A DNA stretch of 64,000 nt from Betaproteobacteria bacterium (GTDB lineage: Bacteria > Pseudomonadota > Gammaproteobacteria > Burkholderiales > Burkholderiaceae_C). A program made the position numbers and the translations under genes. The DNA is taken from positions 1 to 64,000 of the forward strand of contig JANXSZ010000032.1 of assembly GCA_025356445.1 (NCBI GenBank). The letters are read 5' to 3'. The notes beneath the pieces are model-generated. The model was given only the letters and a program-made list of their open reading frames with translations, ran no database searches and was not told the origin of the DNA. Each line of letters starts with the position of its first letter. The stretch's first letter is position 1. Shown here in pieces: positions 1 through 64,000 of the stretch.

Positions 1-72
1 CAACCTCAGCCACTGGTGCAACCTCAGCCACTGGTGCAACCTCAGCCACTGGTGCAACCTCAGCCACTGGCG
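1..72. repeat. Four tandem 18-bp units encoding a VAPVAE-type hexapeptide
   Basis: Units at 1-18, 19-36, 37-54 and 55-72. The first three are identical and the fourth differs by one base. They lie in frame in the C-terminal tail of the NfrB-like gene, so changes in copy number would keep the frame. The array may continue beyond the window. Confidence 0.95.
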
Positions 73-2275
73 CAACGGGCATTTCAGGTTGTTTGGCTTC
101 CTCTGCATTCGCTTTTGGCAGGTAGGGCTTGTAAGTATGCATGTCGCTGGGCAATTGCCATTGGCGTTGTTCCGCGACGACTTTTTCAATCACATCCCTG
201 CCAATAACGCCTTCTTCCACCAAGAAGTCACCGATACGGCCATGGCGCTGTGGACGGTATTTGTCCATGGCTTTTTCAAAGGCTTGACGCTGTATCAAAC
301 CACGCTCAATCAGTAAATCGCCCAACAACGGCGTTTGAGGTGCTGTGTCGCCATCCGAGCCGAACGCACCTTCCTCACCGCGCAGCAAACGCAAACCGGC
401 TGCGATTTCGCTTTCGCGGGCGATACATTGGACAGGTTCACGCCCCAGCACTACAGTCAATTGCTGCAAAGCCTCTGCGCTCAACGGACTGGCGACCCCC
501 ACCATGGGTTTGCCCTGCTCGCTGTCCCCCAGGGAAAGGGCACGCAGTCGCATGCATAAATCACCAGGCAGGCGAGCCGTGTACTGAGTCACAATGTCGG
601 CAGTCATCTTGGCGCGCGACAAATCAGACTGGAAGGCAATCACTTCCGCCAAAGTTTCATCGTCCAGCCACCCGTTGGACACCAGGACCCGCCCCAAAGG
701 CAGTTGCACACGAGCTTGCTCTGCCAAGGCTTTTTGAAGCGTGGCTTCGTCCACGGCTTGCCATGATTGCAGCAGATCGCCAATGCGCTGCTTTTGAACA
801 ATCAGGTTTTCAGCTGACGGGAAGTCGTGCATGGTTTTGTCCCACACCATGGCACTGCCCATGAACAAGTAACTCAAGTACAGCTTCCACGCCCGTGCAA
901 CGGCCATGAAATTCACAAAATTACTGACGATCATTCGGGGCACGGACAACAGTCCATGCCGCCAACCGTACAAAATGGTGACAAAGTAAATACGGTGCCC
1001 AATGCGGTTCAATAAGGCAAAACCGTTGAACAACAGCATATAGGGCCACCATCCGTCCATAGAGAACAAGGGTGGGTAATACACCGTCCACAGCCCGACA
1101 TAAGCAGCCGTCTGAAAAACCACAAACTGAATCAGCAACAAGTACGCCATCATGCTGATGAGCGCCGTCAGCACGCCTTTGCGGTCACGCAGTAGCAAAT
1201 ACTTCGCCACCAGCGGGCCTGTGAACTTGATCTGCTCCCAGCTTTGCAAGCCAATACCCAGTGTCCAACGGGCTTTTTGGCGGTAAGCGGTACGGAAAGT
1301 ATCGGGAAAATACTCACGCACACACAGCGGCATGTTGGCCAGTTTGGCTGTTACGGGCGTTGCACTTTTGGTAAACCAAGGCTCTTGCTTGACCAAAAAT
1401 TGCACGGGGAAGATCGCAAAAATGGAACGCATTCCCATGTGGGCCAAGCGGTTGCCAATGTCGTAATCTTCCGTCAAGCTCATGGTGTTGAACGGCTGGT
1501 TTTGGGTTTCCGCATTCAGCGCCAAAATGGCTTTGCGCGAAAAACAGGTGCCCACGCCTGCGGAGGGCACCACACCTGAAACACTTTCGCGCACCAGCAT
1601 GTCTTTGCCGTGTGACTCGGCAAATTCGTCCATGTAGGTACCTGCGACCAGTTCATACCATTTGCGCTCCAGCGACATGACTGGCAACTGGATCATGTCT
1701 TTGCGTGGCAACAGGTAGTTGTAGAACTTCAGTTCCAGCGGATGCAGCACGTCCTCGCTGTCGTGCAAAATCATGCCGGCAAACTCAATGCCAGCCTGTT
1801 CCTCGTGCTTGAAAATCGCTTGTACAACCCAATTCAAGCAATCCGCTTTACACGTTGGGCCTGGGTTAGGGACTTCCACCCGGCGCAACTGCTTGTAGCG
1901 GCGGCGCATGCGTTCGACTTCGGCAATGGTGGCGGCATCATTGACGTAGGTACCGACAAAAATCACATAATTTTTGTAGTCCATCACTGTCACCATATTT
2001 TCAATCATGGCGGCGATCACGTCGTATTCCATCCAGGCAGGCACCATCACCGCCAACGGCTGCTCGACACGTTCCTGAAGTTGCAGCACCGTCAGTGGAC
2101 GGTACGGTGTCTTGCGGTTTGTGAACCAGCGGTTGATACGACGTGACCAATACCACACGTCAATCACCAAGTCGTCCAAGCCCGATATGATAATGAGTAC
2201 AGCCATTACCGCAGCCAGCACTTCCAGATTGGCGTAGTAATCAGCCGCAAAGTACTGCCAAGAGCTCATCATCAT
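1..2275 (-). CDS. nfrB: NfrB-like family 2 glycosyltransferase with C-terminal MshEN-type modules (partial, runs off left edge)
   Basis: Reading the minus strand from the ATG at 2275 gives an open frame of at least 758 codons that leaves the window without a stop. Visible order: membrane segment near residues 15-38, glycosyltransferase 2 domain about 75-340 with an acidic HDSED motif near 170 and a QKARW (QxxRW-type) motif near 332, a membrane block about 355-475, then two copies of a paired LGxxL...G-type motif at about 495-545 and 650-703, which resemble MshEN/T2SSE N-terminal modules. The end of the visible part is an Ala/Pro/Val/Glu repeat. Known: in E. coli NfrB is a c-di-GMP-controlled glycosyltransferase that makes the phage N4 glycan receptor. 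A GAAGAGG ribosome site lies just upstream, and the bcsB-like gene ends 29 bases before the start, so the two are probably one operon. The substrate is unknown. Confidence 0.8.
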   Translation of the reverse strand, partial: MMMSSWQYFAADYYANLEVLAAVMAVLIIISGLDDLVIDVWYWSRRINRWFTNRKTPYRPLTVLQLQERVEQPLAVMVPAWMEYDVIAAMIENMVTVMDYKNYVIFVGTYVNDAATIAEVERMRRRYKQLRRVEVPNPGPTCKADCLNWVVQAIFKHEEQAGIEFAGMILHDSEDVLHPLELKFYNYLLPRKDMIQLPVMSLERKWYELVAGTYMDEFAESHGKDMLVRESVSGVVPSAGVGTCFSRKAILALNAETQNQPFNTMSLTEDYDIGNRLAHMGMRSIFAIFPVQFLVKQEPWFTKSATPVTAKLANMPLCVREYFPDTFRTAYRQKARWTLGIGLQSWEQIKFTGPLVAKYLLLRDRKGVLTALISMMAYLLLIQFVVFQTAAYVGLWTVYYPPLFSMDGWWPYMLLFNGFALLNRIGHRIYFVTILYGWRHGLLSVPRMIVSNFVNFMAVARAWKLYLSYLFMGSAMVWDKTMHDFPSAENLIVQKQRIGDLLQSWQAVDEATLQKALAEQARVQLPLGRVLVSNGWLDDETLAEVIAFQSDLSRAKMTADIVTQYTARLPGDLCMRLRALSLGDSEQGKPMVGVASPLSAEALQQLTVVLGREPVQCIARESEIAAGLRLLRGEEGAFGSDGDTAPQTPLLGDLLIERGLIQRQAFEKAMDKYRPQRHGRIGDFLVEEGVIGRDVIEKVVAEQRQWQLPSDMHTYKPYLPKANAEEAKQPEMPVAPVAEVAPVAEVAPVAEVAPVAEV

Positions 2276-2304
2276 GGCAATCGCCTCTTCATGGACGGTG
2301 ATGC

Positions 2305-4578
2305 TTACTTGCCGCTACGGCGGCGAAAGCGGCTGGCTGAGTACAACAGCGTCAAGAACAGAGCGATTGCAACCACGGGGATCGCCCACCAGAAATAGCG
2401 CTTGAACCAAGGCTCTCTCAGCTCTTCAAACAGGCGACGGTCCAGGCTGCTGCGTGAATCAAACTGCGCCACCAAGCCCTCTTGCCCAATGACCGCAAAG
2501 TTGCCGTTCATTAACTGAAACGGCTTGTCGTAACGACCTACATCCTCTGCCACTGTGTGGTAGACCACACCAGGCTTGCCATCGACATGCTCAACCGATG
2601 CGGCACCAATACGCGTCAAGCCCGAAATATCCAGCAGCTTGCGGTCGGCATCATCGGCAAGCACCAGGTGGCCTTTGTCAACCAGTACTTTGCGCTTCTC
2701 AGAGGGGAAAGCAATGTCCATCGCCAGAAATGGCGCAGTCGGTTTGGCTTGTGCCTCACCACCTACCGCGATAAATTTTGCTTTGGTGGGAGAGACATCT
2801 GTGGCAGCGCTGAGGCGTATCAAGCGTGACAAACTGTTTGGTGCATCGGCCAAGTAGGCGTTAGGTACAAGCACATCGCCCCCTTGCGATAGGCGAGAGG
2901 ACATACCCGTGAAATCATCATCGCCGGTTTCGCCACCCAGCACGACATGGCTGCTGGCCAAAACGGCAGCAGGGAAAGCCCCTGGGTTTTCACGGCAGCG
3001 GTCACTCAATAGCTGGCGAACAAAGGAGACGCGGATCACGTTGCGCGCACCCAGCGCGTAGCTGGGGATCACCGCCGTCAGGCGTTCACGCTTGCCCGTG
3101 GCTTCCATTTGCTTAGAGGCCAACAACACTTCATTCAAAAATACGGAAGCGACAGGCACAGTGCCCCAAGTGCTGGGCGCAGCAGATAAATCCATCACCA
3201 GATCACTGGGGCGACGCCCTTTCAAAATACCTGCGCCGATGTCGAACTTGGCAATCCACTCGCCATAGCCGATCACATCAAAACTCCCGGGGGCAGCCCC
3301 CAGCGCAGACAAGGATACGGCGTTCGCTTCGCCAGATGGCATATCAGCTGCCTTGACGACCATGGCGGTGGAAGCCGCCACTTTACGCCACTGGGTGTCG
3401 AACACCTCAGCCAGCTTGACACCGGCATCAGAAGCCACAACCACAGTCGCACCGCCTGACGACACAGACAAACGAATCTCACCGGCAGCGGTGGGGCTCG
3501 TGATAGAGTCCAGCCGTTGTGTGCGCCACTGCGTAAAGCTGGCGGCGGCATCTGGCGCTTCCGCTTTGATTTGGCTCTCCAATGCATTCAACCCTGCTTG
3601 AACGCTGCTCACCAAATTGCGATCAGTGACGACCACATCCACATGCGAAACACTGATTTGGTTTAAAGCAATCCACGCCCCGACTTCAGCTGTGCTGCTC
3701 AAAACACGTTTGCCACCTTGCGATAGCGCCGCAAAGGATGAGATACGTCGCAAGCCTTCAGGCACCGACAAACGGCTGGTGTCCACCTCTTGGCCGACAG
3801 CAGGCATCGCCACAATGGAGGGGCGCTTGCCGACACGCTCCAGCGTCAAGCCGATACGCCAAGCCGAGTCATACGCATCTGGTGCGAGTGATTTACCCGA
3901 CACCAAAATCACAGGTGCCTGCGGCATCGCTGTCCACGCGGTAGACAAATCACGAACAGCTGCGGCATCAAAGCGGTAGGTCAAGCGGCTGGTGGGTTCA
4001 ATACGCAGCAAATTCCCCATGGACCGCGTATCAGTGCAAATCGAGTCTGCGGCATTCAAGGCGATAACGGTATTCCAGGCAACGCCAAACCGAACAAACC
4101 CAGACGGTTGCGGGGTGCTCGGCACAGCAATCACCTGGCTGGCATCCCCACGCTCCAATGTAATGCCGCGCGCGGCAACAGCCGCATTGTCAAGCGACAG
4201 CAGCAAAGTCGTGCGTCCCTGATCGGCACGCATATAACTGGCATTGAACTGGATAACCGCGTCCAGCAAAGGCACATTCGCAGGCACAGGCAGGTAAATG
4301 TCACGCAAGGTTTGGGCCCCTCCCATCATGACCGCCGTATTCATACCAACGTCAGGCAGCGCCACGGAACGATTGACCCAGGTATTGGTAGCAAAATTTT
4401 CAAAAATTGTCGCTAGACCCACTGACCTGACCGGCTTGGTGGCTGATTCTGTCACTTCAGACTCAGATTGGGATTTGCTCTTTTTAGCAACAGCAGGCGG
4501 ACTGACTGTCGCCATCGACAACGCCAAAACCATGGTGCAAGGCAAGAGGGCTGATAGCGATTTTTTGCGGTTACTCAT
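2305..4578 (-). CDS. BcsB-like periplasmic polysaccharide synthase subunit
   Basis: 757 residues, close to the usual size of BcsB. An N-terminal signal peptide (about residues 1-31, basic start then a hydrophobic stretch ending PAVA) and a single C-terminal membrane segment (about 727-748) followed by a basic tail give the BcsB topology: a large periplasmic part anchored in the inner membrane. The body has beta-sandwich-like stretches such as an RTTLLLSLDN segment and a late C-x-ENPG motif reminiscent of BcsB. Known: BcsB sits on BcsA and guides the nascent glucan through the periplasm. Here the downstream partner is not BcsA but an NfrB-like glycosyltransferase 29 bases away. I infer that it serves that synthase. 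Family assignment rests on topology, size and scattered similarity, so it is less certain than for BcsE. Confidence 0.68.
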   Translation of the reverse strand: MSNRKKSLSALLPCTMVLALSMATVSPPAVAKKSKSQSESEVTESATKPVRSVGLATIFENFATNTWVNRSVALPDVGMNTAVMMGGAQTLRDIYLPVPANVPLLDAVIQFNASYMRADQGRTTLLLSLDNAAVAARGITLERGDASQVIAVPSTPQPSGFVRFGVAWNTVIALNAADSICTDTRSMGNLLRIEPTSRLTYRFDAAAVRDLSTAWTAMPQAPVILVSGKSLAPDAYDSAWRIGLTLERVGKRPSIVAMPAVGQEVDTSRLSVPEGLRRISSFAALSQGGKRVLSSTAEVGAWIALNQISVSHVDVVVTDRNLVSSVQAGLNALESQIKAEAPDAAASFTQWRTQRLDSITSPTAAGEIRLSVSSGGATVVVASDAGVKLAEVFDTQWRKVAASTAMVVKAADMPSGEANAVSLSALGAAPGSFDVIGYGEWIAKFDIGAGILKGRRPSDLVMDLSAAPSTWGTVPVASVFLNEVLLASKQMEATGKRERLTAVIPSYALGARNVIRVSFVRQLLSDRCRENPGAFPAAVLASSHVVLGGETGDDDFTGMSSRLSQGGDVLVPNAYLADAPNSLSRLIRLSAATDVSPTKAKFIAVGGEAQAKPTAPFLAMDIAFPSEKRKVLVDKGHLVLADDADRKLLDISGLTRIGAASVEHVDGKPGVVYHTVAEDVGRYDKPFQLMNGNFAVIGQEGLVAQFDSRSSLDRRLFEELREPWFKRYFWWAIPVVAIALFLTLLYSASRFRRRSGK

Positions 4579-4966
4579 AGCTGTTGTTCACAGTGCATTG
4601 CTTGCCAAACCGTGCTTTGCGCACTTGGTTTGCTCCCTAAAAATGATATCCAGTCCTTGAAATACACAGGCTGGTTCTGATTTGCCACACACCCTGTGCG
4701 GCGCGAGCGCTACCGAGATAAAACTTCAGTTAAAAAGTTCAATCATTTAGTGTAACGATATGGGTTCAATTTTAAAAAAATATGAGCACTCAACGCCATA
4801 ACAACTTGCCCCATAAGTTCTCAAGCGCTTGCATATTTCACATTTGAATCAACTGTCTGGCATTGGGGTTACGCTGTATTTTTGCCTTGGACAAAACATT
4901 GTGTTCATCCTTAAGAGGCCGTGAGCGCTCAAGGTAAAAATCAAGCCCACAGGAGCTCTAACCACC
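4579..4966. other. 388-bp intergenic region between divergent bcsB-like gene and selO
   Basis: No open frame of note. The middle (about 4715-4800) is AT-rich compared with its surroundings. On the minus strand TTGAAC (4737-4742) and TATCTC (4715-4720) with a 16-base spacer form a weak sigma70-like candidate promoter for the bcsB-nfrB-like operon. For selO, AGGAG at 4950-4954 precedes a GTG at 4967. I see no clear operator or terminator. Confidence 0.4.
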
Positions 4967-6550
4967 GTGCTACATGTCGCTTGGCACTCAGCGACAATGA
5001 AAACCATGAATCCGTTGGCCCCCATCCCCCCGTCCACAACCGAAACCAGCGCCAATTTGCATTGGCACAACAGTTTCGCTCACCTGCAAAATGACTTTTT
5101 TACCCGACTCGTACCGAGCACTTTGCCTTCGCCTTATTGGGTAGGTCGCAGTTTGCAGGCTGCACAGTCGCTAGGGCTTGATACTGCATGGCTGGCGTCT
5201 GATGAGGCCCTCCAGGCATTGACTGGTAATCTGGTTTTACCCGGTAGTGAACCCTTGGCCAGCGTCTACAGTGGTCATCAGTTTGGCGTATGGGCAGGCC
5301 AATTGGGGGATGGTCGGGCCATTTTGCTGGGCGAAATACAGACCTCAGCACAACCCCTGCGCACACAAGAAATTCAGCTCAAAGGCGCTGGTCGCACACC
5401 TTATTCAAGAGGGGGCGATGGCCGCGCCGTGCTGCGCTCCAGCATCCGTGAGTTTTTATGCAGCGAAGCCATGCACGGTTTGGGTATTCCCACCACGCGC
5501 GCGCTGTGCGTGACAGGTTCTGACGCGGTAGTTCGACGTGAAGCGCTGGAAACAGCAGCCGTTGTGACGCGCAGTGCGCCCAGCTTCATCCGCTTTGGTC
5601 ACTTTGAGCACTTTTCTTACAACGACCAGCACACTCAGCTCCAAACGTTGACGGACTATGTGATCGACCGGCACTACCCAGCCTGCCGCGACAGTACAAA
5701 ATTCAATGGAAACCCCTACGCAGCCTTGTTGGAAGCCGTGAGTGAGCGTACCGCCCACATGGTGGCCCAATGGCAGGCCGTAGGCTTTTGCCACGGGGTG
5801 ATGAACACCGACAACATGAGTATTTTGGGGCTCACCATTGACTACGGCCCGTTTCAATTTCTCGATGGCTTCAATCCAGCGCACATCTGCAACCACAGTG
5901 ATTCCCAAGGCCGCTATGCCTACAACAAGCAGCCGAATGTCGCTTACTGGAATTTATTCTGCCTGGGCCAAGCACTGTTACCGCTCATCAGCACCACTGA
6001 AGGCGACCAGGAACTGACGCTGGCAGCGCTCGAATCCTATAAAACCGTTTTCCCTTCGGCCATGGAAGCACGAATGCGTGCCAAGCTGGGGCTGACAGCA
6101 CCACAGCCTCCAGATCGCGCTGTGATCGAGTCCATCCTGCAACTGCTCTCGACAACCCATGTGGACTACACCATCTTTTGGCGGCGCCTGTCGAACTACA
6201 TGGCCCAGATGGCACACGCGCCCACCAACGCAGCCAATGCGGAACCCCTGCGGGATCTGTTTCTTGACCGCGCAGCATTCGATGCATGGTTGCTACAGTA
6301 TTCAGAGCATATAAATGCCGTGGATATGGCGCAAGCAGCTGATTTAATGCTAAAAACCAATCCCAAGTTTGTTTTGCGCAACCACTTGGGTGAACAGGCG
6401 ATCCGGGCAGCTCATCTCAAAGATTTCTCGGAGATTGACCGCTTGCTTAAACTGCTGGAATCCCCTTTTGACGAGCACCCTGGCTTTGAGGCCTATGCCG
6501 ATTTTCCACCCGATTGGGCATCAGGCATTGAAATCAGCTGTTCGTCCTAA
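4967..6550 (+). CDS. selO: Protein adenylyltransferase SelO (YdiU)
   Basis: SelO is a pseudokinase that transfers AMP from ATP onto Ser/Thr/Tyr of target proteins, including redox proteins. The family signatures are clear: [18 protein letters not shown], the [19 protein letters not shown] block, [13 protein letters not shown] and DYGPFQFLD, and the typical C-terminal SCSS that ends E. coli SelO. Start is uncertain: GTG at 4967 has AGGAG 12 bases upstream, while ATG at 4997 or 5006 has no visible ribosome site, so I list the longer form (527 residues). It is followed closely by msrB, yciB and bolA. The pairing with MsrB fits a role in oxidative stress (inference). Confidence 0.95.
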
Positions 6551-6606
6551 ACCTGAGGGACATCCCTTGATACACATTGATACCCCAAGACCCCATAGGA
6601 GAAATA

Positions 6607-7020
6607 ATGACCGCCAAAATACAAAAAACAGACGCTGAATGGAAAGCCCTGCTGGCACAAAAATCCGCTGAACCACACGCGTTTGAAGTCACCCGCCATG
6701 CGGCCACCGAGCGTGCGTTCACCGGCAAATACGCGGATAACTTTAAAGACGGTACCTACACCTGCATCTGCTGCGACAAACCCCTGTTTGTTTCGGACAC
6801 CAAGTTTGACGCCGGTTGCGGCTGGCCCAGTTTTGACCAGGCCGTAGACGCCAGCGCTGTAGCTACCAAAACTGACCGTGCCCATGGCATGGTGCGCACC
6901 GAAGCCCTCTGCGCTGATTGCGGTGCGCACCTGGGCCATGTTTTTGAAGATGGCCCCACCGACACCGGCTTGCGCTACTGCATGAACTCCGCCTCTCTGG
7001 CCTTTAAAGCTGCACCATGA
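6607..7020 (+). CDS. msrB: Peptide-methionine (R)-S-oxide reductase MsrB
   Basis: Reduces the R epimer of methionine sulfoxide in proteins. 137 residues from the ATG at 6607, chosen because AGGAG lies just upstream and the extra in-frame codons before it are not MsrB-like. Two zinc-binding pairs are visible (CICC, where the first and last Cys form the CxxC, and CADC), as are the conserved GCGWPSF segment and the catalytic Cys in RYCMNSASL. The last codons overlap the start of yciB by four bases, which suggests translational coupling. Confidence 0.97.
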
Positions 7021-7670
7021 AAATTTTGTTCGATTTCCTGCCTATAGCGCTGTTTTTCGGCATGTTCAAGTACGCCGAAGGCCACAAAGACTGGGCCGCA
7101 GCTGTAGGTACCGACTGGTTTGGATTTTTGGTCTCAGGTGGCGTGGTAGGAACAGCAGAGGCCCCCGTGCTGCTCTCTACCGTGGTGGTGATCGTGGCCA
7201 CGCTGGCGCAGATCCTGTGGTTGGTTGCCAAAGGCAAAAAGATTGAGCCCATGCTGTGGATCAGCCTGGTGCTGGTCGTCGGCCTGGGTGGTGCCACTAT
7301 CTATTTCCACAATGAGAACTTCATCAAATGGAAGCCCACTGCCCTGTATTGGGCCATGGGCAGCGCCCTGCTAGTGGGGCAAATCTTTTTCAAAAAGAAC
7401 TTCATCAAAACCCTGATGGGCGCACAAATGACGCTGCCCGACAGCGTCTGGCGTGTACTGTGCTGGAGTTGGACAGGTTTCTTTGCCGTCATGGGCTGTA
7501 TCAACCTGTGGGTCGCGTTCAATTTCAGCACCGACACCTGGGTCAACTTCAAACTGTTTGGTGGTATGGGACTGATGCTGGTTTTCGTGTTGGCACAAGC
7601 CGCCTTCCTCAGCAAATACATGAAAACAGACGACGACCATCAGCCCGCTCCCACGAAAATCCAACCATGA
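7017..7670 (+). CDS. yciB: Septation protein A, inner-membrane YciB
   Basis: 217-residue integral membrane protein of the YciB/IspZ family. It opens with the family start [10 protein letters not shown] and continues with [12 protein letters not shown]; the conserved [10 protein letters not shown] and [12 protein letters not shown] segments follow. About five membrane segments can be drawn. Known: involved in envelope maintenance and cell division. It overlaps msrB at its start (ATGA) and bolA at its end, giving a chain of three coupled genes. Confidence 0.96.
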
Positions 7671-7927
7671 CCGCTACTGCTGCCCAACTCGAACACCGTT
7701 TGCAGACACGCTTGCAACCCACCACACTCCAGGTCATTGACGAAAGTGCCGACCACGCAGGCCACATGGGCGACAACGGACAAGGCTTTGGCTCGCACTT
7801 TCGGGTGCGCATAGCGGCCCCCTTGTTCACAGGTAAAACCCGCGTTGCCAAGCATCGCCTTGTGTATGATGCGCTGCAAGATTTTCTAGACCAAGGCGTT
7901 CACGCACTGGCCATTGAACTTATCTGA
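7667..7927 (+). CDS. bolA: BolA family protein
   Basis: 86 residues starting at the ATG that overlaps the yciB stop (ATGA). It has the BolA fold signature: a helix-rich start, the HMGDN...GSHFRVRI strand segment, the FTGKTRVAKHRLVYDAL helix and a C-terminal GVHALAIEL strand. The invariant His in the KHRLVY part is present. Known: BolA proteins act with monothiol glutaredoxins in Fe-S/iron handling and stress morphology. Which subfamily this is cannot be told from the sequence alone. Confidence 0.93.
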   Translation: MTATAAQLEHRLQTRLQPTTLQVIDESADHAGHMGDNGQGFGSHFRVRIAAPLFTGKTRVAKHRLVYDALQDFLDQGVHALAIELI

Positions 7928-7936
7928 ATTCACCCT

Positions 7937-7949
7937 GGTCACAGTGACC
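7937..7949. promoter_or_regulatory. 13-bp perfect palindrome between bolA and the PPIase gene
   Basis: GGTCAC-A-GTGACC, ten bases after the bolA stop and about 60 bases before the next start. It could be an operator or a short hairpin. There is no T-tract after it. Confidence 0.35.
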
Positions 7950-8010
7950 GCCGCCGCCTTAAAAGCAGCGATCCCTCCCCCAATGCTCCAAGAAAATCAG
8001 GATTAACGTC

Positions 8011-8796
8011 ATGAAAAAGCAGCTTATTTCCACGCTGGTCAGCGCCACCTTGCTCGGTGCCGTCAGCCTGTCAGCCCTGGCGCAAAACGTCGCCATTGTG
8101 AATGGCAAAGCCGTCCCGTCGTCGCGTGTTGACGTGCTGGCACAGCAGGTTGCCCGCTCAGGCCGCCCTGTCACGCCTGAAATGCAAGGCCAAATCAAAG
8201 ACGAAGTGATTGCCCGTGAAGTCTTCATGCAAGAAGCCCAAAAGCGCGGCCTGGACGCGACCGAAGACTTCAAAAACCAGATCGAACTGGCCAAGCAAAC
8301 CATTTTGATCCGCGAACTGTTCGCCGATTACCAAAAGACCAACCCCGTCACCGATGCGGACATCAAGTCTGAGTACGACAAATTTGCCGCGTCCAACGGT
8401 GGCAAAGAGTACCGCGCCAGCCATATCCTGGTCGAAAAAGAAGACGAAGCCAAGTCCATCATCGCCAGCCTGAAAAAAGGTGGCAAATTTGACGAAATCG
8501 CCAAGAAGCAATCCAAAGACCCAGGATCAGGAAGCAAAGGCGGCGATCTGGATTGGGCCAATGCCAACAGCTACGTCAAAGAATTCTCTGATGCCATGAG
8601 CAAGCTGAACAAGGGCCAAACCACCGATACCCCGGTGAAAAGCCAGTTCGGTTACCACATCATCCGCTTGGTCGATGTGCGCGAAGCACAGTTGCCCAAG
8701 TTTGACGAAGTGAAGCCACAGATTACCCAGCAACTGCAACAGCAAAAGCTGGCCAAGTACCAAGAAGATTTACGCGCTAAAGCGAAGATCGAATAA
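8011..8796 (+). CDS. Periplasmic parvulin-type peptidyl-prolyl cis-trans isomerase
   Basis: 261 residues with a signal peptide (cleavage probably after SALA, near residue 24). The N-terminal half has a SurA/PpiD-like chaperone helix region (about 28-120). A parvulin domain follows at about 130-230, recognised by EYRASHILV, the SKDPGSGSKGGDLDW loop and the FGYHIIRL motif. Known: such proteins help fold outer-membrane and periplasmic proteins. It is the last gene of the selO-to-bolA group and is closed by a strong terminator. Confidence 0.93.
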   Translation: MKKQLISTLVSATLLGAVSLSALAQNVAIVNGKAVPSSRVDVLAQQVARSGRPVTPEMQGQIKDEVIAREVFMQEAQKRGLDATEDFKNQIELAKQTILIRELFADYQKTNPVTDADIKSEYDKFAASNGGKEYRASHILVEKEDEAKSIIASLKKGGKFDEIAKKQSKDPGSGSKGGDLDWANANSYVKEFSDAMSKLNKGQTTDTPVKSQFGYHIIRLVDVREAQLPKFDEVKPQITQQLQQQKLAKYQEDLRAKAKIE

Positions 8797-8831
8797 TGAA
8801 TTAAGCCGCGTCCCTGCAAAGGCGCCACCTC

Positions 8832-8861
8832 AAAAAGCGCAGATGTTCTCTGCGCTTTTTT
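8832..8861. terminator. Rho-independent terminator after the PPIase gene
   Basis: Perfect 12-bp stem (8832-8843 with 8849-8860), loop TGTTC, ending in a T run on the plus strand and, read backwards, also a T run on the minus strand. It can therefore serve both the PPIase gene and the convergent DUF1624 gene. Confidence 0.93.
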
Positions 8862-8866
8862 ACTTT

Positions 8867-9598
8867 CTACGTCCGCAACAGACTGACCAGCGACAGCACG
8901 CCCAGTAGCACAGGCTGATGCAGCATATAAAAGCTCAAGCTCCAGCGACCTAAAAAACTCAACCCGGCATGGCTTGGCGCATGAGGCATCCCTTTGGGCT
9001 GCTGGAGCAACCACGTGCCTGCCGCCATGCCCCACCACATCACCCCCAACCAGGGCAATATCGGCACATAATCTTCTGTGCGTGGCTTTTGGCTGATGAG
9101 TCCCAGCCAATGGAATGCCTTTTCATTGAGAAAACCAAGGTCAGTGCTTTCTCCGTGGGCGTAAGCAGCTATAAACTTCATAGCAATCGCCAGCGCCCCC
9201 AAACCCCACAGCCAGCGTCCCCAGCCAGCCGTCAAACGCACCACGACCAGCATCACGGCAATGCCATGCAGCACACCAAAGTAGATGTAGCTTTGGGGAA
9301 ACATCCACATTGAACCGGCGGTGACCAGCAGCGCACACAGTGCCACCTGCCCCCAACGCCGCCAAAACCGGGGCCAAGTCTGCCCCTGTTGCACAGCCAC
9401 AGCCTGTCCCAGCCCTGCACAAAAGAGAAACAAGCTCACGATGACTGTGCGTTGCCACGTCCACACAGCATCCGTTAAAAAGTTTTGCCGTGTCCAGCCA
9501 AAATAATTCAGGTCGTAGCAAAAGTGGAAAACAGCCATCCAGACGATGGCTATGCCACGTAGGGTATCCAGGGCATCAAAGCGTTGGTTTGCAGGCAT
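8867..9598 (-). CDS. DUF1624 (heparan-alpha-glucosaminide N-acetyltransferase-like) membrane protein
   Basis: 243 residues, about seven membrane segments. The start RFDALDTLRGIAIVWMAVFH, with the D-LRG motif and a following FHF-CYD segment, is typical of DUF1624/YeiB-related acyltransferases. The later FLGRWSLSFYMLHQP motif is also family-typical. Known relatives transfer acyl groups onto sugars across a membrane, but no bacterial DUF1624 substrate can be read from this sequence. It sits between two convergent or divergent housekeeping genes and not inside the polysaccharide block, so any link to it is speculative. It contains one of the 17-bp GCTAT-N7-ATAGC repeats at 9168-9184. Confidence 0.85.
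   Translation of the reverse strand: MPANQRFDALDTLRGIAIVWMAVFHFCYDLNYFGWTRQNFLTDAVWTWQRTVIVSLFLFCAGLGQAVAVQQGQTWPRFWRRWGQVALCALLVTAGSMWMFPQSYIYFGVLHGIAVMLVVVRLTAGWGRWLWGLGALAIAMKFIAAYAHGESTDLGFLNEKAFHWLGLISQKPRTEDYVPILPWLGVMWWGMAAGTWLLQQPKGMPHAPSHAGLSFLGRWSLSFYMLHQPVLLGVLSLVSLLRT
9168..9184. repeat. GCTAT-N7-ATAGC element inside the DUF1624 gene
   Basis: Arms 9168-9172 and 9180-9184 with loop AAACTTC. It is one of five exact copies in the window and lies in a membrane segment of the encoded protein. Confidence 0.7.
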
Positions 9599-9623
9599 GT
9601 TGAATAAGGTGAATTCCTAAACC

Positions 9624-9651
9624 GATGCACGCCATGCTGTCTCCGTGCATC
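9624..9651. terminator. Hairpin downstream of purL (possible terminator)
   Basis: GATGCACG (9624-9631) and CGTGCATC (9644-9651) form an 8-bp stem with a 12-base loop, just after the purL stop in the minus direction. No T-tract follows, so it is only a candidate. Confidence 0.35.
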
Positions 9652-9658
9652 CATCCAC

Positions 9659-12600
9659 TCAGTCCACCCACTTGCGCGCATTGCGCCACAACCGCATCCA
9701 CGGACTGAAGGCGGCGTCTCCTCCGGATTTACCCAGATCCGTCCAGCTCATCTGGACATTACGGAACACCCGTTCAGCGTGCGGCATCATGGCCGTGAAG
9801 CGGCCATCGGCGGTGGTCACAGCAGTGAGACCGCCAGGGCTGCCGTTGGGGTTGGCAGGGTAAGTCTCTGCCGCTGCACCTTGGTTGTCCACATACCGCA
9901 TGGCGCTGAGCACTTTGGACGCATCGCCGCGCTGGGCAAAGTTGGCGAAGCCTTCACCGTGCGCGACAGCTATCGGCAAGCGGCTTCCGGCCATGCCTTT
10001 GAAAAACAGGGAGGGTGACTCCAGCACTTCTACCATCGATAAGCGGGCCTGAAAGCGTTCGCTCTGGTTGGTCGTGAAACGAGGCCATGCCTGCGCACCG
10101 GGAATGATCTCGGCCAGCTCGGCAAACATCTGGCAGCCGTTGCACACGCCCAGACCAAAGGTGTCAGTCCGGCCAAAGAACGCACCGAACTGGTCTGCCA
10201 GCACCGGGTTGAACGTGATGGAACGTGCCCAGCCGATGCCTGCACCCAGGGTGTCACCGTAGCTGAAGCCTCCGCACGCCACGATGCCCTTGAAGTCTTG
10301 GAGACGGGCACGGCCTGTTTGCAAATCCGTCATGTGAACGTCATACGCCTCAAAACCAGCTTCGGTGAAGGCATAGGCCATCTCGGTGTGCGAGTTCACA
10401 CCCTGCTCGCGCAGGATGGCGACTTTGGGGCGCGCCCCGCTCAGATTCAGGTACGGTGCCGCTACGTTTTCAGAAGCATCAAACGTAAGCTGAACATGCA
10501 TGCCAGGGTCATTAGGCTGGCCTACACCCGCGTGCTCGGCATCTGCACCGGCAGGGTTGTCGCGCTGCTGGCAAATCTTCCAGCTCACGCTGTCCCACAC
10601 TTGATGGAGGTCTTGCAGGCTGGCGGTGAACACGGCTTTGGTGTCACGCCAGACTTGAATCTGGCCTTTGCCCGCAGCGATGGTGGATGATTCGGGACGG
10701 GTTTTGCCAATGGTATGGCTGTGTTTGGAAAGGCCATGCGCGCGAAGCGTTTGCATCACGGCGTCCCGGTCGGCGGTACGCACTTGCAGCACCACGCCCA
10801 GCTCTTCGTTGAACAGCGCTTTGAGCGTCAACTCTTCGCGGCGGGCACTGACCTGCTGCGCCCAGTTTTTGCTGTCACCGTACTCGGCACGGCTGTCGGC
10901 AATGCCATCGCTTTGCGTGACCAGCATGTCCACGTTCAGCGCCACACCCACATGGCCCGCAAAGGCCATTTCGCATACTGCGGCAAACAAACCACCGTCG
11001 CTGCGGTCGTGGAAAGCCAAAATCTGGCCTGCCGTGCGCAAGGCGTTCACGGCGTTGACCAGCTTCACGAGGTCCTGCGCGTCATCAAGATCAGGCACGG
11101 TATCACCGACCTGGTTCAGGTTCTGCGCCAGGATACTGCCTGCCATGCGGTTTTGACCATGGCCCAGGTCGATCAGTAACAGCGTGGTGTCCGTCTCGGT
11201 GGCGTTAAGCTGGGGGGTGAGCGTGCCGCGCACATCGGCCAGGGTAGCAAAGGCGGTGACGATCAGGCTGACGGGGGACGTGACTTTCTTTTTGTCACCT
11301 GCGCTGCCAGAGGGGTTGGCCGTTTCTGTCCACTGCGTACGCATCGACAGCGAATCTTTACCGACAGGGATGGAAATACCCAACGCAGGGCACAGCTCCA
11401 TGCCCACGGCTTTCACGGTATCGAACAGCGCAGCATCTTCACCCGCTTCGCCACAGGCTGCCATCCAGTTGGCCGACAGCTTGACGCGGGGCAATTCGAA
11501 GGGTGCGGCCAGCAAATTGGTGATCGCCTCGCCAATCGCCATGCGGCCCGAGGCGGCGGCGTTGATGCTGGCCAGCGGCGTGCGCTCGCCCATGCTCATC
11601 GCCTCACCCGCAAAACCTCGGTAATCAGCCAAGGTAACGGCGCAATCGGCCACAGGCACTTGCCAAGGGCCAACCATCTGGTCGCGGTGCGTCAAACCAC
11701 CCACGGTGCGGTCACCAATGGTGACGAGGAAGCGCTTGGACGCAACGGTAGGGTTCGCCAACACGGCGATGGCTGCAGTTTGCAAATCCACGCCGGTCAA
11801 ATCAACGGGGGCAAACTGGCGAACCACAGTTTTCACATCACGGTGCATTTTGGGCGGCTTGCCCAGCAGCACGTTCATGGGCATGTTGACGGGTTGGTCA
11901 TCCGATGCCCGGGTCTCGTCAGCCACCGTCAAATGCCGCTCTTCGGTCGCTACGCCGACCACCGCGAACGGGCAACGCTCGCGTTCGCAAAAGGCGGTGA
12001 ACTGCGCCAGCGATGCCGGTGCGATGGCCATCACATAACGCTCTTGGCTCTCGTTGCACCAAATTTCCTTGGGAGCGAGGCCACTTTCCTCCAAGGGAAC
12101 TTGACGCAAATCGAAGCGTGCGCCACGGCCCGCGTCGTTGGTCAACTCTGGAAAGGCGTTGGACAAGCCCCCTGCCCCCACATCGTGGATCGCCAAAATC
12201 GGGTTGCCCTCAACGCCCAATGCCCAGCAATGGTTAATCACCTCTTGCGCCCGACGCTCGATTTCGGGGTTGCCACGCTGAACGGAATCAAAGTCCAGCG
12301 ACGCAGCATTGGTGCCTGTGGCCATCGAACTTGCCGCTCCGCCGCCCATGCCGATACGCATTCCGGGCCCGCCCAGCTGGATCAGCAGCGTGCCTGCGGG
12401 AAACAAAATCTTGTGCGTCAGTTCCGAATCAATCGTACCCAGTCCGCCTGCAATCATGATGGGCTTGTGGTAGCCCCGGCGGATGCTGTCCACGTCCGAC
12501 GTCACGGTTTGCTCGTACTCACGGAAGTAGCCCAGCAGGTTGGGACGGCCAAACTCATTGTTGAATGCGGCACCACCCAGTGGGCCTTCGGTCATGATCT

Positions 12601-13765
12601 GCAAGGGGCTGGCGATGTGTTCAGGGCGACCATAGGCTTGGTTGACGCCATCGGCATCAGGCCACAGCTTGGACACCGTGAAGCCCGTCAAACCCGCCTT
12701 GGGCTTGGAGCCACGCCCGGTGGCACCTTCGTCGCGGATCTCACCGCCAGCGCCTGTTGAGGCACCGGGGAACGGCGAGATGGCGGTGGGGTGGTTGTGG
12801 GTTTCCACCTTCATCAGCACGTGGCTGATAGCGCTATGTTTTTCATAGCTACTCAAGCCCATTGCGTTTGCACCAGAGGGTGATTTGGCTAAAAATCGCT
12901 CTACAGCGCTGCCTTCCATCACCGAAGCGTTATCCGAGTACGCCACCACCGTGTGCTGGGGAGCCAGCGCGTGGGTGTTGCGGATCATGCCGAACATGCT
13001 CTTGGCTTGGGGCACGCCGTCGATGGTGAAGTCAGCGTTGAAGATTTTGTGGCGGCAATGCTCGCTGTTGGCCTGCGCAAACATCATCAGCTCGACATCG
13101 GTGGGGTTGCGCTTGAGCGTCTGAAAAGCGTTCAGCAGGTAGTCCATCTCGTCGTCCGCCAACGCCAAGCCGAAACGCAAGTTAGCGTCTTGCAGCGCTT
13201 GGCGGTTGTCGGCGGCGTTGGCTGAGAGCACGTTCACATACTCCATCGCTGCGGGTTGCAACTCGGTGAACAGACCCAGCGCGAGATCGCGGTCGAACAT
13301 CACGCTCTCGGTCATGCGGTCGTGCAGCAAGGCGGCGAGCTGCTGGCGCTGCTCTGGTGTGGGCGCTTTGCTGGTGGTCAGGTGGTATTCGGTGATGCGC
13401 TCCACGCGCTTGAGAACGAAACCACCTGGGTGGCTTTGACCACCCATTCCACAATTGTGGGCAATGTCCGTCGCTTTGGACGCCCAGGGTGACACGGTGC
13501 CAAAGCGGGGGGTGACGACGATCAAAGTCATGCTCGCCGCTTTGGCCGTTGGCGCTGCGGTGAAAGGCTCGCCATAGGTCAGCAGAGCGGCCAGACGAGT
13601 CTTGTCTTCGGCAGAGGGCAGCACATCCGACGCCACCAAATGCACAAATCGAGCCGTCAGCGACGTGACGGCGGGGAAAACCGCTTGCAAACGCGGCAAA
13701 AGCTGCTGAACACGGAAATCGCTGAGCGCGCCAGCGCCTTCAAAGGGGGTGATGTGCAGGGTCAC
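9659..13765 (-). CDS. purL: Phosphoribosylformylglycinamidine synthase PurL (large single-chain form)
   Basis: Converts FGAR to FGAM with ATP and glutamine, the fourth step of purine synthesis. From the GTG at 13765 it has 1368 residues, near the normal length. Visible: linker motif [17 protein letters not shown], two AIRS-type synthetase halves (for example [15 protein letters not shown] and [10 protein letters not shown]), and a C-terminal glutaminase with nucleophile GVCNGCQ, then AHGEG and MPHAER. Start choice: the frame stays open to 13966, but the extra residues are not PurL-like, and ATG 13921 or 13966 would overlap map. GTG 13765 gives the familiar TLHITPFEG opening. A short unusual insert with a hairpin repeat lies near residue 305. 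Confidence 0.97.
12833..12849. repeat. GCTAT-N7-ATAGC element inside purL
   Basis: Arms extend to six bases here (GCTATG/CATAGC) around a TTTTT loop. On the coding strand it reads AGCTATGAAAAACATAGC, which differs by one base from the copy in the SMP-30 gene. It encodes part of a non-conserved loop just before the [10 protein letters not shown] motif. Confidence 0.75.
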
Positions 13766-13919
13766 TGAGAGGCCTTGAGAGGTGGTTTTAAAGAGAGCCA
13801 GGGGCAGCGCTGAATGGGCAACCCCTTGTAAACCCTGAATTTTAACGGTCTGGGCTGCGGGGTCTGGTGCGCCACACGCTGATCGCCGTCTGTGGGTCTG
13901 TCTGCGAGATAATTGCGGC

Positions 13920-14735
13920 ATGAGTATTACTATCAAAGATGAAGCAGGTATTGCAGGCATGCGCACAGCGGGCCGTTTGGCCTCGGAGCTGCTGGACTAC
14001 CTGACCCCCCACGTGCTCCCCGGAGTGACCACCAACCAGATTGACAAGCTCGCGCATGACTACATGACGCAGGTGCAGCACACTGTTCCCGCCACGCTGG
14101 GCTACCAGCCTCCTGGCTATACGCCCTACCCCAAAAGCCTGTGCACCTCGCTCAACCATGTGGTGTGCCATGGCATTCCCAATGACAAAGCGATGAAAAA
14201 GGGCGATATCGTCAATATTGACGTGACGGTCATCAAAGATGGCTGGCATGGCGATTCGAGCCGTATGTTCATGGTGGGGGATGTCTCCATTCAGGCGAAA
14301 CGTCTTTGCAAACTGACTTATGACGCCATGTGGCACGGTATTGCCCGCGTCAAGCCCGGTGCGCGGTTGGGAGACATTGGCTTTGCGATTCAGCGCTTTA
14401 CAGAGAGCCAGGGGTTTTCGGTGGTGCGTGAGTTTTGTGGCCACGGCATTGGCCGCGTATTCCACGAAGAGCCGCAGGTGCTGCACTACGGCAAGGCAGG
14501 CACGCTGGACGAATTGCATCCCGGCATGACCTTCACGATCGAGCCGATGGTGAACGCCGGACGCAAGGAAATCACCGATGGCCCGGGCAAGGATGGCTGG
14601 ACTATCGTCACCAAAGACCGTTCACTGTCAGCCCAGTGGGAGCACACGGTGCTGGTGACTGAGACGGGCTATGAGGTGTTAACGCTGTCAGCCGGCAGCC
14701 CTGCCACACCCGACTTTGTGCCTGCACAACGTTGA
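13920..14735 (+). CDS. map: Methionine aminopeptidase, type I
   Basis: Removes the initiator Met from nascent proteins. 271 residues. The metal ligands are visible: Asp in [16 protein letters not shown] (two), His in [12 protein letters not shown], Glu in FTIEPMVN and Glu in QWEHTVLVT. The substrate-binding His in [11 protein letters not shown] is also present. There is no ribosome site before the ATG. GATAAT at 13908-13913 ends six bases before it, so a leaderless message is possible (inference). It is divergent from purL and 36 bases ahead of glnD. Confidence 0.97.
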
Positions 14736-14771
14736 TTCAGCGGTATTTTTACTCTATTTTTGTAGCACGCT

Positions 14772-17417
14772 ATGCATGATCTGCTTGCACTGAAAGCAGA
14801 CTATCTGCGCCAAAAAGGCGTGGTGCTGCAAACCCTGGGGGGCTGTGGCTCGTCTACCCGCAACGTGCGCAGCGCCTTGCGGCAGTTGGCCACGTTGGTG
14901 GACGATGCCCTGCGGGTGCTGTGGGATGCTGCGGGCCTGGGTGCACCGGCATCGCCCCACGCCCTGGTGGCCGTAGGCGGTTTTGGGCGAGGTGAATTGT
15001 TTCCCTGCTCTGACGTGGATGTGCTGCTGCTGATGCCTGACGGGTATTCCGCCGAAAAAGATGCGGTACTCAAACAGCACGTTGAATGCTTCATCACAAG
15101 CTGCTGGGATTTCGGTCTGGAGATTGGCTCTAGCGTGCGCACGCTGACCGAGTGCCTGCAAGAGTCCGAAAAAGACGTGACCGTGCAAACGTCGCTGCTT
15201 GAATCCCGCTTGCTGGTGGGCCAGACAGGGTTATTCAAGGCGTTTCAAAAGCGTTTTGCCTCAGCCATGGACGCCAAGGGATTTTTCACGGCAAAAACCC
15301 TGGAGATGCGCCAGCGCCACAACAAATACGAGAACACACCTTACGCACTGGAACCCAACTGCAAAGAATCTCCTGGTGGCTTGCGTGATTTACAGGTGAT
15401 TTTATGGGTGGCCAAAGCGGCTAAGCTGGGCAAGAGTTGGGATGAGCTGGCGCGCAAAGGATTGGCTACGCCGTTTGAGGTGCGGCAGATTAACCTCAAC
15501 CAGGCGCTGATTTCACTGATTCGCGTACGTTTGCACTTGCTCGCACACCGGAGGGAAGACCGTTTAGTCTTTGATTTACAAACTGTTGTTGCCGAATCGT
15601 TTGGCTATGCTGCAGCAACGAGCGAAGCATCGCGCTTGCCAGTACGCGCCAGCGAGGCGCTGATGCGCCGCTATTATTGGGCGGCCAAGGCAGTTGCCCA
15701 ATTGAACCAGGTGTTGCTGCTGAACATTGAGGAGCGGTTGAATCCCAAAATGCACGTGTTGCGGCCGATCAATGAACGTTTTCATGACAAAGCTGGCATG
15801 CTGGAGGTTGTATCCGACGACCTGTATACCCGCGAGCCGCACGCGATTTTGGAAACCTTTTTGCTCTACCAAACCACCGTGGGCATCAAAGGTTTATCGG
15901 CACGCACCTTGCGAGCGCTGTACAACGCCCGCAGCCTGATGGATGCAGCGTTCAGGCGAGATCCTGTGAATCGCCAAACGTTTTTGCAAATCCTGCAACA
16001 ACCTGAGGGCATCACCCACGCTATTCGGCTGATGAACCAGACTTCGGTGCTGGGCCGCTACCTGTGGGTTTTTCGCCGCATCGTGGGGCAAATGCAGCAC
16101 GATTTGTTTCATGTGTACACCGTAGACCAGCACATTTTGATGGTGCTGCGCAACATGCGGCGCTTCTTTTTGCCTGAGCATGCCCATGAATACCCCCTTT
16201 GTTCGCAACTGGCTGCAGGCTGGGATCAGCCCTGGACGCTGTACATCGCAGCGCTGTTTCACGACATCGCCAAAGGCCGTGGCGGTGACCACTCCACACT
16301 GGGCGCACGTGAAGTGCGTATTTTTTGCAAGCAGCATGGCATTGCGCGCAGCGATGCGGCGTTAATCGAATTCTTGGTGGTTGAGCACCTCACCATGAGC
16401 CGCATTGCACAAAAAGAAGATCTGAGTGACCCAGAGGTCATCAGTGCTTTCGCCAAACGCCTGGGCACAGAGCGCTATCTGACAGCGCTGTATTTGCTGA
16501 CGGTAGCTGACATACGGGGTACCAGCCCTAAAGTCTGGAACGCTTGGAAAGGCAAGCTGCTGGAAGACCTGTACCGCGCCACGTTGCGCGTACTGGGCGG
16601 CCATGCACCAGATCCAGATGCCGAGGTAGAGGCACGCAAACGCGAAGCACTCATCACCCTGGCGCTGCATGCCCAACCCCACCTGGCGCACCTGCCACTG
16701 TGGAATACGCTAGACGTAGGCTACTTCATGCGCCATGAAGCCGCAGACATTGCCTGGCATACCCGGCACCTGTCGCGCCATGCAGGGCGTCACTCGGTGA
16801 ACAAGGACAACACAGCCATTGAAGAGCGTCGGCTTGACCAAGCCATTGTGCGTGCGCGACTCTCACCTTTGGGTGAGGGCTTGCAGGTGCTGGTCTATAC
16901 CCGCGATGAACCCGATTTGTTTGCCCGCATTTGCGGCTACTTTGAGCATGCTGGTTTCAGCATTCTGGACGCCAAAATCCATACCGCCCGCGATGGCTAC
17001 GCACTGGACACCTTTCAGGTCGTCACAAGCGTATTGGCAGACCACTACCGTGAACTCGTCAGCATGGTGGAAAGCGAACTGCTGCGAGCTATTGAAGCGT
17101 CTGGGCCGCTGCCACAGCCTGGGCGTGGGCGGGTTTCGCGCCGGGTGAAAAGTTTTCCGGTCGTGCCGCGCGTTGAATTGCGCCCGGATGAAAAAGCCCA
17201 GCGCTGGCTGCTGAATGTCTCTGCAAGTGACCGCGTAGGCCTGCTCTACGGCATCGCCCGGGTATTGGCACGCCACAAATTAAACTTGCAGCTCGCCAAA
17301 ATCACAACGCTGGGTGAGCGCGTTGAGGACACATTTTTGATTTCAGGTCTCGAGTTGCAACATAACCGAACGCAAATAGAGATTGAAACAGAGCTGCTGG
17401 ACGCCATAGCGGCATAA
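14772..17417 (+). CDS. glnD: Bifunctional [protein-PII] uridylyltransferase / uridylyl-removing enzyme GlnD
   Basis: Glutamine sensor that adds UMP to PII when nitrogen is short and removes it when glutamine is high. 881 residues in the family order: nucleotidyltransferase with [19 protein letters not shown] near residues 68-87, GlnD PII-UTase linker, HD domain with [15 protein letters not shown] near 493, and two ACT domains at about 705-780 ([19 protein letters not shown]) and 813-881 ([19 protein letters not shown]). All key residues seem intact. It follows map closely and is separated from the polysaccharide block by about 300 bases. Confidence 0.97.
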
Positions 17418-17718
17418 CCGTCATACGTTTGACACAGACACCACGCATTGATGCCACGTAGGCGGGGTATCCGGATATCCTGCATAGAAAGGGTGTAATT
17501 TATACCCTCACCCAGAGAAAATGGGGGCATTTATGCTACAACCCACTGGGTAGAATCAGTCCGATAAATGGTTGTTCAGCATGACTCCCGGGTTTTATCA
17601 CCCGTCCATTTTCGATATTTCCCCATTGTCGGCTTGGTACATTTTTGGCTTTGGTGTGCGCCTAACGCAACGCTTATGTCAACCCTGTACAGGGCTGCCT
17701 CAACCCAGACATTAAGCC
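17418..17718. other. 301-bp intergenic region ahead of the polysaccharide operon
   Basis: No gene seen. It holds several dyads: GGATATCC around 17470, an imperfect one around 17492-17508 (GGGTGTAA...TTATACCC) and the perfect CCCTGTACAGGG at 17683-17694, 24 bases before the bcsE start. TTGACA occurs at 17429-17434 but I find no good -10 at the right distance. The density of dyads suggests a regulated promoter (inference). Confidence 0.45.
17683..17694. promoter_or_regulatory. 12-bp perfect palindrome upstream of bcsE
   Basis: CCCTGTACAGGG, ending 24 bases before the GTG start of the first exopolysaccharide gene. Position and symmetry fit an operator for a dimeric regulator; which one is unknown. 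Confidence 0.4.
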
Positions 17719-19833
17719 GTGGTGACTCAATATTCAGGTCAAGTGATCGATCGAAAACATGCGGCGATCCGACTTTTTGTTTCCGATCTCCCTGAAACCA
17801 CCGACGCCATGCTCCCTGGCGGGGTGTACGCAATGATCGCGGAGACGCCACCAGCGCGTTTTCCTATCTTGGCGGCCAGCATGGCCGGTGCGGTGACCGG
17901 CAACATCCCCACCACGCTGTTGGTACCCTCTGCGCCCAAAGTATTTATCGACCGGCTGGCGCAAGTGGGGTTTCCAGGTGCCAATGCAGCCATTGAAACA
18001 GGGCATTTGCAGGTGTTTCAATTGCAGGATGATTTCAGTAAAAAGATGTTCCGCTTTGGTGCGGAAGCCTTTGTCAGCGAGCTTGATCACTTCCGCCTGC
18101 CTGCACAAAGCTACTTGGTGATTGACCAAGCAGACGAATTGCTCAGCCTGCACGACATCTCGCTCGCCCTGGAGCAGGCTGAAGCGCTGGGGCAATGGGC
18201 CAGAAAACTCAAAGTCACGATTTTGCTGGTGTTCACCCGTGTGGCAGCTGTAACCAGCTCGCTGGCCACATTGACGGGGTTGATGGACTATCTGGCTGGT
18301 ATTGTGCGACTCGGTGGACGCCAAGACGGCCTGGATTTAACGTTTGAGTACTGGCAGTCACCCGATGGCACCGTCGCTGCCAAGGTTTACCATCTTGCTA
18401 TTCTTGACGGCGGTCATTACCAAGTCAAAAAACAGCTCACATCGCCTGTGGAAGCAATGACAGCAGCTATAGTGCCCCCTGGTGTGACGCCAGCGGAAGC
18501 CGTTGAACCCGAAGAAGCGCCTGAACAATTGCGCTACCTGTACATTGACCCAACGCTGGCAGCCTTAAGCAAACAAATGGTGGGGCAGTGGCAAGCGTGT
18601 GATTCCATGGTGAGCGTGATCCGTGCGGCTTTTGGCGCTGTCGCCCCCACGGTGTTGCTGAGTTTTGAGCGCAACAGCGTGCTGCGCGACTTGGCCGAAG
18701 CCGTACATACTCTGCGCCTGTCGCTCGGACGAAGGGCACGCATTGTGGTGATTGAGCGCGAAGCCTCGCTGCGCTACCAAAATGAAATTTTGCTGTTGCG
18801 TCTGGGTACCAGTTTGGTCGTACACCGGGACGTACAAGAAAACCGCATTCCTTTGATGCTGGAATCGTTGCGTGGTCAGGTCTTTAACCGCGATATTGAA
18901 ATGCACTTTGATGCTGCACTTTCCAGCGTGGTGACTTCTGCCAAACGCGGTTACCTGCCCCCAGCCAGCTTTGTGCGTGAAACCACCAACGTGGTAGATC
19001 GCTCCGAATTGCTTAACCTGCCCTGCGCACTGGTGGTCGCCAAGCCTGACAGCACAAAAGCCTGCACCGAGTTGCTGACCAAAGTACGGGTCACCCGTGC
19101 CGGAGATTTGACCACCACAGATGGCAAGCTTTGTTACATCTTCTTCAGCGGGTGCCCTGAAAGCAGCCTCAAGCGTGCGCTGCAAGCGGTGCTGGGCGAA
19201 GGTGTAGAGCAGTTGTTTGCCGATATGCAGTTTGTGGTGGTGCGCGCCGATATTCGCAGCCGCTTGGTCAATCTGGGCCAAGAGGTGCAAGGCAAAACGT
19301 TTCCCGACACCATTGGGCAAGTCATTACACCCAAAGAAATTACCGTGCAGACGGTGGCAAACCTGCCTGCGCAGCGGCTTGTACCGCTTGCAGCCACAGT
19401 ACCTGCAGCAGCTACGCCTGCTGTTGCCGTGGCGATGGTTCAAATTGAAACGTTCATGCCTGTAGCCACCACCATCGTGATGGCTGAACCAGAAGTGATT
19501 CAAACCGTTGAAACCACCCTTCAAGTGGTTCCTGCACCATCTGTTGCCACACCTGAAGTTGTCGCAGAACCCATCTCTTTGCCAGTCGAAGCTGTAGCTG
19601 TAGAAATACCTGTAGCGGCTGCCGACAAGGTAGCCACTGTCCCCGTCGAGCCTACAGTCGCAGTGCCCAGTCCGATTTCGGAGCTGAATATACCTGCCGA
19701 ACCACTCAAACCGACCGAGATACCTCATGTTTTCGGACTGCTCGTCCCCGCTGCATCAGCCGAAAAAGTGGCCCGTCCTTTGCGCAGGGCCACACGCCGC
19801 AGTTCTGAATTTGAATCGGATCAAAATGGCTGA
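17719..19833 (+). CDS. bcsE: BcsE-like c-di-GMP-binding protein with GIL domain
   Basis: 704 residues from GTG 17719 (the next codon, 17722, is also GTG; an internal ATG near residue 30 is possible). The central part aligns by eye with E. coli BcsE: AVHTLRLSLGRRARIVV with EASLRYQNEILLL, then ESLRGQVFNR. The GIL domain is marked by RAGD (R460, D463), the RxGD motif that binds c-di-GMP, followed by LCYIFFSGC. Known: BcsE binds c-di-GMP in the cytosol and boosts cellulose synthase. Residues beyond about 550 form a Val/Ala/Pro/Glu-rich tail absent from E. coli BcsE. No bcsA, bcsQ or bcsZ is in the window. The start of the next gene overlaps this stop by eight bases. Confidence 0.88.
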   Translation: MVTQYSGQVIDRKHAAIRLFVSDLPETTDAMLPGGVYAMIAETPPARFPILAASMAGAVTGNIPTTLLVPSAPKVFIDRLAQVGFPGANAAIETGHLQVFQLQDDFSKKMFRFGAEAFVSELDHFRLPAQSYLVIDQADELLSLHDISLALEQAEALGQWARKLKVTILLVFTRVAAVTSSLATLTGLMDYLAGIVRLGGRQDGLDLTFEYWQSPDGTVAAKVYHLAILDGGHYQVKKQLTSPVEAMTAAIVPPGVTPAEAVEPEEAPEQLRYLYIDPTLAALSKQMVGQWQACDSMVSVIRAAFGAVAPTVLLSFERNSVLRDLAEAVHTLRLSLGRRARIVVIEREASLRYQNEILLLRLGTSLVVHRDVQENRIPLMLESLRGQVFNRDIEMHFDAALSSVVTSAKRGYLPPASFVRETTNVVDRSELLNLPCALVVAKPDSTKACTELLTKVRVTRAGDLTTTDGKLCYIFFSGCPESSLKRALQAVLGEGVEQLFADMQFVVVRADIRSRLVNLGQEVQGKTFPDTIGQVITPKEITVQTVANLPAQRLVPLAATVPAAATPAVAVAMVQIETFMPVATTIVMAEPEVIQTVETTLQVVPAPSVATPEVVAEPISLPVEAVAVEIPVAAADKVATVPVEPTVAVPSPISELNIPAEPLKPTEIPHVFGLLVPAASAEKVARPLRRATRRSSEFESDQNG

Positions 19834-21223
19834 TGAAAATGTCCCCCTCGGTGCAATGAAGGCAAAGCACGGCCCCCCTCTCGTGGTGGCCTTATTCGGG
19901 CTAAGTTCGCTGTGCCTTGCCAACTCGGCTTTTGCGGCAGGTGAACGCGTGCTGACGCCCGCCGCTGGCAATCTCTCTTTGGCCCCTAGCCGTGCCCTGA
20001 ATCTGACACCCAATCAGCAAAATCTGCTGTCAGGTTTGGCTGAGGTTGCGCAGCTGTATGCCGCCGTCAACCATGAAGCCGCAGGCACCAAAGGCTTGGC
20101 ACTGATTCAGCAAGGCGCCAAGCCCAATGATGATTTGCGACTCAAAATCGCCAACAGCCTTGCCTGGACTGGGCGGTTGAACGAAGCCTATGACCAGTAC
20201 GCTTTGCTCTTGAACGGCCCCTTCGACGCTGAAGCCCGCTTGGCGTTGGCCAATGCAGCCCGCTGGCAAGGTCGTGCGGATCTGGCCAAACCCATGTACA
20301 GCCAAGTCCTGGCTCTTGACCCCTCCAACACGGGTGCACGCGAGGGTCTGGAATATGGCGACCGCGATTTGCGTCCGAGCACCACCTTGTCATTTGGTCG
20401 CTCTAAAGATTCGCAGGACATGGAAACCCGTTACCTGACTGTGGCACACCGCTGGCGTGATGAAAGTGGCAGCAAGGTCTACGAGGTAGAAACCCGTGCA
20501 CTGCAAGACCGCCTTGATCCAGCCGGATTGAAACTGCAAGAGCGTGACATCACACTGCGGTTTCAAGCTTTGGATGTGGCCTACGAGCCCAAGGTTTACC
20601 TGAATGTGCAAGGCACGCCCAAAGCAGCTGCTTATGGCGGCATCCGCTTGAAAGTGGCGGGTGCAAGCGACGCTCCGACCCAGGTGTACCTTGACCGACT
20701 CAACTGGGGTATCACCTCGGTCAGCGCCAAGGCCTTGAACGCTGGCTTATCCGCCATCCATGCCGGTATTGACACCCGCCAAAGTTTCAGCGTGGGCGAG
20801 TTTTACGGCCGTGCCAGTGTTTACCGGGTATCCGACAGCAACACGTTGTTAACCACGTCGCTGAAATTCACCCCCTCATGGCGCCCTCTTGGGCCTGGCA
20901 TCAAAGCCTATGTCGCCACCGACACAAGGGATGTGCGCTTTAACACCGCAAACTACTGGTCGCCAACCCAAGGCTCCGGAACAGCCAGCGTAGGCTTGCT
21001 GGCCGAATGGGCACAAAAAGACTGGTTCTTTTACACCGCAGGCCAGCTCGGTACGCCGTTGTACGGTGAAGCCGGTAACAGCTGGAGCGCCAGTGCGGCA
21101 GCCAAACGCTGGCTGAACAAAGATTATGCTGTTGGTGTCAACCTGTGGGGTCTGTCAAGCCGACGCGACGGGGCAAACTACCGGGCCCGAGCGGTTTCCC
21201 TGAACCTGGAAAAGCTTTGGTAA
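19826..21223 (+). CDS. TPR-containing outer-membrane beta-barrel exporter (PgaA/BcsC-like)
   Basis: 465 residues from the ATG at 19826, which lies inside the bcsE stop region. A signal peptide ends near NSAFA (about residue 35). TPR-like helices follow (about 60-170, for example LAWTGRLNEAYDQYALLL and ALANAARWQGRADLAKPMY). The second half is rich in alternating beta strands with Tyr/Trp/Gly and ends ...SLNLEKLW, a terminal aromatic residue typical of outer-membrane barrels. Known analogues (PgaA, BcsC) combine periplasmic TPRs with an export pore. It is much shorter than PgaA or BcsC, so either the TPR part is reduced or another protein supplies it. It overlaps the next gene. Confidence 0.75.
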   Translation: MADENVPLGAMKAKHGPPLVVALFGLSSLCLANSAFAAGERVLTPAAGNLSLAPSRALNLTPNQQNLLSGLAEVAQLYAAVNHEAAGTKGLALIQQGAKPNDDLRLKIANSLAWTGRLNEAYDQYALLLNGPFDAEARLALANAARWQGRADLAKPMYSQVLALDPSNTGAREGLEYGDRDLRPSTTLSFGRSKDSQDMETRYLTVAHRWRDESGSKVYEVETRALQDRLDPAGLKLQERDITLRFQALDVAYEPKVYLNVQGTPKAAAYGGIRLKVAGASDAPTQVYLDRLNWGITSVSAKALNAGLSAIHAGIDTRQSFSVGEFYGRASVYRVSDSNTLLTTSLKFTPSWRPLGPGIKAYVATDTRDVRFNTANYWSPTQGSGTASVGLLAEWAQKDWFFYTAGQLGTPLYGEAGNSWSASAAAKRWLNKDYAVGVNLWGLSSRRDGANYRARAVSLNLEKLW

Positions 21224-22575
21224 AAGGCCGCATCATCCGCTATGTGTTGGGGTTGACCGTGGTGGGTTTGGCAATGGTGTCCGTTGCGTTCAACCATTTG
21301 CAGCTGCTGTCCTTGGGCCTGAACGCTTTTCAGGTTTTGGTAGAAAACTTTATCCTGAGCGCTATTTCGCTCTATTTGCTGTTTTTCTTAACCTTGCTGA
21401 TTCTTCGCTACGGCCTGTTGATGCTGTTCTCCTTCATGGAGCACCTGGAATACCAAGTCAAAAAACGCCAGCAAAAAGAACCTAACGCACACGATGACGC
21501 CTCGCTGCCGATGATCAGCTTGATCGTACCGGCGTACAACGAAGGCCCCGTCATTGAAGCGGCCATCCGCTCGTTGTTGAAACTCGATTACCCCAACTAC
21601 GAAGTGCTGATCGTTGATGACGGATCCACCGACGACACCTATGAAAAAGCACTGGCCGTCGCCCGCCAAAGCCCAGTCATCTCCGTTCGTGTCATTTCCA
21701 AACGCAACGGTGGCAAGGCCGATGCCCTGAACACCGGGATCACCAGCGCCAGGGGCGAGTTTGTGTTGAACATGGATGGTGACACCAAGCTGTCGCGCAA
21801 CACCCTGCGTGCCTGCATTCGGCATTTTGACGATCCCCGCATTGGTGCTGTGGCTGGCAATGTCAAGGTCTTGAACCGTGAAAACATCTGGACACGCGTG
21901 CAAGCCCTGGAGTATGTCGAAGGGTTGGCCATGGCACGTAAAGCCCAGAGCTTCATGCGCTCAGTCAATATCATCCCCGGCCCTCTGGGCATGTTCCGTA
22001 AATCAGTGCTGCAACAGGTAGGTGGTTACGACCATGACACCTTTGCCGAAGACTGCGACCTGACCCTCAAAATGCTGATGCGTGGCTGGCATATTGCCTA
22101 TGAACCTACCGCTATAGCCTGGGTAGAAACGCCCAGTGGTTTGCTGGACTTGCTGAAGCAGCGCTACCGTTGGACACGCGGCATCTTGCAAGCCATGCGC
22201 AAGCACAGCTCAGCGCTTTGGCAACCGCGTAAAGCGGGTATTAATTTCTACATCCTGTGGTACATGCTGTTTGAAGGCATCATTTGGCCTATTTCTACGG
22301 TGGCGGGCAGCGTATTCTTTGCCTATGTGGGGCTGCGTTACGGCATTGTGCTGTTCATTTTTTACTGGTGGCTGCAACTCACCATGCTTGATGTGATTGC
22401 GGCCACCTACTGCGTGGTGGTGGAAGAAGAAGACCCGGCGCTGATTGGTTATGCCGTTGCATTTCGTTTGTTCTACATCACGATTGTGGATGTATCAAAG
22501 GTATTTGCCACGCTGGAAGAATGGCGTGGAACAGCAATGACCTGGGGCAAATTGCAACGGGAAGGAAAGCTTTAA
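21217..22575 (+). CDS. Processive family 2 glycosyltransferase, PgaC-like synthase
   Basis: 452 residues from TTG 21217 (an ATG at 21145 would add 24 residues copied from the barrel gene in another frame; I prefer TTG, which gives a seven-base overlap). Two membrane segments precede the catalytic domain. All GT2 motifs are present: D134-D135 in VDDGSTDD, D187/D189 in MDGD, D279 in AEDCDLT, and QRYRW at 315-319. Membrane segments follow at the C-terminus. Order and size match inner-membrane synthases such as PgaC. Cellulose-type PilZ is absent, so c-di-GMP control would have to come from a partner, for instance BcsE. The sugar made is unknown; the deacetylase next to it suggests an N-acetylated sugar (inference). 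Confidence 0.9.
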   Translation: MVKGRIIRYVLGLTVVGLAMVSVAFNHLQLLSLGLNAFQVLVENFILSAISLYLLFFLTLLILRYGLLMLFSFMEHLEYQVKKRQQKEPNAHDDASLPMISLIVPAYNEGPVIEAAIRSLLKLDYPNYEVLIVDDGSTDDTYEKALAVARQSPVISVRVISKRNGGKADALNTGITSARGEFVLNMDGDTKLSRNTLRACIRHFDDPRIGAVAGNVKVLNRENIWTRVQALEYVEGLAMARKAQSFMRSVNIIPGPLGMFRKSVLQQVGGYDHDTFAEDCDLTLKMLMRGWHIAYEPTAIAWVETPSGLLDLLKQRYRWTRGILQAMRKHSSALWQPRKAGINFYILWYMLFEGIIWPISTVAGSVFFAYVGLRYGIVLFIFYWWLQLTMLDVIAATYCVVVEEEDPALIGYAVAFRLFYITIVDVSKVFATLEEWRGTAMTWGKLQREGKL

Positions 22576-22578
22576 AAC

Positions 22579-22836
22579 ATGGATTTAATTTCAATTCTGG
22601 CCACCGTCATTTTGCTGACGACCATCGGCACCTTGGTTGTGGCTGTCGCAGCTTATGTGGCCTTCAAGCTACGTGATAAGCGCAAGCCCAGCAAAAAAGA
22701 CCCTACGGCCATCGTCCACAATCCGTCTGAGCCGATATTCCTGACTCGGTACAAACCCCAAAAGCAAGGTAGCCAAAGCGGAAACACCGTGCCCGCTCCT
22801 CTCACGTCAACAGCGACAACCGCTGCAAACAACTAG
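22579..22836 (+). CDS. Small single-pass membrane protein, unknown
   Basis: 85 residues, starting three bases after the synthase stop. One N-terminal membrane segment (about 5-30), then a basic stretch (KLRDKRKPSKKDP) and a polar low-complexity tail rich in Gln, Ser and Thr. I do not recognise a family. Its position directly after a PgaC-like synthase is where PgaD would be in pga operons, but PgaD has two membrane segments and is longer. A function as accessory subunit of the synthase is plausible but unproven. Confidence 0.75.
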   Translation: MDLISILATVILLTTIGTLVVAVAAYVAFKLRDKRKPSKKDPTAIVHNPSEPIFLTRYKPQKQGSQSGNTVPAPLTSTATTAANN

Positions 22837-22902
22837 CTTTGAATCGTTTTATACACGCTGTGCGGCGAGCACGGTCAGTGTGACAAACGTGGCGCTGAAC
22901 AC

Positions 22903-24759
22903 ATGCAAACCGAAGACCCTGATTCCTTTGAAGTTCGTCCAGCCCACCGGCGTATCGGCACTTATCTGATCGGTATTTTCGTGATGGGTATTGCGGCCAG
23001 TGTGCTGGTCTTCACCATGGCCATGCAAGGCATGGGCTGGCCTCCCGCTATTTTGGGAGGTAAGCCCCAAGCCAGCACAGCCTTTTCAGAAAATACAGCC
23101 GTTTGGCTTTATGTATCGCCAAACAGCAAAACTTACTACACCAGCATTGGTGGCAATTACGACACGCTGCTGGCACCGTGGCGCAAGTACCTTGAAAACG
23201 TCAAGCCTAAAAACAGAGAGCTGACCGAGATCACAGACCTCCGCACACTCCAATATGGCGTGTTAGTCCTGCCCTCGGCAGCCGCTTTAAGCATGGCAGA
23301 GCGCCAAGAGATTCTGGCGTTCCGGGATCGTGGTGGTAGCGTTCTGGCAACCTGGGCAACGGGTACGCGCGGCCCAGCTGGTGAGTGGACAGGCTGGGAA
23401 TTTCTGGAAAAACTGGGTGCTGCCAAATTCACAGGTGAGATCCCCAAAGAAGCGGAAATTGGCCATTTGGTTTTGAGCGGTGAATCCCCCGTCTCGTTCA
23501 ACCAAAGTGCCGGGAAACGCATTTGGCTGGGGAACAATGCCGAGCGAGCGCTGCGCTTCAAAGGCACAGGTATTGGTGGCCGATTTTTGAACTGGAGCCG
23601 TACCCCCGACCCTGAACGCATTGACGAAGGCGCGGTGCTCTATGCTGAAGCAGGCCCACAAGCAGGACGCTCTGTGATTTTCGGTTTTGCCGAATCCAGC
23701 TGGGAACAGCAACCCACCGACATCCACAATCTGGTGACCGACAGCCTTTCCTGGCTCAAACACCGCCCGAACATAGTCAAAGCCGCATGGCCCAATGGGC
23801 GCAAAGCCGCCCATCTGCTGGAAATGGACACTGAGCAAAGTTTTCCGAACGCACTCCTTCTTGCCAAAATGATGCGAGATACAGACTACAAGGGTGCGTT
23901 CTACGTGCTGACCAGCAGCGGCCTGGAATACCCCGACGTGTTGAAAAGCTTGAACCGTGACTTTGAAGTGGCCTACCACGGTGATATCCATGTCAGTTTC
24001 AAAGGCCAAACACCTGAAGTTCAAGCACAGCGCATCAGCAACATGCAGTCCCAAATGCAAAGTGTGATTCCTGACACCGGTGCCATCACGGGCTTTCGCG
24101 CACCCAACGAAGGCTACGACAAAACCACCGAAATCGCCTTGCAAAAAGCAGGTCTGCGCCACCACCTGTCAGATACGCATGATGCCGACACCCGTCTGCC
24201 CTTCTTCGCCCCCATCGAAGGCACCGACATCGTGAGCGGCCTGATGGTGTTGCCCCGCACGCAGCGGGACGACATCAACCTGCTGACCAGCTTCAGAGAA
24301 GCGCCCAAACTGGCGCAGGCCATGGCCGATGATTTCAATTTGACGCGAGACACCGGGGCCCTGGGCGTGTTCAGCGTCCACAGCCAGAATTTGGGAGAAG
24401 GCCAGTTACTGAACACCGCAATGCCAGGCTACCTGAGCTACCTCAATTCACAAAAGAATGCTGTTTGGCTGGCAACACCCAGCGCCATCAATGCATGGTG
24501 GCGTGACCGTGAACGCTTTCGCTTGGTGGTGCGCATGGAAGGCCCCCGCACCGAATTTGACGTGGCGGTCGGTGGCAAGCTCCCTGTCAACGGCGCCAGC
24601 CTGATCCTCATGCTGCCCCGAAAAGGCGTGATACCCAATATCACCGGCGTCAAGCCGAACATGCCCATGCCCAAAATTACACTGCTGGATGAGTTCAGAG
24701 CCTCCGTGGTGTTTGACACGTTGGCACCGGGCAATTACTTTTACCAAGTCGGGTTTTAA
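22903..24759 (+). CDS. Membrane-anchored polysaccharide deacetylase (NodB-like) with N-terminal sensor-like domain
   Basis: 618 residues. One membrane anchor near residues 24-46, then a Rossmann/GATase-like region (about 65-290, with GVLVLPSAAALSMAERQEI and an FRDRGGSVL turn), then a NodB-type deacetylase domain (about 300-530). Visible catalytic motifs: MDTEQ (Asp of motif 1), YHGDIHVSF (HxxxH metal ligands) and GFRAPNEGYD (motif 3). The last 80 residues form a small beta domain. Known: such enzymes remove N-acetyl groups from polymers as in PNAG and Pel. The exact match to TFDD is lost, as in VDxE-type deacetylases. It closes the operon. Confidence 0.82.
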   Translation: MQTEDPDSFEVRPAHRRIGTYLIGIFVMGIAASVLVFTMAMQGMGWPPAILGGKPQASTAFSENTAVWLYVSPNSKTYYTSIGGNYDTLLAPWRKYLENVKPKNRELTEITDLRTLQYGVLVLPSAAALSMAERQEILAFRDRGGSVLATWATGTRGPAGEWTGWEFLEKLGAAKFTGEIPKEAEIGHLVLSGESPVSFNQSAGKRIWLGNNAERALRFKGTGIGGRFLNWSRTPDPERIDEGAVLYAEAGPQAGRSVIFGFAESSWEQQPTDIHNLVTDSLSWLKHRPNIVKAAWPNGRKAAHLLEMDTEQSFPNALLLAKMMRDTDYKGAFYVLTSSGLEYPDVLKSLNRDFEVAYHGDIHVSFKGQTPEVQAQRISNMQSQMQSVIPDTGAITGFRAPNEGYDKTTEIALQKAGLRHHLSDTHDADTRLPFFAPIEGTDIVSGLMVLPRTQRDDINLLTSFREAPKLAQAMADDFNLTRDTGALGVFSVHSQNLGEGQLLNTAMPGYLSYLNSQKNAVWLATPSAINAWWRDRERFRLVVRMEGPRTEFDVAVGGKLPVNGASLILMLPRKGVIPNITGVKPNMPMPKITLLDEFRASVVFDTLAPGNYFYQVGF

Positions 24760-24781
24760 GCCAGGGAAAGATCAGAGTTCT

Positions 24782-25897
24782 TCATGGTTTCCAGCGCTGC
24801 AACATGATGTTGACCAAAACACCTTGGTCATAGCCCAGCGGAAAAAAGGCCAGGCCCCGCAGATTTTGCTTTTCCAGCCAGTCGGCCTTGAGTTTGAGGC
24901 TGTACGAATCCTCAAACCAACCCACCGTACAGGTGCCTGCGGGTGACACCAAGGTGTAGTAAAGCGACTGACTCAGTGGCTCGACCTGGGCTCCGTAGCG
25001 CGCCACCCGGTCAGTGATACTGATATTCAGCGTGGGCACGCGTTGCGGGTCAACCGGCAGCAGCGTCGTGGTTTCTCCCCTGCCCTCGTGCTTGCCACGC
25101 GGCGTGCAGCTGGGCACATTCCATTCGTAGCCATACAGCGGAAAGCTCATCACCATGCGCCCACGCGCCAAGCCAAACTTGTCCGCCTGCGCCAGCATCT
25201 TCTCCCAGGTGGCAAAGTCCTCGCCAGCCAATGGCGAGACGGGGCCCGCATTGGGGCTGTCCAAAAAGTGCGCGTCATAACCTTGCAGTACCGCCTGATC
25301 AACACGGGCAAGCGTCGCTGCATCGTAGATGCCACCATAGTCACCAAAGGGCAAGAAGACGCTCAAACTGCGCGGCGGTGACTGCTGTTTGAGTTTTTGC
25401 GAGAGTGTGCCGACAAAACCCCGAAAACGCTTGACAGCCTCTGCACGCAGCGACCCCGTGCGAAGGTTGACTTCTACATCCAGGTGCAGGCCACTCACCC
25501 CGGGCTGTGACGCCAGGGCCAGTGCATCGCTCAGCAGCCGCTGGGTGGCCGCATTCGAGTCAAACACCGCATTGAACGTGGCAGGCTCCAGCAGCGTCAA
25601 GCCCAAATCCAGCGCGACGCCATGGTCTGCTGCTGCTTTGCTCAAGCCTGTCCATTGCGCAGGCCAGCCGTGCAACTCGTCCAGCGCTCCGTTACGCCCC
25701 ACTTCAATCTGAAAAAAAATCAAACGCTCAAAGTTGGCCAGCGGTAAGGCTTTCCAAGCGTCCTGCATCCACCACGCCACATAGCCCCACACCCGCTGCG
25801 GCCCTGCGTTGGCCTGCAAGGTGCAACCCCATACTGCAGCGACCAGCAAGCTTTTAAAAAGGGCGTGCCAAAGTCTGCGGCTGTCAAGAAAAGTCAT
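24782..25897 (-). CDS. Secreted GH18-like glycoside hydrolase family protein
   Basis: 371 residues with a signal peptide ending near QANA (about residue 30). The fold signs of a (beta/alpha)8 barrel are visible: RLIFFQIEV, GVALDLGLTLL, SGLHLDVEVN, AVLQGYDAHF and MSFPLYGYEW. The catalytic motif DxxDxDxE is reduced to SxxHxDVE: the two outer Asp are Ser and His, but the Asp-x-Glu core remains, so activity is possible. It runs convergently to the deacetylase gene, 22 bases away. Known: several exopolysaccharide systems pair a deacetylase with a hydrolase (PgaB, PelA). I infer a role in trimming the polymer, with moderate certainty. Confidence 0.72.
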   Translation of the reverse strand: MTFLDSRRLWHALFKSLLVAAVWGCTLQANAGPQRVWGYVAWWMQDAWKALPLANFERLIFFQIEVGRNGALDELHGWPAQWTGLSKAAADHGVALDLGLTLLEPATFNAVFDSNAATQRLLSDALALASQPGVSGLHLDVEVNLRTGSLRAEAVKRFRGFVGTLSQKLKQQSPPRSLSVFLPFGDYGGIYDAATLARVDQAVLQGYDAHFLDSPNAGPVSPLAGEDFATWEKMLAQADKFGLARGRMVMSFPLYGYEWNVPSCTPRGKHEGRGETTTLLPVDPQRVPTLNISITDRVARYGAQVEPLSQSLYYTLVSPAGTCTVGWFEDSYSLKLKADWLEKQNLRGLAFFPLGYDQGVLVNIMLQRWKP

Positions 25898-26008
25898 CCG
25901 TGAATGTTAACGGGCATTCCTGGTGGCTCTGTAGAATTCAAAATTACAAGCCCGCAGCGCCAGGGGCATGTGCAATCTCATTCCCGGTTCATCACATTCA
26001 CATTACCG

Positions 26009-26734
26009 ATGAAAACACCTGTCGCCCAACTTCTCCGCCCCTTTCTGGCTCCCTTGCTTTTTGCGCTGTCGGCTACAGGCTTTGCCTCCCATGCCGCAGC
26101 CCAAACCCTGGGCGCCCTGTACGACCCACAGCCCCCTGCCGACTCCGCCTATGTCCGCGTTATCGTGGTCAACGCCGAAGGCCCCATGGATGTGCAGCTG
26201 GACGGCAAACCCCGCCTGCAAGGCTTAACCGCCGCCACCGCCAGCGACTACATGGTGCTCAAAGCCGGGCAACATCAACTGAAGGTGCAAGGCAGTGGCA
26301 AATCGGGCAGCGCAGAAATCCCCCTCGAAATTATCGCAGGCCGTTCCGTGACCGTGGCCTTACCCAGCTTGGGCGCAGACAGCAAACCGCTGTTTTTTGC
26401 GGACAAAGCCAACACCAACAAACTCAAAGCCGTGCTGACGATCTACCACCTCGCCCCCAAAGCAGGCGCCATCGACACACTGACGGCAGATGGCAACACC
26501 AAAGTGTTCTCAGGCGTGGCTCCAGGCACATCGGCTTCTTTGGCGGTAAACCCCATCAGCATCGAACTGCAAGCCTCCAAAGCCGGTGAGAAAACAGCGC
26601 TCGCCAAAGCCCCATTGACCATGGCCCAAGGCCTCACCTACAGCCTGCTGGTATTGCCTGGCACCCCCGGCGACGGCGACAAGCTGGTCATGAAAAGCAG
26701 CGCCAACGCGCTTGAGCGCTACACCGGCAAGTAA
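26009..26734 (+). CDS. AlgF-like periplasmic O-acetylation protein
   Basis: 241 residues from the ATG at 26009. The signal peptide (about residues 1-31) ends in SHAAA. The rest is mostly beta strands: AYVRVIVVNAEGPMDVQLDG, then repeated segments resembling the two-domain AlgF fold. Known: AlgF binds AlgJ and AlgX during acetylation of alginate. The next gene is AlgX-like, which supports the call. There is no ribosome site of note and no AlgI-type MBOAT acyl donor next to it or anywhere in the window. The gene upstream is divergent, so these two form their own unit. Confidence 0.75.
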   Translation: MKTPVAQLLRPFLAPLLFALSATGFASHAAAQTLGALYDPQPPADSAYVRVIVVNAEGPMDVQLDGKPRLQGLTAATASDYMVLKAGQHQLKVQGSGKSGSAEIPLEIIAGRSVTVALPSLGADSKPLFFADKANTNKLKAVLTIYHLAPKAGAIDTLTADGNTKVFSGVAPGTSASLAVNPISIELQASKAGEKTALAKAPLTMAQGLTYSLLVLPGTPGDGDKLVMKSSANALERYTGK

Positions 26735-26775
26735 ACTTTTCACTGACACCCACTACGCCTACCACGGTCTCTTCC

Positions 26776-28218
26776 ATGACTTCATATTCATCAGAATTTA
26801 TAGCACGTCAAGCCCACCAGATAAGCGAGAAGCTGCCAAAACTGGCCCCATTGACACTGGCCCTCGTCACCAGCTTCGCCGCCCTGCCCACCTTGGCACA
26901 AGATGCCCCCGGTATCGTTGGCAAAGACGGTTGGCTCTACTACAAGTACGAGTTGACCAGCGGGCAAGACCCGGCAGCCATTGGCACCACCGTCGATCTG
27001 GTGCGCCGCATCAACAAGGTGTTCCAGAAAAATGGCATCGCCGTCATCGTCGCCATGGTGCCGCTGAAAGTGCGCGTCCATCCCGAGAACCTGCCCGCCA
27101 GTGTCAAACTCACCAGCGCGTTAGACAGCCAGTACAGCAGCATTTTGAAAAGCCTGCGCGACGGCGGCGTGATGGCCGCTGACCTGAACACCGCGTTCGT
27201 CAAAAGCTCCAACCGCATCAGCCCCATGCCGCTGTTCTTCAAGCAAGACACGCACTGGTCAGCCTCTGGTGCCTTGCTGGCCGCAGAAACCATCCGCGAT
27301 GCTATCACCGCCGATCCGGCCCTCAAAGCGGTGCTGGACACCACGCCAGAAGCCCCCTACAAATTAACCTGGGCAACGCAAGAGCCACTGAAAAAAGGCG
27401 ATTTGGTACCCCAGCTGCCCAAAGGCTCACCTGCATTCGAACCCGAAGCGGTGAAATACTTCGAGGTTGACAAACTCGCCGCAGGCGCTGGCAGCGCCGC
27501 CGCCAATCTGATGGGGGCATCCGCCGTCAACATTACGCTCTTGGGCAGCAGCTATACCCACGAGTGGACCAAGTTCCCCGGTGCCGTCAGCTTCGCCCTG
27601 CAGCGCAATATTTTGAGTATCTCCGTCGATGCGTCCCAAGGTCAATGGGTGGGTCTGCACACTTATTTGCGCGACGACTCTTTCCAAACCAACAAGCCCA
27701 AGCTGCTGATCTGGGAAATGCCCGAGCGCGACATGGCCGCCCCACCCCAGTACAAATGGCGCGATGCCCGTTACTCGATGGACAACACCGAGTGGTTGCT
27801 GCAAGCATCCGCCCTGGTGCAGCAAACATGCGCGCCCGCAGGCATCCAGGCCAAGGTTGAAGCAGCCAGTCTGGGGGCGACCTCTGGCTCCCCCAACGTG
27901 ATCGATGCCAAACCCAGCACAGCACAAGACTTTGTTGAGATCAACTTTGACAAACCCGTCGAACGCCTGAGTTACCTCAGTGCCAAGATGCAGGTCGCAG
28001 GCTCCAAAACCATCACCATCGAAGCCTCAGGTAACGGAGCAACCGCCCGTAAATTCACCCTACCCGTGGCCGGTGACGACGCAGAGCACAACCTGCGTAC
28101 AGCCCTGCTGTCCAAAGGCAAAGGCTTCACCAAAATTCGCCTTTTTCCGGGCACTGCTACCAGCTTCAGCCTGAAGGATGTGCAACTCTGCGCTCAACCT
28201 GAAGATCTGTTGCGTTAA
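26776..28218 (+). CDS. AlgX/AlgJ-like SGNH O-acetyltransferase with C-terminal carbohydrate-binding-like domain
   Basis: 480 residues with a rather late hydrophobic signal (about 24-42, ending PTLAQ). N-terminal SGNH-like domain (about 45-340): GWLYYKYE start motif, KQDTHWSASG giving catalytic D158 and H160, and LGSSYTHEW giving the nucleophile S259. The C-terminal 130 residues look like a beta-sandwich carbohydrate-binding domain, as in AlgX, and AlgJ lacks that part. Known: AlgX acetylates alginate in the periplasm with acetyl relayed from AlgI. It lies 41 bases after the AlgF-like gene. The substrate here is probably the polymer of the neighbouring locus (inference). Confidence 0.82.
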   Translation: MTSYSSEFIARQAHQISEKLPKLAPLTLALVTSFAALPTLAQDAPGIVGKDGWLYYKYELTSGQDPAAIGTTVDLVRRINKVFQKNGIAVIVAMVPLKVRVHPENLPASVKLTSALDSQYSSILKSLRDGGVMAADLNTAFVKSSNRISPMPLFFKQDTHWSASGALLAAETIRDAITADPALKAVLDTTPEAPYKLTWATQEPLKKGDLVPQLPKGSPAFEPEAVKYFEVDKLAAGAGSAAANLMGASAVNITLLGSSYTHEWTKFPGAVSFALQRNILSISVDASQGQWVGLHTYLRDDSFQTNKPKLLIWEMPERDMAAPPQYKWRDARYSMDNTEWLLQASALVQQTCAPAGIQAKVEAASLGATSGSPNVIDAKPSTAQDFVEINFDKPVERLSYLSAKMQVAGSKTITIEASGNGATARKFTLPVAGDDAEHNLRTALLSKGKGFTKIRLFPGTATSFSLKDVQLCAQPEDLLR

Positions 28219-28270
28219 TTTCGGTTCAGACACCACGGCACACCGACCGCCATACACCTCACGCAACACC

Positions 28271-29704
28271 ATGCAATACAACTACATCGCCAACGCCGCT
28301 GTACCCAGTGCCTCAGGTCGCACCATTCCCGTGATTGACCCCTCCTATGGCGAGCCGTTTGACGAATTGCAGCGCAGTAACGCCCAGGACATCGACGCCG
28401 CTGTGCAAGCGGCCCGCCAGTGTTTCGAGGCCGTGTGGCACAAGCTGAGCGGGGCTGAGCGGGGCCGCTTGCTGATGCGCCTGTCGCTCAAAATCACAGA
28501 GCACAGCGACGAGCTGGCCGCCATTGAGCAGCGCGACTGCGGCAAGCCCACCAAGCAGGCCAAGGCCGACGCCCTGGCGCTCGCCCGCTACTTCGAGTTC
28601 TACGCTGGAGCTTGCGACAAACTGCACGGTGAAACCATTCCCTACCAAGACGGTTACAGCGTGTTCACCTGGTACGAGCCGCACGGCGTCACCGGCCACA
28701 TCGTGCCGTGGAACTACCCCATGCAAATTTTTGGCCGCAGCGTGGGCGGCGCGCTGGCCGCAGGCAATGTCTGCGTGGTCAAGCCCTCGGAAGACGCCTG
28801 CCTGTCACTTCTGCGCGTGGCACAACTTGCCACAGAAGTAGGCTTCCCCGCCGGGGCGCTCAACATCGTCACTGGCTACGGCCACGAAGTGGGCGATGCC
28901 TTGGCCCGCCACCCAGGTATCGACCACATCAGCTTCACCGGTAGCCCATCGGTAGGCACGCTGATCCAACAAGTCGCAGCAGAGCGCCATTGCCCCGTCA
29001 CACTGGAGCTGGGTGGCAAAAGCCCGCAAATCGTGTTTGCTGATGCCGACCTGGACACGGTTATCCCCGCCGTGGTTAACGCCATCGTGCAAAACGCAGG
29101 TCAAACCTGCTCAGCCGGCGCACGTCTGCTGGTGCAACAAGAGATTTATGAACCCCTGTTGGAGCGCCTGGGGCAGGCCTTCAGTCAACTCCGGGTTGGC
29201 CCTGCTGCTATGGATTTAGATGTAGGCCCGCTGATTCGCCAAACCCAGCAGCAGCGTGTGTGGGATTTTTTAAGCGATGCCCAAGTCGCCAACATCGCCA
29301 TGGTCGCACAAGGTCAAATCGTTGATGAGGCCCCTGAGACAGGCTACTACCAGGCACCGACGCTGCTGCGCGATGTGCCGGTCAACCACCGCCTGGCCCA
29401 AGAAGAAATCTTCGGCCCCGTGCTGTGCGCGATGAAGTTCGATACCGAAGAAGAAGCCATTCAACTCGCCAACGCCACGCCATTCGGTTTGGTCGCAGGC
29501 GTCTGGACGAGAGACGGTGCCCGCCAGTTCCGCATGGCCAAACGCGTGCGCAGCGGTCAGGTGTTCATCAACAACTACGGCGCAGGCGGTGGTGTTGAGT
29601 TGCCGTTTGGCGGGGTGAAGTCATCGGGCTATGGGCGGGAAAAGGGGTTTGAGGCGCTGTATGGGTTCAGTACGCTGAAGACGGTAGCGGTTAAGCACGG
29701 GTAA
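28271..29704 (+). CDS. NAD(P)-dependent aldehyde dehydrogenase
   Basis: 477 residues from the ATG at 28271; upstream in-frame codons are not family-like. ALDH superfamily: VPWNYPMQIFGR (cofactor), FTGSPSVG, catalytic Glu in LELGGKSPQ and catalytic Cys in GQTCSAGAR. The nearest-looking group is betaine/aminobutyraldehyde-type dehydrogenases, but the aldehyde is not deducible. It lies 52 bases after the AlgX-like gene on the same strand. The spacing allows co-transcription, although no functional link is obvious. Confidence 0.9.
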   Translation: MQYNYIANAAVPSASGRTIPVIDPSYGEPFDELQRSNAQDIDAAVQAARQCFEAVWHKLSGAERGRLLMRLSLKITEHSDELAAIEQRDCGKPTKQAKADALALARYFEFYAGACDKLHGETIPYQDGYSVFTWYEPHGVTGHIVPWNYPMQIFGRSVGGALAAGNVCVVKPSEDACLSLLRVAQLATEVGFPAGALNIVTGYGHEVGDALARHPGIDHISFTGSPSVGTLIQQVAAERHCPVTLELGGKSPQIVFADADLDTVIPAVVNAIVQNAGQTCSAGARLLVQQEIYEPLLERLGQAFSQLRVGPAAMDLDVGPLIRQTQQQRVWDFLSDAQVANIAMVAQGQIVDEAPETGYYQAPTLLRDVPVNHRLAQEEIFGPVLCAMKFDTEEEAIQLANATPFGLVAGVWTRDGARQFRMAKRVRSGQVFINNYGAGGGVELPFGGVKSSGYGREKGFEALYGFSTLKTVAVKHG

Positions 29705-29742
29705 TAAAATAGACTATACAGCTTATTGGCAGAGCTTTTGCA

Positions 29743-29759
29743 GCTATCAGTTGTATAGC
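29743..29759. repeat. GCTAT-N7-ATAGC element, intergenic
   Basis: Arms 29743-29747 and 29755-29759 with loop CAGTTGT, between the aldehyde dehydrogenase gene and the convergent small secreted protein gene. It is the only one of the five exact copies outside a gene and might also form a weak hairpin. Confidence 0.65.
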
Positions 29760-29786
29760 AAATTACAACCGCTTACTGGCAAGATA

Positions 29787-30266
29787 TCATTTTGCTTCAG
29801 GCGCGCTGCTGGTTGGGCTTGGGGATTCGGCTGGCACGGTCGTTTCCAACCGAGTCATCACGCCACCACCCAGTACGCTTCCGCTGGACTCTGCACGCCC
29901 TTCCACCCGGGCCTTGCAGGCAACCCGGTCTTCACCGGCAAACGCCTGACAGCGCAACACAGCATTGGCGCGCATATTGGCGCCGCTGGTGTCCAGCGTA
30001 CCTCTGCGCTTGGCATTCTGCGCCGCAGCGGAATTCTTCAAGCAGTCCACACGTGCCTCGCCAACAGTCTGGGACATGCACCAAGCGCGCTCTTGCAGGT
30101 AGTTGCCTGAGGCGTCAATGCCTGTGGCACCCACTGTCCCTGCAGTGGCGGTGGCAGCTGCTGTCAATGCCAGCAGAACGCTGATGACCGTGCTGCTGGC
30201 GGTTGTGCGGAATAAAGACGAGGTGAATGATGTGATACGAGGGGTAAACGAGGCCAGCATGGTCAT
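29787..30266 (-). CDS. Conserved small secreted protein, function unknown
   Basis: 159 residues with a long hydrophobic signal (about 23-43). The mature part has four Cys in two pairs spaced alike: ERAWCMSQTVGEARVDCLKN and VLRCQAFAGEDRVACKARVEG. The two halves resemble each other, so this may be an internal duplication with two disulfides. An AQNAKRRGTLD segment lies between. I believe similar proteins occur across Comamonadaceae, but I know no function. It ends in a Pro/Ser-rich tail and stands convergent to the aldehyde dehydrogenase gene. Confidence 0.7.
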   Translation of the reverse strand: MTMLASFTPRITSFTSSLFRTTASSTVISVLLALTAAATATAGTVGATGIDASGNYLQERAWCMSQTVGEARVDCLKNSAAAQNAKRRGTLDTSGANMRANAVLRCQAFAGEDRVACKARVEGRAESSGSVLGGGVMTRLETTVPAESPSPTSSAPEAK

Positions 30267-30358
30267 GCTCCAAAAGTGGAAAGATGACCCAGTCTAGGAG
30301 CCTCAAGTGCGGTGTAGCGTAGGACAAAGGCACGTCACCACCGTACTTTTGACCCGTT

Positions 30359-30928
30359 TCACGGTAGGGCAAAAGGCTGCGCGTAGGCCCAGACTCCCGG
30401 TGCCAAATCCTTGAGTGTGTAGGGGCCAATAGCCGCACGTATCAAGCGCAAGGTGGGGAAGCCCACGGCGGCGGTCATGCGCCGTACTTGGCGGTTGCGG
30501 CCTTCGCGGATGGTGAGTGCGATCCAGGCAGTGGGCTGGTTTTGGCGCACGCGGATGGGCGGGATGCGCTCCCACAGGCCAGACGGTGCGTCCATCGCCT
30601 CGGCACGCGCAGGCAGGGTGATGCCATCGTTGAGTTGAACGCCTTGACGCAGCATGGCCAGTGCGGCCGCAGAGGGGATGCCTTCTACCTGTACCCAGTA
30701 GGTTTTTTTCATCTTGAAGCGTGGGTCGGCAATGCGGGCTTGCAGTTTGCCGTTGTTGGTCAGCAGTAAAAGGCCTTCGCTGTCGGCATCCAATCGCCCG
30801 GCGACATAGAAGTTTTCAGCGGTGATGTAGGCCTTGAGCCCGCGCCAGCGTCCCTCGTCAGTGAACTGGCTGAGCACACCGTAGGGCTTATTGAAACAAA
30901 TGAGGCTCGATGGGGGAACAGCAACCAT
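30359..30928 (-). CDS. rluE: 23S rRNA pseudouridine synthase, RluE-like
   Basis: 189 residues, RsuA/RluB/E/F family without the N-terminal S4 domain, which matches RluE. Motifs: [13 protein letters not shown], the catalytic Asp in [25 protein letters not shown] and [14 protein letters not shown]. RluE modifies U2457 of 23S rRNA in E. coli, and the same target is likely but inferred. It lies 12 bases after the M23 peptidase gene on the same strand. Confidence 0.92.
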
Positions 30929-30940
30929 GGCGTGTGATGC

Positions 30941-31765
30941 TCAGGGCTTGACCAGCAGCAATTTAGGCTCGACCCGCGCATCGTTCAGGCTGACCGACCA
31001 GTGCAAATGCGGCCCCGTGGCACGCCCCGTCTTCCCCACCGACCCTACTGGCTGACCTTGCTTCACCACGTCCCCGATAGCCACATCAATGCGGCTGAGG
31101 TGGCATAGCATGGTGATGAGACCCTGCCCGTGGTCAATCATCACCGTGTTGCCGTTGAAGAAATAGTCGCCGGTTTGCACCACGGTGCCTGCCGCTGGGG
31201 CCATGACAGTTTGGCCAATGGGGGCGGCAATGTCCAAGCCTGAATGCGGTGCACGCGGCTCACCATTGAAGAAACGCCGAAAACCAAAGGGGCTGCTGTA
31301 GCGGCCCTCGGTGGGTTTGATGAAACGGGGAAAGCTGAGCACACCCCCATTAACGCCCGCACTGAAACTCGCGTACACCGCATTTTGCGCCTTGGCCTCG
31401 CGTGCATAGCGCTCAAGCTGCGCAGCATCAGGGTTGACCTGGCTTGGGTCTTTGAGCGTCAAATGCTGATCGGCGTAATGAAACGGCGTGAGTTCCAAGG
31501 TGATGTCTTGGTCATCAGGCAAGGTATGCAGGAGGACGGACGCCGTGCTCGCCAGCGGAATGCCCACCACCGCGTAACGCTGGTTCCCCTGCATGAACAG
31601 CGCCACGGGCTTGTCGGCCAGGGTGGCTGCGCGAACGCTGCTGTTGATAGGCACCACAGCAATGCCACCTGCACGCCGTGAATCCTGCGGCAGTTGGGCA
31701 GACGCGCCGCAGGTAACGGCGGCCAGCAGCCCGGTCAAAAAGTAACGAAAAGGCAGAACAGTCAT
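30941..31765 (-). CDS. Secreted M23 (LytM-type) metallopeptidase
   Basis: 274 residues with a signal peptide ending near CGASA (about residue 23). The C-terminal half is a LytM/M23 domain: PHSGLDIAAPIGQTV (His and Asp zinc ligands), GLITMLCHLSRID and GPHLHWSV (HxH). All zinc ligands appear intact, so this is probably an active endopeptidase cutting peptidoglycan cross-links. An N-terminal region (about 35-120) of unknown type may guide it. It stands upstream of rluE. Confidence 0.92.
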   Translation of the reverse strand: MTVLPFRYFLTGLLAAVTCGASAQLPQDSRRAGGIAVVPINSSVRAATLADKPVALFMQGNQRYAVVGIPLASTASVLLHTLPDDQDITLELTPFHYADQHLTLKDPSQVNPDAAQLERYAREAKAQNAVYASFSAGVNGGVLSFPRFIKPTEGRYSSPFGFRRFFNGEPRAPHSGLDIAAPIGQTVMAPAAGTVVQTGDYFFNGNTVMIDHGQGLITMLCHLSRIDVAIGDVVKQGQPVGSVGKTGRATGPHLHWSVSLNDARVEPKLLLVKP

Positions 31766-31849
31766 GGGGCGGCAAAAGGAGTTGAGGGCAGTCGTAAACC
31801 CACGACTTTAAACCCGGAGGTTTCAAGCCCTCAAAACCAAGTACCGCGA

Positions 31850-33286
31850 TCACGCCAAGGTATACGCCGTTTTCACCGTGGTGAAGAACTCCTGCGCATA
31901 GCGCCCTTGCTCTCGCGACCCAAAGCTCGACCCCTTGCGCCCACCGAATGGCACGTGGTAGTCCACGCCAGCGGTCGGTAAGTTCACCATCACCATGCCC
32001 GCTTGGCTATGGCGCTTGAAGTGGGTGGCGTACTTGAGGCTGGTGGTCGCGATGCCTGCGGACAAGCCGAACGGTGTGTTGTTGGCCTCAAAAAGCGCTT
32101 CTTCATAACCCTTCACGCGGATGATGCTGGCAACAGGGCCGAAGACCTCTTCGCGGTTGATGCGCATGTCGGCGGTGGTGTCAGTCAGCAAGGCAGGGGC
32201 CATGTAAAACCCCTCCGTCGCCAGTTGCAAGCGCTCGCCACCGGCGACCAAGCTGGCACCTTCTGCTTTGCCAATGTCCACGTAGCCCATGTCGATTTCC
32301 AACTGAGCACGCGAAGACACCGGGCCAATGTCGATACCAGCGGCCAGTGCGTCACCAATCTTCAAGGTGGCCATGCGGGCCTTCACGCCTTCCACAAACT
32401 TGGCGTAAATACCGTCAGTCACAATCAAGCGGCTGGAGGCTGTGCAACGCTGGCCGCTGGAGAAGAACGCGCTTTGCACGCTGAGTTCCACCGCCTGCGC
32501 CACATCCGCATCGTCCAGGATGATTTGTGGGTTTTTGCCACCCATCTCCAACTGCACTTTTTTCAGGTTCACCGCACACTGCTGGGCAATACGACCACCC
32601 ACGCCTTGCGAACCGGTGAAGCTGATGGCGTTGATGCCAGGATGATTGACCAGCGGGTCGCCAATCACGCTGCCCCGGCCCATCACCAAATTGAACACCC
32701 CAGCGGGGATACCGCTGCGGCTGATGATCTCGGCCAGCGCCCAAGCACAGCCGGGCACCAAATCCGCAGGCTTGAGCACCACGCAATTGCCGTAGGCCAA
32801 AGCCGGAGCCACTTTCCATGCGGGGATGGCAATGGGGAAGTTCCACGGGGTGATGAGGCCAATCACGCCCATCGGCTCGCGGGTGATTTCCACGCCCACA
32901 CCCGAGCGTACCGAGGGCAGCACCTCACCGGCCAGACGCAGGCATTCGCCCGCGAAGAATTTGAAGATGTTGCCTGCACGGGTGGCTTCGCCAATGCCTT
33001 CGGGCTTGGTTTTGCCTTCTTCACGGGCCAGCAAGGTGCCCAGCTCTTCACGACGGGCCAGGATTTCGGTGCCAATTTTGTCCAGCGCGTCGGCGCGGGC
33101 CTGCACATTGCCCGTGGCCCAGGCGGGGAAAGCGGCCTGTGCAGCGTTGACGGCTGCATCGAGTTGTGCAGCGTCTGCCTGGGTGTAGTCACCGATCACG
33201 TCTGCCAGGTTGGACGGGTTGATGTTGGGTGCGTAGCTGGCACCCGCGACCCATTGGCCGTTGATGAAGTTGTCGAATTTTTGCAT
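31850..33286 (-). CDS. Alpha-ketoglutaric semialdehyde dehydrogenase-like aldehyde dehydrogenase
   Basis: 478 residues, ALDH superfamily: TPWNFPIAIPAWKVAPAL, FTGSQGVGGR, catalytic Glu in LEMGGKNPQ and catalytic Cys in GQRCTASSR. It resembles the enzymes that oxidise 2,5-dioxopentanoate to 2-oxoglutarate. Context supports this: kdgD, which makes that aldehyde, lies about 600 bases upstream on the same strand. It is the last step of oxidative uronate breakdown. The assignment rests on the neighbours as well as sequence. Confidence 0.85.
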   Translation of the reverse strand: MQKFDNFINGQWVAGASYAPNINPSNLADVIGDYTQADAAQLDAAVNAAQAAFPAWATGNVQARADALDKIGTEILARREELGTLLAREEGKTKPEGIGEATRAGNIFKFFAGECLRLAGEVLPSVRSGVGVEITREPMGVIGLITPWNFPIAIPAWKVAPALAYGNCVVLKPADLVPGCAWALAEIISRSGIPAGVFNLVMGRGSVIGDPLVNHPGINAISFTGSQGVGGRIAQQCAVNLKKVQLEMGGKNPQIILDDADVAQAVELSVQSAFFSSGQRCTASSRLIVTDGIYAKFVEGVKARMATLKIGDALAAGIDIGPVSSRAQLEIDMGYVDIGKAEGASLVAGGERLQLATEGFYMAPALLTDTTADMRINREEVFGPVASIIRVKGYEEALFEANNTPFGLSAGIATTSLKYATHFKRHSQAGMVMVNLPTAGVDYHVPFGGRKGSSFGSREQGRYAQEFFTTVKTAYTLA

Positions 33287-33358
33287 GGACGATGTGGGTT
33301 TGATGAGGTGGTACGGCGTTGTACGGTTTGGTACGGGGTGACAGGTGTCAGCCCGTAT

Positions 33359-33808
33359 TTACTGGGGTGGACGCACGGCTTGGCGAGCGATCAACCTCCA
33401 GGTTGCCCCCGTCTTCTGCCAGATGCCCAGCACCTTGAGGCTCACTTTGCCGGGTTTGCCCGAATCAAGGGTATCTGCTGCAAGGCTGTGGCGGACGATG
33501 GCCACGTTGCCTGCGATCTTGACGGTCTGGTCGGTGATCGCAATGGAGACAAAATCAGACTTGCCCTCCACGAGGTCACTGATAAAGCTGGTTTTGGTGT
33601 CTACCCGGCCACCGGAATGTCCGTAGCTGAGGTCATCGGCCACCAGCGCGGACAGTGCGCCAGAGGTGGGGTCAACCATCGCCACGCGCAGCTTCTCAGC
33701 GGCGGCACTGACAGCAGACACATCGTCCGCAGCCGTCATGGCAGGCAGGCTTGTGCAGCCCGCCAAAACAGCCACCACGGCGGCGGCCCAAATGCATTTT
33801 TTCAACAT
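33359..33808 (-). CDS. NTF2-like (SnoaL/DUF4440) lipoprotein
   Basis: 149 residues. The start shows a lipoprotein signal with lipobox LAGC (Cys near residue 17). The rest is one NTF2-like domain: SALVADDLSYGHSGGRVDTKTSF, SIAITDQTVKIAGNVAIVRH and a final TWRLIARQAVRP strand. No catalytic residues can be assigned. It lies between kdgD and the semialdehyde dehydrogenase gene, so it may be part of the uronate operon. Its role there is unknown. Confidence 0.8.
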   Translation of the reverse strand: MLKKCIWAAAVVAVLAGCTSLPAMTAADDVSAVSAAAEKLRVAMVDPTSGALSALVADDLSYGHSGGRVDTKTSFISDLVEGKSDFVSIAITDQTVKIAGNVAIVRHSLAADTLDSGKPGKVSLKVLGIWQKTGATWRLIARQAVRPPQ

Positions 33809-33860
33809 GGTTTTTTTCCGTGAGTTGCAAGAAGTTAGGCTGCGAAAGGGTTTGGGTTGA

Positions 33861-33885
33861 CTCCTTCCCCCAGAGGGGGATGGAG
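33861..33885. repeat. GC-rich hairpin between kdgD and the NTF2-like gene
   Basis: CTCCTTCCCCC-AGA-GGGGGATGGAG, an 11-bp stem with one mismatch. In the direction of the genes (minus) no T-tract follows. It may weaken transcription or protect the 3' end of kdgD. Confidence 0.5.
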
Positions 33886-33912
33886 AAAAACAAAACTGCG
33901 GCTTAGCCTCAA

Positions 33913-34824
33913 CTACTGAGGGCCAAGCTTGGCAATCAGCACGGCGAGTTCCTCCACCTCGGAGGGCTTCAAGTCGCTCAAGGGCGCACGCACCGGGCCG
34001 CCGCTGTGACCGACGATGGTGGCGCCGGCCTTGATGATGCTGACGCCGTAGCCTTCGACGCGGTTGCGGATGGCCAGGTAGGGCATGAAGAATTCCTTTA
34101 ACAGCTTGTGCTGCGTGGGCAGGTCATCGGCAGCGACGGCATGGTAGAAATCCATGGCGGTCTTGGGGATGAAGTTGAACACCGCCGACGAGTACACCGG
34201 TGTACCCAGCGCCTTGTAGGCTGCCGCATACACCTCGGCGGTGGGCAGACCGCCCAGGTAAGCAAAGCGGTCGCCCATCTTCATGAAGATGGAGGACATG
34301 GTTTCGATGTTGCCCACGCCGTCCTTGAAGCCAATCAGGTTAGGGCAGCGCTCAGCCAGGATGGCCAGCGAGTTGGGGGTGAGTTTGGTGCGGTCACGGT
34401 TGTAGACGATCACGCCGAACTTCACGCTGTTGCAGACCTGTGCCACGTGTTCAATCAAGCCTTCCTGGCCGGCTTCGGTCAGGTAGTGCGGCAGCAGCAG
34501 GATGCCGTGGGCACCCAGGCGCTCGGCTTCTTGGGCATGGGCGATGGCCATGCGGGTGGGGCCACCGGCACCGGCAATGATGGGGACCACGCCCCGGCAG
34601 GTGTCCACGGCGGTCTTCACGACCTGGCTGTATTCCTCGCCCACCAGGGAGAAGTATTCGCCCGTGCCACCGGCGGCAAACAGCGCCGACGCGCCGTAAG
34701 GGGCCAGCCATTCCAGGCGTTTGATGTAGGTCTTGGCGTTGAAATCGCCATTGGCATCAAAGTCGGTGATGGGGAAAGACAGCAGGCCGGAGCCCATGAT
34801 GGTTTTGAGGTCTTGAGGGTTCAT
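33913..34824 (-). CDS. kdgD: 5-dehydro-4-deoxyglucarate dehydratase
   Basis: 303 residues from the ATG at 34824; the upstream 40 codons are not family-like. DapA superfamily: [18 protein letters not shown], the GGTGEYFSL segment, [10 protein letters not shown] (Tyr of the active site) and [11 protein letters not shown] with the Schiff-base Lys. It converts 5-dehydro-4-deoxyglucarate to 2,5-dioxopentanoate with loss of CO2 and water. Upstream in the same orientation is a Bug receptor gene, and downstream is the dehydrogenase for its product. Good confidence from both motifs and context. Confidence 0.93.
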
Positions 34825-34901
34825 GGTGAAGGAAGCTCGAAAGCTTGGTGGGTGGAGTAAAGGGATTAAGGGATTCAGGGGTAAATAATGAAAACAAGTG
34901 C

Positions 34902-35894
34902 TCAGTCCAGCTTGATGTTGGCCTTGGCCACCACCTGCGCCCAACGGGTGCGTTCGCGGTTAAAGAACTGGTCTTGCTCAGACGGTGTCATGGTGACGAC
35001 TTCAGCGCCCTGTCCGGCCAAACGCGAGCGGATATCAGGCGAGCGGATGATGCGGATCAACTCGGTATTGAGCCGGTTGACGATGGCGTCTGGCGTGCCT
35101 TTGGGCAGCAGCACACCCTGCCAGGTGCCCGACTCAAAGCCCACCAGCCCTTGCTCGGCCAGCGTGGGCACGTTGCCAATCAGCGGCATCCGTGTGGCTT
35201 TGGAAACACCCAGTATCTTGAGCTTGCCGCTTTGCACATGGGGCAAAGTGGCCAACATGCCGTTCATCAGCACCTGGGTTTGACCGGACACGGTGTCCAG
35301 CACGGCCTGCACACCCCCCTTGTAAGGCACATACTGCCAACGCGCACCGCTGGCCATCTCGACAGCGGCACCCGCCAAATGCGCGGCACTGCCGGTCGCT
35401 GTAACGGCGAAATTCAGGTCGCTTTTTTTCGACAGCGCCACCAGCTCTTTCAGGTTACTGACAGGGACAGAGGGGTGAACGACCAACAGGTGCGGCGAAT
35501 AGGCCAGCATGGTGACGCCACGCAAATCTTTGGACGGGTCAAACGCCAGCTTGGTGTAGACCGAGGGACTGATGGCCAGTGCACCGGTATCGCACAACAG
35601 CAGCGTATAGCCATCGGGTGCAGATTTGGCGACCAGCTCAGCGCCCACGTTGCCATTGGCACCCGCACGGTTTTCGACAATCACCGTCTGCTTCAACGCC
35701 TCCGACAGCGCCTGGCTGATAGCACGGGCGATGATGTCCGACGAGCCACCTGGCGGGTATGGCACCACGATGCGCAGAGCTTTGCTGGGCCAAGCATCGG
35801 CAGCCAAGGCCTGCACTGGCGCGGCCAGCAGCCCTGCGGTTGCCCCCAGTGCCGTGGTTAAAAACTGCCGTCGCGGTCGTAAAAGAGATTGCAT
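34902..35894 (-). CDS. Bug/TctC-type tricarboxylate transport receptor
   Basis: 330 residues from the ATG at 35894; the longer frame to 35942 adds non-signal residues. The start [19 protein letters not shown] looks like a signal peptide with an Arg pair. Bug family signatures: [34 protein letters not shown] and PDGYTLLLC. Known: these bind carboxylates, often with TctAB partners, which are not in the window. It lies directly upstream of kdgD, so a uronate or aldarate ligand is likely (inference). A candidate GntR site precedes it. Confidence 0.9.
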
Positions 35895-35930
35895 GTCATG
35901 TCTTTCTTGATTTGTTTTGTCTAGTTGTCT

Positions 35931-35943
35931 GTTATCGTACAAC
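35931..35943. promoter_or_regulatory. Candidate GntR operator upstream of the Bug receptor/kdgD unit
   Basis: GTTATCGTACAAC, an imperfect dyad with GTT/AAC ends, matches 10 of 13 bases of the site before udh (36836-36848, reverse strand). It lies 37 bases before the receptor start, between this gene and gntR. Confidence 0.45.
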
Positions 35944-35984
35944 TAAATTCAAAAGCAATCAAGCTTTTTTACACGCCAGAGCAC

Positions 35985-36812
35985 TCAACCCGTTACAGCA
36001 CCCTGCGTGGCCTCCAATGCACGGCGCTGGCGCTCACGGCCATTCCCCAAATGCATGCGCATCGCAGCACGGGCACCCTCGGTGTCTGAGCGGGCAATGG
36101 CATCGTAAATATGCTCATGCTCTTGGTTTACGCGGTGCAAATACTGACCCTGCTCGCTGACTGGCAAGCGTGAAGCATTGATACGGGTGCGTGGCAGCAG
36201 CGTAGCCCCCAGGTGGCTCATGACATCCACGAAATAGCGATTACCGGTGGCCCTGGCGATCTCCAGATGAAACTGAATATCCGGCGTAACGGTATCGCCG
36301 CACTGATCCACATTCGCCTCAAACAAATCCAGCGCTGCCCTCATCGCCACCAAATGTTCAGGTGTACGGCGTTGGGCGGCCAGCCCTGCGGATTCGGTTT
36401 CCAGACTGATGCGCAGCTCCAACACAGCCAGCACATCCATCGTGGTGGCCACGTCCGCTGGGTTGATGCGAAAACTGGTCTCGGCGCGCACTTCCAGCAC
36501 AAAGGTACCGATGCCGTGGTGCGTGTCCACCAACCCTGCCGCCTGTAGGCGCGAGATGGCTTCGCGCACCACCGTGCGGCTCACGCCGTACTCTTGCATG
36601 ATGGCGGATTCGGTGGGCAACTTGTCACCGGGCTTCAGATGCTGCGCCTGGATTTTGTTCGCAAACCCCTCGACAAGCTCGTGCGAAAGGCTGCGCGATC
36701 GTCGGCGCACGACCGCACCTGCTGCCACAGGACGCCCAGGCGACATGCCGCCACCCGTGCCGCGTACACCCTCGGGAATATCCAGGGTCAATGCCGTTGA
36801 CAAATTATTCAT
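35985..36812 (-). CDS. FadR-subfamily GntR transcriptional regulator
   Basis: 275 residues. Winged helix-turn-helix at about 50-110: LKPGDKLPTESAIMQEYGVSR then TVVREAISRLQAAGLV with HGIGTFV. The C-terminal FCD domain follows (about 125-255) with the expected metal-binding Asp/His: FHLEIARATGN and later His in EHEHIYD. It is encoded in the middle of the uronate cluster and divergent from udh. Regulators of this type often respond to uronates or aldarates. The first 40 residues are longer than usual. Confidence 0.92.
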   Translation of the reverse strand: MNNLSTALTLDIPEGVRGTGGGMSPGRPVAAGAVVRRRSRSLSHELVEGFANKIQAQHLKPGDKLPTESAIMQEYGVSRTVVREAISRLQAAGLVDTHHGIGTFVLEVRAETSFRINPADVATTMDVLAVLELRISLETESAGLAAQRRTPEHLVAMRAALDLFEANVDQCGDTVTPDIQFHLEIARATGNRYFVDVMSHLGATLLPRTRINASRLPVSEQGQYLHRVNQEHEHIYDAIARSDTEGARAAMRMHLGNGRERQRRALEATQGAVTG

Positions 36813-36835
36813 GCGTCCATCATAATTCCCTTCAT

Positions 36836-36848
36836 GTCATACGACAAC
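36836..36848. promoter_or_regulatory. Candidate GntR operator between gntR and udh
   Basis: GTCATACGACAAC (reverse GTTGTCGTATGAC) in the 73-bp divergent region; TGTC-N4-GACA arms are symmetric. A second related block, GATAACGTAC, follows at once (36850-36859). The position allows control of both genes. Confidence 0.5.
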
Positions 36849-36885
36849 CGATAACGTACCCCTCAAGCTTCCCTGAAAACGTGCC

Positions 36886-37728
36886 ATGAACGAAGACAAG
36901 ACGATACCGAGTGCTCCAAGCTTTGCTGGAAAACCTTTGAACAAATTGCTGCTAACGGGTGCCGCTGGCGGTCTAGGCCGCGTGCTGCGTGAAAGCCTCA
37001 AGCCTTTCACCACCACCCTTCGCCTGTCTGACATTGCCGCGATGGCCCCTGCCACCGCCCATGAAGAAACCGTGGTCTGCGATCTTGCCAACAAAGCTGC
37101 TGTCCATGCACTGGTCGATGGCTGTGACGCTATAGTTCACCTGGGCGGCGTATCGGTAGAGCGTTCTTTCGAGGAAGTACTCGAAGGCAATATCAAAGGC
37201 GTGTTTCATATCTACGAAGCGGTCCGCCGCCACGGCGTCAAGCGCGTGGTGTTTGCCAGCTCCAACCACGTGATTGGGTTCTACAAACAAACCGAACACA
37301 TTGACGCCTCGGCCCCCAAGCGGCCAGATGGTTACTACGGCCTGTCCAAATCTTTTGGTGAAGACATGGCCAGCTTTTACTTTGACCGCTATGGCATCGA
37401 GACGGTGAGCATCCGCATTGGCTCCTCGTTCCCCGAACCGCTGAACCGCCGCATGATGCACTCGTGGCTGAGCTACCGCGACCTGACCACGTTGATCGAA
37501 AAATGCCTGTTCACGCCCAACGTGAAGCACACCATCGTCTACGGCATGTCGGACAACCAGGGCGTGTGGTGGGACAACAGCGCTGCCGCGCATTTGGGCT
37601 TTGCACCGCAAGACAGCTCAGAGCCGTTTCGTGCCCAGGTCGAAGCACAGCCATCCGTGGCGGCAAACGATCCGAATGCAATTTACCAGGGCGGCGGCTT
37701 CACAGCGCAAGGCCCGTTTGGCGATTGA
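36886..37728 (+). CDS. udh: NAD-dependent uronate dehydrogenase
   Basis: Oxidises D-galacturonate or D-glucuronate at C1 to the aldarolactone. 280 residues, extended SDR fold: GAAGGLGRVLRE (NAD-binding glycine motif), GCDAIVHLGGVSVE, FASSNHVIGFY and catalytic YYGLSKSFGED (YxxxK). It matches known Udh proteins in length and in the NIKGVFHIYEA segment. First gene of the plus-strand run udh-lactonase-TRAP, seven bases before the lactonase gene. Confidence 0.93.
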   Translation: MNEDKTIPSAPSFAGKPLNKLLLTGAAGGLGRVLRESLKPFTTTLRLSDIAAMAPATAHEETVVCDLANKAAVHALVDGCDAIVHLGGVSVERSFEEVLEGNIKGVFHIYEAVRRHGVKRVVFASSNHVIGFYKQTEHIDASAPKRPDGYYGLSKSFGEDMASFYFDRYGIETVSIRIGSSFPEPLNRRMMHSWLSYRDLTTLIEKCLFTPNVKHTIVYGMSDNQGVWWDNSAAAHLGFAPQDSSEPFRAQVEAQPSVAANDPNAIYQGGGFTAQGPFGD

Positions 37729-37735
37729 ACGGACG

Positions 37736-38659
37736 ATGGCAGACATGGCATCCATCGCGGAATCAAAAGCAGAATTGATAGCGGACTCTCAATGTGCGAC
37801 GGGCGAAAGCCCCGTATGGCTGGCGTCTGAACAGGCACTGTACTGGGTCAATATCCCGGCCAGGCAGCTGTGCAAATGGGATGCTGTCACTCAAAAAACC
37901 ACCCTGTGGCAAACACCAGAAATGCTCGCTTGCATTGCGCCCCACACGGCGGGTGGCTGGATTGCAGGGCTGGAGAGTGGCGTATTCCATCTGCTGCCCC
38001 AAGCTGACGGCAGCTTGCAAAGCACACGGCTCTGCGTCGCCCCCCATGCTCGACCCGACATGCGCTTCAACGATGGTCGCTGCGACCGCCAAGGGCGCTT
38101 CGTGGCAGGCACGATGGTGCTCGATATGGGCCTTGCAGCAAGCTCAGCAGGCATATACAGCTATGAAAAAAATAGCAATCACCCTGCTGAACTGACGCTG
38201 CTGCTGGACGGCTTGATTGTCCCCAATGGCATCGCCTTCAGCCCCGATGGCCGCACGATGTACCTGAGTGACTCGCACCCCACGGTGCAGTCCATCTGGA
38301 CTTTTGACTACGACACTGACACCGGCACACCCCGCAACCCCCGCCTGTTCGTGGACATGACCCCCCTGCCCGGCCGCCCCGATGGTGCAGCCATAGACCA
38401 AGACGGCTGCTACTGGATTTGCGGCAACGATGCTGGCCTCATCCACCGCTTCACGCCCGAAGGCCGACTGGACAAGAGCTTGGCCGTGCCCGTCAAAAAA
38501 CCCGCCATGTGCGCCTTTGGCGGGCCGTTGCTCGACACGCTTTACGTCACGTCGATTCGCCCCGCAGGCATTGACCTGTCAGACCAACCGTTGGCAGGAG
38601 GTGTTTTTGCGCTTAACCCTGGCACACGAGGTTTGCCTGAGACCCCTTTTTCGCTTTGA
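37736..38659 (+). CDS. SMP-30/gluconolactonase-family lactonase, probably aldarolactonase
   Basis: 307 residues from the ATG at 37736. SMP-30 beta-propeller: TGESPVW (metal-binding Glu), [15 protein letters not shown] (Asn, Asp), [22 protein letters not shown] and [17 protein letters not shown]. It probably opens the lactone that Udh makes, giving galactarate or glucarate (context inference). It carries a GCTAT-N7-ATAGC repeat at 38160-38176 inside the YSYEKNSN stretch, which looks like an inserted loop. Confidence 0.9.
38160..38176. repeat. GCTAT-N7-ATAGC element inside the SMP-30 gene
   Basis: Arms 38160-38164 and 38172-38176, loop GAAAAAA. Seventeen of eighteen bases match the purL copy on its coding strand. 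Confidence 0.75.
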
Positions 38660-38700
38660 TTTTTATTTTCGACAACTTTATTCATCAGGAGACAACACCC

Positions 38701-39675
38701 ATGAAACTCAAAACCACTCTGCTCGCTACCGCTGCTGCCACCATGGCCTTCATCAGCATGGGCGCACAAGCCACCGAATTCCGATCGGCCGACATCCACC
38801 CTGATGGCTACCCCACCGTGGAAGCCGTCAAGTTCATGGGCGAGCGCCTCAAGGCCCTCACCAACGGCAAACACAGTATCAAGGTCTTCAACAACAGCGC
38901 GCTGGGCAACGAAAAAGACACCATCGAGCAAACCAAAATCGGCGCGCTCGCCATGGCCCGCGTCAACATTGCGCCCATGAACAACATTTGCGCCGAAACG
39001 CAAGTGCCCACCATGCCGTTCCTGTTCCGCTCCAAAGAGCACATGCGTCATGTGCTGGACGGCTCCATTGGCGAGCAGATCCTGGCGTCGTGCGCACCCC
39101 AGGGCTTCATCGGTTTGGTCTATTACGACAGCGGCGCACGTAACCTCTACACCGCTAAAAAGCCAGTGCGCACCCTGGCCGATGCCAAGGGCATGAAGAT
39201 CCGTGTGCAGCAGTCTGACCTGTGGGTTTCGCTGTTGGAGGCCATGGGCGCCAACGCCACACCCATGCCGTTTGGCGAGGTCTACACCGCGCTCAAGACC
39301 GGCTTGGTGGACGGCGCAGAGAACAACTACCCCTCGTATGAAAGCTCACGCCACTTTGAAGTCGCCAAGTACTACTCGATCACCGAGCATTCGATGGCAC
39401 CCGAGATGCTGCTGTTCTCCAAGCGTACCTGGGATGGCTTGAGTGCCGAAGACCAAAAAGCAGTGCGCACCGCTGCCAAAGAATCCGTGCCCTTCATGCG
39501 CAAACTGTGGGACGAGCGGGAAGAGAAATCGCTGGCCACCGTGAAAGCAGGCGGCGCTGAAATCATCACCGTGGACAAAGTGTCATTCCAGAATGCCATG
39601 AAGCCCGTGTACGACAAGTTCATCACTGACGCCAAGCTCAAAGATTTGGTCAAGCGCATCCAAGAAACCAAGTAA
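38701..39675 (+). CDS. dctP: TRAP transporter solute-binding protein, DctP family (first)
   Basis: 324 residues from ATG 38701, which has AGGAG just upstream; in-frame codons before it are leader-like only. Signal peptide ending GAQA. DctP features: [27 protein letters not shown] with the ligand-binding Arg, and [22 protein letters not shown]. It starts 41 bases after the lactonase gene and is followed by dctQ and dctM. The ligand is presumably a uronate. A CGACAAC half-site at 38670-38676 resembles the candidate GntR motif. Confidence 0.93.
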
Positions 39676-39701
39676 ATCAACAGTAAAAAGAAGTCCGTTT
39701 T

Positions 39702-40190
39702 ATGTACACCCGACTTTGCCGCACGCTGGCCCGCAGCTGCATGTGGCTGGGCATTCTGGGGCTGGTCGCGCTGATTTGCGCGGTCAGCTGGCAGGTGTTT
39801 GGCCGTTATGTGATGAACAACACCCCCACCTGGGCTGAAAGTCTGGCCCTGCTGCTGGTGCTTTACGTCACCATGTTTGGCACAGCTGTTGGCGTGCGAG
39901 ATGCTGGCCATATTGGCCTGGAATCGCTCCTGGTGCTCGCCCCAGAGGCACTGCGCCTGAAGATGGAATACCTGATCCATTTTCTGGTGCTGCTCTTTGG
40001 TGCCGCCATGGCCTACAACTGCGCCTTTTTGGCCGAATCCGTCTGGAGCTACCGGCTGCCCACGCTGTGGATTTCCGAAGGCTGGAAATACGTGCCCGCC
40101 GCCTTTGCTGGCGTGCTCATTGTGATGTTCTCCATTGAACACCTGATTGCCCTGGCCCAAGGCCGCGAAGTGGAACCCTCCTGGGGCTGA
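39702..40190 (+). CDS. dctQ: TRAP transporter small permease, DctQ family
   Basis: 162 residues, four membrane segments (near 15-35, 50-68, 88-108 and 128-148). The family motif WQVFGRYVMNNTPTWAESLA is clear. It forms the membrane complex with DctM, whose ATG overlaps this stop codon by one base. Confidence 0.93.
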   Translation: MYTRLCRTLARSCMWLGILGLVALICAVSWQVFGRYVMNNTPTWAESLALLLVLYVTMFGTAVGVRDAGHIGLESLLVLAPEALRLKMEYLIHFLVLLFGAAMAYNCAFLAESVWSYRLPTLWISEGWKYVPAAFAGVLIVMFSIEHLIALAQGREVEPSWG

Positions 40191-41491
40191 TGACTGTCAT
40201 GACGATTCCTCTCCTTATTCTGTCGCTGAGTTTTTTCGGCTTTTTGATCCTTGGCGTGCCGGTGGCGTTTTCCATTGGCCTGTCCGCGCTCGCTACCCTG
40301 CTGTACGAAGGCCTGCCGCTGGCGGTGGGTTTCCAGCAAATGACCTCGGGGATGAATGCGTTTTCGTTCCTGGCGATACCGTTTTTCATCTTTGCGGGTG
40401 AATTGATGCTCTACGGCGGCATCGCCGACCGCATTGTCGATTTTGCCAAGAGCCTGGTCGGTCATGTGCGGGGTGGCCTGGGCATGTCCAACGTGGTGGC
40501 CTGCACGCTGTTTGGCGGCGTCTCTGGCTCGCCGGTAGCGGACGTGTCGGCCATGGGTGCGGTGATGATCCCGATGATGAAAAAAGAAGGCTACGACGCC
40601 GACTATGCCGTCAACGTCACGACCCACGCGGCCCTGGTGGGGGCGCTGATGCCGACCAGCCACAACCTCATCATCTACACGCTGGCCGCAGGCGGTAAGG
40701 TGTCGATTGCAGCGCTGATGCTGGCCGGATTGATGCCTGCGTTGATTTTGACCATATCAAATTTGATAGCAGCCTACGCCGTCGCTGTGCACCGTGGCTA
40801 CCCTGCAGGCACCTTCCCAGGCTGGGCCATTGTGGGCCGCTGCTTTGCCGCAGCGCTGCCAGGCCTGATGGTGGTGGTGCTGATTTTGGTGGGTATTTTG
40901 AGCGGTGTGTTCACGGCCACCGAATCCGCCGCTGTCGCCGTGCTGTATTCCCTGGCGCTGACGATCTTCTTGTACCGCTCACTGACGTGGGACAAGTTCA
41001 TCAAAGCCGCATCCAAAGCCGTTAAAACCACGGGCGTCATCTTGCTGCTGATCGGTATCTCCAGCACCTTTGGCTACCTCATCAGTCTGTATGGCGTGGC
41101 GGATCTGACGGGCAAAGCGCTGTCCGCTTTCACCGACAAGCCGTGGCTTATTTTCTTGCTGGTCAACGTGATTTTGTTTGTGCTGGGCACGTTCCTGGAC
41201 ATGGCAGCGACGATTTTGCTGTGCACACCGATCTTTTTGCCCATCTGCCAGCAGTACGGCATGAGCTCGGTGCAGTTCGGCATGGTGCTCATCATCAACT
41301 GTGCGCTGGGCTTGAACACCCCGCCCGTGGGCACCACGCAGTTTGTGGGTTGCACGATAGCGGGCGTGTCGGTCGGTCATGTGATGAAGACCATTTGGCC
41401 GTTCTATGGCGCGCTGATTGGTGCGCTGCTGCTCGTCACCTACGTCCCCGCATTCTCGCTGTGGCTGCCCGGCCTGGTGATGGCCAAATAA
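40190..41491 (+). CDS. dctM: TRAP transporter large permease, DctM family
   Basis: 433 residues, about twelve membrane segments. Family signatures: GVPVAFSIGLSALATLL, GGVSGSPVADVSAMGAVMIP and PPVGTTQFVGCTIAGVS. It carries out Na+-coupled uptake together with DctQ and the binding protein. Start at 40190 shares one base with the dctQ stop. A perfect 14-bp palindrome TATCAAATTTGATA at 40755-40768 lies inside the gene. Confidence 0.95.
   Translation: MTVMTIPLLILSLSFFGFLILGVPVAFSIGLSALATLLYEGLPLAVGFQQMTSGMNAFSFLAIPFFIFAGELMLYGGIADRIVDFAKSLVGHVRGGLGMSNVVACTLFGGVSGSPVADVSAMGAVMIPMMKKEGYDADYAVNVTTHAALVGALMPTSHNLIIYTLAAGGKVSIAALMLAGLMPALILTISNLIAAYAVAVHRGYPAGTFPGWAIVGRCFAAALPGLMVVVLILVGILSGVFTATESAAVAVLYSLALTIFLYRSLTWDKFIKAASKAVKTTGVILLLIGISSTFGYLISLYGVADLTGKALSAFTDKPWLIFLLVNVILFVLGTFLDMAATILLCTPIFLPICQQYGMSSVQFGMVLIINCALGLNTPPVGTTQFVGCTIAGVSVGHVMKTIWPFYGALIGALLLVTYVPAFSLWLPGLVMAK
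40755..40768. repeat. 14-bp perfect palindrome inside dctM
   Basis: TATCAAATTTGATA, followed by GC so that its right half reads ATAGC-like (GATAGC). It may be a variant of the GCTAT...ATAGC family with a changed left arm. Confidence 0.5.
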
Positions 41492-41531
41492 ATGGCCAAG
41501 TGATGATTTTTATAAACTTAGGAGACAAACC

Positions 41532-42521
41532 ATGACCCAACGATTCACTACAAAAATCATAGCTCTCTGCGTCCTACTGGCTAGCTCTACAGGCCTTTTA
41601 AGTACAGCACATGCACAAACCAAGCTCAAATGGGCGCATGTGTATGAAACCTCTGAGGCGTACCACAAGCAAGCGGTGTGGGCGGCAGAAGAAGTGAAGA
41701 AGCGCAGCAATGGTAAATACGAGATTCAGGTTTTCCCGGCCTCCACCTTGGGCAAAGAAACCGATATCAACCAGGGCTTGACGCTGGGCAGCGTGGACAT
41801 CATCTACACCGGTGCTGCCTTTGCCGGGCGCGCTTACCCACCGATTTCCATCGCGGCCGCGCCGTTTGTATTCCGTGACTACGCGCACTGGAGCAACTTC
41901 CGCAGCGGCCCGGTCTTCAAAGAACTCGCCATGGGCTATGAGAAAGCCACCGGTGGTCACCATATCGCGGGCTACACCTACTACGGCCTGCGCCATATGA
42001 CCAGCAACAAGCCCATAGCCAAGCCCGAGGACATGAAGGGTATGAAGCTGCGCGTGCCCGACGCCCCGCTGTTCACCATGTTCCCCAAAGCGGTAGGCGC
42101 GAACCCCACGCCCATCGCCTTTGCTGAGGTTTACTTGGCGCTGCAAAATGGCACCGTGGACGCACAAGAAAACCCGTTGCCCACTATCGACGCTAAAAAG
42201 TTCTACGAGGTACAAAAGTACATCACGCTGACGGGCCATATCACTGAATCGCTCGTCACCGTGATTTCCAGCAGCACCTGGAAAGGCCTGCCTGAAGCCG
42301 ACAAGCAGCTGATGAACGAGGTACTGTGGGAAGCGTCCAGCCGCGCCAGCAAGGACATTTTGGATGCCGAAACCAGCCTGGTTGCTGAGTTTGAGAAACG
42401 CGGAAAAACCGTCAACAAGGTAGACCGCGCACCCTTTGCGGCAGCGGTAAAAGCCCCTATGACAGCGGCTGACGCACCCTGGTCTCGTGATTTGTACGAC
42501 CGCATGCAAGCGATCAAGTAA
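41532..42521 (+). CDS. TRAP transporter solute-binding protein, DctP family (second)
   Basis: 329 residues with AGGAG before the ATG and a signal peptide ending TAHA. DctP-type: WAHVYETSEAYHKQAVWAAEE, VFPASTLGKETDINQGL, GMKLRVPDAPLF with the ligand Arg, and NGTVDAQENPLPTI. It belongs to a different DctP branch from the first one, judging by low similarity between the two. It lies 40 bases after dctM, so two binding proteins flank one permease pair. Confidence 0.92.
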   Translation: MTQRFTTKIIALCVLLASSTGLLSTAHAQTKLKWAHVYETSEAYHKQAVWAAEEVKKRSNGKYEIQVFPASTLGKETDINQGLTLGSVDIIYTGAAFAGRAYPPISIAAAPFVFRDYAHWSNFRSGPVFKELAMGYEKATGGHHIAGYTYYGLRHMTSNKPIAKPEDMKGMKLRVPDAPLFTMFPKAVGANPTPIAFAEVYLALQNGTVDAQENPLPTIDAKKFYEVQKYITLTGHITESLVTVISSSTWKGLPEADKQLMNEVLWEASSRASKDILDAETSLVAEFEKRGKTVNKVDRAPFAAAVKAPMTAADAPWSRDLYDRMQAIK

Positions 42522-42583
42522 GCCACAGCCGCAGTTCAATACCCCTTTCACGACAGCGTTCACGCCCCCTGGAGACTTTAGCA

Positions 42584-43585
42584 ATGACAACATCCGCTCG
42601 CACCATTTCTCGCCGCAGTGCCGCCAGCTACCTCGCACTGGGTGCCACCGGTTTGGCCGGTGCTTTGACGGGGCAGCGCGCCCTCGCCCAAGCCGGTGAC
42701 TACCCGAACCGTCCGGTTGAATTGGTGGTGGCCTACGGGGCCGGTGGTGGCACGGATGTGCTGGCGCGGGCCTTCAGCGAAGCATCGCGCAAGCATTTCA
42801 GCCAGTCCATCACCGTGACCAACAAGCCCGGTGCCAGCGGTGCCATTGGCCTGACCGACGTGCTGAACGCCAAGCCTGATGGCTACAAAATCGCCATGCT
42901 GACGGTGGAACTGACCACACTGCCCCACGTCGGTGTCATCAAGTTCAGCTATGAAGACTTCGCCCCCATCGCGATGCTGAACGCTGACCCCGCGGCCATC
43001 ACCGTGAAGGCCGATGCGCCCTGGAATACGGTTGAAGAATTCTTGGCTGCCGCCAAAAAAGCACCCGGTGAGTTCCGCGTGGGCAATTCAGGCGCTGGCT
43101 CGATCTGGCACCTGGCCGCAGCGGCGGTGGAAGACAAAACCGGCGTCAAGTTCAACCACATTCCCTACCCAGGTGCTGGCCCAGCCATTTTGTCGTTGAT
43201 GGGTGGGCATATCGAAGCGGTGTCTGTCAGCGCTGCCGAAGTCACCACGCAGGTGAATGCGGGCAAACTCAAAACCCTGGCGGTGATGGCCGACAAGCGT
43301 CTCAAAGGCTTTGAGAGCGTGCCAACGCTCAAGGAACGCAACATCGACGTGGCCATCAGCGCATGGCGCGGCATTGGTGCCCCCAAGACTACGCCACCCG
43401 AAATCATCGCCATCCTGAAGAATCTGGCGGCCAAAACGGCCGCAGAACCAGCGTTCCGCGAGATCATGGACAAGCAAAACATGACCTTCGCCTTCGGTGA
43501 CGACGTGGTCTTCAAAGCCGCCATGGTGCGCGACCATGCTTACTTCAAAAACCTGATCACCAAGCTCAATATCAAGCTGAGCTGA
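42584..43585 (+). CDS. Bug/TctC-type tricarboxylate transport receptor (second)
   Basis: 333 residues. The start RTISRRSAASYLALGATGLAG is a signal peptide with a twin-Arg-like pair. Bug signatures: VELVVAYGAGGGTDVLAR, VTNKPGASGAIG and KPDGYKIAML. It closes the plus-strand run of the uronate cluster, 62 bases after the second DctP gene. No TctA or TctB is in the window. The ligand is unknown. Confidence 0.9.
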   Translation: MTTSARTISRRSAASYLALGATGLAGALTGQRALAQAGDYPNRPVELVVAYGAGGGTDVLARAFSEASRKHFSQSITVTNKPGASGAIGLTDVLNAKPDGYKIAMLTVELTTLPHVGVIKFSYEDFAPIAMLNADPAAITVKADAPWNTVEEFLAAAKKAPGEFRVGNSGAGSIWHLAAAAVEDKTGVKFNHIPYPGAGPAILSLMGGHIEAVSVSAAEVTTQVNAGKLKTLAVMADKRLKGFESVPTLKERNIDVAISAWRGIGAPKTTPPEIIAILKNLAAKTAAEPAFREIMDKQNMTFAFGDDVVFKAAMVRDHAYFKNLITKLNIKLS

Positions 43586-43626
43586 ACGGGAGGGCGGAGG
43601 GCTTGCCAACCTGCCCTCAACCTGCC

Positions 43627-44448
43627 CTATGCGACCAAAGGCGCAGGCGTTGCACCAAACTGGTAGGACGCCATCGCCACGTTCATCACCTTGTCCACCA
43701 GCAAGCGGCTGCCAGCGTCTCCACCTGCGGCACCGGCGACCACCATCAGCGGGATCAGGTGGTCTTCCTGTGGGTGGGCTGCACGGGCTGAGGGAGCGGA
43801 AGTCCAGTTGGCCAGCTTTTGCAGCCGCTGTGTGGCATCAGGGTCGGTGATGGCGTCGTTCAAATAAGCCTCGAACGCTTCTGACACGGCCATGGCGCCC
43901 GCTGTGCGGAAACCGCGCATGTTGTGGTAACTGAGGCCACTGCCGATGATGAGCACGCCTTCATCGCGCAAGGGAGCCAGCGCTTGGCCAACGCGGATGT
44001 GCTCGGCAGGGTCGTAGCTGGATTTCATGGACAGGGTGACAACAGACACATCAGCCTCTGGAAATATCAAGCCCAGGGGTATGAAGGTGCCATGGTCGAA
44101 GCCTTTTTTGGCGTCTTCCTGGCTGGAAATGCCCGCAGCGCTCAGCAACTCGCGCACCCTTGCCGCCACGCTGGTTGAGCCGGGCGCTGGATATTGGATG
44201 TTGTAAGTGTGTGCGGGAAAGCCGTAGTAGTCGTATTCCATGGGCGGATGTTCGCTGGTGGACACCGTGAAGCCGGGCGCCTCCCAGTGGCCAGAGATCA
44301 CCAGAATGGCTTTGGGCTTGGCAGGCAAACGGTGTTGCAACTGGCTGAACGCTTCAATGGTTTTGGCGTAGGGCGCCTTCATCTCGTCCATGTGCGTCCA
44401 GGGACCGCCGCCATGGGAGACAAAAAAGGTAGGGAGTGTGGTGTTCAT
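43627..44448 (-). CDS. ygiD: 4,5-DOPA dioxygenase extradiol-like protein (YgiD family)
   Basis: 273 residues from the ATG at 44448. LigB/class III extradiol family: FFVSHGGGPWTHMDE (first His ligand), LVISGHWEAPGFTV (second His), FDHGTFIPLGLIFPEADV and IIGSGLSYHNMRGF. Those His residues fit the zinc/iron site of YgiD-type enzymes. The natural substrate in bacteria is not established. It is divergent from a LysR gene, which probably controls it. Confidence 0.88.
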   Translation of the reverse strand: MNTTLPTFFVSHGGGPWTHMDEMKAPYAKTIEAFSQLQHRLPAKPKAILVISGHWEAPGFTVSTSEHPPMEYDYYGFPAHTYNIQYPAPGSTSVAARVRELLSAAGISSQEDAKKGFDHGTFIPLGLIFPEADVSVVTLSMKSSYDPAEHIRVGQALAPLRDEGVLIIGSGLSYHNMRGFRTAGAMAVSEAFEAYLNDAITDPDATQRLQKLANWTSAPSARAAHPQEDHLIPLMVVAGAAGGDAGSRLLVDKVMNVAMASYQFGATPAPLVA

Positions 44449-44536
44449 GCTGTGAATATAGGGCCAGAGGTCACAATGCACTAGATGCTCATATCAGGAA
44501 TGACTGTGCAATATTTTGGACAATGGAGCTGTCAGC

Positions 44537-45424
44537 ATGGATTTGGACGCAATTTCGGTGTTTGTGAAAGTGGTTGAAGCGGGCAGCTTCTCAGGTGCAG
44601 CGCGGCTGCTGAAAATGCCGAAAACCACGGTGAGTGCCAAGGTGGCGGCGCTGGAAAAGCGACTGGGTGTCAATTTGATCCAACGCACCACGCGCAAACT
44701 CTTTGTCACAGAGGCGGGTCAGCGTTACTTTCAGCACTGCGCCGCAGCGGTATGGGCCGTGGAACAAGGAGAATCAGAACTGCTGGCGGCGAAAACCCAG
44801 CCGATAGGTTTGCTGCGCATCACCGCGCCGGTTGACATCGGACACACACTGTTGCCCCGCATCGTGCGGGCTTACCTGGAGAAATACCCGGACACCACCT
44901 GTGAGCTGCTGATTTCCAACAGCGTGGTGGATGTGGTCGGGGAAGGCATTGATTTGGCGATCCGCGCGGGTCATTTGAAAGATTCCACGCTGGTCGGTAA
45001 GCGATTCTTGGGCTTGAGTGGCAATCTGTATGCGGCGCCAGGCTATTTACAGGGTGTGCCACACATAACGCACCCCCGTGAGTTGTCACAACTGCGCTTC
45101 GTCAGCTTTACGGACACGGGCAGCATTGACCTGCGCAAGGATGGCATCCACGTTCAAGTCCCTGTGACCAGCCGTGTGCAGGCGGACGACCTGGAAACGG
45201 TTAAATCACTGCTTCTGTTGGGTGAGGGCATTGCATGGCTGCCTGATTTCCTGGCTTTTGATGCCATGGCCGAGGGCACATTGGTGCCGGTGCTGCCGGA
45301 CTGGACGTCCACACAAGGCGGTGCGGTGTATTTTGTCTATGCAGGACACAAATACCCGTCACCCAAAGTCCAGGCCTTCATGGCCACAGCGCTGGAAATC
45401 ACCGCTGGGCCGCTCCAGGGCTGA
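44537..45424 (+). CDS. LysR-family transcriptional regulator
   Basis: 295 residues from the ATG at 44537 (seven upstream in-frame codons are not needed). N-terminal helix-turn-helix: AISVFVKVVEAGSFSGAARLL with KTTVSAKVAALEKRLGVNLI. The substrate domain follows from about residue 90 (GLLRITAPVDIGHTLLPRIV). It belongs to the branch of many CrgA-like regulators. It is divergent from the dioxygenase gene with 88 bases between, the usual layout for a LysR target. Confidence 0.92.
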   Translation: MDLDAISVFVKVVEAGSFSGAARLLKMPKTTVSAKVAALEKRLGVNLIQRTTRKLFVTEAGQRYFQHCAAAVWAVEQGESELLAAKTQPIGLLRITAPVDIGHTLLPRIVRAYLEKYPDTTCELLISNSVVDVVGEGIDLAIRAGHLKDSTLVGKRFLGLSGNLYAAPGYLQGVPHITHPRELSQLRFVSFTDTGSIDLRKDGIHVQVPVTSRVQADDLETVKSLLLLGEGIAWLPDFLAFDAMAEGTLVPVLPDWTSTQGGAVYFVYAGHKYPSPKVQAFMATALEITAGPLQG

Positions 45425-45439
45425 TGGCCATGTGGCCAT
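45424..45439. terminator. 16-bp palindrome between convergent lysR and acyl-CoA dehydrogenase genes
   Basis: ATGGCCA-TG-TGGCCAT in the 21-bp gap, overlapping the last base of the lysR stop. It could form a hairpin that ends transcripts from either side, though no T-tract is seen. Confidence 0.4.
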
Positions 45440-45445
45440 GCGCCC

Positions 45446-47296
45446 TTAAAACGCATCCTCTGGCAAATCCGCACAGGTCGGGTCACGCGAGGACACCACA
45501 TTCAGCCACGCGCCTATTTTGGGCAGTTCATAATGGTAGAAATACCGGGTAGCGCCCATCACACCAGCATGAGCAGCTACAGAAATCGTAGCATTTTTCT
45601 GCTGAGCCACCAGTGCCACGTCCAGCCACACCCACGCCAGCACCATGTGCCCAAAGGCTTGCATATAGGGCACAGCATTCGCAAGCGCCTCGACCGGGTT
45701 ACCCGTCTGCCATGCAGCTTGGGTCGCAACGCTGATGTCATGCAGGGCTTGGGTCAAGGCTGGGGCATGAGGGGCCAGTGTTGGATTGTGCAAAGCCTGC
45801 TCGGCGGTGGCATTGATACGTGCCGACAGCAGCGTGAAACCCTGCCCGCCTTCCATCAGCACTTTGCGGCCCAGCAAATCAGCAGCCTGGATACCGTGGG
45901 TACCTTCATGGATCATGTTCAAACGGTTATCGCGCCAGTATTGCTCCACCGGGAAATCACGCGTGTAGCCATAGCCACCGTGGATTTGAATGGCCAAGCT
46001 GTTCGCCTCCAGGCACCATTCGCTGGGCCAGCTCTTGGCGATGGGGGTCAGCACTTCAAGCAGCAGACGGGCTTCGTTGGCGGCAACGGGAGCCCCCGTG
46101 TGCTGCTCGTCCACCAAGCGGGCGCAGTACAGCTCCAGCGCCAGTGCGCCTTCGCAGTAGGATTTCTGGGCCAGCAGCATGCGCTTCACATCCGCGTGTT
46201 CAATGATGCGAACTTGCGGTTGCGCCGCATCCTTGCCACCGGCCCCGGTAGGACGTCCTTGCGGGCGATTTTTGGCGTACTCCAGGCTCGCGTGGTAGCC
46301 CGCCATACCGAGCATGACGGCGGCGGTGCCCACGCCGATGCGGGCTTCGTTCATCATGTGAAACATACAGCGCAGACCTTCGTGAGGTTTACCCACCAAA
46401 TAGCCCACAGCACCGGCTTGGCCCTCAACCGGGTATTTGCCTTCACCGAAATTCAGCAGCGTGTTGGTGGTACCACGCCAGCCGAGTTTATGGTTCAGGC
46501 CCGCAAGCGCCACATCATTGCGAACACCCGTCAGTTGCCCTTTCACATCCACCATCTTTTTGGGCACGATGAACAGCGAAATGCCACGTGTGCCGGGGAT
46601 CAACCGTCCATCGGGGCCTGGGATTTTGGCGAGGACGAGGTGGACGATGTTCTCCGTCAGCTCATGCTCGCCGGATGAAATCCACATCTTGTTGCCTTTG
46701 AGGCGGTAGCGTGCGCCCAAGGGATCAGCTTCGCTGCCCTCCCCGTCTGGCACCGCCTTGGTTGCCACATCGCTCAGCGACGACCCAGCCTGGGGTTCGG
46801 AAAGGCACATGGTGCCGGCCCAGCGGCCTGAGAATTCATTCAGCGCAAACACTTCTTTTTGCAGAGGTGTGCCATGCACCATCAGCAAACTGGCGTTGCC
46901 TTTGGTCAGCATGTTGGAGCCGATGCTGACCGATGCCATCGCAAAGAAAGCGTTGGCCGCAGCATCAATCGTGTAGGGCAACTGCATGCCGCCAATGTCG
47001 TAATCTTGCGCCGCACTGAGCAAGCCAGACGCCACAAACGCCTTGTGCGCATCGTGCGTGGCTTGGGGCAAGATGACTTTTTCGCCATCGAAGTGAGGCT
47101 CTTGCGTATCCACCAAGCGGTTGAATGGGGCGTATTTTTCACGGGCTATGCGCTCGCAGGTGTCGAGCACGGCATCGAAGGTTTCACGGCTGTGGTCGGT
47201 GAAGCGCTCTCGCTGGTTCAGTGCTTCGGCATTCAGCCACTGGTAGAGCAAAAAATCGAGGGTAGGACGCAGGGACTTGGGGCTTTGCAGGGACAT
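45446..47296 (-). CDS. Acyl-CoA dehydrogenase with extended C-terminus
   Basis: 616 residues from the ATG at 47296. Acyl-CoA dehydrogenase core: AGTMCLSEPQAGSSLSDV (FAD/substrate), YRLKGNKMWISSGEHEL, FMMNEAR-like HMMNEARIGVGTAA and IHGGYGYTRDFPVEQYWRD with IHEGTHGIQAADLLGRK (catalytic Glu region). The final 120 residues are an extra C-terminal domain seen in the long FadE/AidB-like class. It belongs to beta-oxidation with the thiolase and FadB-like genes upstream. A terminator lies just before it. Confidence 0.94.
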   Translation of the reverse strand: MSLQSPKSLRPTLDFLLYQWLNAEALNQRERFTDHSRETFDAVLDTCERIAREKYAPFNRLVDTQEPHFDGEKVILPQATHDAHKAFVASGLLSAAQDYDIGGMQLPYTIDAAANAFFAMASVSIGSNMLTKGNASLLMVHGTPLQKEVFALNEFSGRWAGTMCLSEPQAGSSLSDVATKAVPDGEGSEADPLGARYRLKGNKMWISSGEHELTENIVHLVLAKIPGPDGRLIPGTRGISLFIVPKKMVDVKGQLTGVRNDVALAGLNHKLGWRGTTNTLLNFGEGKYPVEGQAGAVGYLVGKPHEGLRCMFHMMNEARIGVGTAAVMLGMAGYHASLEYAKNRPQGRPTGAGGKDAAQPQVRIIEHADVKRMLLAQKSYCEGALALELYCARLVDEQHTGAPVAANEARLLLEVLTPIAKSWPSEWCLEANSLAIQIHGGYGYTRDFPVEQYWRDNRLNMIHEGTHGIQAADLLGRKVLMEGGQGFTLLSARINATAEQALHNPTLAPHAPALTQALHDISVATQAAWQTGNPVEALANAVPYMQAFGHMVLAWVWLDVALVAQQKNATISVAAHAGVMGATRYFYHYELPKIGAWLNVVSSRDPTCADLPEDAF

Positions 47297-47329
47297 GGTG
47301 ACGACCTGTTGTTGGTGCAAAAAAAGGGC

Positions 47330-47366
47330 AAAAAAACAGGGTTGCAATCAGTTTGACTGCAACCCT
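47330..47366 (-). terminator. Rho-independent terminator after the thiolase gene, inside the acyl-CoA dehydrogenase leader
   Basis: On the minus strand AGGGTTGCA and TGCAACCCT pair (47366-47358 with 47346-47338), followed after one G by seven T. It lies 50 bases after the thiolase stop and 34 bases before the start of the acyl-CoA dehydrogenase gene. Confidence 0.85.
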
Positions 47367-47415
47367 TGTGCGGATAAAGACCTAAAACACGCTCAGCTGC
47401 AAAACATCTGAGCCT

Positions 47416-48591
47416 TTACAGGACTTCAAAAATGCCGCAAGCACCCATGCCGCCACCGATACACATGGTCACAGCCACGCGCTTGGCGCCACGGCGCTTG
47501 CCTTCGATCAGCGCGTGACCGGTCAGACGTTGGCCGCTGACGCCATAGGGGTGGCCCACCGCAATCGCGCCACCATTGACGTTCAGACGGTCAGCGGGAA
47601 TGCCCAGCTTGTCACGGCAGTAAATCACTTGCACGGCGAAAGCTTCGTTCAGCTCCCACAAATCAATGTCACTGACTTTCAAGCCCAAACGTGCCAGCAC
47701 CTTGGGGATGGCGTAAACCGGACCGATGCCCATTTCGTCAGGCTCGCAACCGGCCACCGCAAAGCCGAGGAAGCGGCCCAGAGGCTTCAGGCCACGCTGC
47801 TCTGCCATCACTTCGTTCATCACGACCACAGCGCCGCCGCCGTCAGAAAACTGACTGGCATTGCCTGCGGTAATCAAACCACCGGGCAAGGCGGAACGCA
47901 GGCCGCTGATCCCCTCTTTGGTTGTGCCGTCACGGATGCCTTCGTCAGCGCTGACGGTGACTTGTTTGGTGGTCAAGCCCATTACTTTGTCAGCCACACC
48001 CATGGTCACGGTGATAGGGGCGATTTCAGCAGCGAACAGGCCAGCAGCCAATGCGGCGGTGGCACGCTGTTGGCTGGCGGCACCGTATTCGTCCATGGCT
48101 TCGCGGCTGATGTTGTAGCGCTTGGCCACGTTTTCAGCAGTTTGCAGCATGTTCCAGTAGATCTCAGGCTTGTTTTTGACAAGCCAAGGGTCGGCCAGCA
48201 TATGGGTGTTCATCTCTTGCTGTACGCAAGAGATGCTTTCCACGCCACCAGCCACATAAACGTCGCCTTCCCCTGCGATCACGCGCTGGGCTGCGAGAGC
48301 GATGGTTTGCAAGCCTGATGAGCAAAAACGGTTGACTGTCATGCCGGACACGGTGATCGGGCAACCCGCACGCAAAGCCACTTGGCGGGCGATGTTGGCA
48401 CCAGTGGCGCCCTCAGGGGTGGCGCAGCCCATGATGACATCGTCCACTTCACCAGCTTCGATACCTGCACGGGCAATGGCATGCTCAACAGCATGGCCAC
48501 CCAGGGTGGCACCGTGGGTCATGTTGAAAGAACCCTTCCAGCTTTTGGCAAGAGGGGTGCGAGCGGTGGAAACGATTACGGCGTTGGTCAT
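47416..48591 (-). CDS. Acetyl-CoA acyltransferase (thiolase, FadA-like)
   Basis: 391 residues, thiolase family. Acyl-accepting Cys in [12 protein letters not shown], His in [16 protein letters not shown] and proton-donor Cys in [13 protein letters not shown]. It cleaves 3-oxoacyl-CoA in beta-oxidation, and an acetyl-CoA acetyltransferase role is a possible alternative. Neighbours on the same strand are the M20 peptidase and FadB-like genes upstream and the acyl-CoA dehydrogenase gene downstream. The start has only a weak ribosome site (AGGAG six bases before). Confidence 0.95.
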
Positions 48592-48669
48592 GGTTAATAC
48601 TCCTAAATTTATAGCAATAAAATAATGTTGGATATGCAGAAAAGCAAACTTAAAGCACTACAAAGTAGT

Positions 48670-50157
48670 TCAGGATGCTTTGGCACCCTGGGTCAAAAGG
48701 CGGTGATAAAAACGAATCAACTCGGCCAGATTGGCGGTGGCGATACGCTCGTTGGTGCCGTGAAAGCGGGGCAGGTCTTCGGCCTTGGCGCGCACCGGTG
48801 AGAACTTGAAAATATGGTCGCTGATCTCACCAAAGTGAATCGAATCGCTGCCACCAATCATCAAACCAGGAGCGACCAGGGTACCCGGGAACACCTCACG
48901 AACGGTGCGGTTGATAAGCTGAAACTGTGCAGAATCGGTGGGAGCGACTTTGGAGGCGTCCACCGCAGCAGGCAACGCGACCAGCTCAAACTTGTCACTG
49001 CCAGTGGCCTCGGTGACTTGGTTTATCACCCGTGCCATGACTTGCTCTTTGGTGTCCCCTGGCAGCAGACGAAAGTTCACTGTGGCCTCGGCACGCCCGG
49101 GCAGCACGTTGTCTTTGTTGCCGGCATTGAAGATGGTCAGCGCCGTGGTGGTGCGCAACATGGCGTTGGTGCTGGCTCCAGCTTCCAGTTGCTTTTGCAC
49201 AAGGGGGCCAAACAGCCATAAATTGGACAAAGCCACCCGCGAGAATCCACTCATTTCAGGGGCCACGGTGGCGAACATTTCACCTGCCACACCGCGAATA
49301 CCACCGGGCAACTGGTCGTCGTCAATGCGCTTCAAGGCGGCACTCATCATGGCGATGGCACTGGTGCCTTTGGGCGGGGGCATAGAGGCATGGCCTGGGG
49401 TGGCAGCCATTTTGAGCACCACTGACAAGTAGCCTTTTTCAGCCACGCCAATCAGCGCAGCAGGTTGCTTGAGGCCGGGCATGATGCCGTCGGTAATCAG
49501 CAAGCCTTCGTCCAGCACCATCGCCAGACGGACTTTGCGCTCTTTCAGCAGCGCTGCAATCTTGGCGGCACCATTCAAGCCACCGACCTCTTCATCAGCA
49601 CCAAAAGCCAGATAGACCGTGCGCTCAGGTTTGTAGCCGCTGGCGACCAGCATTTCTACCGCTTCCAGCTGCGCCATCAGGTTGCCTTTGTCGTCCCAGG
49701 CCCCCCGGCCCCAGACGAAACCATCCTTGACCTGACCTGAAAAAGGCTCGACAGCCCAGTCCTTCTCAGTGCCTGGGGCAATGGGCACCACGTCCTGGTG
49801 CGCCATCAGCATGATGGGCTGCGCATCGGGTTTGGAGCCTTGCCATGTGTACAGCAGACTCAAACCACCTACCACCTCACGCTTGAGCGTGGCGTGAGTT
49901 TGGGGAAAACGGGTCTGCAGCAGTGCGTGCAGTTGCTGGAACTGGTCGGAACTGAGCGCCACATCATCGCGCGACGACACGGTACGCAAGCGTACCGCTT
50001 CACCTAGCCGGGTAGCGGCACCCGCTTCGTCCACGGGCAGTGTTGCGATAGGGGGTACGTCGAGTTGACGTGAACCTTTGCGCAACGTGTTGACGGCCAG
50101 GATAGCCACCAACACCAGCAACGCCGCCAGCAAACTGAGCAGGATTTTTTTGACCAT
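48670..50157 (-). CDS. Membrane-anchored M20-family metallopeptidase (carboxypeptidase/amidohydrolase)
   Basis: 495 residues. N-terminal membrane segment (about 5-24). M20 core with zinc ligands: LMAHQDVVP, GRGAWDDKGN and FGADEEVGG, plus the dimerisation domain (about 260-390) and GGSDSIHFGEI near the end with the last His. It resembles the PM20D1-type long M20 enzymes that cleave or form N-acyl amino acids. Its place inside a beta-oxidation group would fit an N-acyl amino acid substrate (inference). Confidence 0.9.
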   Translation of the reverse strand: MVKKILLSLLAALLVLVAILAVNTLRKGSRQLDVPPIATLPVDEAGAATRLGEAVRLRTVSSRDDVALSSDQFQQLHALLQTRFPQTHATLKREVVGGLSLLYTWQGSKPDAQPIMLMAHQDVVPIAPGTEKDWAVEPFSGQVKDGFVWGRGAWDDKGNLMAQLEAVEMLVASGYKPERTVYLAFGADEEVGGLNGAAKIAALLKERKVRLAMVLDEGLLITDGIMPGLKQPAALIGVAEKGYLSVVLKMAATPGHASMPPPKGTSAIAMMSAALKRIDDDQLPGGIRGVAGEMFATVAPEMSGFSRVALSNLWLFGPLVQKQLEAGASTNAMLRTTTALTIFNAGNKDNVLPGRAEATVNFRLLPGDTKEQVMARVINQVTEATGSDKFELVALPAAVDASKVAPTDSAQFQLINRTVREVFPGTLVAPGLMIGGSDSIHFGEISDHIFKFSPVRAKAEDLPRFHGTNERIATANLAELIRFYHRLLTQGAKAS

Positions 50158-50211
50158 GGTGTCGATGTCCGTCCGGGTATGCGTCGTTTACTCGTCGTTG
50201 AGCGGTAACGC

Positions 50212-52323
50212 TTAATTGAAGGTCTTGCCTTCAGCGGCCAACTTGGCGAGCAACGGCGCGGGTTGCCAAAAAGCGCCGTCATCCAGCGGGTTCTTGGCGA
50301 AGCGGTTCATGCTTTGCACCACGTTGAACAGGCCCACTTGGTCGGCGTAGTGCATAGGGCCACCACGGTAGATGGGGAAGCCGTAGCCGGTCAGGTACAC
50401 CATGTCGATGTCGCTGGCTTTGCTGGCAATGCCTTCTTCCAGGATGTGGGCGGCTTCGTTGACCATCGAATACACCAAGCGCTGCACGATTTCTTCGTCG
50501 GAAATTTTGCGGGCGGTGATGCCGACCGCTTTGCGGTGCTCTTCCACCATCTTGACAACGATGTCGCTGGGAATAGCGTCGCGCTTGCCAGCTTGGTAGT
50601 CGTACCAGCCTGCGCCGGTTTTTTGACCATAGCGGCCCAGCTCGCACAGCAGGTCGGCGGTTTTGCTGTACTTCATGCCGGGCTTTTCGATGTTGCGGCG
50701 CTTGCGGATGGCCCAGCCAATGTCATTGCCAGCCAAATCGCCCATGCGGAATGGACCCATGGCGAAGCCGAATTTCTCGACCGCCTTATCCACTTGCGCA
50801 GGGGTGCAGCCTTCTTCAAGCAAGAAACCCGCTTGGCGGCTGTACTGCTCGATCATGCGGTTGCCGATGAAGCCATCGCACACGCCGGAGACCACCGAGG
50901 TCTTTTTGATCTTTTTGCCCAGCGCCATGACAGTAGCGAGCACGTCTTTGCCCGTCTTTTCGCCGCGCACGACTTCCAGCAGCTTCATCACGTTGGCAGG
51001 GCTGAAAAAGTGGGTGCCGATCACGTCTTGCGGACGCTTGGTGAAGCCAGCGATCTGATTCACGTCCAGCGTAGAGGTGTTGCTGGCCAGGATGGCACCG
51101 GGCTTCATCACGCGGTCGAGTTCGGTGAACACGGCTTGTTTCACGCCCATTTCTTCAAACACGGCTTCGATCACCATGTCTGCGTCTTTGAGGTCGTCAT
51201 AGCTCAGCGTGGTGGTGAGCAGGCTCATGCGCTGCTCGTATTTCTCTTGCTTGAGCTTGCCTTTTTTGACTTGCGATTCGTAGTTTTTGCGGATGGTGGC
51301 GATGCCACGGTCCAGTGCTTCTTGCTTCATCTCCAGCATCTTGACGGGGATACCCGCATTCAAGAAGTTCATGGAAATGCCTCCACCCATGGTGCCTGCA
51401 CCAATAACCGCTATGGAGTTGATAGCACGCTGTGACGTATCAGCAGGCACATCAGGGATTTTGGAGGCAGCACGCTCGGCCACGAACAGGTGGCGCAGAG
51501 CACGGCATTCGGGGGTCATCATCAGGTTGATGAAGATGTCGCGCTCAATCAGCATACCGGCATCAAACTTGTTCTTGGTGGCCGCTTGCACCGCATCCAC
51601 GCACTTGCCCGGGGCGGGGTAGTTTTTGGACATGCCCTTGACCATGTTGCGGGCAAACTGGAAGTAAGCGTCGCCCAGCGGGTGCTTGCAAGGCAGATTG
51701 CGCACCAGAGGCAGTGCGGAGCCATCCGCGTGCTTGGCCGCCATGGCCTGGGCCAGGGCAAGGGCCTCTTCGGCCAAAGAATCAGCTGATGCAGCCATCT
51801 TGTCAAACAGCTTTTGACCGGGCATGGAAGCGATCAGCTCGCTCTTGACAGGCTCGCCGCTGACAATCATGTTCAGGGCAACTTCACAACCCAGTACGCG
51901 GGGCAGACGCTGTGTGCCGCCGGCGCCAGGAATCAAACCAAGTTTGACTTCAGGCAGCGCGATGCTGGTGCCAGGCGCCGCAATGCGGTAATGGCAACCC
52001 AACGCCAGCTCCAAACCACCGCCCATGGCTACGCTGTGGATAGCGGCGATGACGGGCTTGGCTGAGTTCTCAACAGCAACGATCACGCTGAGCAAATTAG
52101 GTTCTTGCAAAGCTTTGGGTGAGCCAAACTCTTTGATATCAGCCCCACCGGAAAAAGCCTTGCCTGCGCCGGTTAGGACGATGGAAGTCACCGCTGCATC
52201 GTTATTGGCTCGGGTCAAGCCGTCGGTGATGCCAAGGCGTGTGGACAAGCCCAAACCGTTGACAGGTGGGTTGTTCAGGGTAATTACGGCAACGTTGCCA
52301 TGGACTTTGTATTCAGCGGTCAT
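50212..52323 (-). CDS. Bifunctional enoyl-CoA hydratase / 3-hydroxyacyl-CoA dehydrogenase, FadB/FadJ-like
   Basis: 703 residues from the ATG at 52323, with AGGAAG upstream. Crotonase half (about 1-280): GAGKAFSGGADIKEFG and AIHSVAMGGGLELALGCHYR with the catalytic Glu pair in LPEVKLGLIPGAGGTQRLPR. The dehydrogenase half starts near 300 with SIAVIGAGTMGGGISMNF (NAD) and continues with GTHFFSPANVMKLLEVV and DGFIGNRM, including the catalytic His. It performs steps two and three of beta-oxidation. A GCTAT-N7-ATAGC repeat lies at 51410-51426. Confidence 0.96.
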   Translation of the reverse strand: MTAEYKVHGNVAVITLNNPPVNGLGLSTRLGITDGLTRANNDAAVTSIVLTGAGKAFSGGADIKEFGSPKALQEPNLLSVIVAVENSAKPVIAAIHSVAMGGGLELALGCHYRIAAPGTSIALPEVKLGLIPGAGGTQRLPRVLGCEVALNMIVSGEPVKSELIASMPGQKLFDKMAASADSLAEEALALAQAMAAKHADGSALPLVRNLPCKHPLGDAYFQFARNMVKGMSKNYPAPGKCVDAVQAATKNKFDAGMLIERDIFINLMMTPECRALRHLFVAERAASKIPDVPADTSQRAINSIAVIGAGTMGGGISMNFLNAGIPVKMLEMKQEALDRGIATIRKNYESQVKKGKLKQEKYEQRMSLLTTTLSYDDLKDADMVIEAVFEEMGVKQAVFTELDRVMKPGAILASNTSTLDVNQIAGFTKRPQDVIGTHFFSPANVMKLLEVVRGEKTGKDVLATVMALGKKIKKTSVVSGVCDGFIGNRMIEQYSRQAGFLLEEGCTPAQVDKAVEKFGFAMGPFRMGDLAGNDIGWAIRKRRNIEKPGMKYSKTADLLCELGRYGQKTGAGWYDYQAGKRDAIPSDIVVKMVEEHRKAVGITARKISDEEIVQRLVYSMVNEAAHILEEGIASKASDIDMVYLTGYGFPIYRGGPMHYADQVGLFNVVQSMNRFAKNPLDDGAFWQPAPLLAKLAAEGKTFN
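51410..51426. repeat. GCTAT-N7-ATAGC element inside the fadB-like gene
   Basis: Arms 51410-51414 and 51422-51426, loop GGAGTTG, encoding the stretch just before the NAD-binding IAVIGAG motif. A near copy with one mismatch (GCTAC arm) is at 52025-52041 in the same gene. Confidence 0.6.
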
Positions 52324-52367
52324 GCAGTGCTTCCTCTGGGGGGTGAATAACGGAAGGAGATAAAAAA

Positions 52368-52381
52368 AGAACGGTCGTTCT
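52368..52381. promoter_or_regulatory. Candidate TetR-family operator upstream of the fadB-like gene
   Basis: AGAACG-GT-CGTTCT: two perfect 6-bp arms around GT, 45 bases before the start codon. Known TetR-type fatty acid regulators bind AACG...CGTT-like dyads. No tetR gene is in the window. Confidence 0.55.
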
Positions 52382-52429
52382 ATTTTTGCTTGCCGAATTA
52401 TGCACAAGTGTTGGGGTGTGCAGAACGGG

Positions 52430-52452
52430 GAAAGCCCCATAACGGGGCTTTC
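52430..52452. terminator. Hairpin between the aldolase and fadB-like genes
   Basis: GAAAGCCCC-ATAAC-GGGGCTTTC, a perfect 9-bp stem downstream of the class II aldolase gene (minus strand). No clear T-tract, so the terminator call is tentative. Confidence 0.5.
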
Positions 52453-52514
52453 AGGGGTGTTTTCAGTCTCGCGTGGGACAAATACCAGGGTGTTGGGCAG
52501 TGCGCTTTAAACCA

Positions 52515-53270
52515 TCAGGTCTTGTAGCTCTCGTCCATGCGGTCAAGCTTGCGCAGCAAAGCGGGCCAAGTCAGTGCCGAGCCCTGCCCTGCTGTCGCGA
52601 CTTTCATGATGGTGGCATTGAGGTCAATCACCGGTTTTTGAATGTGGTGCAGCTCACCACCGGCTTGCGCGTCGATTTGGATGCGGCAGGTGTTCTCAAA
52701 CGTGTACATGTGCAAAAACGCGTCCGGGATGGTACGCCCCACCGTCAGCAAGCCGTGGTTGCGCAGCATCAGGTAGTTGGCGTTGCCCAAATCAGCTTGC
52801 AGGCGGGGTTTTTCACCTTCATGCAACGCGACACCTTCGTAGTCATGATAGGCCAGCGAATTGAGCACAAAGGTGGACTGCTGACTCAAAGGAAGCACGC
52901 CGCACTTTTGCGCGCTGACGGCAATACCGGCGCGGGTGTGGGTGTGCAGCACGCAGCCAGCATCCTCACGTACCTCGTGGATGCAGCCGTGGATGGTGAA
53001 GCCTGCGGGGTTGACGGGGAACGCGGATTCACTCAGCTTGTTGCAATGCAGGTCGATTTTGATCAGGCTCGACGCGGTGATTTCATCAAACATCAGGCCA
53101 TAAGGGTTGATGAGGAAATGGTGGTCAGTACCTGGCACGCGGGCACTGACGTGGGTGAAGACCAAATCGCTCCAGCCGTAGGCGGCTATAAGGCGGTAGC
53201 AAGCGGCAAGGTCAACACGCAGCTGCCATTCTTCGGGGCTGACGCTGTTTTTCAGGGAGGGGATATTCAT
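52515..53270 (-). CDS. Class II aldolase/adducin-family protein
   Basis: 251 residues. Adducin head fold: AAYGWSDLVFTHVSARVPG start, zinc His pair in VLHTHTRAGIAV and a third His in LMLRNHGLLTVG. The zinc site seems complete, so an enzyme is likely, but the substrate cannot be told. Members include fuculose-phosphate aldolases, decarboxylases and epimerases. It is upstream of a PhnZ-like HD gene on the same strand in gene order HD then aldolase (43 bases apart), which suggests a shared pathway. Confidence 0.88.
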   Translation of the reverse strand: MNIPSLKNSVSPEEWQLRVDLAACYRLIAAYGWSDLVFTHVSARVPGTDHHFLINPYGLMFDEITASSLIKIDLHCNKLSESAFPVNPAGFTIHGCIHEVREDAGCVLHTHTRAGIAVSAQKCGVLPLSQQSTFVLNSLAYHDYEGVALHEGEKPRLQADLGNANYLMLRNHGLLTVGRTIPDAFLHMYTFENTCRIQIDAQAGGELHHIQKPVIDLNATIMKVATAGQGSALTWPALLRKLDRMDESYKT

Positions 53271-53313
53271 GGTGCTTCAATTTCCGTGGGGTGGGTGGGT
53301 GAAAGGTAGGGAT

Positions 53314-53907
53314 TCAAGCGGCAACCGGAGCCGCTTTCAGAGCGGCTTTGTACACCGAGTTTTTAGGCACGGCCATGACGCGGCGCACCATTGGCTCGAA
53401 CTCGCTCAAAGGCAAGATTTCTTTGGACGCATCGAAAGCCGGGTTGTCATACAGGGCGATGAACTCTTCCGTACGGGCATAGTGTTCATGACCCGTGAAC
53501 ATATCGCGCATATGGCGGTCCATACCGATGTGATGAAAGAAGTTGTAGCCTTGAAAGATGCCATGGTTTTGCACCATCCACAGGTTGGCATCGCTCACAA
53601 ACGGCTTCAAAATCGCCGCAGCAATATCGGGGTGGTTGTACGACCCCAGCGTGTCGCCGATGTCATGCAGCAGCGCGCACACCACATACTCTTCATCACG
53701 GCCATCACGCAGCGCCAAGGTAGCGGTTTGCAGGCAATGGCTGTAACGGTCGATGGGGAAACCGCCGTAATCACCATCAAGCAGCTTGAGGTGATCGAGC
53801 ACGCGGTCGGGCAGGGTTTTGTTCATCTTCATCGCCTCAGGGACGATGGCCATCCAGTCCTCTTTGGTGCTGATGTCCATGCGGGTGAAGGTGGCGCGGG
53901 CGTTCAT
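53314..53907 (-). CDS. HD-domain protein resembling PhnZ-type mixed-valent di-iron oxygenases
   Basis: 197 residues. HD motif CALLHDIGD, with an upstream RYSHCLQTATLA helix (His ligand), NHPDIAAAIL and MVQNHGIF His further on. This arrangement of extra His, and the QTA-type helix before HDIG, looks more like PhnZ or other di-iron HD oxygenases than nucleotide phosphohydrolases. The call is by eye and moderate. It is upstream of a class II aldolase gene, so an oxidative carbon-cleaving step on a small molecule is possible (inference). Confidence 0.6.
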   Translation of the reverse strand: MNARATFTRMDISTKEDWMAIVPEAMKMNKTLPDRVLDHLKLLDGDYGGFPIDRYSHCLQTATLALRDGRDEEYVVCALLHDIGDTLGSYNHPDIAAAILKPFVSDANLWMVQNHGIFQGYNFFHHIGMDRHMRDMFTGHEHYARTEEFIALYDNPAFDASKEILPLSEFEPMVRRVMAVPKNSVYKAALKAAPVAA

Positions 53908-54082
53908 GGGTGGGGGCTCCTTGGAATAATAAGAGGGCGTGTCTGGGAAGTTATCGTAAGTTTTTTTCCAACTTCGGAGGTGGCCGAAGGAGACACTTTG
54001 ATGGCTTTGGCGCTACGTACAAACCCGCAGCACAGGATAATCAGCACCCCGCCCTCGCATCCCCTCTCATATTCAACCCGCA

Positions 54083-54595
54083 ATGACTGCCCCCGTGACT
54101 GAAATATCCCTCGACCCTGAAGCATCCCAAGAACGCACCGATATCCATGAACCCCGCTTGTGGCGCAGTGGTCTGTGGACGGCACGGGTCATCAAAAACG
54201 AAGACGATGACGGCTGGGCAGTGGCCATGGTGCGCCAGGGAGAATCTGAACCCGCGCTGGTTGGCCCCTGGACGATGGGGCGCGATAAAAAGAACCCCAA
54301 ACCACTGGACAAATCCGCCTTCTCTACGCTGGTGAAAACCGCGTCAGAGGTGATTCGACGCCATGAACAGGCCTTGCACAGCGCCTTGAATAAAAACCTG
54401 AGCGTGGAAATCGGTGGTGTCCGTATCCGTGTAGCTTTGCAAATCGTGCCCGATGAAGATGATGCCTATGCCTTGCTGAGTGCGCAAAACACCTTCGGCG
54501 AAGAATTAGCGCAGGTGCGGGTGGCACCGAACTTCAAACTGAATACGGCCAGCGCAACAGCCTGGGTGGAGACCGAATTCCGTAAACCAGCGTAA
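54083..54595 (+). CDS. Conserved hypothetical protein
   Basis: 170 residues, no signal peptide or membrane segment, acidic overall. Its first half carries LWTARVIKNEDDDGWAVAM and GPWTMGRDKKNPKPLD; the second half ALQIVPDEDDAYALL and a C-terminal WVETEF. I know no motif here. It looks like a genuine soluble protein, with coding character like its neighbours, and I think similar ones occur in related genera. It is divergent from the HD gene with 175 bases between. Confidence 0.75.
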   Translation: MTAPVTEISLDPEASQERTDIHEPRLWRSGLWTARVIKNEDDDGWAVAMVRQGESEPALVGPWTMGRDKKNPKPLDKSAFSTLVKTASEVIRRHEQALHSALNKNLSVEIGGVRIRVALQIVPDEDDAYALLSAQNTFGEELAQVRVAPNFKLNTASATAWVETEFRKPA

Positions 54596-54776
54596 TGCGC
54601 AAGACGGGCAAGACTTAAAAGCTTGAAATACAGGCGCCCTGCCTCAGGGTATGCCCTCGCTGGGCGGTAATTCCGGACCTGCCACTGCGGTTTAAAGCCA
54701 ATTTGACTTGGTTTGATGGCATAGTTGTTGCACTGCTTTACATGCAGCATGATGCAGCACCTTATGGAGGCCCCCT

Positions 54777-55205
54777 ATGAAACCCGTGTCTGAACTCCTT
54801 AAAAATCGCCCGTCAGAAGTCTGGCATACCGCTCCAAGCACCAGTGTGTTTGACGCACTACACCAGCTCTCACGCTACGAAGTCGGTGCGCTGATGGTGA
54901 TGGTGGATGACAAACTGGTGGGGGTGTTCTCAGAGCGCGACTACACCCGCAAAGTGGCATTGCAAGGCCGTAACTCCAAAGAGACCCTGGTGTCCGACAT
55001 CATGACCGCCAATGTGCTGACGGTGACACCCAAAACCAACACCCACGAGTGCATGGCCTTGATGAGCCAAAAGAAAATTCGCCATTTGCCCGTGTTGGAC
55101 GGCAACGCCGTGGTGGGCATGATCTCTATCCGTGATTTGATGGACGATATCATCGCGGAACACGAGCAGACGATTGAGCAATTGCGCAGCTACATTCAAA
55201 GCTAA
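54777..55205 (+). CDS. Tandem CBS-domain protein
   Basis: 142 residues consisting of two CBS motifs: about 10-65 (VFDALHQLSRYEVGALMVM, GVFSERDYTRKVAL) and about 75-130 (VSDIMTANVLTVTPKT, KIRHLPVLDGNAVVGMISIRD). CBS pairs bind adenine nucleotides. Stand-alone versions of this size are common and of unclear role. The ribosome site is GGAGG, eight bases before the ATG. Confidence 0.93.
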   Translation: MKPVSELLKNRPSEVWHTAPSTSVFDALHQLSRYEVGALMVMVDDKLVGVFSERDYTRKVALQGRNSKETLVSDIMTANVLTVTPKTNTHECMALMSQKKIRHLPVLDGNAVVGMISIRDLMDDIIAEHEQTIEQLRSYIQS

Positions 55206-55244
55206 GGCCCAAAGTGGGGCGTTGGGTTTGCCTATGATGGCGGT

Positions 55245-55517
55245 ATGCGTCCAAACCACACCCCATCTCCAGCCCTATCGAAATCCAGCGCTGCGCGCCA
55301 TAAATTCGACAAAAAAGCCAACACCGAACTGCTTTACAAAGGCGTACTTTGTGCGCTGATTGGCTTGGCAGTCTTGATTTCCCCGTATTTCATGAGCGCA
55401 CCTGACCTGCGTAGCATCGTCGGTGGGGCGTCGCTGGTAGGCTGGTTTGCGCTGGTACTGGGTGGTTCATTTTTAGTGCAGTTTGGCGTGCGAAGCTGGG
55501 CCGCGCTGCCACGGTAA
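55245..55517 (+). CDS. Small two-segment membrane protein, unknown
   Basis: 90 residues. A basic N-terminus (RHKFDKKANTELLYKG), then two membrane segments (about 31-49 and 60-82). No recognised family. It starts 39 bases after the CBS gene and may be co-transcribed with it. It ends just before the convergent esterase gene. Confidence 0.65.
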   Translation: MRPNHTPSPALSKSSAARHKFDKKANTELLYKGVLCALIGLAVLISPYFMSAPDLRSIVGGASLVGWFALVLGGSFLVQFGVRSWAALPR

Positions 55518-55535
55518 TTCGACGGTTTAAGCCGT

Positions 55536-56207
55536 TCAGGCCGTTTTGGCCAATACTTTCAGCAGCCACTGGTTCAAATCATTCACCTCTTCCGGGCACA
55601 CCGAGTGCTCCATGGCGTAATCCGTCCATTGCACCTTGTAGCCTAAGGCTTGCAAGGTATCGCGAGATGCGGTGGCGCGGGCCAGCATGACCACAGGATC
55701 GCGTCGGCCATGGGCCAAAAATACGGGTACATCGGTATTTTCAGTGCTGCGCTCAGCGGCTGTTTTGTCGGCCAGTGGCAAATAACCGGACAAACCAACG
55801 ATGCCAGCCAAGCGCTCGCGGTGGCGCAGCCCGGTCAGCAATGCCATCGCACAGCCTTGTGAAAACCCTGCGATAACGGTACGGCTGGCGGGAATGCCAC
55901 GGGCTTTTTCACGGGCCAGAATGTCTTCAATAGCGGCTTGCGATTTGCGCAGCCCGGCTTCGTCCTCTTGACGGCCCAACTCAGTGACCAAAATGTCGTA
56001 CCACGCAGGCATGCGGTGGCCGCCGTTGATAGTGACAGGGATTTGCGGTGCATTGGGGAACACAAAACGCACAGGGCCAACGGAAGAAAGGTTCAACTCG
56101 CGGCAGATCGGCACAAAATCATTGCCATCGGCACCCAGACCATGCATCAACACGATGGTAGCGGTGGGATTCGGGCCGGTTTCGATTTCAACGGTAGAGA
56201 GTGTCAT
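55536..56207 (-). CDS. Carboxylesterase/phospholipase (alpha/beta hydrolase)
   Basis: 223 residues from the ATG at 56207; the longer open frame begins with unlikely residues. Family features: LMHGLGADGNDFVPI (oxyanion loop), nucleophile GFSQGCAM, Asp in HGRRDPVV and His in YAMEHSVCPEE. It belongs to the acyl-protein thioesterase/carboxylesterase 2 group. The substrate is unknown. Confidence 0.93.
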   Translation of the reverse strand: MTLSTVEIETGPNPTATIVLMHGLGADGNDFVPICRELNLSSVGPVRFVFPNAPQIPVTINGGHRMPAWYDILVTELGRQEDEAGLRKSQAAIEDILAREKARGIPASRTVIAGFSQGCAMALLTGLRHRERLAGIVGLSGYLPLADKTAAERSTENTDVPVFLAHGRRDPVVMLARATASRDTLQALGYKVQWTDYAMEHSVCPEEVNDLNQWLLKVLAKTA

Positions 56208-56346
56208 GGCGGTGTAGCGTTGTAACGCTGTAGTGCATTTTAAAAAATGCAACTGTACCAACATGGCCAGTACTGCTGGATGGCCAAGTCGGGCTGTCGT
56301 TTGCGCGATGGGCAAGCGCGGCCTACTCTGCTAGCCTCTGTGCCCT

Positions 56347-57378
56347 ATGACATCTGCACAATCTAACACTGCCCTGAACTTCATCGTGCTGGGCGCAGGC
56401 GCGATTGGCTGCTACGTAGGCGCACGCCTGTTGGCCGCTGGTCAACAGGCGACTCTAGTGGGCAGGCCTCGCATCCTGGAACCCCTGGCGCTAGACGGCC
56501 TCACCATCAGCGATTTAGAAGGTTTCAAAGCGCACTTGTTTGCAAAAGATCTGCCACTGGCCCCTAACTTGGCTGCTGCGTGGTCAGGTAGCCCTGCTAC
56601 CGTGATTTTGCTGTGCGTCAAAGGGAGGGCCACCGCGTCAGCGGCATTGGAAATAGCAGCCTGCTGCCCACCGGGTACACCGGTTATTTCGCTGCAAAAC
56701 GGCGTTGAAAATGTGGCTCGTATCCAAAGTACGGCCCCCGGACTGCAGGCGCTGCCTGGCATGGTGCCGTACAACGTGGTGATGCGCCGTGCTACCCATG
56801 TTCACCGGGCAACGATGGGCAGCATTTACCTGCCACAAAACCCCCTTACAGCGCAGATCGCCCCCCTGTTCAATGCGGCGGGATTGACCACGGTACTCAC
56901 CGAGGACATGCGTGCGGTGCAGTGGGGCAAGCTGCTGCTGAACCTGAACAACCCGGTTAACGCGCTGTCAGACCTGCCGTTGCGTGCGCAATTGCTCAAC
57001 CGCGACTTTCGGTGCGTGCTGGCTGCGTTGCAAACCGAGGCACTCGAGGCCCTGACTGCAGCGGGCATCACTCCGGCCAAGGTGGCCAGTGCACCACCCC
57101 GGGCCCTGCCCCACTTGCTGCGCCTGCCTGACTGGCTGTTCACCCGCTTGGCTGCCCGCATGCTGCGCATTGACGCTACTGCACGCTCGTCCATGTGGGA
57201 CGATGTGCAGCAAGGCCGTACCACCGAAGTCGATGACCTGTGTGGTGCCGTGGTTCGCCTGGCCACCCAACACGGTACCCAAGCCCCTTGCAATGCGGCC
57301 ATGTGCCAATTGATCGCTGCACATACCCAAGGCCAACGCTGGACAGGCCCAGAACTGCACCGGGCGCTCCATATTTAA
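56347..57378 (+). CDS. 2-dehydropantoate 2-reductase (PanE/ApbA family)
   Basis: 343 residues. NADPH motif VLGAGAIGCYVGARLL, VILLCVKGRAT, catalytic Lys in WGKLLLNLNNPVNAL and Asn close to it. It would supply pantoate for CoA synthesis. Several paralogs of this family exist in Burkholderiales, so another ketoacid is possible. Length is slightly above PanE of E. coli. Confidence 0.9.
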   Translation: MTSAQSNTALNFIVLGAGAIGCYVGARLLAAGQQATLVGRPRILEPLALDGLTISDLEGFKAHLFAKDLPLAPNLAAAWSGSPATVILLCVKGRATASAALEIAACCPPGTPVISLQNGVENVARIQSTAPGLQALPGMVPYNVVMRRATHVHRATMGSIYLPQNPLTAQIAPLFNAAGLTTVLTEDMRAVQWGKLLLNLNNPVNALSDLPLRAQLLNRDFRCVLAALQTEALEALTAAGITPAKVASAPPRALPHLLRLPDWLFTRLAARMLRIDATARSSMWDDVQQGRTTEVDDLCGAVVRLATQHGTQAPCNAAMCQLIAAHTQGQRWTGPELHRALHI

Positions 57379-57456
57379 TAGCAGGTATCGCCCACCTGGC
57401 TTACACAAGTACCCTATTTATCTTAAATTCACTCACCAACACTGGCAAAAGACCCT

Positions 57457-58425
57457 ATGGCCCTTGAACTCAATATGCAAGCCGTCACCACCCCACCGCT
57501 GCCTGCTGCGACGGTCGTGATGCTGCGCGAAGGCAATGACAAAGACAGCAATGCTGGCTTCTCCGTACTGCTGCTCAAGCGCCACAGTGCATCGGATGTG
57601 CTGGGCGGTGCCTACGTTTTCCCGGGCGGCAAGGTAGACCCCAGCGATACCGCCTTGCAGCTGGACACCCACCTTGACCAAACACCCCACGATTTGCACC
57701 GCGCCTTGGCAGAGGACGACATTGACACGCTGACCGCTGCAGGTCTTTTTGTAGCTGCACTGCGGGAAGCATTTGAAGAATGTGGCGTGCTATTTTCCCA
57801 TTATGCGCAATCTGGACGGCCTTTAAATGCTATCAATAAAGAAGCAAATAATGAAGCAAAGACAAGCGCAATATCGCTCGGCAGTGCCGACAGCTTGCGC
57901 CTGCGTGAGGCATTGCGCTCAGGCACTTCATTCAACCAACTGCTGGTCGATAACGCGCTGTGCCTGGACAGCCGCAGCGTAGTGCCCTGGTCACGCTGGA
58001 TCACCCCAGTGGTTCCCGCCATGATGCGAAAACGCTTTGACACCCGGTTCTTCGTCGCTATTGCGCCACCCAGCCAGCTCGCCAGCCATGACAACCATGA
58101 AGCGACGGAAAGCGTCTGGCTGCCCCCACGCGAGGCCTTGGCACAATACTGGCAAGGACAGATCGAACTGGCGCCGCCGCAAATCATGAGCCTCGCACAT
58201 TTGGCCCACTTTGCGACAGCAGCTGACGTGCTGGCGGCAGCGCGCCAACGCCCACCACCAGCCATCCGCCCAGAACACCAGTTCATCAACGAGACCCGTA
58301 CCCTCTGCTACCCCGGTGATCCTCTGCATTCGGTGCGCGAACGGGCCCTGCCCGGCCCCACACGGTTGAGCCACCGCAGTCCCCGCTTCGAGCCAGACGG
58401 TGGGTTTGAGGCATTCTTTGCCTGA
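57457..58425 (+). CDS. NUDIX hydrolase, long NUDT19-like type
   Basis: 322 residues. The Nudix box is split, as in NUDT19-like proteins: YVFPGGKVDPSD and, about 45 residues on, ALREAFEECGVLF. Those relatives cleave CoA or similar diphosphates. After the box comes a stretch encoded by AT-rich DNA (about 57823-57895) that gives NAINKEANNEAK and looks like an insertion in a variable loop. The final 60 residues contain the EPDGGFEAFF end typical of the group. It is 78 bases after the PanE-like gene. Confidence 0.85.
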   Translation: MALELNMQAVTTPPLPAATVVMLREGNDKDSNAGFSVLLLKRHSASDVLGGAYVFPGGKVDPSDTALQLDTHLDQTPHDLHRALAEDDIDTLTAAGLFVAALREAFEECGVLFSHYAQSGRPLNAINKEANNEAKTSAISLGSADSLRLREALRSGTSFNQLLVDNALCLDSRSVVPWSRWITPVVPAMMRKRFDTRFFVAIAPPSQLASHDNHEATESVWLPPREALAQYWQGQIELAPPQIMSLAHLAHFATAADVLAAARQRPPPAIRPEHQFINETRTLCYPGDPLHSVRERALPGPTRLSHRSPRFEPDGGFEAFFA

Positions 58426-58509
58426 TTTCACTGCGCTTACCGGCAAAGACAGCGATAACGCTTACCGCATCGTCACCCCTACTCCACTCTCACTCACACG
58501 TCTTCAGCC

Positions 58510-59343
58510 ATGCTTCAAACACCCTCTAACTTTGTCCCTCTGCTGATTGCGCCCTCCGGCGCATCCAACGCATCTTCCTTGAACTTTGTCTTTCGTGGCG
58601 ATGAGCTGCTGGTGTCAGCCGAAGATTTGAGCCTCCCCGACGGCTATGCGCTTGCCATGATGGACATCGCCAACGCGCAGTGCCAACCTGTAGGCTCGCT
58701 AAACCAGCGCTACTGCCAAACCACATGGCAAACCCGCGATACCGCAGCCTGCGACGGCTATGTGTGGCGCAAGCTGCGCACGCTGTTCGGCATGTTCGAT
58801 GCGGAGTTGATGGCTGTGGCTGGTCGGGCATTTCAGATTGCTGAATGGGCACGCACCCACCGCTTTTGCGGCAATTGCGGTACAGCCACGACACACACAC
58901 CCGGTGAACGCTGCATGGGTTGCCCCGCTTGCGGCATGGTGGCCTACCCGCGAATTTCACCCGCAATGATGGTGCTTATAAAACGAGGGGACTCGATTTT
59001 GCTTGCCCGGCACACAGCTTCGCCTACGCAATTTTTTACAGCGCTGGCAGGGTTTTTAGAGGCAGGAGAATCGGCAGAAGATGCCGTACACCGGGAGGTG
59101 TTTGAAGAAGTGGGCTTGAAGGTGAAAAATATTCAGTACTTCGGCAGCCAGCCCTGGCCGTTTCCACATTCACTGATGATTGCGTTCACCGCAGAGTACG
59201 TGAGCGGTGACGTCACGGTCGATGAGACCGAAATCGCAGAAGCGCGCTGGTTTGGCCCTCAAGACACTATGCCGAAAATACCGTATGGTGTTTCGATCGC
59301 CAGCGACTTGATTAACGCGCATCTGCCATCGGAGGCAAATTAA
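58510..59343 (+). CDS. nudC: NADH pyrophosphatase NudC
   Basis: 277 residues. Zinc ribbon at about 117-140: HRFCGNCG and CMGCPACG. Nudix box GFLEAGESAEDAVHREVFEEVGL and the NudC signature SQPWPFPHSLM are intact. It cleaves NAD(H) and removes NAD caps from RNA in E. coli. It lies 84 bases after the other Nudix gene. Confidence 0.96.
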   Translation: MLQTPSNFVPLLIAPSGASNASSLNFVFRGDELLVSAEDLSLPDGYALAMMDIANAQCQPVGSLNQRYCQTTWQTRDTAACDGYVWRKLRTLFGMFDAELMAVAGRAFQIAEWARTHRFCGNCGTATTHTPGERCMGCPACGMVAYPRISPAMMVLIKRGDSILLARHTASPTQFFTALAGFLEAGESAEDAVHREVFEEVGLKVKNIQYFGSQPWPFPHSLMIAFTAEYVSGDVTVDETEIAEARWFGPQDTMPKIPYGVSIASDLINAHLPSEAN

Positions 59344-59507
59344 CCGCCTTTTTTCGGGCGCTTACCTGGGTTTTTCTTGGAACGGGTTGCGGTACCGCGT
59401 TCCAGACTGCGTTTTTGGCCGTGAGGGGCAGAAAACGTCATGCCTACAGCGGGTGTAGGACGGGGAGTTGCCTTGCGGTCGGCTTCGGTTCTGAATTCTT
59501 TGGTCAT
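59340..59507 (-). CDS. Small basic protein, unknown
   Basis: 55 residues from the ATG at 59507, rich in Lys, Arg and Pro, ending in a KKNPGKRPKKGG-type basic tail. The longer frame to 59615 adds little. It overlaps the nudC stop by four bases in the opposite direction. The composition suggests nucleic-acid binding, but I recognise no family and the gene could be spurious. Confidence 0.45.
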   Translation of the reverse strand: MTKEFRTEADRKATPRPTPAVGMTFSAPHGQKRSLERGTATRSKKNPGKRPKKGG

Positions 59508-59620
59508 GAAAAACTCTGGTTGAAAAGTGGATAACCCTCTATTAGGCCACACTGGCGCAGCGTAATTGAAGTGGAACGTGTTTTTAGGGCCAAACCAACA
59601 GGCTAGACCCCTCAAAAAAA

Positions 59621-60541
59621 TCAGGTTTTAGCCGCATTCGCCATGGCTTGACCCACCTCATTGCTACCCTGCGCAGAGCCGCTGAGGGGAACAATTTCAC
59701 CTTCGCGCGCAGTAACTTCGGCCAATTGTTCGGCCAAACGCTCAGGCGCTTGGTCGCCGATGCCGATCCAGGCTCCCTGCGTCAAGGTGATGTGCGCCGC
59801 CTCAAACGTACCGGCTCCAGCACACAAAATAGCGCGGTTAGGTGCATTTTCAGCTGCCAGCACAAGCATGGCGGGCACCACAGCTTCGGGCTTCAGCGCT
59901 GCCAGCACGGCTTCAGACATCAGGCCTTCGGTCATGCGGGTCGCGGCTGTGGGGGCAAGGCAATTGACACGAATGTCATTCTTTGCACCCTCAATGCTCA
60001 GCGTTTGCATCAAGCCGACTAACGCCATCTTGGCAGCACCGTAGTTGCTTTGACCAAAATTGCCATACAAACCAGAGGACGACGTTGTCATCACGATACG
60101 GCCATATTTCTGGGCATTCATGGTCGCCCATACTGCCTTGCAACAGTGCACAGCCCCCATCAGGTGAACATCGACCACAAGCTGAAAATCGGCCAGCTCC
60201 ATTTTGGAAAAGCTCTTGTCTCGCAAGATACCCGCGTTGTTCACCAAAACATCGATACGACCCCAAGCGTCCAGCGCCTGCTGCGCCATAGCCTGTACGG
60301 CGGTGAAATCGGTCACAGATGCGCCGTTGGCGATGGCCTCGCCACCAGCCGCAATGATCTCGTCAACCACAGCTTGTGCTGCACTCACTGAACCGCTGCC
60401 AGCAGCACCGTCACGCGCTCCACCCAAATCGTTGACCAGCACTTTGGCCCCGCGCGCAGCGAGAGCCAAGGCATGCTGTCGGCCCAAACCACCACCGGCA
60501 CCTGTAACGATGGCAACTCGGCCTTTGAAATCAATACTCAT
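59621..60541 (-). CDS. Short-chain dehydrogenase/reductase, MFE-2-like 3-hydroxyacyl-CoA dehydrogenase type
   Basis: 306 residues. NAD motif VTGAGGGLGRQHALALA, NNAG motif LVNNAGILRDKSF, catalytic Ser in TTSSSGLYGNFGQSN and YGAAK. The LVNDLGGARDG stretch and the NNAGILRDKSFSKM segment match the dehydrogenase part of peroxisomal MFE-2-like proteins. It may act in fatty acid or steroid degradation. It is transcribed in the same direction as the two protease-like genes but is unrelated. Confidence 0.9.
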   Translation of the reverse strand: MSIDFKGRVAIVTGAGGGLGRQHALALAARGAKVLVNDLGGARDGAAGSGSVSAAQAVVDEIIAAGGEAIANGASVTDFTAVQAMAQQALDAWGRIDVLVNNAGILRDKSFSKMELADFQLVVDVHLMGAVHCCKAVWATMNAQKYGRIVMTTSSSGLYGNFGQSNYGAAKMALVGLMQTLSIEGAKNDIRVNCLAPTAATRMTEGLMSEAVLAALKPEAVVPAMLVLAAENAPNRAILCAGAGTFEAAHITLTQGAWIGIGDQAPERLAEQLAEVTAREGEIVPLSGSAQGSNEVGQAMANAAKT

Positions 60542-60572
60542 TTTGTTTCCTGTTATGGTTTAAATTTTAAAA

Positions 60573-62486
60573 TTAATTCAGCGAAGACCAAGCATGGTAA
60601 CTCTCACCCTCATATGAAAACTCAGGGTAATTTAATTTAACATAATCTCGCTCAGAAGCACTGATGGTATAAAAATGCGTTCCCCTGCTTTGATTGTAAA
60701 AACGGTAAACGGGCGTTGTTGTTGCACCAGCTGTTGTTTGGGCATACCACACAGGCCCTTCATAAGAAAACACAGGGTTAGTTGTCTTTACATAATCACG
60801 CTCCGCTGCACTTATTGTGTAAAAGTGTGCACTGGTCAGGGTGTTATAAAATCGGTATACAGATGAAAGCCCATTGATAACAGTGGCATACGCGTAAAAT
60901 GCCGGTCCCTCATAATTGAAATTAGGATTATTGGAAATCACAAAATCACGCTCTGCTACGCTGATTGTGAAAAAGTGAGCTCCAGTTGTCTTGTTGTAAA
61001 ATCGATAAACTGCGGAGCGTACGCTGGCATCAAGCCATTTTTTCAGTGCAGCGGTGTATGCGATATCGAAACGCCCATAAGTAGAAGAACCGGTAGGATT
61101 GGCGCAACTCGCAGAGCCTCCTGTGAGTTGCCCAATTAAATAATTAGAACCACTGACCGATTTGTAAATACCCGAACCACTGCTACCAGGCTCATTCATG
61201 CCTTGGTTTAAAAGCATGTCAATAAAATTACCTTTAGCTGCAGTGGAGCTTGTGCAGTAAAAACTTTCAGAGAGTGCATCTGAAAGATTGCAATCTTTGA
61301 ATGCTCTGAGGCTGCCAAAGCTGATTTTCTGAAGATCTCCCTTGGGGTGATGAACACTCACAAGCGAGGTAGACAAGGTGGGTACAGACGCATCCCAACC
61401 TTGGTATACCGCTCCTGCCGGGGGTGTATTGTTCAGGCGCATGAAAGACGTGTCGGTTACAGAACTGGCGTACAGCAGCGTAGCGCCACCCAAAAGTGTC
61501 TTGCTGCTGGAACTCAAGGTTCCGCTGTTACACGATGTTGATCGGTAAAACCAGTAGGTGGTCAACGATGATGCCTCTGACTGCAGTGAAATGCAGTGGT
61601 TGGCCGATAAAAAATAAGGTGTTCCCGATTGCACCCGGTCGTTGAGCAAGCTGCCAGAGCACACATAACTGGTGCCATCTGACGCCACATAACTCATTTT
61701 TGCGGTGCCGTTGCCCAGTGCGCTGTTTCCACTGGCACAATTAATATCAATTTCACAGTAAGCTGCCTGGCCAATCTTGGCTGTTTCTGCATTCAAATCC
61801 TTGAGTGGAGAAATCACTATATTGGAAAGGCGTGGAATGGCAAGCTCCAAGGCATCGGGTGAAAATCCCGGAGGCAGTTCAATCTCAACCGTCGATTCGT
61901 CGCCTTCGACGCCAGGTGTCCAGTAAGTGCGGGCGGCATCAGACAGGCCATCGGCATCCATATTACGGTGAATGGACGCCATTATTTCACCGCCCGAAAT
62001 CTCTACCGCTGACGGTGCATTTTGCGCATAGACACGTACAACGGCATCCCAAGGCATGCGTTTCACCAGTAAACCAAGGCGAACACCCGTAGCACCTGTG
62101 GAAACAACACTGATTGCCGCAATATGACCGCCCTTTGGGGTTGATTTCCAATGCCAAACAGCAGCTGTTTTATCGGTCGAAGCCATTAATGCCAAATCCC
62201 GGGAAAAACCAATTTTCGTTGGCCTTCCTGCCTGCGGTATGACGGCCACTTCGGCCAAATTCCTGGCTGCTGAAACCGCATCCAGCTTAATCACTTGAGG
62301 TTTGGGGCTGACTTCGCTCAGGCGAATTTTGACAGCAGTGATACCGTCACCGCTCTGAGCAACACGTGTTGTTGATTCAACCCTGGCCGCCGCAGCGATG
62401 GGATCATTCCAGCTGGCACCACCTCCGCAAGCCGTCAACACTACCGTGGATACTGCAATCACAATGCTTTTGAAAAAACCAACCAT
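60573..62486 (-). CDS. Secreted trypsin-like serine protease lipoprotein with three C-terminal DUF5648-type repeats
   Basis: 637 residues. Lipobox LTAC (Cys near 20). N-terminal beta domain (about 60-215), then a serine-protease domain (about 225-480): His in FLSANHCIS, Asp in TDTSFMRL and Ser in EPGSSGSGIY. Cys-rich segments suggest disulfides. The last 147 residues hold three repeats of about 48 residues beginning YRFYN and carrying HF-TIS, ERDYV and FSYEG (starts near 491, 541 and 591). Such repeats occur on extracellular enzymes and probably bind sugar or protein. A paralog without them lies upstream. Confidence 0.88.
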   Translation of the reverse strand: MVGFFKSIVIAVSTVVLTACGGGASWNDPIAAAARVESTTRVAQSGDGITAVKIRLSEVSPKPQVIKLDAVSAARNLAEVAVIPQAGRPTKIGFSRDLALMASTDKTAAVWHWKSTPKGGHIAAISVVSTGATGVRLGLLVKRMPWDAVVRVYAQNAPSAVEISGGEIMASIHRNMDADGLSDAARTYWTPGVEGDESTVEIELPPGFSPDALELAIPRLSNIVISPLKDLNAETAKIGQAAYCEIDINCASGNSALGNGTAKMSYVASDGTSYVCSGSLLNDRVQSGTPYFLSANHCISLQSEASSLTTYWFYRSTSCNSGTLSSSSKTLLGGATLLYASSVTDTSFMRLNNTPPAGAVYQGWDASVPTLSTSLVSVHHPKGDLQKISFGSLRAFKDCNLSDALSESFYCTSSTAAKGNFIDMLLNQGMNEPGSSGSGIYKSVSGSNYLIGQLTGGSASCANPTGSSTYGRFDIAYTAALKKWLDASVRSAVYRFYNKTTGAHFFTISVAERDFVISNNPNFNYEGPAFYAYATVINGLSSVYRFYNTLTSAHFYTISAAERDYVKTTNPVFSYEGPVWYAQTTAGATTTPVYRFYNQSRGTHFYTISASERDYVKLNYPEFSYEGESYHAWSSLN

Positions 62487-62527
62487 TTAAATCATCCCGT
62501 TGTTTCGTTTGTTTTTCTGTCGATATA

Positions 62528-62542
62528 ACCAGAAAATCTGGT
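62528..62542. repeat. Short hairpin between the two protease-like genes
   Basis: ACCAGA-AAA-TCTGGT, six-bp stem seven bases after the stop of the upstream gene (minus strand). It is short, without a T-tract, so its role is unclear. Confidence 0.35.
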
Positions 62543-62548
62543 GTGTCC

Positions 62549-64000
62549 TCAGGGTGTGCAAGTCGTGGGCTCCAACCACTTGCTAAGCGCGGCGGTATAA
62601 GCCACGTCAAAGCGGCCGTAAGAGTCCGTTCCTGTGGGATTGCTGCAACTGGAGCTGCCGCCATACAACTGACCTACAAAGTAGTTCGAACTGCCCAGGG
62701 TTTTAAACAGACCTGAACCACTGCTACCCGCTTCTGTCACGCCTCGGCTCCACTGTGTAGAAACAAATTTTCCGTTCGCCTGAGTAGAGGGTGAACAACT
62801 GTAGCCTTCTGTCAGCGGATTGATCGCCGTGCAGGCGTTGAATACTTTGATGCTGCCATAACTTATTTTTTGCAAATCACCACCAGGGTTGTGAATACCC
62901 ACCACAGCAGTAGCCAGGGCAGGCGCAGCAGGGTCCCAAGCGGCGTACATGGCTCCGGTAGGTGGCAAGCTGTTCAGACGCATAAACGAGGTGTCAGTGG
63001 ACGAGTTGGCGTACAGCAGTGTCGCGCCACCTGCCAGAGTCTTGGTACTCGCGCTCAGGGTACCGCTGTTGCAGGAGGCGGAGCGGTAAAACCAGTAGGT
63101 GGTCAGCGATGAAGCCTCGGACTGGGCCGAAATGCAGTGGTTAGCACTCAAAAAATACGGTGTCCCAGTGCTGTTGCGATCGTTCAGCAGCGTACCCGTG
63201 CACAGGTAACTGAACCCGTCTGTAGCGACAAAAGTCATTCGGGCCGTGGCATTGCTCTCGCGGGTGTAGCCGCTGGTGCAAGACACATCGACTTCGCACG
63301 AAGCCGATTGACCAATTTTGGCTGTCTCTGATTTGGCATCAGCGACAGGGGATGCAAAAATATGCGAAAGGCGTGGAATCGACAACACCACAGCATCAGA
63401 AGTGGTTCCTGCAGGTAACTCAAGCTCTACCGTAGATTCCTCGCCATCTACAGCGGGCGTCCAGTAAGTGCGGGCAGCCTCGGCATTACCGTCGGTAGCG
63501 ATGTTGCGGTTCACTGCAACCCAAATATCGCGGCCTGAAACTTCAAACGCAGTTACTGATTTTTGAGCGTAAACGCGCAGCGTGGCGTCTACAGGCAGTT
63601 TGCTGACGACCAGACCCAAACGCACGCCGGCAGCACCGCTGGATGAAAAACTTATCGCTGCAACCTGCCCGCCGTTGGCTGTGGTGTGCCATTCCCAACG
63701 TGCCGCCGTGCTCATGGCTGAGGCGGTTTGAGGCAAATCGCGCGCAAAGCCTATCCTTTTCGGCACACCGGCAGTAGCCGTTTCTGATGTTGCGCTGTCC
63801 GCCAACAAGCGCTTTGACGCATCCACCATACCCAGCGCAATTCGTTGCGGCTGGGGCGATGTATGAACTGTACGGGATTTGAAAGGCGACACCTCGCTGC
63901 CCTGGGTGGCGCTGCGCGTCATTGCCTCAACAAGTCCAGCAGCACGGCGAACCGTCTGAGCGCCCCCTGTGGCCGGATCACTGACACTGGACACGCCACC
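62549..64000 (-). CDS. Trypsin-like serine protease paralog (partial, runs off right edge)
   Basis: At least 483 codons. The frame is open to the window edge; a GTG at 63994 is unlikely to be the start because the residues before it (GG then VSS) look like the end of a lipobox region as in the paralog. The protease domain has the same triad: FLSANHCIS, TDTSFMRL and EAGSSGSGLF. Similarity to the downstream gene is strong across the whole shared part (for example SLTTYWFYRSASCNSGTLS). The DUF5648-type repeats are absent: the protein ends soon after the protease domain with WLEPTTCTP. Confidence 0.87.
   Translation of the reverse strand, partial: GGVSSVSDPATGGAQTVRRAAGLVEAMTRSATQGSEVSPFKSRTVHTSPQPQRIALGMVDASKRLLADSATSETATAGVPKRIGFARDLPQTASAMSTAARWEWHTTANGGQVAAISFSSSGAAGVRLGLVVSKLPVDATLRVYAQKSVTAFEVSGRDIWVAVNRNIATDGNAEAARTYWTPAVDGEESTVELELPAGTTSDAVVLSIPRLSHIFASPVADAKSETAKIGQSASCEVDVSCTSGYTRESNATARMTFVATDGFSYLCTGTLLNDRNSTGTPYFLSANHCISAQSEASSLTTYWFYRSASCNSGTLSASTKTLAGGATLLYANSSTDTSFMRLNSLPPTGAMYAAWDPAAPALATAVVGIHNPGGDLQKISYGSIKVFNACTAINPLTEGYSCSPSTQANGKFVSTQWSRGVTEAGSSGSGLFKTLGSSNYFVGQLYGGSSSCSNPTGTDSYGRFDVAYTAALSKWLEPTTCTP

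Follow-up and report, generated by a model that had tools for sequence, protein, structure and literature searches.

The locus described here raises the question of which enzyme its BcsE-type protein serves, the PgaC-like synthase encoded in the same operon or a cellulose synthase encoded elsewhere, and with it the question of what polymer the operon makes. It lies in a window of 64,000 nt, the whole stretch of DNA that was analyzed (contig JANXSZ010000032.1 of GCA_025356445.1; genome label G000), which contains the following features.

2..2275, - strand: NfrB (GT2-MshEN), outside the system (NCBIfam PRK15489, 1075 bits; 39% identity to E. coli NfrB)
2305..4578, - strand: putative BcsB-like periplasmic protein of the Nfr operon, outside the system
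17719..19833, + strand: BcsE-type protein, 704 aa (Pfam CBP_BcsE, 1.3e-71, 242 bits, cut-off 25)
19826..21223, + strand: TPR/16-strand beta-barrel exporter, 465 aa (AlphaFold2 model, PDB fold matches)
21217..22575, + strand: PgaC-like membrane GT2 synthase, 452 aa (best NCBIfam family PgaC_IcaA)
22579..22836, + strand: small protein, 85 aa, with one N-terminal TM segment, a basic tail and a conserved [EN]PIFL.R[YH] motif
22903..24759, + strand: membrane-anchored CE4 (NodB) deacetylase, 618 aa (Pfam Polysacc_deac_1, 34.9 vs 23.1)
24782..25897, - strand: GH18-family protein, convergent with the deacetylase gene (Pfam Glyco_hydro_18, 5.6e-14, 53 vs 29.6)
25904..26734, + strand: AlgF-like accessory O-acetylation protein (Pfam AlgF, 9e-18, 64.8 vs 34.4)
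26776..28218, + strand: AlgX-like SGNH acetyltransferase (Pfam ALGX, 7.6e-55, 187 vs 26.5)

The five-gene operon and its occurrence

The genes for BcsE, the TPR/16-strand porin, the PgaC-like GT2, the small one-TM protein and the CE4 deacetylase (17719-24759) are packed on a single strand. Their intergenic distances, in gene order, are -8, -7, +3 and +66 nt, in agreement with the initial annotation; the GH18-like gene and the AlgF/AlgX-like pair that it placed after them are borne out by the Pfam scores listed above. The exporter gene starts at 19826 or 19856, not at 19727, and the true start of AlgF is probably near 26010. Promoter and terminator scans gave signals not above those in shuffled sequence, and an Rfam scan of the window found no c-di-GMP or other riboswitch upstream.

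The identical five-gene order recurs beyond the window, in a Comamonadaceae MAG (G083) and in three Gallionella genomes (G367, G927 and G991), giving five genomes from two families. Core gene identity across the five loci is 27-74%, neighboring genes overlap or are spaced by at most 66 nt, and bcsE and the exporter gene overlap or lie no more than 26 nt apart in all five. The deacetylase is carried by 2 of 399 genomes of the order and by 3 of 150 Gallionellaceae genomes, the operon is otherwise almost absent, and no sampled genome of the order has an ortholog of the GT2 without the system. The five genes are thus supported as one conserved unit that joins a BcsE sensor to a PgaC-like synthase. 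The claim that no system with such a set had been described agrees with the literature that we searched, in which work on BcsE with GIL or deacetylase, BcsE with NfrB, and AlgF/AlgX in Comamonadaceae does not describe this gene set.

BcsE, the synthase and the cellulose genes

The window BcsE comprises an N-terminal domain, a degenerate REC-GGDEF (GIL) part and a long variable C-terminal tail. It shares 30% identity with E. coli BcsE across 204 aa and matches a BcsE structure in the PDB at 1e-18, and it misses the NCBIfam cellulose_bcsE equivalog cut-off (173 vs 245 bits). Its RAGD (residues 460-463) aligns with R415-TGD of the E. coli protein, the RxxD of the I-site, and this RxGD c-di-GMP site is kept by the core BcsE in four of the five loci. 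In the Comamonadaceae MAG the RxGD-bearing part of BcsE is wholly missing, so c-di-GMP sensing by the core BcsE is not universal. On the best reading, BcsE would be the c-di-GMP sensor of the PgaC-type operon.

The GT2 carries the motifs DDG, DGD, AED and QRYRW and is 59-74% identical to the copies in the four relatives. It scores 230 bits against NCBIfam PgaC_IcaA, below that family's cut-off of 422, and is 34% identical to E. coli PgaC (164 bits), whereas the match to BcsA covers the GT domain only (24% identity, 63.5 bits). The AlphaFold2 model of the exporter (pLDDT 76) has seven helices followed by 16 strands, and its closest PDB folds are BcsC, PgaA and PelB; the TM(target) of 0.76 to PgaA (4y25) does not single out that protein, as BcsC and PelB are equally near, and the NCBIfam PgaA match is weak. 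The small protein, encoded at the same operon position in the four relatives (40-71% identity), has no significant match in Pfam, PHROG, the PDB or plasmids, and by sequence comparison it is a new conserved family. An identity as BcsF, to which it is alike in size class and topology, gained no support (hhalign probability 0.5%, no match to Pfam BcsF); PgaD was rejected, as there is no PgaD match and the protein reads as having a single TM segment.

Given its established partners, BcsQ and BcsA (PMC7439463, PMC8461298), the core BcsE might instead serve a cellulose synthase encoded elsewhere, with the GT2 merely co-transcribed and two polymers co-expressed. The initial annotation had named BcsA encoded next door in relatives as a finding that would count against its proposal, and two of the five loci approach this: the core continues into bcsQ in G083, and bcsQABZC lies just downstream of it in G367, whose only BcsE adjoins that bcs operon. 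These neighbors suggest that BcsE may serve cellulose synthase, and the bcsQABC genes of the window genome, on contig C38, have no bcsE of their own there. However, the cores of the window and of G927 have no bcs gene in their vicinity, the tight spacing of bcsE and the exporter gene holds in all five genomes, and NfrB, which is not a cellulose synthase, apparently carries a fused GIL domain in the window genome itself. We consider service to a separately encoded cellulose synthase unlikely, although it deserves to be taken seriously, and retain the reading in which BcsE works with the GT2 encoded beside it.

The apparent fusion belongs to a separate locus. The NfrB gene runs off the contig end; its continuation, on contig C18, encodes a BcsE-like GIL domain, so that NfrB appears, from the assembled sequence, to be fused to a second BcsE-type GIL domain; the adjacency of C18 and C61 rests on sequence common to both contig ends. 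Of the BcsB- and NfrB-like genes that had been noted 13 kb away, NfrB is a strong assignment and the distance upstream of bcsE, 13.1 kb, is correct, but the BcsB label is weak: for the product of 2305-4578 neither Pfam nor NCBIfam gives a match and the PDB gives no meaningful one, and the label is based on its position beside NfrB and on a stretch of 94 aa with 31% identity to the gene that precedes nfrB in another genome. The proposal that this pair belongs to the same system did not hold. A single Nfr/BcsE/Alg super-system spanning 2-28218, at which the initial annotation hinted, could be argued from the BcsE-type domains and AlgX-like genes present at both loci of one genome, but the NfrB and BcsB-like genes lead into NfrA, an AlgX-like gene of their own (a separate clade, support 100/100) and a YbcH-like gene, and two genomes without the deacetylase (G018 and G020) have Nfr loci. 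This separate continuation of the Nfr operon largely refutes the super-system, which we regard as very improbable.

Deacetylase, GH18 and the AlgF/AlgX pair

All five core copies of the deacetylase keep the motifs MDTE (308-311), HxxxH (359/363), RxP (399) and SxH (493); motif 1 is MDTE, where CE4 enzymes usually have DD (the set being TFDDG, HxxxH, RxP and LxH). Residues 295-540 match the fold of polysaccharide deacetylases (Z about 19) in a low-confidence model (pLDDT 58.6), and for that reason we rely only on the match of this CE4 core and assign no fold to the N-terminal 290 residues. The GH18-family protein retains the catalytic DxE in alignments, and its gene is convergent with that of the deacetylase in the window, G367 and G927. 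Neither the deacetylase nor the GH18 protein has similarity to PgaB by BLAST or phmmer, and the AlgF-linked DAC2 paralogs were dropped as candidate active deacetylases because they lack HxxxH.

The window genome encodes a full AlgIJFX set, with AlgF and AlgX in the window and AlgI (MBOAT) and AlgJ on contig C62. AlgX and AlgJ retain the SGNH motifs DTHW and GSSY/GTSY. AlgF is 43-53% identical to AlgF of two relatives; AlgX clusters with the AlgX proteins of G367 and G083 (support 98/99), and the AlgJ clade is likewise shared. The AlgI tree, with long branches and little support, was set aside. The earlier inclusion of AlgF/AlgX in the system is supported to the extent that this lineage accompanies the core in three of the five genomes; G927 and G991 have the core operon and no AlgX of the window clade.

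It is possible, with somewhat less than an even chance, that AlgFX (with AlgIJ on C62) and the GH18 protein lie outside the GT2 system and act on cellulose, like WssFGHI in P. fluorescens, where cellulose acetylation requires those proteins (PMC10641220). In addition to the two genomes that carry the core without such an AlgX, one strand of G083 carries GH18, AlgI and AlgJ together with bcsB and a bcsQ-like gene, and in G367 the GH18 gene comes after a bcsQ-like gene, on the strand of the bcs genes. In contrast, the window AlgFX genes sit beside the deacetylase and not beside any bcs gene, the GH18 and deacetylase genes are adjacent in three genomes, one of which (G927) has no nearby bcs gene, and in G367 an AlgX-AlgF-DAC2 unit is divergent from bcsE.

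Proposed mechanism and related systems

The pairing of BcsE with a non-cellulose synthase, an exporter and a deacetylase points to a signal-controlled amino-sugar slime, and, to go by the predicted proteins, the operon probably makes an exopolymer of this kind that has not yet been described. We lean, by a modest margin over even odds, towards a synthase-dependent exopolysaccharide secretion operon with a PNAG (Pga)-like build and BcsE as a different sensor. In such an operon the GT2 would polymerize and translocate a beta-linked amino-sugar chain, the anchored CE4 enzyme would partly N-deacetylate it in the periplasm, GH18 would trim it, the two jointly doing the work of the single-protein PgaB, and the TPR/barrel protein, given its predicted fold, would pass the chain through the outer membrane. 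In E. coli, BcsF, a small protein of the same operon, brings BcsE to the membrane (PMC7439463). By analogy with that pair, and from gene order, BcsE may bind c-di-GMP via RxGD, dock at the membrane through the small TM protein and, once docked, switch on or assemble the GT2 synthase; the apparent GIL-NfrB fusion independently supports BcsE working with a non-cellulose GT2. In some hosts, the window genome included, an AlgIJFX-type relay may add O-acetyl groups to the product.

Besides the shortened BcsE of G083 and the bcs neighbors in two loci, the points against this mechanism are the GT2 score under the PgaC cut-off, the MDTE motif 1, and the absence of PgaB and of BcsF similarity. The GT2 could also make a glucan or mixed polymer, from which CE4 would remove O-acetyl rather than N-acetyl groups; the same sub-cut-off score, the acetylxylan esterases among CE4 enzymes (e.g. 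7fbw) and the O-acetyl groups added by AlgFX would fit, but among the families PgaC_IcaA leads by a wide margin (230 bits, against 81 for CelA) and the match to E. coli PgaC outscores the one to BcsA, which makes this improbable.

Among known systems, pgaABCD of E. coli shares with the amino-sugar operon proposed here a PgaC-like GT2, a PgaA-fold TPR-barrel exporter, a CE4 deacetylase, a glycoside hydrolase and a small membrane protein. It differs in that here the deacetylase and hydrolase are separate genes without detectable PgaB kinship, the small protein has one TM segment and no PgaD similarity, and BcsE is added, whereas in E. coli Pga c-di-GMP is sensed by PgaC/PgaD themselves (PMC8461298). 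E. coli bcsRQABZC-bcsEFG is alike in having BcsE at the head of an operon, a small TM protein and a BcsC-like exporter, and two relatives have bcs genes next to the core; here, however, the synthase is not BcsA, the operon has no BcsB, a deacetylase replaces BcsG and the small protein lacks BcsF similarity. The acetylated cellulose (wss) and alginate AlgIJFX modules have the same acetylation proteins and DTHW/GxS motifs, but here the module is split over two places, beside a deacetylase and GH18 rather than bcs, and occurs in three of the five core genomes. The NfrA/NfrB system, 13 kb off and also with a BcsE-like GIL domain, differs in its own GT2-MshEN synthase, NfrA and AlgX-like protein, its lack of a deacetylase and its separate operon.

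A 2020 survey lists five synthase-dependent exopolysaccharides, cellulose, acetylated cellulose, PNAG, alginate and Pel (PMC7112194), a list that a cellulose sensor combined with a PNAG-type core would extend. We offer, tentatively and at rather less than even odds, a sixth lineage in Gallionella and relatives, with a PgaC-like synthase, a detachable BcsE input, a new family of one-TM docking peptides and a partly deacetylated, O-acetylated amino-sugar polymer; BcsE would then be a plug-in sensor for GT2 synthases in general, as the apparent NfrB fusion in the same genome suggests. The locus allows a direct test of the role of BcsE apart from its cellulose synthase. If the operon is active in Gallionella, one could speculate that its polymer belongs to the organic matrix of iron mats, the genes for which are still unsettled, as stated for sheaths (PMC13386937). 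The sfz/sfb stalk cluster of iron oxidizers, found in some Gallionella (PMC8250860, PMC10734462), likewise consists of candidate c-di-GMP-linked exopolysaccharide genes; the text searched mentions no deacetylase or BcsE, and the genes described there (BcsB-like, EpsE-GT2 and others) differ from those of the core operon.

The five-gene unit and its distribution

ORF and domain calls at 17719-28218 bear out the initial annotation, which had described a BcsE-type protein, a TPR/barrel exporter, a PgaC-like synthase, a small membrane protein and a deacetylase on one strand, followed by GH18-, AlgF- and AlgX-like genes.

Genes at the window locus (ORF and domain calls)
17719-19833, +, bcsE
19826-21223, +, TPR/barrel exporter gene
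21217-22575, +, GT2 gene
22579-22836, +, small TM protein gene
22903-24759, +, deacetylase gene
24782-25897, -, GH18 gene
25904-26734, +, AlgF gene
26776-28218, +, AlgX gene

The first five genes are spaced by -8, -7, +3 and +66 nt, in that order, and the locus lies between glnD upstream and an aldehyde dehydrogenase gene downstream. Also upstream, and possibly unrelated, is a membrane protein resembling HGSNAT-type glucosaminide N-acetyltransferases (8867-9598, -; 231 bits).

The deacetylase was found in 2 of 121 family genomes (the window genome and the Comamonadaceae MAG G083), 2 of 399 order genomes (the window genome and Gallionella sp. STB_51, G367), 1 of 398 phylum genomes (the window genome only) and 3 of 150 Gallionellaceae genomes. 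A wider scan, covering 84,980 species genomes, gave a further carrier, a Burkholderiaceae MAG in which the end of a contig holds deacetylase-bcsE-exporter. The five-gene order is identical in the window genome, G083, G367 and two other Gallionella genomes, G927 and G991, with 59-74% identity to the window copy for the GT2 and 40-71% for the small protein; among 300 order genomes, no further carrier of a GT2 ortholog was found (E below 1e-70). The set is thus a real, rare and conserved unit, far beyond chance, and we found no description of such a system in the literature searched. The GH18 gene is convergent with the deacetylase gene in the window, G367 and G927.

Core proteins and a possible mechanism

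Every synthase motif is present in the window GT2, which shares 34% identity with E. coli PgaC and 24% with BcsA; PgaC_IcaA is its best family match, yet scores below the cut-off. The exporter is predicted (pLDDT 76) to combine TPR helices with 16 strands, and this model structurally matches BcsC, PgaA and PelB. The deacetylase comprises a TM anchor, an N-terminal part without an assigned fold and a CE4 domain whose HxxxH, RxP and SxH motifs are kept in every core copy. The small protein, which has a single TM and the conserved sequence [EN]PIFL.R[YH], represents a new family. The window BcsE aligns to PDB BcsE across the REC-GGDEF part and keeps RxGD, a predicted c-di-GMP site by comparison with E. 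coli BcsE, where R415 and D418 of this motif bind the ligand (PMC7439463); G083 BcsE has lost this part.

The unit differs from pga in its below-cut-off synthase and in having no members that qualify as PgaB or PgaD, and from bcs in that the five-gene operon is missing BcsA and BcsB; it probably functions like pga but with the bcs sensor. In such a scheme, c-di-GMP would bind BcsE, which would dock on the small TM protein and activate or assemble the GT2; in the periplasm, the chain would be trimmed and deacetylated in part before it exits through the TPR barrel, and AlgIJFX may O-acetylate it.

Deacetylase paralogs occur in relatives (L028 2-3954; L029 2-2041; L039 18582-20000 continuing in L040 1-759; L069 5558-7303). 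Those adjoining AlgF, the second deacetylases (DAC2) of G367 and G083, are without HxxxH and probably inactive, and one in G991 adjoins bcsC/bcsZ. A Bryobacterales MAG (L045 8183-11623) encodes a TPR/BcsC-like protein, a GT2 of 49% identity and a protein that is CE4-like but without catalytic motifs, with no BcsE.

Links to cellulose and O-acetylation genes

BcsE is rare in the order (10/300 genomes), and the four others found in the family adjoin bcsA or bcsB. No bcs genes were found near the core in the window or in G927; the window genome carries bcsQABC without bcsE on another contig, C38. In G083, the core runs on through genes of 167 and 288 aa into bcsQ before the end of the contig, so BcsE may serve cellulose as well. 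In this genome bcsB is preceded by a gene, cut by the contig end (L080 3127-4728), whose BcsA-like product shares only about 20% identity with BcsA and is perhaps a degenerate synthase.

AlgI and AlgJ are encoded on contig C62 of the window genome. In a tree, the window AlgX groups with the AlgX of G367 and G083 (support 98/99), and the C62 AlgJ with the AlgJ of these two genomes (96/95); copies linked to Nfr or Bcs genes fall elsewhere. About 26 kb of G367 reads AlgI-AlgJ, AlgX-AlgF-DAC2, BcsE-exporter-GT2-small-deacetylase and then GH18-BcsQ-TPR-BcsC-BcsZ-BcsB-BcsA; one G083 contig holds AlgF/X/J/I, a deacetylase paralog, GH18, a bcsQ-like gene and bcsB. AlgX of this clade was not found in G927 or G991. 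The shared clades and this absence point to an AlgIJFX module that is linked to the core by descent, yet accessory. By analogy with WssFGHI of P. fluorescens, which targets cellulose (PMC10641220), its target could be cellulose. The G083 AlgX gene (L029 2917-3975) has an in-frame TGA and may be truncated or mis-assembled.

A separate Nfr operon

NfrB and a putative BcsB-like gene (2-4578) belong to a separate Nfr operon. The window's contig starts with sequence that is also present at the end of contig C18 (L026 9304-10606). Read across this break, the NfrB frame (1-2275, -) stays open over PVAEVA repeats and goes on to encode a BcsE-like GIL domain that carries RAGD. Here a BcsE module appears to be joined, by apparent fusion, to a non-BcsA synthase, an arrangement for which we found no description in the literature searched. 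The GIL domain is followed by NfrA, an AlgX-like gene and a YbcH-like gene.
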